A DNA stretch of 41,297 nucleotides from an uncultured bacterium (GTDB lineage Bacteria > Acidobacteriota > Thermoanaerobaculia > Multivoradales > J023): positions 1 to 41,297 of the forward strand of contig CALFAM010000191.1 in the NCBI GenBank assembly GCA_937948815.1, given 5' to 3'. The position numbers were made by a program, and so were the translations under genes. The notes below the pieces were generated by a model. That model searched no databases. It was not told where the DNA came from and worked only from the letters and a program-made list of their open reading frames with translations. Positions 1 through 41,297 of this stretch are shown piece by piece (the stretch's first letter is position 1; every line of letters starts with the position of its first letter).

Positions 1-1989
1 GCGGTCTTTGAGCTCGAAACCCACCAATCCTTCGACCGACGCGTCGTCGATGGCGCCGGCAATGTGGTCCCATGGATGGCTGCTCGCGTGGGTCAGGGTG
101 GCGTCGACCTGGATGCCCGGCAGCTTGGGTGGCGCCGTGACTTCGAGACCGATGCGCTCGGCGACCAGGCCGGCCGTCGCCACTTCGGCCACGAAAAGCG
201 GCACCGTGGCATCGTGCTCGTCCACCTGACCGAGCACGCCGACCACGACCGCCGGATCGTCGGCGCGGACCAGCTCGGCCGACGCTCCCGCAACCAGGTG
301 GGGGACGGTCGCTGCGCGTGCCATCAGTGCGACACCGCAAACACCGGCAACGCTCTCGATCACGCCTTTCAGATCAAAGAAATCGAGATCGATCTCACGC
401 TGCCAGGGCATCCCGCGGCGCCCTCCGGTGACCAGGGCAATGGTCTCCACTTCGGTCACCGGTGCGTCCGGCAAGGCGAACGGATGATCGGTTCCGGACG
501 GCGCGAAGATGCGCCCCACTTCGAAGAGTTGCACCGCCGACGCGCCGCGGCGCAGGTTGTAGTGCGCAGCCTCGACCAGATCGGGTAACAAGGAGCGACG
601 CATCACTGCATAGCGCTCCGAGAGCGGATTGGCCACCGGCAGTGCCGGCGCGGAGCCGTATAGCGAAGGATAGGCATCCGCCCGCTTGGCATCGTGAAAC
701 GCCCACGAAATGTGCTCGGCGAAGCCCGCAGCCGCCAGGTGATCCTGAATCGTCCGACGGCGTCGGTGCTCTGCGCTCTCGGGCGCATCGGGCCGGCCAG
801 CGGTCGGCAAGGTCGCGGTAATCGCATCGAAACCGACGATGCGCAACACCTCTTCGTAGACGTCCGCGGGATAGGCGTTCTCGAAGTCGTAGGCCCGCCA
901 GGTCGGCGGCACCACGTCCCAGCCATGGCCATCTTCGGCATCGGCTGACTCCGAGGTTTCACCCTCGAGCGCGAAGCCCAGCCCGCCGAGAATCCGCTCG
1001 ACTTCCGATGGCTCGATGGACAGGCCACCAAAGCGCTCGAGGCGCTGATGCTCGATGCGGATCGGTGGCACCGCGGCCGTGGCCTCGGCGTCCGACACAT
1101 CGACGGCGCCTTGCAGGACTTCGCCGCCCGCGAGATGCTGGATCATGCACGCGGCGAGTGTGGCGGCCTCGGCGCAGAAGCCGCGATCGGCACCACGCTC
1201 GAATCGATGGCAGGCATCCGTATGCAGGCCGACAGCGCGCGCGGTCTTGCGCACTGGAATCGGCAGAAAGTGCGCCGCTTCGATCACGACATCGGTCGTG
1301 GCCTCGGTCACCTCGCTGTCGAGCCCGCCCATCACACCGGCCAGCCCGACGACCTGCTCGCGATCGGCGATCACCAACATGCCCGCTTCGAGCTTGCGCT
1401 TCTGCCCATCGAGGGTCACCACCGACTCGCCGGCACGCGCCGCGCGGGCGATCAGCTCGGCGCCGGCAAGCTTTTCGCGGTCATAGGCATGGATGGGCTG
1501 GCCGTACGCCCAGAGCACGTAGTTGGTGACGTCGACGACGTTGTTGATCGGTCGCACACCCACCGCTTCGAGGCGGCGTGTCAGCCAGGATGGGCTCGGC
1601 TCGATGGTGACGCCTCGCACGACCGTGGCCGCGAACCGTCGGCAACCCGCGTCGTCGATCGACACGGCAATCGCTTCGGACGCTTGTGTCTCGATCGGCT
1701 GGCAAGCCGCGATCACCGCCTTGTTGCTCCCGAACGGCTCTTCCGGCACGAAAGGCACGCCGAACAGCACGGCCAGCTCCCGGGCCAGGCCGACGTGATT
1801 CATGCAGTCCGGGCGGTTGGTCGTCACGTCGATGTCGAAGACAACGTCGCCACCCGCGGAGCCGTCATCGAACGGATCCGCGCCTTCGACCGCCATACCG
1901 GCGCCGGTCAGCCGGCTGGCAATGGCGTCGGCGTCGACTTCGGCAGGAAGGGCCACGTACTGCCGGATCCAGTTGAGGGAGAATTGCAT
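1..1989 (-). CDS. pheT: Phenylalanyl-tRNA synthetase beta subunit, partial at the left edge, lacking the EMAP-type tRNA-binding domain
   Basis: This is the beta chain of the cytoplasmic alpha2-beta2 enzyme that charges tRNA-Phe. The frame is open for 663 codons from ATG at 1989 to base 1 and leaves the window within the FDX-ACB anticodon-binding region (last residues FELKDR). It begins MQFSLNWIRQYV, and the B3/B4 editing and B5 regions follow. In long bacterial PheT about 100 residues of OB-fold (EMAP/Trbp111-like) domain lie between the N-terminal helix and the segment ending TxNRxDC. Here only about a dozen residues separate GAGMAVEG from FDIDVTTNRPDC, so that domain is absent. The start overlaps the pheS stop by one base (TGATG), which implies translational coupling. 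Identity is sure; the last few dozen codons are outside the window. Confidence 0.95.
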   Translation of the reverse strand, partial: MQFSLNWIRQYVALPAEVDADAIASRLTGAGMAVEGADPFDDGSAGGDVVFDIDVTTNRPDCMNHVGLARELAVLFGVPFVPEEPFGSNKAVIAACQPIETQASEAIAVSIDDAGCRRFAATVVRGVTIEPSPSWLTRRLEAVGVRPINNVVDVTNYVLWAYGQPIHAYDREKLAGAELIARAARAGESVVTLDGQKRKLEAGMLVIADREQVVGLAGVMGGLDSEVTEATTDVVIEAAHFLPIPVRKTARAVGLHTDACHRFERGADRGFCAEAATLAACMIQHLAGGEVLQGAVDVSDAEATAAVPPIRIEHQRLERFGGLSIEPSEVERILGGLGFALEGETSESADAEDGHGWDVVPPTWRAYDFENAYPADVYEEVLRIVGFDAITATLPTAGRPDAPESAEHRRRRTIQDHLAAAGFAEHISWAFHDAKRADAYPSLYGSAPALPVANPLSERYAVMRRSLLPDLVEAAHYNLRRGASAVQLFEVGRIFAPSGTDHPFALPDAPVTEVETIALVTGGRRGMPWQREIDLDFFDLKGVIESVAGVCGVALMARAATVPHLVAGASAELVRADDPAVVVGVLGQVDEHDATVPLFVAEVATAGLVAERIGLEVTAPPKLPGIQVDATLTHASSHPWDHIAGAIDDASVEGLVGFELKDR

Positions 1990-3086
1990 CAGCTTCGTAC
2001 CTGGCGAAGCAGCCGCTCGTCACCATCGAACAGCATGCGGATGTTGGGAATGCCGTAGCGAATCATCGCCACGCGGTCGAGCCCGAGGCCGAAGGCGAAG
2101 CCGCTGTAGCGCGCGGGATCGATCCCGCAAGCACGAAGCACCCGCGGATCGACCATGCCGGAACCGAGGATCTCCATCCATCCGGTGTTCGAGCAGGTCG
2201 CGCACCCCTTGCCTCGGCATGCCGAACAGGTGACGTCGACCTCCGCCGAAGGCTCCGTGAACGGGAAGAAGCTCGGCCGCAAACGGACCTTGGTCTCCGG
2301 CGAGAAGAGCCGCTGGCAGAAAGCCTCGAGCGTGCCCTTCAGGTCACCCAAGCTGATCCCTTCGTCGATCGCCAGGCACTCCACCTGGTGGAACATCGGC
2401 GAATGCCGCAGATCATTGTCGTTGCGATAGACCCGGCCGTGACAGATGATTCGAATCGGCGGCGCTTGACGCGCCAGCATGGTGCGGATCTGCATCGGCG
2501 AGGTGTGCGTGCGCAGAAGCAGGCCGCCATCCACGAAGAGCGTGTCCTGGGTATCGCGCGCCGGATGTTCGGGCGGGAAGTTGAGCAGCTCGAAGTTGTG
2601 ACGATCGTCCTCGATCTCGGGTCCGTCCGCGACGCTGTAGCCCAGCTCCGCGAAGATCTCCTCGATCAGGCGGATCACCTGGGTCACCGGATGCAAGCTG
2701 CCGAGCTGCGGCGGCCGTCCGGGCAAGGTGACGTCAATGCGCGAGGCATCTTGATCGGCTTGCCGCTCCCCCTGGGTGAGGCGCTGGTCGATTGCCTCCA
2801 GGCCCGCCTCGACTCGCCCCTTGAGCTCGTTGACCCCTTGGCCGAACGCACGCCGATCCTGAGGCGGGATCTCTTTCATGCGCCCCATCAGGCCGCGAAG
2901 CTTGCCCTGCTTCTTGCCCAACCAGGCGAGGCGCAGGGATTCCCAGCCGGGCCGATCGGCGACCTCGGCGGCTTCGGCCGCGAACGCATCCGCGAGCGCG
3001 GCGAGTTGATTCAACGTGTCGTTCGAAGCACCGCCGGCCGTCTCGCCAGGCGCATCACCCGAGGCGCCGGCTTGCTCGCTGGACAT
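1989..3086 (-). CDS. pheS: Phenylalanyl-tRNA synthetase alpha subunit
   Basis: This is the catalytic alpha chain of PheRS, a class II synthetase. The 365-aa length is ordinary for the family. An N-terminal coiled-coil region (about residues 20-110) that binds tRNA-Phe precedes the catalytic core. Motif 2 is visible around residues 217-236 (GRVYRND...HSPMFHQVE), and motif 3 around 329-342 (GFAFGLGLDRVAMI). Four cysteines (287, 290, 295, 298; pattern CSAC-x4-CATC) form the small knuckle found in many bacterial PheS. The first 20 residues are Gly/Ala/Ser-rich and lie outside the conserved domain, so the true start could be slightly downstream. The gene follows rplT by 9 nt and shares its last base with the pheT start codon, so all three are one transcription unit. 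Confidence 0.97.
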   Translation of the reverse strand: MSSEQAGASGDAPGETAGGASNDTLNQLAALADAFAAEAAEVADRPGWESLRLAWLGKKQGKLRGLMGRMKEIPPQDRRAFGQGVNELKGRVEAGLEAIDQRLTQGERQADQDASRIDVTLPGRPPQLGSLHPVTQVIRLIEEIFAELGYSVADGPEIEDDRHNFELLNFPPEHPARDTQDTLFVDGGLLLRTHTSPMQIRTMLARQAPPIRIICHGRVYRNDNDLRHSPMFHQVECLAIDEGISLGDLKGTLEAFCQRLFSPETKVRLRPSFFPFTEPSAEVDVTCSACRGKGCATCSNTGWMEILGSGMVDPRVLRACGIDPARYSGFAFGLGLDRVAMIRYGIPNIRMLFDGDERLLRQVRS

Positions 3087-3095
3087 GGGCGTGCT

Positions 3096-3503
3096 CTAGG
3101 CGCCGGCGGCGGCGGGCGCGTCACCACCGGGCGCTTTGCCGTAGGCAGCTTCGAGCGCCTCGCGCGCAGTGACGGCGATGCGACCGAAAGCTTCGGCATC
3201 GTGCACGGCGAGATCGGCGAGCATCTTGCGGTCGATCTCGACGCCGGCCTTGTTCAACCCGTCGATCAACCGGTTGTAGGACAGACCGTGCAGGCGGCAC
3301 GCGGCGTTGATGCGAACGATCCACAGGCTACGGAACTGACGCTTGCGCTGACGACGGTCACGATACGCGAACTGATTTGCGCGATCGACCGCCTCCATGG
3401 CTACGCGATGCGCCTTGGACCGGGCACCAAAAAACCCCTTGGCAGCCTTCAGAACCTTCTTGCGACTTTGGGCGCGCTTTGGCCCACGCTTGACTCTCGG
3501 CAT
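3096..3503 (-). CDS. rplT: 50S ribosomal protein L20
   Basis: L20 is an early-assembly protein that binds 23S rRNA. In several bacteria it also represses its own operon by binding mRNA. The basic N-terminus ([19 protein letters not shown]) and the segments [21 protein letters not shown] and [10 protein letters not shown] are diagnostic. At 135 aa it is about 15-18 residues longer than usual because of an Ala/Gly-rich tail ([14 protein letters not shown]). The ATG is preceded by a modest CGAGG Shine-Dalgarno about 8 nt upstream. It sits between rpmI and pheS as in most bacteria, but 195 nt separate it from rpmI and that spacer holds a strong hairpin. Confidence 0.97.
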
Positions 3504-3578
3504 GATTCGAACCTCGTTTTGGGCTTCGCAGCGACGGCGAAGCGGTCAAGCATGCGGCTCGCGTGAGCTCACATGCGT

Positions 3579-3613
3579 GCGACTCCGGTGGACGGTTCCT
3601 CCACCGGCGTCGC
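3579..3613 (-). promoter_or_regulatory. Long hairpin in the rpmI-rplT spacer (candidate L20 autoregulatory or attenuation element)
   Basis: An 8-bp perfect stem (3585-3592 with 3600-3607, loop of 7) is extended by one mismatch and five more pairs (3579-3583 with 3609-3613). The whole is 13 bp of GC-rich stem. It lies about 76 nt before the rplT start in a spacer of 195 nt with no open reading frame I can support. No U-tract follows, so it is not an ordinary terminator. L20 is known to control rpmI-rplT by binding mRNA structures in other bacteria. That this hairpin is such a site is inference. Confidence 0.45.
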
Positions 3614-3698
3614 AAAGGTCAGTGGTTCCCGGTGAGTGTCTCTCGCAGACCGAGCCGCGAGATCTCTCGCCGAGACGAAATCTCTGACGCCGGACGCC

Positions 3699-3893
3699 TC
3701 AGGCGTTCAGCAGCTTCTTCAGCGTCTTTTCGAACGCTGACGAAGCCATGGTTGCCTTGCGCAGGTGGCGCTTCCGCTTGGTGGTCTTCTTGGTCAAGAT
3801 ATGACTCGTTTCCGAGTGCGAATGCTTGACCTTGCCCTTACCGGTTATCTTGAACCGCTTGGCCGCACCACGATGGGTCTTTTGCTTGGGCAC
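3699..3893 (-). CDS. rpmI: 50S ribosomal protein L35
   Basis: A small basic large-subunit ribosomal protein of 64 aa, the normal length. [20 protein letters not shown] and the KRKRHLRK segment are characteristic. The start is GTG at 3893, preceded by AGGAG about 7 nt upstream within the 25-nt gap after thrS. The gene normally between thrS and rpmI, infC for initiation factor IF-3, is not there. rplT follows after 195 nt. Confidence 0.97.
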
Positions 3894-3918
3894 GTCGTCT
3901 CTCCTGGTGAATCGAACG

Positions 3919-5850
3919 CTAGAGCTCGAGCTCGCGCGTGCCGATCAGCTTCATGGCATGGTCGAGAAATGCTTCGGGGGTCATTGCACCCAGTGGCTCT
4001 CCCGCGCGTCGGCGAACGGTGACCGTACCATCCTCCGCCTCGCGGCCGCCAATCACGACCATGTAGGGGACTTGGTTCACCTGGGCCTCGCGAATCCGAT
4101 AGCCCAGCTTCTCGTTGCGCGCGTCGAGCTCGACACGCATGCCCGCAGCCCCGAGCTTCTGCTCGACCGTGCGGGCGTAGTCTTCGAATTTTTCCGAAAT
4201 CGGTAGCACCACGGCCTGAACTGGCGCCAGCCAGAGCGGGAACTTGCCCGCCGTGTGCTCGATCAAGATGCCCAGGAACCGCTCGACGGAACCCAGCATC
4301 GCGCGATGGATCATCACCGGCTGGTGCTCGGCACCATCGGCACCGACGTAGCGCAGGCCGAAGCGCTCGGGGAGTTGGTAGTCGAGTTGGACCGTGCCCA
4401 ACTGCCAGCTGCGGCCGATCGCGTCGCGAACCTGGAAGTCGATCTTCGGACCGTAGAAGGCACCGTCACCGGGATTAACCTGGTAGTCGATGCCCTCCTT
4501 CTCGAGCGCGCCACGTAGCGAACCCTCGGCCTGGTCCCACATCTCGTCCGAGCCGAGCCGCTTCTCCGGCCGGGTCGACAGCTCGATCAAGATTTCGGCA
4601 AACCCAAACACGGTGTACAGGCGCTGAATCATGCGCACCACCGTCAGGACCTCGTCCTCGATCTGCTCCGGCGTGCAGAAGACGTGCGCGTCGTCCTGCG
4701 CAAAGCTGCGTACCCGGGTCAGCCCGGTGATCACACCGCTTTTCTCATAGCGGTGGAGGCGCCCGAAATCGGCATAGCGCACGGGCAGATCACGGTACGA
4801 CCGCCGCTTGGTCTTGAAAATCAAGCAGTGAGTCGGGCAGTTCATCGGCTTCACCGCGTACTGCCGATCGTCCACCTCGGTGAAGAACATGGCGTCGCGG
4901 TAGTGCTCGTAGTGCCCGGAGGTGTGCCAGAGATCGACGTCGAGGATCTGCGGCGTCACCACCTCGTCGTACTCGTACTGCGCGTACAGCTCGCGTACGA
5001 AGTCCACCAGGCCGTTGTAGACGCAGGCGCCCTTGGGATGAAAGAACGGGCTGGCCGGCGCTTCCTCGTGGAAACTGAAGAGATCGAGCTGGGGACCGAG
5101 GCGACGGTGGTCGCGAGCCTGCGACTCTTCCACCTGCTTCTCGTACGCCTTGAGCTCCTTGGGGCTCCCGAAAGCCGTGCCGTAGACGCGCTGCAGCATC
5201 TCGTTGGCTTCGTCGCCCTTCCAGTAGACACCGGACGCCTCGAGCAGCTTGACCGCACCGATCTGCTTGAGATGCTGCACGTGCGGTCCGCGGCAGAGGT
5301 CGGTGAACTGTCCGTGACGGAAGAGCGTGATGGTCTCGCCTTCGGGAATGTCCTTGAGGCGCTCGATCTTCAGGCTCTCGCCCATCTCGCGGAAGAGTGC
5401 TTCGGCCTCGTCCCGTGAAATTTCGATCCGCTCGAACGAAGAACGTTCGGCCAAGATCTCGCGCATCTTGTCCTCGATACGGACCAGATCCTCGGGCGTA
5501 AAGGTGCGCGGGAAGCGAAAGTCGTACTGATATTTCTCGCTGTGATCCTGCCGGCCGGCATCGATCTCGGTCTCGGGCCAGAGCCGCTTGACCGCATCCG
5601 CCATCACGTGCTCGGCGCTGTGGCGGATGACGTGCCCCGCCTCCTCGTCCCGCGAGGTGATGATGCGCAGCCTACCGTCGGCCGCGATGGGTTGCCGAAG
5701 GTCGATCAGCTCGCCGTCGAGCGCAGCACCGATCGCCGCTTTGCCGAGGCCAGGACCGATGTCCATGGCGACGTCGAGCGCGGTTGCGCCGTGCGGCATG
5801 CTGCGCACGGAACCGTCAGGGAGAGTGAGCTCGATCGTTTCGGGCGCCAT
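3919..5850 (-). CDS. thrS: Threonyl-tRNA synthetase
   Basis: Charges tRNA-Thr and proofreads mis-charged serine; cytoplasmic class II synthetase of 643 aa, full length. A TGS domain (about 1-63) is followed by the editing domain with HSAEH (H77, H81) and the CRGPH pair (C186, H190). The catalytic core contains MNCPTHC and [13 protein letters not shown]. The three zinc ligands expected for ThrRS are visible as C338, H389 and H515. The C-terminal anticodon-binding domain starts after LWLAP. The only Shine-Dalgarno candidate before ATG 5850 is weak and purine-rich. Two tRNA-Val genes lie just upstream on the same strand with no clear terminator between, so co-transcription is possible. Confidence 0.98.
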
Positions 5851-5924
5851 GGCATTTCTTGTTCGGTGAGCTGTTTCTCGTGAGGAGACGTTGATCTTGA
5901 AGGAACACGGTCTCCGAGAGACGC

Positions 5925-6001
5925 TGGTAGGCGCTAGCGGACTCGAACCGCTGACCTCTACCGTGTGAAGGTAGCGCTCTAACCAGCTGAGCTAAGCGCC
6001 T
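5925..6001 (-). tRNA. tRNA-Val (anticodon CAC)
   Basis: A 77-nt cloverleaf with encoded CCA. The acceptor arm AGGCGCT pairs with AGCGCCT, and the D stem is GCTC/GAGC. The anticodon stem CTACC/GGTAG carries loop TTCACAC, and the T stem AGCGG/CCGCT carries loop TTCGAGT. Loop positions 34-36 read CAC, decoding GUG valine codons. It is second of a tRNA-Val pair, 41 nt after tRNA-Val(GAC). Confidence 0.96.
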
Positions 6002-6042
6002 GAACGTCTCGAAATACGCGCTCTCGGTGGGGAGTGGGGCGA

Positions 6043-6119
6043 TGGTAGGCCCGAGCGGACTCGAACCGCTGACCTCTACGATGTCAACGTAGCGCTCTAA
6101 CCAGCTGAGCTACGGGCCT
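6043..6119 (-). tRNA. tRNA-Val (anticodon GAC)
   Basis: A 77-nt cloverleaf with encoded CCA. The acceptor arm AGGCCCG pairs with CGGGCCT, and the anticodon stem CTACG/CGTAG carries loop TTGACAT, giving anticodon GAC (codons GUC and GUU). The D and T arms are almost identical to those of the neighbouring tRNA-Val(CAC), suggesting duplication and anticodon divergence. A promoter lies about 75 nt upstream. Confidence 0.96.
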
Positions 6120-6192
6120 GAATTCTCGCCAGAGCTTTCGCCACCGAGACTGCGCCTCGACGAGATCGCAAAAGCGGCGCCGAGGGCGGCAG

Positions 6193-6221
6193 ACTTTAGC
6201 AAAGGGTCTAGGACGTGTCAA
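6193..6221 (-). promoter_or_regulatory. Housekeeping-type promoter for the tRNA-Val pair (and possibly thrS)
   Basis: On the minus strand a perfect -35 box TTGACA (6221-6216) is followed by exactly 17 bp and a -10 box TAAAGT (6198-6193, four of six matches). The predicted start is near 6186, giving a leader of about 65 nt before tRNA-Val(GAC). Confidence 0.7.
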
Positions 6222-6222
6222 C

Positions 6223-6240
6223 GAGCTGTATCAACAGCTC
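6223..6240. repeat. Perfect inverted repeat just upstream of the tRNA promoter
   Basis: GAGCTGT and ACAGCTC form a 7-bp perfect dyad around ATCA. It begins two bases upstream of the -35 box of the tRNA promoter and lies between divergently transcribed units. It could be an operator or activator site for either direction; no regulator is identifiable. Confidence 0.4.
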
Positions 6241-6282
6241 CTGCGGCGGCGGCGCGTCGCGGATCGCAATCGCCGCAGCCAC

Positions 6283-6288
6283 TATAAT
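6283..6288 (+). promoter_or_regulatory. Candidate -10 box for the 6382-11075 operon
   Basis: A perfect TATAAT hexamer 94 nt before the first gene of the rightward operon. No convincing -35 box is found 16-18 bp upstream, so the call rests on the hexamer alone. Confidence 0.35.
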
Positions 6289-6381
6289 GTCCGTCTCGAC
6301 CGGTGCACCCGCTCGCCCTCGCGGCGGACCGCGCCGGAGTCGGTCGGGTGAGAAGATCCCGGCGCAAAGAGTGGACCAACG

Positions 6382-7026
6382 ATGAGCATGACCAGCGCAA
6401 CGACACGCCGTACAACGTCCTGCCGCCATCGACTTTTCGAAGCCGCTGCGCGCCAGCTTTGGATGCTCTCCTTGTTGATCGCCTGGCTAGCCAGCGCCGC
6501 GCCGAGCCTGGCCCAGGTCACCCCGGCCGATTCGACGCCGGGAGAATCTGGCGTTGCAGCCCCGGCCGAGTCAGACCCGGCGACACCTGCCGACGCCGAA
6601 GCGAACGGGGCGTCCTCGGCTCTCGTGCTCACCGCGACGCAAGTCGTGCCTGCCAATCCGGGCCCGGAGACCCTGTGCCGGCTGCGGGTGCTGCTCGAGA
6701 ACCAGGGCGAGCGGGCAGCATCTGCGCTACGCTTCACGGTCGCGGTCGACGGCATTCCGCTCGCTGTCTACGACCGCCAGCTCTTCGTCGAGACCCTGCC
6801 CCCCGGCGAGGTCACACGGGTCGACCTCTTCAACTTCTGGACGTCCGAAATCGATCGGCCACCGCCTGCGGACGGCTCCCTCGAGGTCGAGGTCACGCTC
6901 GAAGAAGCGCGCTACCTCCTACGCGACGTCGCCGAAGACGGTACCGAGATTCTCACCTTGCAGGAGCCTGTTCCCGGCCTTCCGACCAGCCTCTCGTTGA
7001 GCGTGCCGCTCACCCCGGAAGGCTGA
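6382..7026 (+). CDS. Exported protein of unknown function, Ala/Pro-rich linker plus a beta-rich domain
   Basis: A 214-aa protein I cannot assign to a family. A hydrophobic stretch around residues 25-44 ending APSLAQ looks like a signal peptide with a long basic n-region. A low-complexity Ala/Pro/Ser/Glu linker follows (about 45-75). The C-terminal part (about 78-210) has alternating beta-strand patterns. Segments such as LRVLLENQGERAASALRFTVAVDG and VETLPPGEVTRVDL resemble CARDB/Ig-like adhesion folds in which a peptide bond-rich beta-sandwich extends surface proteins; this is a resemblance only. It is first of three same-strand genes, 22 nt before the CRTAC1 gene, so it probably acts with that secreted protein. 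The start at 6382 has little Shine-Dalgarno support. Confidence 0.7.
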   Translation: MSMTSATTRRTTSCRHRLFEAAARQLWMLSLLIAWLASAAPSLAQVTPADSTPGESGVAAPAESDPATPADAEANGASSALVLTATQVVPANPGPETLCRLRVLLENQGERAASALRFTVAVDGIPLAVYDRQLFVETLPPGEVTRVDLFNFWTSEIDRPPPADGSLEVEVTLEEARYLLRDVAEDGTEILTLQEPVPGLPTSLSLSVPLTPEG

Positions 7027-7048
7027 GTCCCGCACCGGGAATCACCCC

Positions 7049-8953
7049 ATGCCGCGCGCTGCCTCGTTTGCCACCGGTCTACCGGTCCGTCTCCGTCCCG
7101 TGCGCCCCCAAGGCCGGACTGCCTGGCGCACCCTCGTCTCCATGGGCATGCTGGCGACTGCGTGGACGATGGCGCCGGCCGCCGTCTACCCCGCCGATAC
7201 GCCGGCTTCTCGCGTGGCCCCGGTATTTCGCGAGGCCACGGATACCGGCCTCGACTTCGTGCATCAAAACGGCATGAGCGGCGAGCTCTATCTGCCCGAG
7301 GTGTCGAGCGGTGGCGCAGCCCTCTTCGACTACGACAACGATGGCGACCTCGACCTCTATCTGGTCCAGGGACACATGCTCGGGCCGGGCAACGAAGAGG
7401 CCGATGCCCTGCGCAAGTCCCAGCACCCGCTGCCCCTCGTCGACCGCCTCTACCGCAACGATCTGACCGTGGCCGCCGATGGTCAGCGGAAGATCCGGTT
7501 CGTCGACGTCACCGATGCATCGGGAATCAAAGCCCTGGGCTACGGGATGGGGGTCACGACCGGGGACTTCGATGGCGACGGCTGGACCGACCTCTATGTC
7601 GCGAATCTCGAGTCCAACCAGCTCTGGCGCAACCGTGGACCGGATGAGAATGGGAAGATCACGTTCGAAGACGTCACCGCGCAGTCGGGAGCCGATGACA
7701 GCCGCTGGTCGACCATCGGACTGTTCTTCGACGCGGACGCGGACGGCGATCTCGACCTCTACATCGTGAACTACGTCGACTTCGACTTCGTCCGTCATCG
7801 AAAGTGCAGCACGGAAACCGGGGTCCCCGACTACTGCGCGCCACTCGCCTACCGGCCCCTCGCCGACAAGCTGCTGCGCAACGTCGGGCCCGACGACAAG
7901 GGACACGTCACCTTCGAAAACGTCACCGAGAAGGCCGGCATCACCGAAGCCGGCAGCGGTCTTGGCATCGTGGCAACGGATTTCGATGGCGACGGCGACC
8001 TCGATCTCTACGTCGCCAATGACTTGATGCCCAACTTTCTCTACCTGAACCAGGGTGACGGTACGTTCGTGGATGAAGGGCTCCTGTCGGGCGCCGCGGT
8101 CAATCGGGACGGCAAGCCGGAATCCAGCATGGGCGTGGATGCCGGCGACGTCGACAACGACGGCGACAGTGACATCGTCATCGCCCACCTGAGCGGCGAG
8201 ACCAACACCCTCTACCAGAACGACGGCGGCGGACTCTTCCTCGATCAGACCCGCGAAATCGGGTTGGGTGCGGCAAGCTGGACGTTCACGGCTTTCGGCG
8301 CCGCCTTCCTCGACTACGACAACGACGGCTGGCTCGACCTGATGACCGCCAACGGCGCGGTACGGAAGATCGAGCGATTGGCACGCGCCGGCGACCCCTT
8401 TCCCCTTCATCAGACGAATCAGCTTTTCCGCAATCTCGGCGTGGGAGCGGACGGACGCGTCCGCTTCGAAGAGGCATCGAGCCGAGCGGCCGCGGCGTTC
8501 GCCCCCTCCGAGGTGAGCCGCGGGATCGCGATCGGCGACCTCGACAACGACGGCGACCCCGACGCGGTGATTGCCAACAACGCCGGCCCGGCACGTCTTC
8601 TTCTCGACCAGGTGGGCCAGGATCGTTCGTGGATCGGGCTCGATGTACGCACCGCACGTGGCGCGACCGCCCTCGGCGCCCGCGTGCGGCTGCTCCGCGT
8701 GGCGGGTCCGCCACTGCTGCGCCGCGTGCGGACCGATGGAAGCTATGGTTCGGCCCACGATCCCCGTGTGCTGTTCGGGCTCGATGATGCCAAGACGATC
8801 GCCGGTGTCGAGGTCGTTTGGGTCGGCGGCACGACCGAACGTTTCGGCCCGCTCGCGACGCGCGCCTACCACACCCTGCGCCAGGGAGAGGGCTCCCCGA
8901 GCAAGGTCACCCCATCGCCAACCGTCCCGCCACCTGGCGCATCGAAACCGTGA
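7049..8953 (+). CDS. Secreted CRTAC1-family protein (FG-GAP/VCBS repeats plus ASPIC/UnbV domain)
   Basis: A 634-aa predicted exported beta-propeller protein. A hydrophobic signal segment lies around residues 28-50. Repeats with calcium-binding motifs of the DxDxDGDxDLY type follow, for example DYDNDGDLDLY at 94-104, then DFDGDGWTDLY, DADADGDLDLY, DFDGDGDLDLY and DNDGDPD. The last ~100 residues form the ASPIC/UnbV domain (WIGLDV...GARVRLL...GSYGSAHDPRVLFGLDD...VVWVGG). Proteins of this layout are extracellular; their biochemical role is mostly unknown. An internal ATG at 7142 would still leave a signal peptide and is a possible true start. It lies 22 nt after the preceding gene and 52 nt before a TPR gene, and the CRTAC1-then-TPR pairing recurs at 34065-40567. 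Confidence 0.88.
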   Translation: MPRAASFATGLPVRLRPVRPQGRTAWRTLVSMGMLATAWTMAPAAVYPADTPASRVAPVFREATDTGLDFVHQNGMSGELYLPEVSSGGAALFDYDNDGDLDLYLVQGHMLGPGNEEADALRKSQHPLPLVDRLYRNDLTVAADGQRKIRFVDVTDASGIKALGYGMGVTTGDFDGDGWTDLYVANLESNQLWRNRGPDENGKITFEDVTAQSGADDSRWSTIGLFFDADADGDLDLYIVNYVDFDFVRHRKCSTETGVPDYCAPLAYRPLADKLLRNVGPDDKGHVTFENVTEKAGITEAGSGLGIVATDFDGDGDLDLYVANDLMPNFLYLNQGDGTFVDEGLLSGAAVNRDGKPESSMGVDAGDVDNDGDSDIVIAHLSGETNTLYQNDGGGLFLDQTREIGLGAASWTFTAFGAAFLDYDNDGWLDLMTANGAVRKIERLARAGDPFPLHQTNQLFRNLGVGADGRVRFEEASSRAAAAFAPSEVSRGIAIGDLDNDGDPDAVIANNAGPARLLLDQVGQDRSWIGLDVRTARGATALGARVRLLRVAGPPLLRRVRTDGSYGSAHDPRVLFGLDDAKTIAGVEVVWVGGTTERFGPLATRAYHTLRQGEGSPSKVTPSPTVPPPGASKP

Positions 8954-9005
8954 CCGCACCCGCCGAGCGCCTGCACGAACAGCCGCCTCGGGCATCGGCA
9001 TACCG

Positions 9006-11075
9006 ATGAGCATCGATCTCTGCCACGCAGGGTCGCGGCTTCCAGCTCGACCTCGTTTCCCAGCGCTCGCGCTCGCGCTCGTGTGCGGGCTCGGCGCGTC
9101 GTTGGTCACCGAAGATCTCCGTGCTCAACCGTCGGTCTCGAGCTCCGAAGCGAGCTCATCGCTTTCAGGCTTCGCGGACATCCCGGCCCCCTACCTCGAA
9201 ACGACCGAGCCCGCCATTCGCGCCCAGCTCGAGGGAGCCCGCTCGGAGGCGGCCGCAGCATTCGGCCAGGCCAGCCTCTCCGCGCAGGCACGAGCGGAAG
9301 CCGTCGCCCGACTGGCGCGGCTCTACTTACTCTACGGCTTCTTCGAATCCGCCGGCCCGGCCTTCGAGCTCGCCCGCGACACCACGCCAGAAGATCCACG
9401 CTGGCACTACTATCTGGGCGCCATCGCACACCAGGAACGCCAGCTCGACAAGGCCAAGGCTCACCTGACCGACGTGCTTACAAGGCGCCCAGGGGACATC
9501 GCCACACGCATCAGGCTCGGGCAGATCGCCCTCGAGCAGGACCGAATCGACGAGGCCAGCACGATCTTCGGGCAGCTCGCCGAGCAGAACCCTCGGCTGG
9601 CCGTAGCCCATCACGGCAGCGCACAGGTCGCCGAGGCGGCCGGCAACTATGCCCTCGCCGCGGAGCGCTACGAGCAGGCCCTTGCCCTGCAGCCAGAAGC
9701 AACGGCCCTCCACTACCCGCTGGCACTCGCCTATCGGCAGGCTGGCGATCTGGATCGTGCGCGCATTCACTTGGCCGCGCGAGGTGCGGGCGAGATTCAG
9801 TTTCCGGATCCTCTGATCACGTCGCTCAGCCAGGAAAACGTTGGTAGCGCGCCGCTGGTCGCGGCAGCCAACAAGGCGATGTCCGAAAGCGACTTCGAGA
9901 CCGCGATCGCGCTCTTCCGTTCCGCCCTGGAGCGGACGCCGGACGACCTGCGAACCAAGCTCACGCTCGCCAACGCGCTCAGCCGGCATGGCAACGCCGA
10001 GGCGGCAATCACGACCTACCAGCAAGCGCTCGCGCAAGCAGACGGGCCCGAGCCGGTGTCGCACTACAATCTGGGCATCCTGCTGCTGGAACGCGGCAAC
10101 CTGGACGACGCCATCGACTCCTTCGTCGAAGCTGTTCGTCTGGCACCGACTTTCACCAGTGCGCACTTCAACCTGGCAGCCGCCTACGAACAGCGCGGCG
10201 ATATGCCGCGTGCGGCGGCGGCGGCAAGCAAGGCTGCCACGCTAGCGCCCGATGACGACGACATCCTGCTCTTGCTGGCACGGATCGCGATTCGTCAGGG
10301 GCAGGGCAGCGCGGCGGCAGCGCATCTCGATACCGTGCTGACCCGCCGCCCTGCCAACGTCGAGGGCTGGCTGATACGCGGTCTCCTGGCAACGCAACAG
10401 CGGGACGCGGCTGGTGCCACAGAGGCTTTTCGCCGCGCTCTCGACGCCAGCCCGGACGACACACAGCGTGCCCGGGCTCACCTCGGGCTGGCCGAGCTAC
10501 CCGGCACCGACAGCATCGACCATCTCGAGACCGCGGCTCGCCTCCTACCCAGCAACGCAGACGTTGCCCGGCGCCTGGCCGCAGCCTACGGTCGCGCAGG
10601 TCGTCTGGACGACGCCGCGGAACGCTACGCGCGGGCCGCCAGCCTGTCGCCGGGCGATCCGCGTACCCACTTTGGCCGGGCTACCTCTCTGATCCTTGCC
10701 GGGCGAGACGCGGAGGCCGCCCGTGCGCTCGAGAACGGGCTCACGCCGACCGACAACGCGATTCCGCTGCGCCATGCCCTCGCCCGCCTCCTCGCCACCA
10801 GCGCAGATTCGGCCGTGCGGGATGGCACACGCGCGCTCAGCATGGCCCAGGAGGTCTTCCGCAGCGCGCCGTCGATCGATCACGGCGAGTCCGTGGCCAT
10901 GGCCCTGGCCGAGCTCGGCCGATTCGAAGAAGCCGCCGACTGGGAACGACAGCTCATCGGCCAGGCGCAGGCCAACAATCGCCACGAGCGAATCCCGACC
11001 CTGCAGGCCCGCCTCGAGCAGTACCAGCGTGGCGAACCCGTCCGCGACCCCTGGCGGCGCGGTGGACCGAACTGA
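9006..11075 (+). CDS. Exported TPR-repeat protein
   Basis: A 689-aa protein. The ATG at 9006 is chosen because it is followed by a clear signal peptide (hydrophobic FPALALALVCGLGASLV, cleavage near RAQ). The frame is open further upstream but overlaps the CRTAC1 gene. The mature part is an almost continuous array of about a dozen 34-residue tetratricopeptide repeats. These show the W/L-G-Y-A-F-P spacing pattern, for example HYNLGILLLERGNLDDAIDSFVEAVRLAP and AHLDTVLTRRPANVEGWLIRG. TPRs are protein-protein scaffolds. With a secretion signal and no lipobox or transmembrane segment this is probably periplasmic. It is the last gene of the operon and converges on a VWFA gene after a 55-nt gap. Confidence 0.88.
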   Translation: MSIDLCHAGSRLPARPRFPALALALVCGLGASLVTEDLRAQPSVSSSEASSSLSGFADIPAPYLETTEPAIRAQLEGARSEAAAAFGQASLSAQARAEAVARLARLYLLYGFFESAGPAFELARDTTPEDPRWHYYLGAIAHQERQLDKAKAHLTDVLTRRPGDIATRIRLGQIALEQDRIDEASTIFGQLAEQNPRLAVAHHGSAQVAEAAGNYALAAERYEQALALQPEATALHYPLALAYRQAGDLDRARIHLAARGAGEIQFPDPLITSLSQENVGSAPLVAAANKAMSESDFETAIALFRSALERTPDDLRTKLTLANALSRHGNAEAAITTYQQALAQADGPEPVSHYNLGILLLERGNLDDAIDSFVEAVRLAPTFTSAHFNLAAAYEQRGDMPRAAAAASKAATLAPDDDDILLLLARIAIRQGQGSAAAAHLDTVLTRRPANVEGWLIRGLLATQQRDAAGATEAFRRALDASPDDTQRARAHLGLAELPGTDSIDHLETAARLLPSNADVARRLAAAYGRAGRLDDAAERYARAASLSPGDPRTHFGRATSLILAGRDAEAARALENGLTPTDNAIPLRHALARLLATSADSAVRDGTRALSMAQEVFRSAPSIDHGESVAMALAELGRFEEAADWERQLIGQAQANNRHERIPTLQARLEQYQRGEPVRDPWRRGGPN

Positions 11076-11093
11076 AGAAAGAGATGCTTGACC

Positions 11094-11118
11094 GAGGGGA
11101 CGTGCCTATTTCCGGCAC
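11094..11118. repeat. REP-like half-site with small hairpin between convergent genes
   Basis: The 55-nt gap between convergent genes holds GAGGGGACGTGCCTATTTCC followed by GGCAC, so GTGCC (11102-11106) can pair with GGCAC (11114-11118) over a 7-nt loop. No U-tract follows on either strand, so terminator function is doubtful. The GGGGAC-led motif is similar in flavour to the short repeat near 28775. Confidence 0.3.
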
Positions 11119-11130
11119 ACCGAACGTAGC

Positions 11131-13302
11131 CTAGCGGCCATTGGCGGCGCGCAGCGGGCCCGAGCTGCTGATCTTCTTGCCGTTTTCGTCCTCGACATTC
11201 ACGACCACGGTGTACTCACCCGGTGCGAGCTGCGGAACCTTGAGGCTAGCCACGAGCTGCTCTGGGCCGCCGGCGGTTGCGATGGCCCGTCCGACCAGCG
11301 CGACCTGGGCGCCGACCAGCCGCTTGCCATCCGCACCCACCACCCAGCCGTCGAGCGAGAAGGGCCCCTTCCCCAAGCCGAAGGCCATCAGGGTGAGCTG
11401 GGCTTCAATCCGTGAGCCGTTGCTCGCGACCTGCGGAACCGCCGCTGGAATGTAGCGCTGATTCCCGGCCACGAACGGATACGGCAACGTGGCATCACGA
11501 CGGCTTTCGTCCTCACGCACCATCAACCACTTCTTACCCTGCTCGGGAAAGAGGGGCGGTGACAAGAAGGCCTGCGAGGCCGCGAAGTCAGGAACCAGGA
11601 TTGGGATGGTCCGCGCAGCGTGACGTCCGGTCCGCGCGTCGCGGATCAATATGCCGACCTGGTATGCGCCAGGCGCCAGGTCGAGGTGACCAAAGAACTT
11701 CAGCCCTGCGGACTCGAGCGCCGCGCGCATCTTTCGCACATCCAGGCTCATGCTCTGCGAGAAGAAGTCTTGGGTACGCCCCTCCCGATCGAAAGCGTAT
11801 GCGTAGAGCTCCAGCCCGACCTTGCGGCTGTCCGGTTGAACGGCCAAGAGACTGTTGCCGTTGACCTCGATGACCACTGGAATGTAAGCCTTCCCCGCCT
11901 TTCCCGGCATGGGTGTGGCGAGCGCATCGGCACCGAGGCTGCCGCTGTTCTTGCCACCCAGGATCAGGCTTGCGGCTTTGAGCTGCCGTTCGAGGGGAAG
12001 CTGCTTGGCAAATGGTGTCGGCTCGTAGAACCCAGGACGATGAACGGCCCGCGCGCGCTGGACATTCCTGAGCTTGACCCTGAGACGACGGAAGCTGCCA
12101 TCGTTGCGCAAGTTCCGCGCCTGGAAGGTCAGCAAGTACGTGACGCTGGTGCGGTCGAGCAGCTGCTCCATCGCCGTGCCGAGATCATTGAAGTTCGGAT
12201 AGAACTCGCCGCCCGTCTCGTTGGCCATGATGAAGAGGCTGTTGCCCGAGCCCGCTCGGTCGCCACCGGCCGCATCTGTCCGGAGCCCGCTCACGTCGAC
12301 CGTGTGAATGCTCGTATCGGCGCGCCTGAACTCTTCGAGCGCCCGGCTCAAGAAGTTGAGCTCAGCGGTCTGACCCATGCGCACGCCCGAGCTCACCTCC
12401 CAGGTTTGGCCCCAGGAAGCAGCCTCGGCCTGGCGCATCTGCTCACGCGCGTCGAAGCTCCCCGTCAAGAGCGAGCTATCCCAACCCTCGGAGAGGAGCA
12501 CCATGTGCTTCTTGCCGTCGACCGAATTGAGCATCTGCGCCAGATCGCCGAACGAGCGAATGAAGGACGAGATTCGCCCTAACTCGTTCACCTTGCCTTC
12601 GGCACTGGCTTGCTGGGCAACGGAGCCGTACACCGGGAGAAGCGAAGCGTAGTCGAGGAGCGGCTCTGACCCGGTCGTGCCCTTTCTCGTGATCGACGAT
12701 GCTGGACCAACCTGCGGCGTCAAGCCTTCCGAGCGGCTCAAGACGAGCTGCAGCGGATCCTCCGCACGCGTGAAGATACTCGGCGTGCCGATACGTCGAA
12801 TGGCTGCCAAGACCTGCCGGCGATCCGGAGAGAAACCGACGACCCACTTGACGCCCGTATTGATCGAGAATGCCGCCACGCCGACCAGGTCCGTCTCGTG
12901 CAAGTGCCGTTCGACCAACTCGATGGCCGCTTTCCGCGCCTTGAGCACGGCGCCGGGCTCGGTGAAACTGAGATCGAAGAAGAGCAACAAATGACGGCGG
13001 CCACCAGGAGGCGCGCCCGCCATCTGCTCGGCCGCCTGGGCGACCCGCACTTCTGAGTCGAGAACGTCGACAACATCAAACCCGGTCAACTCAACCTTGC
13101 GGGAGCCGTCGAACAACTCGAAATTCTCGGCTGTGAGCCCTCGTACTGCGAGGCCCTGACGAACGACGTGTACCGGCACCTCGACCGTAACGACATCGAC
13201 CGTGTCACTGTACGACGCCTCGCCAAAGGCCGCCTGCACGCTGCTCAGGCCGAAGCCGAGCAGGCCGAGCAAGATGGGCGCCGTCCAGTGGGAAACTCTC
13301 AT
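11131..13302 (-). CDS. Secreted VWFA-domain protein, acidobacterial TIGR03436-like family (paralogue 1)
   Basis: A 723-aa protein. The ATG at 13302 is chosen because it starts a good signal peptide (MRVSHWTAPILLGLLGFGL, cleavage near VQA); the frame extends upstream but without family similarity. A beta-rich segment DTVDVVTVEVPVHVV...LTAENFELFD leads into the von Willebrand A domain with metal-site motif DxSxT (D110, S112, T114 in FFDLSFTEPG). Other family hallmarks are KKHMVLLSEGWDSS, IHTVDVSGL and ANETGGEFYPNFNDL. YLLTFQ and RVKLRNV...VHRPGFYEP follow. The last ~270 residues are Ig-like and unassigned. Probably binds metal and protein ligands outside the cytoplasm. It is the last gene of the leftward operon, 103 nt after its closest paralogue. 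Confidence 0.88.
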   Translation of the reverse strand: MRVSHWTAPILLGLLGFGLSSVQAAFGEASYSDTVDVVTVEVPVHVVRQGLAVRGLTAENFELFDGSRKVELTGFDVVDVLDSEVRVAQAAEQMAGAPPGGRRHLLLFFDLSFTEPGAVLKARKAAIELVERHLHETDLVGVAAFSINTGVKWVVGFSPDRRQVLAAIRRIGTPSIFTRAEDPLQLVLSRSEGLTPQVGPASSITRKGTTGSEPLLDYASLLPVYGSVAQQASAEGKVNELGRISSFIRSFGDLAQMLNSVDGKKHMVLLSEGWDSSLLTGSFDAREQMRQAEAASWGQTWEVSSGVRMGQTAELNFLSRALEEFRRADTSIHTVDVSGLRTDAAGGDRAGSGNSLFIMANETGGEFYPNFNDLGTAMEQLLDRTSVTYLLTFQARNLRNDGSFRRLRVKLRNVQRARAVHRPGFYEPTPFAKQLPLERQLKAASLILGGKNSGSLGADALATPMPGKAGKAYIPVVIEVNGNSLLAVQPDSRKVGLELYAYAFDREGRTQDFFSQSMSLDVRKMRAALESAGLKFFGHLDLAPGAYQVGILIRDARTGRHAARTIPILVPDFAASQAFLSPPLFPEQGKKWLMVREDESRRDATLPYPFVAGNQRYIPAAVPQVASNGSRIEAQLTLMAFGLGKGPFSLDGWVVGADGKRLVGAQVALVGRAIATAGGPEQLVASLKVPQLAPGEYTVVVNVEDENGKKISSSGPLRAANGR

Positions 13303-13405
13303 GGTCTGAATGCGGTTCTTCCGACTCGTCTGTTCGTCAGGCTCGTACGGCGCCGGTCCCAGAGCACCTTGGGACCGACATGACTTCATGACCGACAGGA
13401 AGGCT

Positions 13406-15556
13406 CTAGCGGTAGCCGCCTGCTCGCAGCCGTCCCGAGCTTGTGACCTCGTTACCGAGCTCATCCTTCAGATTGACGACGACTGTATAGCTGCCCGGCT
13501 CCAGCTCGGGAATCGTCAGGTTGGCGACGATCTGCGCGGGTCCACCGCCCGGCGAGACGGCGTGCTCGACCAGGGCAACTTCCGAGCCCTGGAGTCGCTG
13601 CCCATCTCCTCCGAGCAACCATCCGTCGACGCTGACCTCACCCCCACCCATACCGAAAGCCATCAGGTTGAGCTGCGTACTGGCAGCTTCCATCATCGGC
13701 ATGGCCGCGGGCACGTAGGGCTGGTCGCCCGCCATGAATGGATAGGGCAAGGTCGCATCGCGACGCTGCTCGTTCTCGCGAATCATCAACCATTTGCCAA
13801 GCGGCTCGGGAAAGAGAGGAGGCGAGAGAAACGCCTGTGTCTGGCTAAAGTCTGGAACCGAGATCGGCAGCGCCCGCGCGGCATAGCGGCCCGTGCGGGC
13901 ATCGCGCACCAACACGCGAACCAGGTAGTCACCAGGCTTCAAATCCAGGTGGCCAAAGAACTTGAGACCGCTCTGCTCGAGGGTCTGGCGAACCTTGGCG
14001 ACCTCCAACCCCATGTTTTGGGAGAAGAAGTCCTGGGCGCCACCAGCGGCATCGAACGCGTAGGCATACAGCTCGAGTCCAACCAGCTGATCGTCCGGCT
14101 GCTCGGCGAGCAGGCTATTGCCATCGACCTCGATCAGGAGGGGAACGTAGGCCTTCCCTTCCTTGCCGGGTAGCGGCATGGCCAGCGCCTCCGCGGCCAA
14201 GCCTCCACTATCCTCGCCGCTCATGATGAAGTCCGCAGCTTCGAGCTGTCGCTCGACAGGAGCCATCTCTGAGAACGGCTTTGGTGCGAAGAAGCCCGGG
14301 CGGTGAACAGCCCGTGCCTTGGGAACGTTTTTCAGCTTGACGCGCAACTTGTGGAAGCTGCCATCGCGCTCGAGTTGTGATGGTTGGAAAGACAGCAAGT
14401 AGGTCACGCTGGTGCGATCGAGTAGCTGCCCCATGGCATTGCCGAGATCGTTGAAGTTTCGGTAGAGCTCGCCGCCGGTGCCGTCCGCCAACATGAAAAG
14501 GCTGTTGTCCGATTGCGCCTTGCCGCCTCCGATCGCGTCCTGCCGGAGCCCCCCCACATCAACCGCCTGGATCACGGCATCCGAGCGCTTGAACGACTGG
14601 AGCACACGATCCAGGTGGTTCAGCTCGGCTGATTGGCCCATGCGGTCGGCCGAGTCCACTTCGGAGAGGTTGCCCCAAGAAGCCGCTTCGGCCTGTCTCA
14701 TCTGCTCTTTGGCGTCGAAGCTTCCAACCAGCAACGAGCTGTCCCAGCCTTCGGACAGCAATACGACGTGCTTTTTCCCTTCTACTGTGTCGAGAATCTT
14801 CGCCAGTTCCTCGAACGAGCCCAGAAACGAGCTGATACGTCCGAGCTCGACATTGCGCTGCGCCTTGCCACTCTCGCGTGACAGATCACGTAGGTTCTGC
14901 TCCTGGAGGGCGTCGATGTTGACATTGCCACCGGCGCCACCGGTATTGGAACCTGTGCTGCTAAAGGCCGCTTCCACACCATCACCCAAGGAGGGGTCGA
15001 CCAAGAGACGCAGGGGGTCACCGGTCTGTTCGAAGAGCTGCGGATCTCCCATACGCCGAATGGCCGTCACCACCTGACGGCGATCCGGGGAAAATCCGAG
15101 CACCATCTTGACGCCGCCGTTCAGTGTGTAGGCCGCGACGCCAACCAGATCGGTCGAGTGCACGTCGTTCATCACCAGATCGACTGCTGCGTCCCGCGCC
15201 TTGATCGTCGCGCCAGGCTCGGTAAAGCTCAGATCGAAGAGCAGGAGAAAATGTCGGCGGCCGACCAGGGGAGCCTCGTCGAGAAGGGCAGGCCGCGTCG
15301 TGTCGGGCGTAACGTTCTCGAGATCAACCACCTCGAAGCCTTCGAGATCGACCCGCTTGTTGTCGGCAAAGAGCTCGAAGTTTTCGGCGGTCAGATCGCG
15401 AACGGCGGCGCCTTGTCGGACGACGTACACCGGCACCTCGACCGTCACGACGTCGATGGTCTCACTAAAGCGATCTTTCCCCTCGGGAGCCGCTTGGGCA
15501 CACCAAGCCACGAGCGCTCCGAGTGCCAGTACGAAAGTTGTTCGCATTGTCTTCAT
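13406..15556 (-). CDS. Secreted VWFA-domain protein, acidobacterial TIGR03436-like family (paralogue 2)
   Basis: A 716-aa close relative of the protein at 11131-13302, collinear along its whole length. The signal peptide (MRTTFVLALGALVAWCAQA) makes either ATG 15556 or ATG 15547 plausible. The VWFA metal motif is DxSxT (D108, S110, T112 in LFDLSFTEPG). KKHVVLLSEGWDSSLL, FMLADGTGGELYRNFNDL, YLLSFQPSQ and VHRPGFFAPKPF are shared with its relatives. The C-terminal half is beta-rich and ends with an Ig-like segment (GSYTVVVNLKDELGNEVTSSG). It lies 52 nt downstream of paralogue 3 in the same probable operon. Confidence 0.88.
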   Translation of the reverse strand: MKTMRTTFVLALGALVAWCAQAAPEGKDRFSETIDVVTVEVPVYVVRQGAAVRDLTAENFELFADNKRVDLEGFEVVDLENVTPDTTRPALLDEAPLVGRRHFLLLFDLSFTEPGATIKARDAAVDLVMNDVHSTDLVGVAAYTLNGGVKMVLGFSPDRRQVVTAIRRMGDPQLFEQTGDPLRLLVDPSLGDGVEAAFSSTGSNTGGAGGNVNIDALQEQNLRDLSRESGKAQRNVELGRISSFLGSFEELAKILDTVEGKKHVVLLSEGWDSSLLVGSFDAKEQMRQAEAASWGNLSEVDSADRMGQSAELNHLDRVLQSFKRSDAVIQAVDVGGLRQDAIGGGKAQSDNSLFMLADGTGGELYRNFNDLGNAMGQLLDRTSVTYLLSFQPSQLERDGSFHKLRVKLKNVPKARAVHRPGFFAPKPFSEMAPVERQLEAADFIMSGEDSGGLAAEALAMPLPGKEGKAYVPLLIEVDGNSLLAEQPDDQLVGLELYAYAFDAAGGAQDFFSQNMGLEVAKVRQTLEQSGLKFFGHLDLKPGDYLVRVLVRDARTGRYAARALPISVPDFSQTQAFLSPPLFPEPLGKWLMIRENEQRRDATLPYPFMAGDQPYVPAAMPMMEAASTQLNLMAFGMGGGEVSVDGWLLGGDGQRLQGSEVALVEHAVSPGGGPAQIVANLTIPELEPGSYTVVVNLKDELGNEVTSSGRLRAGGYR

Positions 15557-15608
15557 TCCCTACCGCCCCTCTGGTTGCATGACTCGTTCACGGGCTCAGC
15601 TCATGGGC

Positions 15609-17783
15609 TCAGTTGACGATGGTGAACGGGATGGTGTTGAACTCAGTCATTCCCGAAACCGCGTCTTCGACCGCGACCCGCAGCGTGTAGTCGCCGGCAG
15701 CAAGGTCCCTCGGCTGGAAGGTGGCGAGCAGCTTGTCAAGGCCACGAATTCCCGTGACCGTGCGCTCGACGACTTCGAGCTCGGCGATCTTGAGCTCCGA
15801 TCCGTCTTCCCTGAGAACCGTACCTTCCACTGCGAAATCACCCTCTGGCATGTTGTACGCCACGAGGCATAGCTCAGCACCTTTACCATCCGCGAGCATG
15901 GGGCGGGCCGCCGGGACATACGGTGAGCCATTGACTGTGAACGGGTACACGACGCTCTTTTCATAGACGTCGCTCTCGGAGCGCCGTTCACGCACCATCA
16001 CCCAATGGCGGTCAGGCGGCTCCAGGAAAAACGGCGGAAGTAGATCGGGTTCGGCCATCTCGTATTGCGGAACTTCGACCCGCACGGTTTTCACGCCCGA
16101 GCGCCCGGTCGCGGCGTTCCGTACCAACACACGGACCAAGTAGTCCCCGGGCTCGAGCTCGAGATGACCGTAATACTTCATACCGGACTTTTCGAGCGCA
16201 GCCCGAGCATTGGCCAGGTCGAGGGTCACCAGTTGCGTGAAGAAGTCGCGCATTTCACCGTCTTCGTTGGTCACATAGGTGTAGAGCTCGACCGCAAGCT
16301 TCTTCCTTCGAGATTCGTGGTCTTGAAGCAGCGACTGCCCATCCACTTCGACGACCACCGGCACATAGGCGTGCTCGTCATTGGCACGAAATGGCGCGGC
16401 CAGCACGCTGATCCGGACATCTTCGACCGGAGCTGCCGCTGCAATGGCGTCGGACGCCAGGAGATTCTTTTCCAGCGGGTGCAGGTCCTCGAACGGACGC
16501 GGCGCGTAGTAGCCCGAGCGGTGCGCGAGGCGCACGCCCTTGCGTCCTCGCAACTTGACCTGCAAACGATGATAGGTCCCGTCGGTCTCGAGGTTCCCCG
16601 GCTTGAAGTGCAACACGTACGTCACTGACGTCTGCTCGAGAACCTCGACGAGCTGATCCGCGAAGCCGTTGGCATCTTCGTAGAGTGATCCGCCGGTCTC
16701 GTTCGCAATGTAGAACAGTGCGTCCTGGCCGACCTGAGATGCCCGTTTCTCGTCGCTGAACTCGGCGCTCAGCCCCGAAATGTCGACCGCTTGGATGACA
16801 CAGTCAGCACGCTTGAACTCTTCCAACATCACGTTGACATCTTTCTGCAAGCTGCCGTTGCCGTAGATGTCGTCGGTGTCGACGAGGCCATAGTTGCCAT
16901 ATTGGAGCTGTAGCTGATCGATCTGCGCTTCCGTGTCATTGGCGTCCGGACCACGACCGAACATCAAACGCCCGTCGAAGCCTTCCGAAAAGAGTACGAC
17001 ATGCTTGCGGCCCTGCGCGCTGGCCAGCGCCTGCGCCAGCCCTTTGAGACCTGCCGCCCAGGAGCTGACTCGCCCTCGAAGGTACGTCGTCTCCATGCGG
17101 TCGAACTGCTTATTGATCACGGAAAGGTACGTCGACAGTGCCGCATCACGGTCGACGCCGAGCCGGCCGACCGAGTTGTCACCGAGGTCTCGATTCGAAA
17201 TGGCTGACGACTGACTGTTCTGCGGCGTCGCGAGCACAAACCGCAAAGGATCGACGCGCAGGCCGTCGAGCAAACGTGGTGCCCCAAGGGTTTGAATCGC
17301 GCGGGCGAGCTGAGCCCGGTCAGGCGTGAAGGTCACAATCAAGCGCGGCCCGGTTTCCGAGGAATAGGTTGCGACCGCGGTCAGGTCGGTCGGGTGCAGG
17401 TGGTTGAGCACGAATTCCTGAGCAGCCTCGCGCGCCTTGATGATCGCCGCGGTGTTCGAGAAGGAGAGGTCGAAGAGCAGCAGGAAGTGCCGCCGCGCCA
17501 TGGCGGGTACGACGTCCGCCGGATCCTCACCGCGACGCGGCTGGAGAACTTCGAGGTCGACAACCTGGAAATCGGTGATCTCCTGTCGCTTCCCAGAGTC
17601 GTAGATCTCGAACATGTCAGCGGTCAAATCACGCACGGGTGCACCGTTGCGCGTATAGACATTGACCGGGACCTGGACTTCCACGACATCGGCACGATCG
17701 TCGAATGAGTCTGCTTGTCCGAACGCCGGAAGGGCACCTAGGGCGAGCACCACCGACAGAGAGAGGAGGAGGAGTCTACGCAT
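15609..17783 (-). CDS. Secreted VWFA-domain protein, acidobacterial TIGR03436-like family (paralogue 3)
   Basis: A 724-aa protein. The ATG at 17783 is preceded by a strong AGGAGAT Shine-Dalgarno about 7 nt upstream and begins a canonical signal peptide (MRRLLLLSLSVVLALGALPAFGQ). The metal-site motif is a complete DxSxS (D105, S107, S109 in LFDLSFSNTA). Family segments present are RKHVVLFSEGFDG, VIQAVDISGL, IANETGGSLYEDANGF, YVLHFKPGN and AHRSGYYAPRPF. It is more diverged from paralogues 1 and 2 than they are from each other. The C-terminus (ending MTEFNTIPFTIVN) is again Ig-like. It follows the TPR/transglutaminase-like lipoprotein gene by 99 nt and is probably its co-transcribed partner. Confidence 0.88.
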   Translation of the reverse strand: MRRLLLLSLSVVLALGALPAFGQADSFDDRADVVEVQVPVNVYTRNGAPVRDLTADMFEIYDSGKRQEITDFQVVDLEVLQPRRGEDPADVVPAMARRHFLLLFDLSFSNTAAIIKAREAAQEFVLNHLHPTDLTAVATYSSETGPRLIVTFTPDRAQLARAIQTLGAPRLLDGLRVDPLRFVLATPQNSQSSAISNRDLGDNSVGRLGVDRDAALSTYLSVINKQFDRMETTYLRGRVSSWAAGLKGLAQALASAQGRKHVVLFSEGFDGRLMFGRGPDANDTEAQIDQLQLQYGNYGLVDTDDIYGNGSLQKDVNVMLEEFKRADCVIQAVDISGLSAEFSDEKRASQVGQDALFYIANETGGSLYEDANGFADQLVEVLEQTSVTYVLHFKPGNLETDGTYHRLQVKLRGRKGVRLAHRSGYYAPRPFEDLHPLEKNLLASDAIAAAAPVEDVRISVLAAPFRANDEHAYVPVVVEVDGQSLLQDHESRRKKLAVELYTYVTNEDGEMRDFFTQLVTLDLANARAALEKSGMKYYGHLELEPGDYLVRVLVRNAATGRSGVKTVRVEVPQYEMAEPDLLPPFFLEPPDRHWVMVRERRSESDVYEKSVVYPFTVNGSPYVPAARPMLADGKGAELCLVAYNMPEGDFAVEGTVLREDGSELKIAELEVVERTVTGIRGLDKLLATFQPRDLAAGDYTLRVAVEDAVSGMTEFNTIPFTIVN

Positions 17784-17882
17784 CGAGAATCTCCTTCGAC
17801 GAGTGAGGATTACCACTTCCATGCTAACAGGCGAGCCCTGCTGCGTTGGCAACGACGGATCGGCTTCAGGGGGCATGGCGGG

Positions 17883-19052
17883 CTACCTCGACTCGCTTTG
17901 TGCGGCCGGCCCGAGGAGAAGGCCGGCATATCTGCGCGCTTCGTCATGCGTGGCATCGAGCTTGAGCGCACGTTCGAGATGATGCAGGGCGCGGTCCTTG
18001 TCCCCGACCGCGAGAAAGATCTTGACCAGTCCGATGTGAACCTCGGGCAGCTCCGTGTCCTGTTTGAGCGCCCTGCGCATGTACGACAGAGCCGTCTCTG
18101 TATCTCCCGAGGCCAGCGCGAGCTCGCCGCGATAGACATAGAAGAAGGGGTTGGCGAGCTCGAGCGATTCGATGCGCCCGAGCAGCGCGCCAGCCTCATC
18201 GTGGTTTCCAAGCTGCTGCTGCGCCCGCACCTGGTTGGTGAGGAGATGCACGCTCTCGGGATGGAACTCGAGCGACTCTGCGAGAAGGTCTGCCGCCTCT
18301 TGCGGCCGACCGAGGCGCAACAGGCTTACCGCAAGATTGTTGACCGCCTTGTCGAAGCCCGGTTCGAGGTCGACCGCGATGCCGGCAAGCTCATAGGCTT
18401 GATCCACGTTGCCGGCAAGCAGGGATTCAGCGGCCAGGTTGTTGAAGTAGTGGGCGGCGGCCCGCACGTCATCGATCGCCTTGAAATCGCGGTAGCTCTT
18501 GGCACGGTAGGGCAGGAAATCGTAGGTCGCGAGGTTGCCATCTACCCGCATGCCGGCAACGATGTGCCCATGGCTGACGACCATGCCCTCACGGAAACTC
18601 CAACGGTTGTAGTCTCGGACCTCCACGTAGAAGGGGTTGAGACGCTTCTCTCGCGCAACGCCAACGAAGAGATTGACGAAGGACAGGCAGTTGCCCTCCC
18701 CCGCATGGAAGGTCTCGACCGCGTCTCGGGTCGGTGTCAGGCTGTACTGCAGATCGAGGTAGCTGAAAACGAACTCGAGAACCTGATTCGCCCGAACAGG
18801 CTCCGCGGCACCGACGGTAACGCGCCCCTCGATCGCCTCGCGAACCGCATCGTCGATCTGAAACGGCACTTCGAGGCCCACGGCTCGGTCGGCGCCCAGC
18901 CGCTGCTGATACTGATCGCGAACGAAACTCACGGAATCGAACGTGCCGGCCAGCGGCGTATTCTGCGAGGCGCATCCGGAGAGCACCAGTGCGAGGCAGG
19001 CCGCGATCGGTCCACGCCAGCCGCGCGCGCTTCGAGGCCGGCGCAAGCCCAC
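17883..19052 (-). CDS. Lipoprotein with transglutaminase-like domain and TPR repeats
   Basis: A GTG start at 19052 gives a 389-aa lipoprotein: a basic n-region, a hydrophobic stretch and lipobox LVLSGC with Cys27. The frame is open to an ATG at 19322, but those 90 residues have no recognisable content and would bury the lipobox. No strong Shine-Dalgarno supports the GTG, so the start is uncertain. Residues about 60-200 look like a transglutaminase-like papain fold. Candidate triad residues are Cys122 (GEGNCLSFVNLF), His161 or His163 (SHGHIV) and Asp178 (ATYDFLPY). TPRs follow (about 200-380). Such proteins may process or bind peptides at the envelope. It is the promoter-proximal gene of the operon that continues with three VWFA genes. 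Confidence 0.8.
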   Translation of the reverse strand: MGLRRPRSARGWRGPIAACLALVLSGCASQNTPLAGTFDSVSFVRDQYQQRLGADRAVGLEVPFQIDDAVREAIEGRVTVGAAEPVRANQVLEFVFSYLDLQYSLTPTRDAVETFHAGEGNCLSFVNLFVGVAREKRLNPFYVEVRDYNRWSFREGMVVSHGHIVAGMRVDGNLATYDFLPYRAKSYRDFKAIDDVRAAAHYFNNLAAESLLAGNVDQAYELAGIAVDLEPGFDKAVNNLAVSLLRLGRPQEAADLLAESLEFHPESVHLLTNQVRAQQQLGNHDEAGALLGRIESLELANPFFYVYRGELALASGDTETALSYMRRALKQDTELPEVHIGLVKIFLAVGDKDRALHHLERALKLDATHDEARRYAGLLLGPAAQSESR

Positions 19053-19312
19053 GCTGCGAGATGCTGATGGCGGTTGCTCACCCTCGAAGTGACTGTCGAA
19101 TTGACCGCTTTCTATAGGCGCACGCGTCGACGCCTGCGGGCCAAGGGCCATGACCGTGGCCTGCAACGCGGCTGGAAGTCGGTCAGGAGACGTGCTCGAA
19201 GCCGAGACAGACGCCGCTGCGTTACGGGGCTCTACAGGGATGGCTGACGCCCGTCGGGCGTGGCCAGGAGTACCACGAAACCAGACCAGATGATGCAAGA
19301 GCATAGGCAAAA

Positions 19313-19318
19313 ATCGTA
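19313..19318 (-). promoter_or_regulatory. Weak candidate extended -10 box for the lipoprotein-VWFA operon
   Basis: The minus strand reads TGCTACGAT, an extended -10 pattern (TG-N-TACGAT) without a good -35 box. A start site near 19306 would place the upstream ATG at 19322 outside the transcript, consistent with a downstream start such as GTG 19052. This is weak evidence on its own. Confidence 0.25.
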
Positions 19319-19451
19319 GCACACGCCCCTCGTGCGAACTGCCGGTTCGAGGCGCCTAGCAGGCACCTGGCCCCACACGGATACCGTCCAACTGCAGGCG
19401 CTGCTCAGACGCCCTCAGGGGCCCTTGGAGAGCCTCGACCACCTCGCATTC

Positions 19452-19489
19452 AAATCGTTGAATTCGCCCCACCAAATCATTGAACTCGC
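19452..19489. repeat. 22-bp-spaced imperfect direct repeat in a divergent intergenic region (candidate operator pair)
   Basis: AAATCGTTGAATTCGC (19452-19467) and AAATCATTGAACTCGC (19474-19489) match at 14 of 16 positions and repeat with a 22-bp period, two helical turns. They lie between the leftward lipoprotein-VWFA operon and the rightward TonB receptor promoter. The geometry fits cooperative binding of a regulator on one face of the DNA. No regulator is identified. Confidence 0.4.
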
Positions 19490-19596
19490 GGACCTCGACG
19501 TCCGCACAACTCTCCATGCTTCTGCCCGTAAAATGAAGCGTAGAAAAATACTTATCCGGAAACGCGCCATGCGCGGAAAGATGGCAAGCCTCTTGC

Positions 19597-19625
19597 TTGA
19601 CTCGTTCTGCGGTAGTCGCTAGACT
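19597..19625 (+). promoter_or_regulatory. Near-consensus promoter for the TonB-dependent receptor gene
   Basis: A -35 box TTGACT (19597-19602) and a -10 box TAGACT (19620-19625) are separated by exactly 17 bp. The predicted start is near 19632, giving a leader of about 167 nt. An A/T-rich patch at about 19533-19556 lies further upstream. This is the best sigma70-type promoter seen on the plus strand. Confidence 0.75.
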
Positions 19626-19627
19626 TC

Positions 19628-19767
19628 GCGTCCATTCGTCTCAAAGCGCTGGGACTTGCAGGATCCGTGCGGATCCAATGCGAATGGACGCTGGTGAGCC
19701 ACGGCGCCCAGCCAGAGGTTTGCCCCCAGCGCCTACCAACCGCAAGTCATTCAACGTCGAATGACTT
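19628..19767 (+). promoter_or_regulatory. Structured 5' leader of the TonB receptor mRNA
   Basis: Three sets of perfect inverted repeats occupy the leader. Arm A, GCGTCCATTCG (19628-19638), pairs with CGAATGGACGC (19681-19691). Arm B, GCGCTGGG (19646-19653), pairs with CCCAGCGC (19725-19732). Hairpin C, AAGTCATTC (19744-19752), pairs with GAATGACTT (19759-19767). A and B are interleaved, so they form either a pseudoknot or mutually exclusive folds. C ends about 20 nt before the Shine-Dalgarno. Arm A starts at about the predicted transcription start, so a DNA operator around +1 is an alternative reading. I match no known riboswitch class. Confidence 0.5.
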
Positions 19768-19798
19768 CAGCACACCCTGAGCCACGAGGAGGAACAGA

Positions 19799-22750
19799 GT
19801 GACAAATCGTCTAACCCTTATGCGGCGCATTGCAGTCGTCGCCGCAGCCATTGCCCTAGTGGGCACGGGTGCCGTGTTTGCGCAGCAGCAAACCGGTAAC
19901 CTGTATGGCAACGCCACCGATAACACCGGTGCAGCGCTGCCTGGCGTTACGGTCAACCTGACCGGCATCGGCGCGCCGAAGCTCGCCATCACCAACGCGG
20001 AAGGCCAGTTTCGCTTCCTGAGCTTGGACCCGGGTAACTACGCCCTGTCCGCTTCGCTCGACGGCTTCTCGACCGTCGAGTACCCGAACGTGAATCTCCG
20101 CGTCGGCCGCAACACGTCGATCGAAATGACCCTGACCCCCGCGCTCGAGGAGACCATCACGGTCACCGCCGAGTCGCCGCTGCTCGATGAGCGCAAGATC
20201 TCCAAGGGCACCACGATCTCCCAGATCGAGCTCGAGAAGATTCCGACCGCCCGTGACCCCTGGGCCATCGTGACCCAGACCCCGGGTGTGCTCTCCGACC
20301 GCATCAACGTCGGTGGTAACGAGTCCGGCCAGCAGGCCAACTTCATTGCCCCGGGTACCAGCGGTGACGAGAACAGCTTCGCCGTCGATGGTGTGAACAT
20401 CACCGACATGGCCGCCGTTGGCGCGTCCCCGACCTACTACGACTTCGACCAGTTCGCCGAGATGCAGATCACGACGGGTGGATCGGACATCACCAAGGTG
20501 GCGGCCGGTACGTCGCTCAACCTGGTGACCAAGCGTGGTTCCAACACGCCGCGCGGTTCGGCCCGCTTCCTGCTTACCGACAGCGATGAGCAGTTCGGCC
20601 TCTTCGAGCAGGGTAGCGTCGACATCAGCGACGACCTTCTCCCCGCGCAGCCGTCCGGCACCAACCCCGGCAACTCGGTCAACGAGATCATCGATTTCGG
20701 TGCCGAGGCTGGCGGTCCGGTCAAGAAAGATCAGGTGTGGTTCTGGGGCTCCTACGGCCGCAACGACATCATGAACTTCACCAACCTCGGACAGGCTGAC
20801 AACACCCTTCTCGAGAACACCGCCCTCAAGATCAACGCCCAGCTCGGCTCGCCGAACTCGCTGGTCGGCTCTTGGAACCGCGGTGACAAGATCAAGAATG
20901 GTCGTCAGTCCAACGCCTTCACCACCGGGCCCGCTGCCTGGAATCAAGCCGGCCCGACCGAGGTGTTCAAGATCGAAGACACGCACGTCTTCAACTCGAA
21001 CTTCTACCTCACGGGTCTCTTCTCGTACGTCGATGGCGGCTTCGGCCTGACCTCGATCGGTGGCGCGTTCGGCGACGAAACGGCACCGGAACCGGTTCGC
21101 GGCACGGATGGCTTCTGGCAGAACAGCTTCTACAGTGGCATCTCCGACCGCAACACCGACCAGTTCCAGGTCGACGGCAACTACTTCTTCAACTCGGGTG
21201 CGATCAACCACGAGCTGAAGTTCGGTGCTTCCTTGCGCAAGTTCGAGACGCTCAGCACGTTCGGCTGGCCGGGTCGCAACTTCGCCACCCTGACCTGCGA
21301 GGCCACCGGTCTCTGCGGCGCAGGCTTCACCTTCGGTGACGACCTCGTGGTCGCCACTCGCTCGGGTATCGCCCCGACCGAGCAGGAGTACGTCGCGTTC
21401 TTCGCCCAGGACACCCTTTCCAAGGGCAACTGGACCCTGAACGTCGGCCTCCGTGTCGATGACCAGAGCGGTGAGAACCCGGCTGGTGGTGCGCCGGCCA
21501 GCCCGGCCTTCGCCGGCACGCTGCCGGCCTTCAACTTCGCCGGTAACGATGCTGGCTTCGACTGGACCACGATCTCGCCTCGCATCGGCTACACGTACGC
21601 CCTCGGCGCCGAGCGCAAGACGCTGCTTCGTGCCAGCTACGCGCGTTTCGCCGAGCAGCTCTCGTCGGGCAACATCAGCCGGATCAACCCGGTTGCCAAC
21701 GCCACGGCGACGTTCACCTTTGGTGACCTCAACAACAACGACACCTTCGATGTCGGCGAGCCCACGTCGCTCCTCGGCTTCAGTGGTTTCGATCCCAACA
21801 ACCCGACCTCGCTCTCCACGCCGAACCTGAACGATCCAGGCCTCGACCCGTCGATCACCGACGAGCTCGTGCTTGCCGTCGAGCATGCGTTCCTGCCGGA
21901 GTTCGTGGTCAGCATCGAGGGTACCTACCGTCTGACGTCGGACCTCATCGAGACCCGTGAGCTGATCGACGACGGTTCGGGTGTGCGCGTTGCGACCCGC
22001 AACGACTACATCTCGAACGGTGTGTTCAGCGGCATCATCCCGGGCACCAACACGCCCTACTCGGCCGAGCTCTTCGGCCTCCGCCCGGGTGAGCGTACCG
22101 GTGGTTCGCTGCTCACCAACGGTGACAGCGAAGTCGAGTACTTCGGTGTTTCGCTTACCGCGACCAAGCGTCTGGCCAACCGCTGGATGCTCCGTGGCTT
22201 CATCAACTTCGGTGAGGGTGAGCACAACTTCGGTAGCGAGTCCTTCATCTTCGACAACCCGGGTCTCGCCCCGGATGGTTCCGACACCTCCGGCCAGGTC
22301 TTCCTGGAGCAGGCTGCTGGTTCCGGTCCGTTCGGTGACGTCCTGATTCAGTCGAGCTGGTCGGCCAACCTCAACGGCCTCTACCAGGTCGCGCCGGACA
22401 AGCCCTGGGGCTTCAACGTGTCGGCCAACCTGTATGCCCGCGAGGGTTACCCGCTGCCGTACACGTTCAACACCCGGACGTCTGACGGTGTCAGCCGGAC
22501 GGTGCGTGCGTTCAACGACACGGAGCTGTTCCGCGTCGATGACATCTTCACCGCCGACTTCCGCATCGAGAAGGACATCCCGTTCAGCTCCAACCTGAGC
22601 GGTACCCTCTCCCTCGACGCGTTCAACGTCTTCAACGAGAACTACTTGCTCCAGCGCGATCGCTCGCTGGAGGCGCCGACCGCGAACTTCCTTACGCAGT
22701 CGCTGTCGCCGCGTATCTTCCGCCTCGGGTTCCGCCTGAGCTTCCGGTAG
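19799..22750 (+). CDS. TonB-dependent receptor, Oar-like, with N-terminal carboxypeptidase-regulatory-like domain
   Basis: A 983-aa outer-membrane protein. The GTG start at 19799 has a strong GAGGAGG Shine-Dalgarno ending about 6 nt before it and begins a signal peptide (MRRIAVVAAAIALVGTGAVFAQ). Residues about 32-112 form a CarboxypepD_reg-like beta-sandwich (GNLYGNATDNTGAALPGVTVNL...AEGQFRFLSLDPGNYALSAS). A TonB-box-like segment (ETITVTAESPLL), the plug (about 125-260) and a long beta-barrel follow, ending RLGFRLSFR. Such Oar/SusC-related receptors import or bind large substrates using TonB energy; the ligand is not predictable. The gene appears enriched in GGT, CGT and C-ending codons relative to its neighbours, suggesting strong expression. 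It has its own promoter and terminator, so it is probably monocistronic. Confidence 0.93.
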   Translation: MTNRLTLMRRIAVVAAAIALVGTGAVFAQQQTGNLYGNATDNTGAALPGVTVNLTGIGAPKLAITNAEGQFRFLSLDPGNYALSASLDGFSTVEYPNVNLRVGRNTSIEMTLTPALEETITVTAESPLLDERKISKGTTISQIELEKIPTARDPWAIVTQTPGVLSDRINVGGNESGQQANFIAPGTSGDENSFAVDGVNITDMAAVGASPTYYDFDQFAEMQITTGGSDITKVAAGTSLNLVTKRGSNTPRGSARFLLTDSDEQFGLFEQGSVDISDDLLPAQPSGTNPGNSVNEIIDFGAEAGGPVKKDQVWFWGSYGRNDIMNFTNLGQADNTLLENTALKINAQLGSPNSLVGSWNRGDKIKNGRQSNAFTTGPAAWNQAGPTEVFKIEDTHVFNSNFYLTGLFSYVDGGFGLTSIGGAFGDETAPEPVRGTDGFWQNSFYSGISDRNTDQFQVDGNYFFNSGAINHELKFGASLRKFETLSTFGWPGRNFATLTCEATGLCGAGFTFGDDLVVATRSGIAPTEQEYVAFFAQDTLSKGNWTLNVGLRVDDQSGENPAGGAPASPAFAGTLPAFNFAGNDAGFDWTTISPRIGYTYALGAERKTLLRASYARFAEQLSSGNISRINPVANATATFTFGDLNNNDTFDVGEPTSLLGFSGFDPNNPTSLSTPNLNDPGLDPSITDELVLAVEHAFLPEFVVSIEGTYRLTSDLIETRELIDDGSGVRVATRNDYISNGVFSGIIPGTNTPYSAELFGLRPGERTGGSLLTNGDSEVEYFGVSLTATKRLANRWMLRGFINFGEGEHNFGSESFIFDNPGLAPDGSDTSGQVFLEQAAGSGPFGDVLIQSSWSANLNGLYQVAPDKPWGFNVSANLYAREGYPLPYTFNTRTSDGVSRTVRAFNDTELFRVDDIFTADFRIEKDIPFSSNLSGTLSLDAFNVFNENYLLQRDRSLEAPTANFLTQSLSPRIFRLGFRLSFR

Positions 22751-22758
22751 ATCCAAGT

Positions 22759-22811
22759 CGTCTCTTTTGAGACGTTGAAAAGCCGAGAGGGTTCGCCCTC
22801 TCGGCTTTTTT
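22759..22811 (+). terminator. Rho-independent terminator with UUCG tetraloop, preceded by a second hairpin
   Basis: The stem AAAAGCCGAGAGGG (22778-22791) pairs with CCCTCTCGGCTTTT around a TTCG loop and ends in six T residues (22806-22811). It is a textbook intrinsic terminator. A smaller hairpin, CGTCTC-TTTT-GAGACG, lies just before it (22759-22774) and could protect the 3' end. Confidence 0.95.
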
Positions 22812-23008
22812 CATGCCTGCAACTTCCCCAATTCCTACCCAGTCGGCGTTGTCTTTTGCCATCCCCGGGGATACCCTACGGGGATCCGGCCCGTCTCTTG
22901 CATCTGCTCGTATTGGAGCCCCGTCTAGTTGCAAGAGGCTTCCGAGGAACCCACCCGCGGAGCTTTGTCGAGGCGTCCGGCGTGGGGAACAAACTGAGGG
23001 ACCCGTCT

Positions 23009-24076
23009 ATGACCAAACGACCGACGATTCAACACGCAGCCCATCTCGCTTGCGCTGCGTTCGCCCTTTTGCTCATCACTGGCCCTGTCCTCGCACAGGA
23101 CTGGGCGGGCCGCGGCCGCATTCAGGGTCGGGTCATCGATGGCGAGAACAACCCGATCGAGGGTGCCAAAGTGACCCTCTACAAGGAAGCACCAGGACGT
23201 GGGCCTGCGTCGCTCACCACCGACAAACGCGGTCGCTTCGGCTATCTCGGGCTGTCAGGCGGAACGTGGAACGTCTTGGTCGAGAAGGAAGATTGGGTCA
23301 CCTCTGAAGGTAGCGTACCGGTCACAGAATTCGGCGGCGGAAAGCCGCTGACCATCGAGCTGCGCCAGATACCCAAGGAGCAGCTGGCCGAAGAGGCAGC
23401 CGTGGAAGCGGTTCGCGAGCTGGACCGCGGCAACGCGTTGCTCGGTGAAGGGAAATTCGCCGAAGCTCGCGCCATCTATGAGGGCGCGCTCTCCAAGCTC
23501 GAGCCGGAGTACCACCATCTGGTCAAAATCGGCATTGCAAACTCCTACATGAACGAGGGAGATGCGGGAAAGGCCGTCGCGACGCTCGAGCCGATGCTCG
23601 CCGATCATGGCGACGACGCGCAGCTGCAGCAGGCGCTGGCGCGCTCGTACTACCAGAACGGCGACGTCGATAAGTCCCTTGACTTGCTCAAGACCATGGT
23701 CGACGGCAACCCGAATGATGTCGCGAGCCTGCGCTTGCTCATCGACCTCCTGGTTCGCGCTGATCGCGAGGAGGAGGCCCAGGCCTACATCGCGAAGCTA
23801 CCCGAAGGTGAGAAGCTGTCTGCCGACACGCTGCTCAACACTGGCATCAAGCTCTACAACAACGGCGAGTTGGACGGCGCGCTCGAGCAGTTCAATCGGG
23901 CGGTCGAGGACAACCCCGATGTCCCAGAGACCTACTACTTCCGTGGTCTCACCTATCTCGGCAAGCAAATGAATCCCGAGGCGCTCGCGGACTTCCAGCA
24001 CTTCCTCGAGATCGCACCGGATCACGCACAGGCCGAAGAAGCCAAGCAATTCATGGAGTACCTCGAGTCCTTGTAG
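23009..24076 (+). CDS. Exported TPR protein with N-terminal carboxypeptidase-regulatory-like domain
   Basis: A 355-aa protein. The ATG at 23009 has GAGGG about 8 nt upstream and starts a signal peptide (hydrophobic LACAAFALLLITGPVLAQ); the upstream open frame crosses the receptor terminator and is not used. Residues about 37-120 form a CarboxypepD_reg-like domain (GRIQGRVIDGENNPIEGAKVTLYKE...DKRGRFGYLGLSGGTWNVLVEKEDW). This is the same domain type as at the N-terminus of the receptor just upstream. A helical linker (EEAAVEAVRELDRGN) leads to about six TPRs to the C-terminus. A soluble periplasmic TPR protein beside a TonB receptor could be an accessory or assembly partner; that is inference. 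A 197-nt gap and a terminator separate the two genes. Confidence 0.88.
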   Translation: MTKRPTIQHAAHLACAAFALLLITGPVLAQDWAGRGRIQGRVIDGENNPIEGAKVTLYKEAPGRGPASLTTDKRGRFGYLGLSGGTWNVLVEKEDWVTSEGSVPVTEFGGGKPLTIELRQIPKEQLAEEAAVEAVRELDRGNALLGEGKFAEARAIYEGALSKLEPEYHHLVKIGIANSYMNEGDAGKAVATLEPMLADHGDDAQLQQALARSYYQNGDVDKSLDLLKTMVDGNPNDVASLRLLIDLLVRADREEEAQAYIAKLPEGEKLSADTLLNTGIKLYNNGELDGALEQFNRAVEDNPDVPETYYFRGLTYLGKQMNPEALADFQHFLEIAPDHAQAEEAKQFMEYLESL

Positions 24077-24086
24077 CCCTTGGCAC

Positions 24087-24120
24087 GGGTGGGCTCGTCG
24101 TTCCGACGGCGTGCTCACCC
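24087..24120 (+). terminator. Strong GC hairpin after the TPR gene (possible terminator without U-tract)
   Basis: GGGTGGGC pairs with GCTCACCC (one G-T pair), and an inner CGTCG-TTC-CGACG stem completes a long hairpin 11 nt after the stop codon. No T-run follows, so termination would need Rho or would be partial. The rest of the gap to 24287 shows nothing I can assign. Confidence 0.4.
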
Positions 24121-24287
24121 GATCCCCCTTCGTGCTCGATCGGCCACGTCGATCTCGGCTGCGCCACCTTGCGCTACCGCCCTCGCATCACCGCCTCCCT
24201 GTCACCTCTTTCTGCGACTGCCGAGCCCGTGCCGTACGCCCAAGTCTGTAGTGGGCTCCGCGCCATTCCGTAGGGGAGAATGGTCAG

Positions 24288-26492
24288 GTGAAGAAACACC
24301 AGCGCCTACGCGCAGCCCCTTTAGCGCTTCTCGCCTCCGCGTCTCTGCTCGCCGCCTGCGATCGCCAGGCGTCCGCTCCGGAAGAACACCGCAACGGCTC
24401 GACTCGCCCGGAAAGCACGGTAGCTTCTCACCAGCCCAGCAGCGCTTCGTCCGGGCACGAAGCCCCCGATCGCCCGCGGGACGACCTCGTGCTCGAGCCG
24501 GTCGCGATCCGCGATCTGCTCCTGATCACGGTCGATACCCTGCGAGCCGATGCCCTCGGATTCGCGGGCGAAGCGCGTGTCAGCACCCCGACACTCGACC
24601 GCCTGGCGGCCACGGGCTGGGTCTTCGATAACGCGCACGCGCACAATGTGGTGACCTTGCCGTCCCACGCCAACATCCTGACCGGCCGCTACCCGTACCA
24701 GCATGGGATTCGCGACAACATCGGCTTCGTGCTCGATGACTCGATTCCCACCGCCGCGACGATCCTCAGCGAGGCAGGATTCGCAACCGGCGCCGTGATT
24801 GCCGCCTACCCGCTCGACGCCCGCTTCGGTCTCGCGCGCGGCTTCGACGTCTATGACGATCAGCTCCCCACCAGCCAGGGGGCGGTCCGCTTCGCATCCA
24901 CTGAACGAGCCGGAGATCAGGTCGTCGCGCGTGGCCTCGAGTGGTGGCGCAAGCACGCAGGCGAGCGACGCTTTCTGTGGCTTCACCTCTTCGAGCCTCA
25001 TGCGCCCTACGCGCCCCCCGAGCCCTATGCTTCCCAGTTCGCGAGCGAGCCCTACCTGGGCGAAGTTGCGGCTACCGACGCCTACCTACGCCCCCTTCTG
25101 ACTCCGTTCCTCGAGGGCAACGAGACCCCGACCCTGATTGCCTTTACCTCGGACCACGGCGAGTCACTCGGCGAGCACGGCGAGCGGACCCACGGTCTCT
25201 TCGCCTACGAGGCCACGCTCAAGGTTCCGCTGGTGCTCTGGGCCCCCGGCCTCGAGCCTGGTCGCTCCTCGGCACCGGCACGGCACATCGACCTGCTCCC
25301 TACCCTGCTCGACGCCGTGGGTGTCCCCGCCCCTGCCGATCTTCCTGGCCGCTCGCTGCTGGCCCCGACCGATCCCGCGGCCACCACCTACTTCGAGTCG
25401 CTGACCGCGACACTCAATCGTGGTTGGGCCCCGCTGCGCGGCGTCATCGATCAAGGCGAGAAGCTCATCGAGCTACCCTTGATGGAGCTTTATCAGCTTC
25501 CCGACGATCCTCAGGAGCTCGACAATCTGGCCGACCAGCAGCGGCGCCGTGTGCACGCCCTGCGCGCCCAGCTCCCGGTGGAGTCCGTGTGGCCGCCGCC
25601 ACGCACGGCCGCGAGCAGCAGCGCCGAGCGCGCCGCGCTGCGCAGCCTGGGCTACATCTCCGGGAACGCTGCCAGCAAGACCACCTACACCGCCGCAGAC
25701 GACCCCAAGAACCTCCTCGCGGTGGATAACGCCATCTATCGCTTCATCGACCTCTTCCAGCTCGGCCGCCTCACCGAGGCCACGGCCGTGGCACGTGAAG
25801 TGGTGCAGGCGCAGCCCACCATGGCGATCGGCCACGAGCACCTCGGCCAGGTGCTCCTCGAACAGGGCCAGGTCGCCCAGGCAGTCGAGGCCATGGAGCA
25901 GGCCGTGGCGATCGATGCCGCCAGCCCCCCGCTGATTCGCCAGCTCGCGCTCTCGTATATCGAGCAGGGACGCGGTGACGACGCGATTCAAATCATTGAA
26001 TCGCGTGCGGAGAGCACGGATCCCGAAGACCTCAACACCCTTGGTTTCGTGCTTGCGGAGGGCGGTCGCCTCGACCAGGCGACTGCCGCGCTCACCCGCA
26101 GCCTTTCTCATGATCCGACCAATCCAGAGGCGCACCAGAATCTTGCCCTGGTCGCTCTTTACCGCCAGGACTGGATCGAAGCAGAGAACCAGGCATCCCG
26201 CGCCCTCGAGCAAGCTCCGGCCCTGAATCACGCCTGGAACTATCTGGGCGTCGCGAACGCCAACCTCGGCCGCCCGCGCCGCGCGCTGGAGGCTTGGGAA
26301 CGCGCATCGGCGCTGGTACCCCAGGACTTCGATCTGCTCTACAACATTGCCATCGTCTCCCTGCAAACCGGGGATCGCTCTCGGGCCGCAGGCGCACTTC
26401 GTCGTTTCATCGAGGGCGCCCCACCAGAGCGCTACGCCCCGGACATCACCAAGGCTCGCGGCATGCTGAGACAGCTAGAGGAATCTCCATGA
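24288..26492 (+). CDS. Lipoprotein with sulfatase-fold hydrolase/transferase domain (Thr nucleophile) and TPRs
   Basis: A 734-aa protein. The GTG start at 24288 is supported by GGGGAG about 9 nt upstream and a lipoprotein signal with lipobox LLAAC (Cys24). Residues about 75-440 form an alkaline-phosphatase/sulfatase-superfamily domain. Visible features are a metal Asp in TVDTLRAD (D83), SDHGESLGEHG (D289, H290) and a downstream THG His. At the nucleophile position, where sulfatases have C/S-x-P-x-R, the sequence is TLPSHANILTG with Thr123 and His in place of Arg. The enzyme therefore cannot be a formylglycine sulfatase and may be a phosphatase or phospho-group transferase. About seven TPRs follow (480-730). 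The stop overlaps the next gene start (ATGA), indicating coupling. Confidence 0.87.
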   Translation: MKKHQRLRAAPLALLASASLLAACDRQASAPEEHRNGSTRPESTVASHQPSSASSGHEAPDRPRDDLVLEPVAIRDLLLITVDTLRADALGFAGEARVSTPTLDRLAATGWVFDNAHAHNVVTLPSHANILTGRYPYQHGIRDNIGFVLDDSIPTAATILSEAGFATGAVIAAYPLDARFGLARGFDVYDDQLPTSQGAVRFASTERAGDQVVARGLEWWRKHAGERRFLWLHLFEPHAPYAPPEPYASQFASEPYLGEVAATDAYLRPLLTPFLEGNETPTLIAFTSDHGESLGEHGERTHGLFAYEATLKVPLVLWAPGLEPGRSSAPARHIDLLPTLLDAVGVPAPADLPGRSLLAPTDPAATTYFESLTATLNRGWAPLRGVIDQGEKLIELPLMELYQLPDDPQELDNLADQQRRRVHALRAQLPVESVWPPPRTAASSSAERAALRSLGYISGNAASKTTYTAADDPKNLLAVDNAIYRFIDLFQLGRLTEATAVAREVVQAQPTMAIGHEHLGQVLLEQGQVAQAVEAMEQAVAIDAASPPLIRQLALSYIEQGRGDDAIQIIESRAESTDPEDLNTLGFVLAEGGRLDQATAALTRSLSHDPTNPEAHQNLALVALYRQDWIEAENQASRALEQAPALNHAWNYLGVANANLGRPRRALEAWERASALVPQDFDLLYNIAIVSLQTGDRSRAAGALRRFIEGAPPERYAPDITKARGMLRQLEESP

Positions 26493-28735
26493 TGATCGTT
26501 CGACCCGTGGCGCACAGCAGGCCAAACCGACCCAAGCGAATCCCTCCAGGGCCAGGAAGAGGTCCGGCATTGAACGGCATGGCAAGCGTCTGCGCGATCG
26601 TCAGCCTCTCGCTCTTTCTCGCCTGCGGCGGTGATTCAGGCGGCACGGACGCGCGCAACGCAGCATCAGCCGGCTCAGCAGCAAGCGCCCCGCCGGTGGT
26701 CCTGATCTCCATCGATACGCTGCGCTCCGACCGGCTCCCCATCTACGGCTATGCCGAGGTCGAGACCCCGGCGATCGATCGCTTACGGCGCGATTCGACG
26801 CTCTTTACGCACGCCTACTCCCACGTCCCCCTTACCTTACCGGCCCATGCCTCGATGCTGACCGGTCGGTTCCCATACGAGCACGGCATTCGCGACAACC
26901 AGGGCTACGTGCTCGGCCCGGAGTGGCCGACCCTGCCGGAGATCCTGGGCGCCCGCGGATACCGGACGGGGGCGGCGGTCTCGACGTTCATCTTGCGGAC
27001 GGAAACGGGCATCGCGCGTGGCTTCGAGCACTACGACGACAGCATCGCCAACGGGCCGGCCAACCAGATCGTCAGCCCGCTGCGGCCAGGCCTCGATACG
27101 CTCGAGCCGGCCCGCGCGTGGCTGGCAGACGTCAAGGACCAACCCTTCTTCCTGTTCTTTCACATCTATGAGCCGCACCGGCCCTATCAACCCTCGGAGC
27201 CCTTTGCCTCGCGCTACGGCATCGGCTACGACGCGGAGGTGGCGCTCGCTGATCATGTGATCGGCGAGCTCCTGGACACCCTGCGCCAGCAGGGCCGCTA
27301 CGATGACGCGCTGATCATCCTGACTTCGGACCATGGTGAAGGCCTCGGCGACCATGGTGCTGCCGAGCATGGCCCCTTGCTCTACCGCGAGGTGCTGCAG
27401 ATCCCGTTGGTCATCAAGCTGCCCGCCGGCAGCGCAGCAGGCGAAACCAGCAATCGACCGGCGCAGCTCGTCGACCTGATGCCCACCATTCTGGACCGCC
27501 TGGGCGCAACGGACGCGCTCGAGTCCCTGCCGGGCACGGCCCTGTTCGCCGAGAGCGAGGGCATGCCGGAGCGCATGCTCTATGCGGAGACCCTTTTCCC
27601 CCGCCTTCACTTCGGCTGGAGCGAGCTCTATTCGCTGATCGACTTCCCGTTCCATTACATTCATGGGCCCGACCCCGAGCTCTACGATCTCGCCACCGAT
27701 CCCGGCGAAACCCGCAACATCCTGACCGAGAATCGCCGGGCCTACCGCAAGATGGCAGATGCCCTCGCCAGCCTGCCCACCGACTTCGCCGCACCCGAGC
27801 CGGTCGACGAAGAAACCCGTGCGCAGCTCGACGCTCTCGGCTACATCGGATCGTCGAGCGACGCGATGAGCGATCGGCCGCGCGCCGATCCCAAGACCAA
27901 GCTGCACGTCCTGGAAGCACTCGCCCAGGCATTCAACCACTTCCGGCAGAACGACTGTCCCGCCACGGTCGAAGCACTCGAACGCGTGCTCGCCGAAGAG
28001 CAGGAAATCATCGAGGCGTGGGAGTACCTGGGCCGGTGTCAGCTGCGCCTCGGCAAAGTGCCCGAAGCCCTCGCGGCGTATCAGCAGCTCCTGACCCTTA
28101 CGGGTGGCAATGCCAAGGCAGCCTTGGGTGCTGCCAGCGCCTTCTTACGTCTCGGGCAGTTCGACGACGCCAAGGTGCACGCGGAAATGGCCATCCCGTC
28201 ACAGCCAGTCGCCTACAACATCCTCGCGCAGGTTGCGATGCAGCAGGGCGATCTCGAGGCTGCCGACCAAGCGTTGGCAAAGGCCATGGATTCATCGCTC
28301 GCGCGCCCGAACGCATTGCTCGGCAAAGCCGAAGTCGCTCTGCGGCGCGAAGATCCCGCAGCCGCGCTCGACTTCGTACGCCAGGCCGAAGCAGCCGCTG
28401 CCGAGCCGCTGAAGGGAATCGAGCTGACTCGCGGCAAGGCGTTGGCGCAGATGGGCGAGATCGAGCCGGCCATGCGGGCGCTGTGGGCGGCCATCGAGGA
28501 GAGTCCGCGGGAGATCGCTCCCTATGCCCATCTGGCTCTCGTCCGGGGACTGGCGGGCGACGGCCAGGGGGCCTTCGACACCTTGCGCGCGTTGGTCGAA
28601 GCGGTTCCCGTTCCGCCCGCCTACGCCGAAGCTGTGCGCACCCTGCGACTGCTCGGTGACCAAGAGAGCGCCTCACGACTGCTGCAGTTCGCGCGCAGCA
28701 AATGGCCACGGAACGCCGAGCTCCGCTCGCTCTAA
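26489..28735 (+). CDS. Second sulfatase-fold (Thr nucleophile)/TPR lipoprotein
   Basis: A 748-aa paralogue of the preceding protein, coupled by an ATGA overlap. The lipobox LFLAC (Cys46) lies far from the ATG at 26489. A TTG at 26570 with AGAGG about 8 nt upstream, or an ATG at 26579, would give a more normal lipoprotein signal, so the real start may be one of these. The catalytic domain (about 68-430) has metal Asp in SIDTLRSD (D76), nucleophile motif LTLPAHASMLTG (Thr116) and TSDHGEGLGDHG (D281, H282). About seven TPR-like repeats occupy residues 480-740. The same Thr and His substitution as in its neighbour shows that this is a property of the subfamily and not a sequencing error. The substrate is unknown; both proteins are predicted to be membrane-anchored outside the cytoplasm. 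Confidence 0.86.
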   Translation: MMIVRPVAHSRPNRPKRIPPGPGRGPALNGMASVCAIVSLSLFLACGGDSGGTDARNAASAGSAASAPPVVLISIDTLRSDRLPIYGYAEVETPAIDRLRRDSTLFTHAYSHVPLTLPAHASMLTGRFPYEHGIRDNQGYVLGPEWPTLPEILGARGYRTGAAVSTFILRTETGIARGFEHYDDSIANGPANQIVSPLRPGLDTLEPARAWLADVKDQPFFLFFHIYEPHRPYQPSEPFASRYGIGYDAEVALADHVIGELLDTLRQQGRYDDALIILTSDHGEGLGDHGAAEHGPLLYREVLQIPLVIKLPAGSAAGETSNRPAQLVDLMPTILDRLGATDALESLPGTALFAESEGMPERMLYAETLFPRLHFGWSELYSLIDFPFHYIHGPDPELYDLATDPGETRNILTENRRAYRKMADALASLPTDFAAPEPVDEETRAQLDALGYIGSSSDAMSDRPRADPKTKLHVLEALAQAFNHFRQNDCPATVEALERVLAEEQEIIEAWEYLGRCQLRLGKVPEALAAYQQLLTLTGGNAKAALGAASAFLRLGQFDDAKVHAEMAIPSQPVAYNILAQVAMQQGDLEAADQALAKAMDSSLARPNALLGKAEVALRREDPAAALDFVRQAEAAAAEPLKGIELTRGKALAQMGEIEPAMRALWAAIEESPREIAPYAHLALVRGLAGDGQGAFDTLRALVEAVPVPPAYAEAVRTLRLLGDQESASRLLQFARSKWPRNAELRSL

Positions 28736-28830
28736 AGGCCACTGCTCTCTCTACGGGTCACCGCGCTCTCACCGGGGGACAGCGTTCTCAAAGAGGAGAC
28801 AGTGTTCCCAACAGGGGACAACCCGGTGCC
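28735..28830. repeat. Degenerate tandem repeat, about 20-bp unit, 3-5 copies
   Basis: The clearest units are GGGGACAGCGTTCTCAAAGA (28775-28794) and GGAGACAGTGTTCCCAACA (28795-28813), then a partial GGGGACAACCC from 28814. A more diverged unit with GCGCTCTCA precedes them (28755-28774), and a remnant CTGCTCTCT precedes that. The repeat fills the first part of the 343-nt gap before the short VWFA genes. The rest of that gap contains only the hairpin at 29031-29055 and no coding region I can support. Confidence 0.5.
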
Positions 28831-29030
28831 CTTGCCGCCACCTGGCCCGTTCCGGCCCGGGCTGGGATCGTGCGCTGAGCTGGCGGGATGAGCTGCTGTA
28901 GACCAGGGACCGGCCCGGAAGCTGCTCGAACCGCTCCCTCCACGCCGGCGACCTTCTGCCGGTTGGCCCACCGATTGCTTCTCCCATGCTCATGCGAGCA
29001 ACGATCCGCAATTGCGCATGGCCCCGAATC

Positions 29031-29055
29031 GCGCGCCTGGCCTCGAAAGGCGCGC
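29031..29055 (+). promoter_or_regulatory. Hairpin just upstream of the Shine-Dalgarno of the first short VWFA gene
   Basis: GCGCGCCT (29031-29038) pairs perfectly with AGGCGCGC (29048-29055) over a 9-nt loop. It ends 8 nt before the GGAAGGAG Shine-Dalgarno of the gene at 29079. It could modulate translation initiation, but in GC-rich DNA this may be chance. Confidence 0.3.
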
Positions 29056-29078
29056 ATGACTCTGGAAGGAGCGAAGCA

Positions 29079-30188
29079 ATGACCCGACGCCTGCACCTGG
29101 CAGCTTGGACGATGGCCGCCTCTCTCGTCGTAGCACCGACCCTCATGGCCGAGCAGCAGCCTACAGCCGAGTTCGAAGGCATGACCGAAGTCACCGAGGT
29201 GCTGCTCGATGTCCTGGTCACCGACAAACAGGGAAACGTGATCGTCGGCCTGACCGAGGAAGACTTCATCGTCGAAGAGGACACGGGTGCACCGGTCGAG
29301 CTCACCGGAGCGACCTTCTACAGCAACCGCCGCTTCGTCGAGTCCGAGGCGCGGGCCGAAGAGCTGGGATTGTCGTTCGATGCGGTGCCTGTCGACCGCT
29401 TCTTCGTGCTCTTCTTCCACGACCAGCGCCAGGATCTGAGACAGCTCGGCAGCCAGCAACTCGATGCCGCGCGCTATGCCAAGCAGTGGGTCGATCGCGA
29501 GCTTTTGGTCAACGACTATGTGGCAGTGGTTAGCTATGGCGTCGGTCTGGCAGTACAAACCGACTTCACCAACGACAAGAAGATTCTCAAGAAGGCAATC
29601 GGCGATGCGGTCCTCGGTCGCGACGCGGGACGCAACTACCCCTCGCGCTTCCCCCCTGAGGACAAGCCCTCCTTGCTCCGTAGCCTGCCTACGGGCAAGG
29701 ACCTCCGCAAGGCAACGTGGGACATCCACCACGGACTTCGCTTGGTCGGCGATGCCCTTGGCGACACGATTGGGCGCAAGAACATGCTGCTCTTCTCGAT
29801 CGGCTGGGGAACCGTCGACGAAGCCGTGACGTTCAGCCCCGACGTGCGCTACTACGGCGACACGATGGAGGCATTGAATGCCAGCAACGTCGCGGTCTAC
29901 GCCATCGACTACGTCTCGACAGTCGAAGGCGGTGGCAGCCTCGATCGCACACTGAACGACTCGCTGTCTACCCTGGCCAAAGACACCGGTGGGCAATATT
30001 TCTTCCACTACGTCAACTTCGCGACGCCGCTGACCACCGTCTCCGAGGACACCAACGGCTACTACCTGCTGTCCTATCCCGGCCTTTACCAGCAAGGCAC
30101 TTCCGGCTTCCGGAATGTCAAGGTGCGGACGCGGAATTCGAACTTCGAAGTCCGCACGCGCAAGGGCTATACCTACGGCGCATCCTGA
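29079..30188 (+). CDS. Short secreted VWFA-like protein with altered metal site (tandem copy A)
   Basis: A 369-aa protein. The ATG at 29079 is preceded by GGAAGGAG about 7 nt upstream and begins a signal peptide (cleavage near LMAEQ). It has the VTEVLLDVLVTDKQGNVIVGLTEEDFIVEE segment that leads VWFA domains of the TIGR03436 type. Other family hallmarks are NMLLFSIGWGTVDEA, VAVYAIDYVST, LAKDTGGQYFFHYVNFATPL and YYLLSYPG...FRNVKVRTR. At the DxSxS metal site the sequence is HDQRQDL (D115, R117, D119), so the two Ser ligands are replaced. It lacks the C-terminal Ig-like half of the ~720-aa paralogues. It is about 85-90% identical by eye to the next gene, a recent tandem duplicate. The function is unknown. 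Confidence 0.85.
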   Translation: MTRRLHLAAWTMAASLVVAPTLMAEQQPTAEFEGMTEVTEVLLDVLVTDKQGNVIVGLTEEDFIVEEDTGAPVELTGATFYSNRRFVESEARAEELGLSFDAVPVDRFFVLFFHDQRQDLRQLGSQQLDAARYAKQWVDRELLVNDYVAVVSYGVGLAVQTDFTNDKKILKKAIGDAVLGRDAGRNYPSRFPPEDKPSLLRSLPTGKDLRKATWDIHHGLRLVGDALGDTIGRKNMLLFSIGWGTVDEAVTFSPDVRYYGDTMEALNASNVAVYAIDYVSTVEGGGSLDRTLNDSLSTLAKDTGGQYFFHYVNFATPLTTVSEDTNGYYLLSYPGLYQQGTSGFRNVKVRTRNSNFEVRTRKGYTYGAS

Positions 30189-30195
30189 TCGACGA

Positions 30196-30236
30196 GGCCG
30201 GGGTGGCGGGGCCGTGCAACACAGCCCCGGCCTTTC
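30196..30236 (+). terminator. Probable intrinsic terminator after tandem copy A
   Basis: GGCCGGGG (30196-30203) pairs with CCCCGGCC (30225-30232), followed directly by TTTCT. The stem begins 7 nt after the stop codon. The T-run is short, so efficiency may be moderate. It implies that copy B has its own promoter in 30237-30373. Confidence 0.55.
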
Positions 30237-30312
30237 TGCCCCCGGCCCCGGTTCTTCGCTGTCGGTCCCTCACCTCGCCTCCGGGCTTTGCCTATGGCTC
30301 CGGGCGGTGTAG

Positions 30313-30348
30313 GCTGCTGTTCGATACTCGAAAGATACTGAACGCAGC
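30313..30348 (+). repeat. Inverted repeat enclosing a duplicated GATACT motif upstream of copy B
   Basis: GCTGC-T-GTTC (30313-30322) can pair with GAAC-GCAGC (30340-30348) with one bulge, enclosing two GATACT hexamers (30323-30328 and 30334-30339). GATACT resembles a -10 box, but I find no good -35 partner. It sits 26 nt before the second short VWFA gene and may be its promoter/operator region. Confidence 0.3.
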
Positions 30349-30373
30349 TTACGCCCCTAGAAGGAGCAGCGTG

Positions 30374-31474
30374 ATGGCAAAGCGACTACGCACCGCCGCC
30401 TGGCTGGCGGCTCTGACATGGCTGGCGACCGCCCTGGTCGCTCAAGATCCGTCGGCCGTCAAAGAAGAAATCGACGTCACCGAGGTCTTGCTCGATGTGC
30501 TGGTCACCGACCAGCAGGGCAACGTCATCGTCGGTCTGACCGAGGAAGACTTCATCGTCGAAGAGGCCGACGCTGGGCCCGTGGAGGTGACCGGGGCGAC
30601 CTTCTACAGCAACCGTCGCTTCGTCGAGTCGGAAGAGCGCGCCCAAGAGCTCGGACTCAGCTTCGACGCCGTACCGGTCGACCGCTTCTTCGTGCTCTTC
30701 TTCCACGACCAACGCCAAGACCTCTCGCAACTCGGCGGCCAGCAGCTCGACGCCGCGCGCTATGCCAAGCAATGGGTTGACCGCGAGCTCCTGGTCAATG
30801 ATTACGTGGCTGTAGTCAGCTACGACACCAGCCTCAAAGTCCAGACGGACTTCAGCAACGACAAGAAGATCATCAAGAAGGCGATCGGCGACTCGGTGAT
30901 CGGAAAGAACCCACGGAAAAACTTTCCGTCGCGATTCCCACCCGAGGACAAGCCATCGCTGCTTCGCGGACTGCCCATCGGCAAGGCCCTCCGCAAGGAG
31001 TCCTGGGACATTCACCATGGACTGCGCTTGGTCGCCGAAGCCCTCGGCGACACCGTCGGACGCAAGAACATGCTGCTGTTCTCGATCGGCTGGGGAACGG
31101 TCGACGAAGCTGTGACCTTTAGCCCGGATGTCCGCTACTACAAGGACATGATGGAGGCGATGAACGCCAGCAATGTCGCTGTCTATGCCATCGACTACGT
31201 CTCGACCATCGAAGGTGGCGCCAGCCTCGACCGCACGCTCAATGATTCGATGTCGCTTCTCGCCAAGGACACGGGCGGTCAGTACTTCTTTCAGTACGTC
31301 AACTTCGCGACACCGTTGACCACGGTTTCCGACGACACCAACGGCTACTACTTGCTCTCCTATTCGAGCGAATATGCCCAGGGCACGTCGGGCTTCCGCA
31401 ACGTGACCGTGCGCACGCGCAACCCCAACTTCCAGGTTCGTACCCGCAAGGGCTACGCCTACGGCGCGAGCTAG
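30374..31474 (+). CDS. Short secreted VWFA-like protein with altered metal site (tandem copy B)
   Basis: A 366-aa tandem duplicate of the gene at 29079-30188. The ATG at 30374 has AGGAG about 7 nt upstream and starts a signal peptide (MAKRLRTAAWLAALTWLATALVAQ). The frame is open far upstream across copy A, but that part reads copy A out of frame. The metal-site position is again HDQRQDL (D112, R114, D116), so the loss of the DxSxS serines predates the duplication. GRKNMLLFSIGWGTVDEAVTFSPD, VAVYAIDYVST, LAKDTGGQYFFQYVNF and the terminal RTRKGYAYGAS match copy A almost exactly. Differences concentrate in the signal peptide and at a few surface-like positions. A long VWFA gene follows after 80 nt and may be co-transcribed. 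Confidence 0.86.
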   Translation: MAKRLRTAAWLAALTWLATALVAQDPSAVKEEIDVTEVLLDVLVTDQQGNVIVGLTEEDFIVEEADAGPVEVTGATFYSNRRFVESEERAQELGLSFDAVPVDRFFVLFFHDQRQDLSQLGGQQLDAARYAKQWVDRELLVNDYVAVVSYDTSLKVQTDFSNDKKIIKKAIGDSVIGKNPRKNFPSRFPPEDKPSLLRGLPIGKALRKESWDIHHGLRLVAEALGDTVGRKNMLLFSIGWGTVDEAVTFSPDVRYYKDMMEAMNASNVAVYAIDYVSTIEGGASLDRTLNDSMSLLAKDTGGQYFFQYVNFATPLTTVSDDTNGYYLLSYSSEYAQGTSGFRNVTVRTRNPNFQVRTRKGYAYGAS

Positions 31475-31554
31475 CAGCCCGCGGCAGAACGCTCATTGTC
31501 CTCGCCAGCAACGGATTTTCACCACGGACTACCACCCAGACGCGCGAGGTCGCC

Positions 31555-33762
31555 ATGAAAAACGATCAACGCTTTGGCCCCTTCTGGATCGCGGTCTCCT
31601 GCGCCGCTGCTATCGCCCTGCTGACACCGGTCTGGGTTCACGGCGCCCGTGATCGTTTCGGAGAGACCGTCGAGGTTGTGACGGTCGAGGTACCGGTCCA
31701 GGTCGTCGCGAACGGCAAGCCCATTCGCGGCCTGACCGCCAAGAGCTTCGAGATCGTGGCCGGCGGCAAGCGTCAGGCGATCACGGGTTTCGAGGTCATC
31801 GATCTCGCCGAGATCGCCGACGACCCATCGAGCACTGATCTGCCGCTGCCTGCGCGGCGGCACTTCTTGATGCTCTTCGACCTCAGCTTCTCCCAGCCTG
31901 ATGGTGTGGTGAAAGCGCGCAATGCCGCAAAGGAACTGGTGCGTGACACCCTCCACTCCACCGATCTAGTCGCCGTTGGCACCTACTCACTCAACCAGGG
32001 CCCCAAGCTGGTGCTCGGCTTCACGCCCGATCGCGACCAGTTGGATACCGCGCTCGATCGGCTCGGCCTCCAGCAGTACAACCAACGCTTCTCGGATCCG
32101 CTGGGACTGGTCGCCGCATTCGACCCGCTGATGCGCTCGGCCTCGGACGTGACGACACAGAACAACACGAGCGGGCGTTTGGGCATCGACGTCGACGGCC
32201 TTTTTCGGCAACACCTCGCCGATCTATCCGTCGCGACTGCGCGGGTCGCGCGCGAGGAGCAGATCGATCGTGCGCGCGCCTACACCTCCTCTTTCGAAGA
32301 GCTGGCCGAGCTGCTGCGCGAGGTGCGTGGCCGCAAGCAGGTCGTTCTCTTCTCCGAGGGCTTCGACACCACCGCCATCCTCGGATCCGATTCGTCCGCA
32401 CGCGCGACTGAGAACGCCCGTGCCATCGAGCGCGGTGAGTACTGGCGGGTCGACTCGGACGAGCGATTCGGCTCTGGTAGCACCCTCGCCTTCCTCGGCA
32501 GGATGCTGGAGGCGTTTCGGCGAGCCGATGCCGTGATCCAGGCGGTCGATGTCGGCGGTGCACGCACCAATACTCGGGCCGAGATTGCCAACGAGACGTC
32601 GGGGCTGATCACCACGACGGCCGGTCAAGGACTGGTCTCGCGATCGGAAAACAGCCTCTTCGTCATGGCAGACGGCACCGGCGGCGAGCTCTACCGCAAC
32701 TACAACGATCTCGGTCAGGCCATCTCTCAGCTTCTCGACCGCACCGCCGTGACCTACGTTCTCTCGTTCACACCCAAGAAGCTGCCAGCTGCCGACAGCT
32801 TCCAACGCATTCAGGTCAAGCTCAAAGGCGCTGGCCGGGGCGCGCGGGTGCACCACCGCCCAGGCTTCTACGCACCCACGCCCTATCGCGATCAAACCGC
32901 GTTGGTACGGCAGCTCAAAGCCGCCGACCTCGTTCTCGATACAGCGGAAGGCGGCGAGATCGAGCTCACCGCATGGGCCGTGCCCAATGGCCGCCAGGCC
33001 CCGGGCACGCAGGATGGGCGCAGCGAAGTTTTGCTCTTCCTCGACATCGACGGCGAGAGCCTGCTTCAGCAACAAGAGCGCGACATTGCCCGCTTCCGCG
33101 TCTTCGCCTACGCGATTGATGATCGAGGCAGCGTCGGCGATTTCATGACCCAGGCACTGACACTCGATCTCAACCGGGTCGAGCGAACGATCCTGGCGGG
33201 CAACCTGGCATTCTTCGGTCGTCTCCACATGCCTGCCGGCAAGTACCGGCTGCGCATCGTCGTGCAGGATGCACGCTCAGGTCGGCACGGTGCCCGGACC
33301 AGCCGCTTGATGGTTCCCCCGCCGGGAACCGAAGGCCCTGTCCTGGCACCGCCCTTGTTCGCGCTGACCCAAGATCGCGGCCTTTTGCTCAACGAAGACG
33401 ACAGTCGTCAGGAAGCCAAGGAGTACCCGATACAGGCTGGCGACACGGCGTTCGTGGCACGCTCACAGATCGTTCTCGACGGTGGTGCCGTCCCCGTGGT
33501 GGTCAACGCCTATGCTTCGGCTGCCGCTCAGCTCGAGGCGTGGCTGGAAGGACCGGGCGGTCAGCGGCTCGAGCGGGGTGTGGTCATCGCCAGCGCCCTG
33601 GCCGCCGATGCGGGCGAGGCCTTACGCGCCGAGCTCACCCTCGACCCCAGCGCCATCGCGAACGGGACCTATACCCTCGGCATGCGGGTCACGGACAGCG
33701 GTCGTACAGCGACCCAACGCGTTGCCGTCGTGGTCGGCGCCGAAGACGCCAAGCGCCGCTGA
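31555..33762 (+). CDS. Secreted VWFA-domain protein, acidobacterial TIGR03436-like family (paralogue 4)
   Basis: A 735-aa protein collinear with the three long VWFA proteins encoded on the other strand at 11131-17783. A signal peptide (WIAVSCAAAIALLTPVWVHG) leads into ETVEVVTVEVPVQVV and GLTAKSFEIVAGG. The VWFA domain has a complete DxSxS (D109, S111, S113 in LFDLSFSQPDG), then RKQVVLFSEGFDTT, AVIQAVDVGG, VMADGTGGELYRNYNDL and YVLSFTPKKL. VHHRPGFYAPTPY follows, and the C-terminal half is beta-rich and unassigned. Its closeness to the paralogues on the far side of the TonB receptor gene suggests local duplication followed by inversion or insertion between copies. It is preceded by the two short VWFA genes. 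Confidence 0.88.
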   Translation: MKNDQRFGPFWIAVSCAAAIALLTPVWVHGARDRFGETVEVVTVEVPVQVVANGKPIRGLTAKSFEIVAGGKRQAITGFEVIDLAEIADDPSSTDLPLPARRHFLMLFDLSFSQPDGVVKARNAAKELVRDTLHSTDLVAVGTYSLNQGPKLVLGFTPDRDQLDTALDRLGLQQYNQRFSDPLGLVAAFDPLMRSASDVTTQNNTSGRLGIDVDGLFRQHLADLSVATARVAREEQIDRARAYTSSFEELAELLREVRGRKQVVLFSEGFDTTAILGSDSSARATENARAIERGEYWRVDSDERFGSGSTLAFLGRMLEAFRRADAVIQAVDVGGARTNTRAEIANETSGLITTTAGQGLVSRSENSLFVMADGTGGELYRNYNDLGQAISQLLDRTAVTYVLSFTPKKLPAADSFQRIQVKLKGAGRGARVHHRPGFYAPTPYRDQTALVRQLKAADLVLDTAEGGEIELTAWAVPNGRQAPGTQDGRSEVLLFLDIDGESLLQQQERDIARFRVFAYAIDDRGSVGDFMTQALTLDLNRVERTILAGNLAFFGRLHMPAGKYRLRIVVQDARSGRHGARTSRLMVPPPGTEGPVLAPPLFALTQDRGLLLNEDDSRQEAKEYPIQAGDTAFVARSQIVLDGGAVPVVVNAYASAAAQLEAWLEGPGGQRLERGVVIASALAADAGEALRAELTLDPSAIANGTYTLGMRVTDSGRTATQRVAVVVGAEDAKRR

Positions 33763-34064
33763 CGTCGCCAACCCGGCCAACACCCTTGAGCGCGATACTG
33801 ATCCCGGAGACACCCGCGCTTCCGGATCCGAGGGTCGCCACTCACCTCGCTGTCGTTGCCATCGGCGCTTCGGGCTAGCCCAAATCCTTCCTGAGCCCCG
33901 GCTGCAACCCCGTATCTACATGCGCCTGCTGCGTTTCGCTCGTCCAGGCTTCCTCGAGGAAGCCCGGCTACGCCTTTGTCGCCTTCGCGCGCAAGCCTTG
34001 CAGCCACAATCATCTACATGATTTCGCTTCGGACGTCATGAATGCTTCGGGCTAGACTGTCGCC
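33763..34064. other. Non-coding spacer with short repeats and an 18-bp palindrome
   Basis: No coding region is supported. It contains a perfect 18-bp palindrome (GGCTTCCTCGAGGAAGCC, 33947-33964), a 12-bp direct repeat GCTTCGGGCTAG (33867-33878 and 34044-34055) and a 9-bp direct repeat ATCTACATG (33914-33922 and 34012-34020). The function is unknown; the palindrome could act as a transcript hairpin but has no U-tract. Confidence 0.4.
34053..34058 (+). promoter_or_regulatory. Candidate -10 box of a leaderless transcript
   Basis: TAGACT, the same hexamer as in the TonB receptor promoter, ends 6 nt before the ATG at 34065. No Shine-Dalgarno precedes that ATG. This spacing would put the transcription start at or next to the A of ATG. 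There is no clear -35 box. Confidence 0.3.
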
Positions 34065-36482
34065 ATGAGCGCCACCATGCATCGTCGCCGTGTTTGGATC
34101 GCCGCGTCCGCTCTCGGCCTCGCGATCGTGGGACCGAGCCTCGTCTGGTCACAGACCATGAAAGGTGCGGTGGCCGATGAGACGCCTGCGGTCGCGAGTG
34201 TCCGGATCCCGACGAAAACCGAGACGCGTGAAGAGATGCTGGCCATCTGCGACGGCTTGCGAACAGGCGAGAACGTCGTCTTCGGCCAATCCATGGTCGA
34301 GGAGCTGTACGCGGAGCTCGATGCGGCACGCGCCAGCCGCCAGCCAGATCTCGCCGTTCGCGCGGTCGGCTTCCTGAGCATTCACCTGATCCGTCTCAAT
34401 CGTCTGCAGGAAGCGATCGATCTCCTGGAACCGGCTCGGCGCCTGGCCGATATGCGCTTTTCGTCCGAAACGCTCCTGCGGCGCCGACTGGCGGCGTTTC
34501 TGGCCTCGGCACACCTGCAGCTCGCCGAGGACGAGAACTGCATCGATCATCACGCTGCGCGCAGCTGCATCTTGCCGATTCACCCTTCGGCGGTTCATCG
34601 CCGCACCGAGCATGGGCGGAGCGCCCTCTCGCTGTACCGCGAGTTGGTCGATGGTCAGCCGAACGATCTCAACAGCCGATGGCTGCTCAACATCACCAGC
34701 ATGCTGCTCGGGGCCTACCCGGCCGCCGTCCCCGAAGCCGCCCGTTTGCCCGCGAGCTACCTGGCGGACGACCCGACCTGGCCCACCCCTTGGCAGAATG
34801 TCGCGTCCGGACTAGGCCTCGATCCCATCGACCTCGCCGGTGGTGTGGTCACGGACGACTTCGACGGTGATGGTTTGATCGACGTGATCACCTCGTCGTG
34901 GGATCTGTGCGCTCCGATGAAGGCGTGGCGCAATACGGGTCGCGGATTTGTCGACACCACCGCGGAATGGAGCTTGGATGGCCAGCTCGGCGGCCTCAAT
35001 CTGCTCCAGGGAGACATTGACGGCGACGGCGACCTCGACCTCCTCTCGCTGCGGGGCGCCTGGCTCGGGGTCGATGGGAAGATTCGCAACTCGCTGCTGC
35101 GCAACGACATCGCAGAAGGCCACGGTTTCGTCGACATCACGGCCGCGGCCGGCATCGCAGAACCTGCCTACCCGACCCTGACGGCAGGCTTTGCCGACTT
35201 CGATCTGGATGGTGATCTGGATCTCTACATCGGCAACGAAGCTGCATCGAGAAGCGACAACCCGTTCTCATTCGTCACCGCGAGCGGCGTGCCCTATCCT
35301 TCGCAACTCTTCCGCAACGACGGCCGCGACGACCGAGGTGTCGTTCGCTTCACGGACATCGCCACCGCAGCCGGTGTCACCAACGACAGGCTGGCCAAGG
35401 GCGTTGCATGGGGCGATGCCGACAACGACGGCGATCTGGACCTCTACGTATCCAACTTCGACCACAATCGCCTCTACCGTAACAACGGCCGCAATGCCGA
35501 AGGGCAGGTGACCTTCACGGACATCGCCGCGGATGCGGGCGTCACCCAGCCGGCCAACATGAGCTTTGGTACGTGGTTCTTCGACGCTGACAACGACAGT
35601 GACCTCGATCTCTTCGTGGTGGACTACGCCAACCGCGACGCCAAGGTGTTCGCCGGCTACTTCGGACTTCCGGTACAAGGTGGCAACCCGATCCTCTACC
35701 GCAACGAGGGACCTGGGGCGAACGGCAATCCGCGCTTCGTCGATAGCTCGGCCGATTGGGGCTTGCGCCAGCCACTGCTGCCCATGGGCGCGAATTTCGG
35801 CGACCTCGACAACGACGGCTGGCTCGACGTCTACCTGGGAACGGGCTCGCCCTTCTTCGACGCCATCATGCCCAACGTGATGTATCGAAACGAGGGCGGC
35901 CAAGGCTTTCGGGACGTCACGATTCCAGGCGGCTTCGGACACCTGCAGAAGGGGCACGGTATCGCCTTCGCCGACCTCGACAACGATGGCGACCAGGACA
36001 TCTACGCGCAGACGGGCGGTGCCTTCCCCTACGACGCCTACAGCAATGTGGTGTACGAGAACCCAGGGTCGCCGCGTTCTTGGATCACCCTTCGCCTCGA
36101 GGGCACCACGTCCAACCGCAGCAGCTTCGGCGCGCGCATCGCCGTCGATGTCGTGGAAGAAGACGGCACGAAGCGCAGCATTCACCGAGCGGTCGGTAGC
36201 GGCGGCTCGTTCGGTGCATCGAGCCTGCAGCAGGAAATTGGTCTCGGCAGCGCTACCCAGATCCCACAGCTGACGATTCGCTGGCCGAGCGGACAAACGA
36301 GCCATTTCCAGGACCTCGCCCTCAACCAGATCTACCGCGTGGTCGAGGGTGCCGACACGGTCGAGCCCTTGGACGTGCCCACCTTCGCGCTCGGCGCACC
36401 CGTGGACCGGGCCGTACCCTCCGGGCACCATGACCATGCGCCCCACTCGGCCGCCCACGGGCAAGGCGCACAGAACCGGTGA
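34065..36482 (+). CDS. Secreted CRTAC1-family protein with N-terminal helical Cys/His domain (copy A)
   Basis: An 805-aa protein with a signal peptide (VWIAASALGLAIVGPSLVWSQ). Residues about 50-225 are helical and TPR-like. They contain AHLQLAEDENC-x8-CILP (C159, C168) followed by H-x-R-T-E-H (H178, H183) and SRWLLNI. From about residue 255 there are FG-GAP/VCBS propeller repeats with calcium-loop motifs (DFDGDGLIDV, DIDGDGDLDL, DLDGDLDLY, DNDGDLDLY, DNDSDLDLF, DNDGWLDVY). The ASPIC/UnbV domain follows (SWITLRLEGT...GARIAVDV...GSGGSFGASSLQQEIGLG). The tail is His-rich (SGHHDHAPHSAAHG). Its stop overlaps the start of the next gene (GTGA), so the two are translated as a coupled pair. The biochemical role is unknown. 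Confidence 0.88.
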   Translation: MSATMHRRRVWIAASALGLAIVGPSLVWSQTMKGAVADETPAVASVRIPTKTETREEMLAICDGLRTGENVVFGQSMVEELYAELDAARASRQPDLAVRAVGFLSIHLIRLNRLQEAIDLLEPARRLADMRFSSETLLRRRLAAFLASAHLQLAEDENCIDHHAARSCILPIHPSAVHRRTEHGRSALSLYRELVDGQPNDLNSRWLLNITSMLLGAYPAAVPEAARLPASYLADDPTWPTPWQNVASGLGLDPIDLAGGVVTDDFDGDGLIDVITSSWDLCAPMKAWRNTGRGFVDTTAEWSLDGQLGGLNLLQGDIDGDGDLDLLSLRGAWLGVDGKIRNSLLRNDIAEGHGFVDITAAAGIAEPAYPTLTAGFADFDLDGDLDLYIGNEAASRSDNPFSFVTASGVPYPSQLFRNDGRDDRGVVRFTDIATAAGVTNDRLAKGVAWGDADNDGDLDLYVSNFDHNRLYRNNGRNAEGQVTFTDIAADAGVTQPANMSFGTWFFDADNDSDLDLFVVDYANRDAKVFAGYFGLPVQGGNPILYRNEGPGANGNPRFVDSSADWGLRQPLLPMGANFGDLDNDGWLDVYLGTGSPFFDAIMPNVMYRNEGGQGFRDVTIPGGFGHLQKGHGIAFADLDNDGDQDIYAQTGGAFPYDAYSNVVYENPGSPRSWITLRLEGTTSNRSSFGARIAVDVVEEDGTKRSIHRAVGSGGSFGASSLQQEIGLGSATQIPQLTIRWPSGQTSHFQDLALNQIYRVVEGADTVEPLDVPTFALGAPVDRAVPSGHHDHAPHSAAHGQGAQNR

Positions 36483-38869
36483 GCCGAGCGATCCAGCTCC
36501 GCGCCTTCCTGTTCGCGATCCTCGCCGTGGCCACCGGTTTCGTCGCCGGACCTGCCACCGCGCAGTTCGAGTCGACCTGCAGGCGCCTGACCGAGGGGGA
36601 TAACGCCTACTTCGGCCACGCAATCATCCCCCGGCTCGAAGAGCGTCTCCGCGCCGCTGAACAGGCTGCGACACCCGATACCGAGGCGATCGTCCGCCTG
36701 CGCGCCTGGCTCGCGACCGAGCTCGGTCGCCTCGGCCGGCAAGGCGAGGCCCTCACGCTTCTCACGCGGGCCCGGGAAGCGGCCGAGCGCGCGCTCCCCG
36801 ACGACTGGCCGCTGCTCCCGGCCCTGCTCGGCAGTGAGGCGCTCGCCCACCTTCAGCTCGCGGAGGAAGAGAATTGCGCGGCCAGCCCGAATCCGGACCG
36901 CTGCATCCTGCCGCTCACCGACGCCGCACGGCATCAGCGAACCGAGCACACCCGCGCTGCCATCGCACGCTTCGACCGCGTGCTGACGCTGACGCCGGGC
37001 GATGTCCAGAACCGATGGCTTCGCACCGTCGCCGAAACACTGATCGGCGACCCGAACGGCCGCGGGCTCCCGCCGAGCGCGCTCGGGCCCGCACCCGGCC
37101 TCGCACGTTGGCAGAACCTTGCTGACGGCCTCGGTATCAGCGGCTCGGATCACGCGGGTGGCGCGATCGTCGACGACTTCGATGCCGACGGGCATCTCGA
37201 TTTGATCAGCTCTTCCTGGCACCCCTGTGCACCCCTGCGTGCCTACCGCAACGACGGCCAGGGCGGATTCCAGGACGTGGCCAAAGCCTGGGGGCTCGAC
37301 CAGCAGCTCGGCGGGCTGAACATCGTCCACGCTGACTACGATGGCGACGGCCAGCTCGACCTGCTGGTGCTGCGCGGCGCCTGGCTGGGCGCCGAGGGCA
37401 AGATACGCAACTCGCTGCTGCGCAACGATCTGGCAAAGACCGGGCGATTCGTCGACGTCACCGCCCAAGCTGGCCTGGCGGTTCCGGCCTATCCCACACA
37501 GGCCGCTGCCTGGGGAGACATCGACAACGACGGCGACCTCGATCTCTACATTGGCAACGAGGCGGCAGCGTCGTCCGTCGATCCACGCAACCTCTTTGGC
37601 ATGGGTGGCCAGACCTTTCCGTCCCAGCTCCTGCGCAATGATGGCGGCCGCTTCACCGACATTGCGCGTGCTGCGGGCGTCACCAACGACCGCTTTGCCA
37701 AGGGCGTCACCTGGGGCGATGTCGACAACGACGGTGATCTCGACCTCTTCGTGTCGAACATCGGCGTCAATCGGCTCTATCGCAATGACGGCCCCGCAGT
37801 CGGCACCGGCCCACGCGGCATCCCGCGCTTTGTAGACATTGCCGCCACGGCAGGCGTTGCCGAGCCTTCGCGCGAGAGCTTCGCCACCTGGTTCTTCGAC
37901 GTCGACAACGACGGCGATCTCGATCTCTTCGTCGCCGACTACTCCAGCCCCGTTTCAGCAGTCTCCGCGTCGTACCTGGACCTGACCGAGCCGCCTCGCG
38001 ACGGGTCGTCTTCCGATGGATCCTCTTCCGGCACCGGCCATCCGGTCCTCTATCGCAACGACACCCCGCGCCAGCGCACGGTCAATGGCGAGTTGATCAG
38101 CAGTTCGATTCGATTCACCGACGTTTCGGCCGACTGGGGTCTCGACCGCCCGCTGCTGCCCATGGGCGCCAATTTCGGCGACCTCGACAACGACGGCTGG
38201 CTGGACATCTACCTGGGTACCGGCCTGCCCAATCCCCAGGCATGGATGCCGAACGTGATGTACCGGAACGTCGAGGGTCAGCGCTACGAGGACGTGACCA
38301 GCGCAGGCTTCGGCCACCTCCAGAAGGGCCACGGTATCGCCTTTGGCGACATCGATCGCGATGGCGACCAAGACCTCTTTCAGCAGCTCGGTGGCGCCTA
38401 TCCTTACGATGCTTTCGCCAACGTGCTCTACGAGAATCCGAGCCTCACGCCACCCGCAGCCACGGAAGACGCAGGCGACGGCGATTCGCCTCCCGACCCG
38501 GGTTCCGCCTGGGTAACCCTGCGCCTGCGCGGCGCACGGGCGAATCCGTTCGCCATTGGCGCCCGGATCACCATCGTCGTACGGGGGCCTGACGATCGTA
38601 CGCGCCAGATTCATGCCGTCGTCGGCAGCGGCGGCTCCTTCGGCGGCTCCAGCATGCAGCAAGAGCTGGGCCTGGGGGATGCCGTTTCCATCGACTCCCT
38701 GTCGGTTCGCTGGCCCTCGTCCGCAGCACCCTTCGTGGCCCGCGACCTGGCACCGCGCAAGGTCTACGAGATTCGTGAGAAGGACGCCTCACTGGTCACC
38801 GTCGAAGCCCCGCCCGTCCCACTGCGGCCTGGCCAGGCTTCCCACAATCACGCCGGATCGGTACGATAG
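36479..38869 (+). CDS. Secreted CRTAC1-family protein with N-terminal helical Cys/His domain (copy B)
   Basis: A 796-aa tandem paralogue of the preceding gene. The GTG start at 36479 overlaps the upstream TGA and begins a good signal peptide (LRAFLFAILAVATGFVAGPATAQ). The N-terminal helical domain keeps the motif AHLQLAEEENC-x8-CILP (C133, C142) and H-x-R-T-E-H (H152, H157). Propeller repeats follow (DFDADGHLDL, DYDGDGQLDL, DIDNDGDLDLY, DVDNDGDLDLF twice, DLDNDGWLDIY, DIDRDGDQDLF). A Ser-rich insert (about residues 505-520) and an acidic insert (about 660-680) are absent from copy A. It ends with ASPIC/UnbV (GSGGSFGGSSMQQELGLG) and a short tail ASHNHAGSVR. A TPR gene follows after 42 nt, probably in the same operon. 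Confidence 0.88.
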   Translation: MSRAIQLRAFLFAILAVATGFVAGPATAQFESTCRRLTEGDNAYFGHAIIPRLEERLRAAEQAATPDTEAIVRLRAWLATELGRLGRQGEALTLLTRAREAAERALPDDWPLLPALLGSEALAHLQLAEEENCAASPNPDRCILPLTDAARHQRTEHTRAAIARFDRVLTLTPGDVQNRWLRTVAETLIGDPNGRGLPPSALGPAPGLARWQNLADGLGISGSDHAGGAIVDDFDADGHLDLISSSWHPCAPLRAYRNDGQGGFQDVAKAWGLDQQLGGLNIVHADYDGDGQLDLLVLRGAWLGAEGKIRNSLLRNDLAKTGRFVDVTAQAGLAVPAYPTQAAAWGDIDNDGDLDLYIGNEAAASSVDPRNLFGMGGQTFPSQLLRNDGGRFTDIARAAGVTNDRFAKGVTWGDVDNDGDLDLFVSNIGVNRLYRNDGPAVGTGPRGIPRFVDIAATAGVAEPSRESFATWFFDVDNDGDLDLFVADYSSPVSAVSASYLDLTEPPRDGSSSDGSSSGTGHPVLYRNDTPRQRTVNGELISSSIRFTDVSADWGLDRPLLPMGANFGDLDNDGWLDIYLGTGLPNPQAWMPNVMYRNVEGQRYEDVTSAGFGHLQKGHGIAFGDIDRDGDQDLFQQLGGAYPYDAFANVLYENPSLTPPAATEDAGDGDSPPDPGSAWVTLRLRGARANPFAIGARITIVVRGPDDRTRQIHAVVGSGGSFGGSSMQQELGLGDAVSIDSLSVRWPSSAAPFVARDLAPRKVYEIREKDASLVTVEAPPVPLRPGQASHNHAGSVR

Positions 38870-38911
38870 ACCCTTGGCCAGCGCTTCAGGCCCTCCTCCC
38901 AGGATCCGATC

Positions 38912-40567
38912 ATGAAATCGAAACATCTACTTCTCGTCTTCCTGCTCGCCGGCGGCGGCTTGGCTTCGAGCCTCCACACTCAGGACATCGCCATGAGCGA
39001 GGAGGAAGCCGACGCCATCGCAAGCGCCTTGGGTACTGCCGTCGAGGCCCTCCAGGGGAACCGCTTCGAGGAAGCGATCGACCTGCTCGAGCCGCTCAGC
39101 CGCCGACCCGACGCACCGCCTCAGGTCAGCGCCCTACTCGGCGCCGCATACGTCGAGGGGGAGCGTCCACAGCAAGCCCTCGCCGTGCTCGAGCCCTTGC
39201 TCGAAAAGCAAGGCGAAGACGCAGCCATGCTCTACAACGCGGCTCGCGCGGCGCTCGCCGTCGGCCGAAGCGCGGATGGCGAGCGCTACTTGACCAAGGC
39301 GGCAAGCCTCGCGCCGGTCAGCCCGGCTGCGCGCCTCCTTGGGTTCATTCGTACGCGCCAGGGCTTGGTGGTCGATTCGTACCGCCTCCTGCGCCCGGTC
39401 GCCTTGGCGAATCCGGAAGACACCGAGGCGCGCCTGGCGGCAGCCACCGCGGCCGTCCGGCTGCAGCGCGTCAATGAAGCCGAACAGCTTCTCTCCGACT
39501 TGCCTCAGATCGACTCTCGCGTCCGCCTGCTCTGGGGTCGACTCCTCCTGCTCAAGGGAGAACCGGAAGGCGCCCGCAGCATGCTCGAGCCGCTGATCGG
39601 CGCCAACCTGCCCGAGGAGATCCTGGTCGACGCCCATCGCCTGCTGGCAGATGTCGAGCTCGAGCTCGGCAATGCGACGGCCGCGCGCGACCTTCTCGGG
39701 GACCTCACGCAGGATCCGATGACCGCCTACAAGCTCAGCAAGGCCGAGTACCAGAGCGGCAATGTCGAAGCCGCGATCGCGACCCTCGAGCCCTTCCGCC
39801 AGCCGTTGCTAGAAGGTCTGGGCACCGACATGACGCCGACGATTCGCGACGCCCGTGCGGCCATGACCCGCGCGCTCGGAAGCTATCTGGTCGCCGCTGG
39901 AAGGCACGACGAGGCGCTGCCCGTGCTCGAGACCTCGACGCAGCTCGCCCCAAACGCCAAGGAAGCCTGGCAAAGCCTCGGCCAGGCCCTCACCGGCCTC
40001 GGCCGCCGCGACGAGGCTGAGCAGGCCCTAGCCAAATTTCGTACCCTGGCCGACGCCGAGGGAAGCGTGCTGCAGCGCCAGAACCGCACGAGTAACGACC
40101 GAGAGGACGCCACAGGCCGTGAGCTTCGCAAGGCCTCTCAGCTCATTGGCGAGGGACGCTTCGAAGCCGCTCTCGGCGTCGTGCGGACCGAGCTCGCCCT
40201 GTCTCCCGAAGATCCTCGGCCGCGTCTGGCCGAGTCGCGCATTCTGCTCTTGCTCGGCCGCCATGACGAGGCCCTCGCCTCCGTGGAGCGCGCGCTGGGC
40301 AAATCGCCGAGCTTCGCCGATGCCTGGTACCAGCGGGGCGCGGTCCGGCTCGCGACCAAGGACCTCGACGGTGCCGAAGGCGATCTGCGCCACGCATTGG
40401 AGCTCAACGATCAGCACCTCGCAGCGATGAACGATCTGGCCGTCTTGCTGATCGTCCAGGGCAACCGTGACGAGGCGCGCGCTCTGCTCGAACGCGTGCT
40501 GAGCGTCAATCCGAACGACCGCGGCGCCGCCCAGAATCTCGAACGTTTGAACAACGCCCAAAGCTAA
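38912..40567 (+). CDS. Exported TPR-repeat protein
   Basis: A 551-aa protein with a signal peptide (HLLLVFLLAGGGLASSLHTQ); AGGA lies about 7 nt before the ATG. About twelve TPR units run from residue 35 to the end, for example EALQGNRFEEAIDLLEPLSRRPD, AWQSLGQALTGLGRRDEAEQALAKF and DLAVLLIVQGNRDEARALLERVLSVNP. A short polar linker (QRQNRTSNDREDATG, about 388-402) splits the array into two blocks. There is no lipobox or membrane helix, so a soluble periplasmic scaffold is likely. It closes the CRTAC1-CRTAC1-TPR operon, mirroring the CRTAC1-TPR arrangement at 7049-11075, which suggests that the TPR protein helps export, fold or anchor the CRTAC1 proteins (inference). Confidence 0.88.
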   Translation: MKSKHLLLVFLLAGGGLASSLHTQDIAMSEEEADAIASALGTAVEALQGNRFEEAIDLLEPLSRRPDAPPQVSALLGAAYVEGERPQQALAVLEPLLEKQGEDAAMLYNAARAALAVGRSADGERYLTKAASLAPVSPAARLLGFIRTRQGLVVDSYRLLRPVALANPEDTEARLAAATAAVRLQRVNEAEQLLSDLPQIDSRVRLLWGRLLLLKGEPEGARSMLEPLIGANLPEEILVDAHRLLADVELELGNATAARDLLGDLTQDPMTAYKLSKAEYQSGNVEAAIATLEPFRQPLLEGLGTDMTPTIRDARAAMTRALGSYLVAAGRHDEALPVLETSTQLAPNAKEAWQSLGQALTGLGRRDEAEQALAKFRTLADAEGSVLQRQNRTSNDREDATGRELRKASQLIGEGRFEAALGVVRTELALSPEDPRPRLAESRILLLLGRHDEALASVERALGKSPSFADAWYQRGAVRLATKDLDGAEGDLRHALELNDQHLAAMNDLAVLLIVQGNRDEARALLERVLSVNPNDRGAAQNLERLNNAQS

Positions 40568-40580
40568 GGCGCTCGCAACG

Positions 40581-40625
40581 AAAAAGGCCCGCTACCGGAT
40601 CGAACAATCGATCGGGCAACGGGCC
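40581..40625 (-). terminator. Rho-independent terminator of the leftward gene at the right edge
   Basis: On the minus strand GGCCCG (40625-40620) and CGGGCC (40591-40586) close a long imperfect stem with an inner CGATCGA/TCGATC-type pairing, followed by TTTTT (40585-40581). It lies 76 nt after the stop at 40701 and just past the convergent TPR gene stop. On the plus strand the same hairpin lacks a U-tract but may still help end the TPR operon transcript. Confidence 0.75.
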
Positions 40626-40645
40626 GCAGCGCGTGAACGTTTCAG

Positions 40646-40678
40646 CCGTCGATCAGATGAGCTTATCTGGTTCGACGG
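40646..40678. repeat. Second hairpin between convergent genes
   Basis: CCGTCGA (40646-40652) pairs with TCGACGG (40672-40678), and an inner CAGAT (40654-40658) pairs with ATCTG (40665-40669) over a 6-nt loop. No T-run follows on either strand. It probably acts as a transcript end structure or pause site together with the neighbouring terminator. Confidence 0.45.
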
Positions 40679-40700
40679 TCTGTCCCGTTGATGGGCGCGA

Positions 40701-41297
40701 TCAGGGCACGGTCGTCGACCAGACCGATGTGTTCCCTGACTCGAATCCGTCTGCGAAGACGACGTCCAACGGTGGTGGTGGTGCAACGAACACTGCATCG
40801 AGGTCGGCTTGACGCCAGCCGGCATCGAGTGCCGAACCATCGTACAGAAGCTCCCAGGCAGTGCCGCTGTCGGTGACCAAGACGTCCTCGTCATCGAACG
40901 CGATGCCGTCGACCACCCCGCTACCGTCAAATGACACGGCCAAACGCCCGTCCTCGAGTACGCTGGCACCATCCAGATCGAGGCGCGGCGAGATCCCTGC
41001 GGCCGAAGCGTCGAAGAAGAGTCCGAAGGTGCCTCCGGCCGTGGCCAGATCCTCGTCCGCGATCAGCACGCCGCCGATCAGCACGCCGGCTAGCTGCACC
41101 GTGATGTCGAAGGACAGTAGCAAGGTGGTGCCCGACAACGTCACCGCGTCGATCCGGGCCCCCGCGGGTACCCCGGAAGAGGCGCCATCGAAAATGATCG
41201 CGTAGTTGGTGCCATCCCAAACCACTACGTCCCGCGGATCCGCGGTCACGCCGCCCGAGAGCGCCGTGGCAGTCGCCAGCGCGAAGTAGGCATCCGA
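40701..41297 (-). CDS. C-terminal part of a secreted protein with a DGFESG-type tail, partial at the right edge
   Basis: The frame is open without a stop from the right edge to TGA at 40701, giving 199 codons. The GTG at 41249 is not a convincing start because coding-like sequence (SDAYFALATATALSGG) continues beyond it. The visible part is rich in Val, Asp, Gly and Ala with regular beta-strand alternation and segments such as VVWDGTNYAIIFDGASSGVPAGARIDAV and GLFFDASAAGISPRLDLDGA. It has no recognised enzymatic motif. The protein ends VVFADGFESGNTSVWSTTVP. A FxDGFESGxTxxWS tail recurs at the C-termini of secreted proteins in several Gram-negative lineages and may be a sorting or anchoring signal; that function is inference. 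The N-terminus and any signal peptide lie outside the window. Confidence 0.75.
   Translation of the reverse strand, partial: SDAYFALATATALSGGVTADPRDVVVWDGTNYAIIFDGASSGVPAGARIDAVTLSGTTLLLSFDITVQLAGVLIGGVLIADEDLATAGGTFGLFFDASAAGISPRLDLDGASVLEDGRLAVSFDGSGVVDGIAFDDEDVLVTDSGTAWELLYDGSALDAGWRQADLDAVFVAPPPPLDVVFADGFESGNTSVWSTTVP

Follow-up and report, generated by a model that had tools for sequence, protein, structure and literature searches.

The window analyzed here, a stretch of 41,297 nucleotides, is one contig of an assembly that is about 82% complete; gene content suggests that its phylum is Acidobacteriota. The window carries a gene for a TonB-receptor-like outer-membrane protein (Table 1), after which come TPR and sulfatase genes. 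We took the GTG at position 19799 as the receptor start codon. Because the neighbouring upstream gene (17883-19322) is divergent from the receptor gene, the segment 19323-19798 is intergenic. Elsewhere in the window, a tRNA-Val pair (CAC and GAC anticodons, 5925-6119) adjoins a threonyl-tRNA-synthetase-like gene, and positions 34065-38869 encode two neighbouring FG-GAP/UnbV_ASPIC proteins and then a TPR protein, with two sulfatase-TPR fusions upstream. Residues 114-230 of the receptor (the plug region) also have a counterpart of about 77-80% identity in a long open frame (L062:1006-3999, on G000:C85) straight after a sigma-factor-like gene (L062:302-1009). This counterpart is flanked by an anti-sigma-like start and an extended C-terminal part, and is apparently a receptor fragment within a putative anti-sigma protein.

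Table 1 Features of the receptor gene and its upstream region, in window coordinates
Feature	Position	Strand	Remarks
Enhancer-like inverted repeat TTCAAATCGTTGAA	19449..19462	+	TTCA-N6-TGAA, core CAA-N4-TTG; candidate activator (bEBP) site
Degenerate second copy ACCAAATCATTGAA	19471..19484	+	two mismatches to TTCA-N6-TGAA
Sigma-54-type -24/-12 element TGGCAAGCCTCTTGCT	19582..19597	+	predicted start ~19608; recurs in homologous receptors and in the window receptor's own paralogue C59
Sigma-70-like promoter TTGACT-17-TAGACT	19597..19625	+	predicted start ~19631-19632; composite recurs
Stem A, 5' arm GCGTCCATTCG	19628..19638	+	
Stem B, 5' arm GCGCTGGG	19646..19653	+	
Nested inverted repeat GGATCCG-TG-CGGATCC	19661..19676	+	in the A loop; pair probability 0.86
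Stem A, 3' arm CGAATGGACGC	19681..19691	+	
Stem B, 3' arm CCCAGCGC	19725..19732	+	
Hairpin C	19744..19767	+	9 bp, 6-nt loop AACGTC; member of a recurrent pre-Shine-Dalgarno hairpin class
Shine-Dalgarno AGGAGG	19787..19792	+	from the sequence
TonB-receptor-like outer-membrane protein	19799..22750	+	983 aa; CarboxypepD_reg and OMP_b-brl_4 beta-barrel

An earlier note on this DNA had described two perfect stems of 11 and 8 bp in the order A-B-A'-B' and a third perfect 9-bp hairpin ahead of the Shine-Dalgarno, and had judged three perfect stems in 140 nt improbable by chance. When the repeat coordinates were checked, stems A and B proved to be exactly as described, with the arms of A 42 nt apart, and the third hairpin is C, with perfect arms at 19744-19752 and 19759-19767. 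In 3000 dinucleotide-preserving shuffles of the 140 nt from 19628 to 19767, a stem of at least 11 bp arose in 0.17% and a hairpin of at least 9 bp in 0.37%. Three stems of at least 8 bp were never obtained (0/3000), nor was an 11-bp stem interleaved with a stem of at least 8 bp (0/3000; 0.03% for the 191-nt leader), in agreement with the earlier judgement, although these figures overstate genome-wide rarity because the region was picked for its repeats. The leader (19628-19802) was also more stably folded than its shuffled counterparts (z = -3.9). The repeat nested in the loop of A has perfect 7-nt arms (19661-19667 and 19670-19676), of which the innermost pair is unable to form, and its mean pair probability held in all isoforms.

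A sigma-54-type promoter and its candidate activator site

The -24/-12 element upstream of the repeats matched 10 of 11 consensus positions, including the -24 GG/-12 GC spacing and the TGGCA/TTGC consensus. The region resembles sigma-54 (RpoN) promoters with upstream activator sites in the GG/GC pair, 10-bp gap and TGGCA-N6-TTGC consensus of the element, and in the inverted-repeat sites that lie 80-180 bp upstream in pairs spaced by about two helical turns. Comparison with the leader of the nearest paralogue showed TGGCAAG-N4-TTGCT to be common to both. With a threshold of 9 of 11 consensus positions and the GG and GC fixed, an element of this type was found in 43/49 homologous receptor leaders, mostly 77-273 nt from the start codon. 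A stricter threshold retained it in 65% of the near receptors and 26% of the more distant ones, compared to 3.75% of intergenic control genes, the controls being the output of a simple GC-based gene finder and the receptor start codons being picked automatically. RpoN was found in 19 of the 20 genomes searched, a congener included, and was missing only from the window's own ~82%-complete assembly.

Since the start predicted by the -24/-12 element lies upstream of every repeat, the leader is probably transcribed. The placement of the repeats in the receptor leader by the earlier note therefore stands for all three when the message starts at this site, but not in full for the overlapping sigma-70-like promoter, whose predicted start falls inside the 5' arm of A and would cut it. 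Sequence comparison thus indicates that the receptor mRNA probably comes from a sigma-54-dependent promoter with a distant activator site, an arrangement common to many receptors of the group. No report of sigma-54 control of TonB receptors in this phylum was found in the literature searched, which was mostly non-subscription. In the comparative sigma-54 surveys consulted, the phylum and such receptors go unmentioned, and one survey notes only TonB (COG0810) in Flavobacteriia.

A direct repeat (D2) upstream of the promoter led to the motif TTCA-N6-TGAA. The candidate activator site in the window lies 133 bp upstream of the -24 element, and its degenerate second copy follows 22 bp downstream, on the same helix face. 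Exact copies of the motif were present in 14/70 sigma-54-type receptor promoters, with about 0.06 expected from shuffles, and none of the 70 had the exact TTCA/TGAA half-sites at gaps of 3-5 or 7-9. Allowing one mismatch, the motif was found in 58/70 promoters, where shuffles gave 2.5, and in 7% of control upstream regions; it was retained in 50/62 after reduction to dissimilar promoters and was present in 4/39 receptors lacking a sigma-54 element. The motif was derived from the same sequences in which it was counted, but an artefact is unlikely given the results at other gaps and in receptors without the sigma-54 element. The sites clustered at -180 to -80 relative to the promoter and paired sites were mostly 17-24 bp apart, as expected of activator sites on one helix face. 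Across 396 genomes of the phylum, the exact enhancer-plus-promoter pattern gave 53 matches compared to 8 for the reversed pattern, which weakly supports the pairing; many of the matches listed look AT-rich. The window holds a second exact TTCA-N6-TGAA, TTCAAATCATTGAA, at 25987-26000. It lies within the first of the sulfatase genes, some 300 bp ahead of the next sulfatase frame, and has no exact sigma-54 element downstream.

The segment CAAATCGTTG within the enhancer-like site fits CAA-N(3-5)-TTG, the recognition site of NtrX in Brucella abortus and Sinorhizobium meliloti (PMC9223101). The most frequent core of window-type enhancers is CAA-N4-TTG; they differ from the NtrX site in that the outer TT/AA is also strongly conserved and in their fixed spacing and enhancer distance. 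The activator of the candidate sites may thus possibly be NtrX-like.

A positioned hairpin ahead of the Shine-Dalgarno

The 3' end of hairpin C lies 32 nt before the start codon and 19 nt before the Shine-Dalgarno, and its predicted pair probability was at least 0.91 in both isoforms. Averaged over 38 dissimilar leaders, excess hairpin stability peaked between -62 and -26 from the start codon. In the first receptor set this 36-nt segment was more stable than shuffles by -3.19 +/- 0.69 kcal/mol, and an independent set of 54 more distant receptors showed the same peak (-2.58 +/- 0.42 kcal/mol), the positions being scanned over a limited range. A strong pre-Shine-Dalgarno hairpin was present in 51% of near and 52% of far sigma-54-type receptors compared to 10% of 80 intergenic controls (Mann-Whitney p 8e-8 and 1.6e-4, respectively), and in 22% of far receptors without the sigma-54 element. 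Perfect Watson-Crick hairpins of at least 7 bp at this position were only modestly enriched (14% and 22%, against 6%). The 3' ends of the class had a median of -31 (quartiles -34 to -28), and C belongs to this class, which we define by a sigma-54 element followed by a stable hairpin with its 3' end some 31 nt ahead of the start codon.

The earlier note had proposed a covariation analysis of homologous leaders, and for the pre-Shine-Dalgarno hairpin this was informative in the genus g7 (21 genomes), where the receptor is orthologous and the leader can be aligned, giving 18 distinct leaders. The g7 helix was 95.8% paired, and three of its pairs were double-changed, in 9 cells altogether. This number was reached by 0/500 shuffles, which related sequences can exceed without any structure, and by no slid version of the helix, a control that keeps relatedness and also fell well below. 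The helix contained 36 G-U cells but 1 A-C cell, which favours an RNA on the mRNA strand. Covariation thus supports an RNA hairpin at the pre-Shine-Dalgarno position, as judged in g7 orthologues whose leader does not align with hairpin C of the window. Across families, folding gave the forward strand no advantage over its reverse complement, so outside g7 the inverted repeat might instead be one that acts at the DNA level. Of the other g7 leader elements, the 5' hairpin (P1) was too invariant and the P2 apical stem too poorly aligned for covariation. Several g7 leaders, among them L010, L017 and L024, hold a Shine-Dalgarno-like GGGAGG in the 5' arm of the pre-Shine-Dalgarno helix. The complementary CCTCC/CTCTCC in the 3' arm might instead pair with the true Shine-Dalgarno, which may amount to an on/off arrangement in g7.

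The strongest competing explanation is that hairpin C and its relatives are generic mRNA-stabilizing or insulating hairpins with no regulatory role, and that A and B are incidental to a GC-rich leader. The position anchored to the start codon, the unrelated hairpin sequences that vary from gene to gene and the lack of an apparent conserved loop sequence among the class hairpins listed would all fit such elements. The enrichment is, however, specific to sigma-54-type leaders, and chance would rarely place both A and B in this stretch. We consider this explanation possible but clearly the less probable one. Among the RNA parts of the leader, hairpin C is the one that comparison supports, as a recurrent feature of such leaders. 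Structure upstream of the Shine-Dalgarno can strongly change initiation in designed 5' UTRs (PMC3936740). Hairpin C resembles the hairpins of that work in lying directly upstream of the Shine-Dalgarno with a short single-stranded spacer, but differs in belonging to a natural gene family whose members carry such a hairpin repeatedly at one set distance.

Putative overlapping promoters and the predicted pairing of stems A and B

The sigma-70-like promoter that overlaps the sigma-54-type element forms a composite arrangement seen in 9/34 leaders, including that of the window, from four families of the order, with the -35 directly after the TTGC and the -10 16-18 bp further on. This second promoter is probably also able to start the message. 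The -35 hexamer starts at the last base of the -12 element in the window (19597-19625) and in leaders L009, L013, L015, L018, L021, L023, L025 and L079.

Promoter choice might in principle set the fold of the leader, with a long sigma-54 RNA forming A and a short sigma-70 RNA forming B, thereby altering access to the ribosome-binding site. ViennaRNA pair probabilities for RNAs ending at 19798 agreed with such a swap: starts at 19600-19610 gave A at about 0.9 and B at about 0, and starts at 19631-19638 gave A at 0 and B at 0.68-0.97, with predicted Shine-Dalgarno accessibility of 0.68 in the long and 0.42 in the short form. The recurrence of the composite promoter would also be in keeping with it. 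The swap depended on the 3' end, however, as B reached only 0.35-0.44 for starts at 19632-19638 when the RNA ended at 19830, and both starts are themselves predictions. Shuffled 5' extensions altered as many pairs in 23/100 trials, and promoter-dependent refolding was rejected as a special property of this leader because it was indistinguishable from chance. The other composite-promoter leaders showed neither a consistent excess nor a consistent direction of change in Shine-Dalgarno accessibility. We regard a promoter-choice switch as improbable.

Slightly less probable still is that A and C act in the DNA, as inverted-repeat operators bound by a repressor or an activator, and not as RNA structures. 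The sigma-70-like start falls at the 5' arm of A, the arms of A are 53 bp apart (about five helical turns) and the equal folding of both strands across families would suit a DNA element, but the 6.5-Mb assembly has only three further copies of the A arm, the C-type hairpins are anchored to the start codon and not to the promoter and vary in sequence between genes, and G-U pairs replace Watson-Crick pairs in the g7 helix.

The A-B-A'-B' arm order recalls H-type pseudoknots and switching riboswitches, and the interleaved complementary arms of A and B have the form of an H-type pseudoknot; the leader differs from these in having no conserved core and no Rfam match. The earlier note had suggested that A and B allow a pseudoknot or a switch between two folds, a suggestion that gained no comparative support. 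A DNA search of 99 relatives found only short, chance-like matches to the leader, and the nearest paralogue (C59, 77% identity over the N-terminus) has a different leader that lacks both stems. Protein searches in the order and class, and of genome contigs, turned up full-length receptors of at most about 55% identity and no leader that could be aligned over A and B. The Infernal/Rfam comparison that had been proposed returned no family: Rfam matched only the two tRNAs in the window and nothing in 20 homologous loci, and the best match of the leader scored 14.5 bits against a cutoff of 50. Short reading frames of up to 37 codons occur in the leader, with no convincing Shine-Dalgarno. The complementarity of A and B is real, and any function of it putative.

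Least probable is a ligand-sensing riboswitch or protein-binding leader that uses A and B as a pseudoknot or alternative folds, since, although the arm order is real and beyond chance and forcing B in the long RNA costs only 3.0 kcal/mol relative to the minimum (-75.1 compared to -78.1), the conservation, paralogue and Rfam comparisons gave no hint of ligand sensing and do not support a riboswitch.

A proposed route to receptor expression

We favor, with moderate confidence, a sigma-54-driven leader of about 190 nt with an upstream activator and with hairpin C as its functional RNA part as the best explanation of the locus. Sequence comparison shows the promoter element, the enhancer motif and the hairpin at its position; the identity of the activator, the start sites and the role of the hairpin we infer. 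The TTCA-N6-TGAA sites some 100-130 bp upstream would be bound by an enhancer-binding activator, possibly an NtrX-like one, and the activated sigma-54 polymerase would then transcribe the structured leader, with the overlapping sigma-70-type promoter probably starting the message too. Hairpin C would form a stable stem-loop anchored some 30 nt ahead of the start codon, where the ribosome-binding region begins. There it would most likely separate the Shine-Dalgarno segment from the variable structure upstream, and it may also stabilize the message or form a standby boundary for ribosomes. Stems A and B would be lineage-specific, mutually exclusive pairings.

TonB-dependent receptors determine nutrient uptake by Gram-negative bacteria. 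Nothing on how the many receptor copies of this little-studied group are controlled was found in the literature searched. Each part described here (promoter, enhancer and hairpin) is of a known kind. Taken to its full extent, the proposal would describe an order-wide and perhaps phylum-wide receptor regulon, in which one NtrX-like activator and sigma-54 drive the TonB-receptor genes, some lineages add an overlapping housekeeping promoter, each gene has a dedicated pre-Shine-Dalgarno hairpin, and here promoter choice also switches the leader between two folds; as a whole, this is speculative and we think it unlikely to hold in every part. The findings move attention from the A/B pseudoknot to the promoter and hairpin C. 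A hairpin anchored to the start codon would constitute a defined translation element, and a shared sigma-54 promoter with a single enhancer motif upstream of most receptors tested would make the regulon directly testable.
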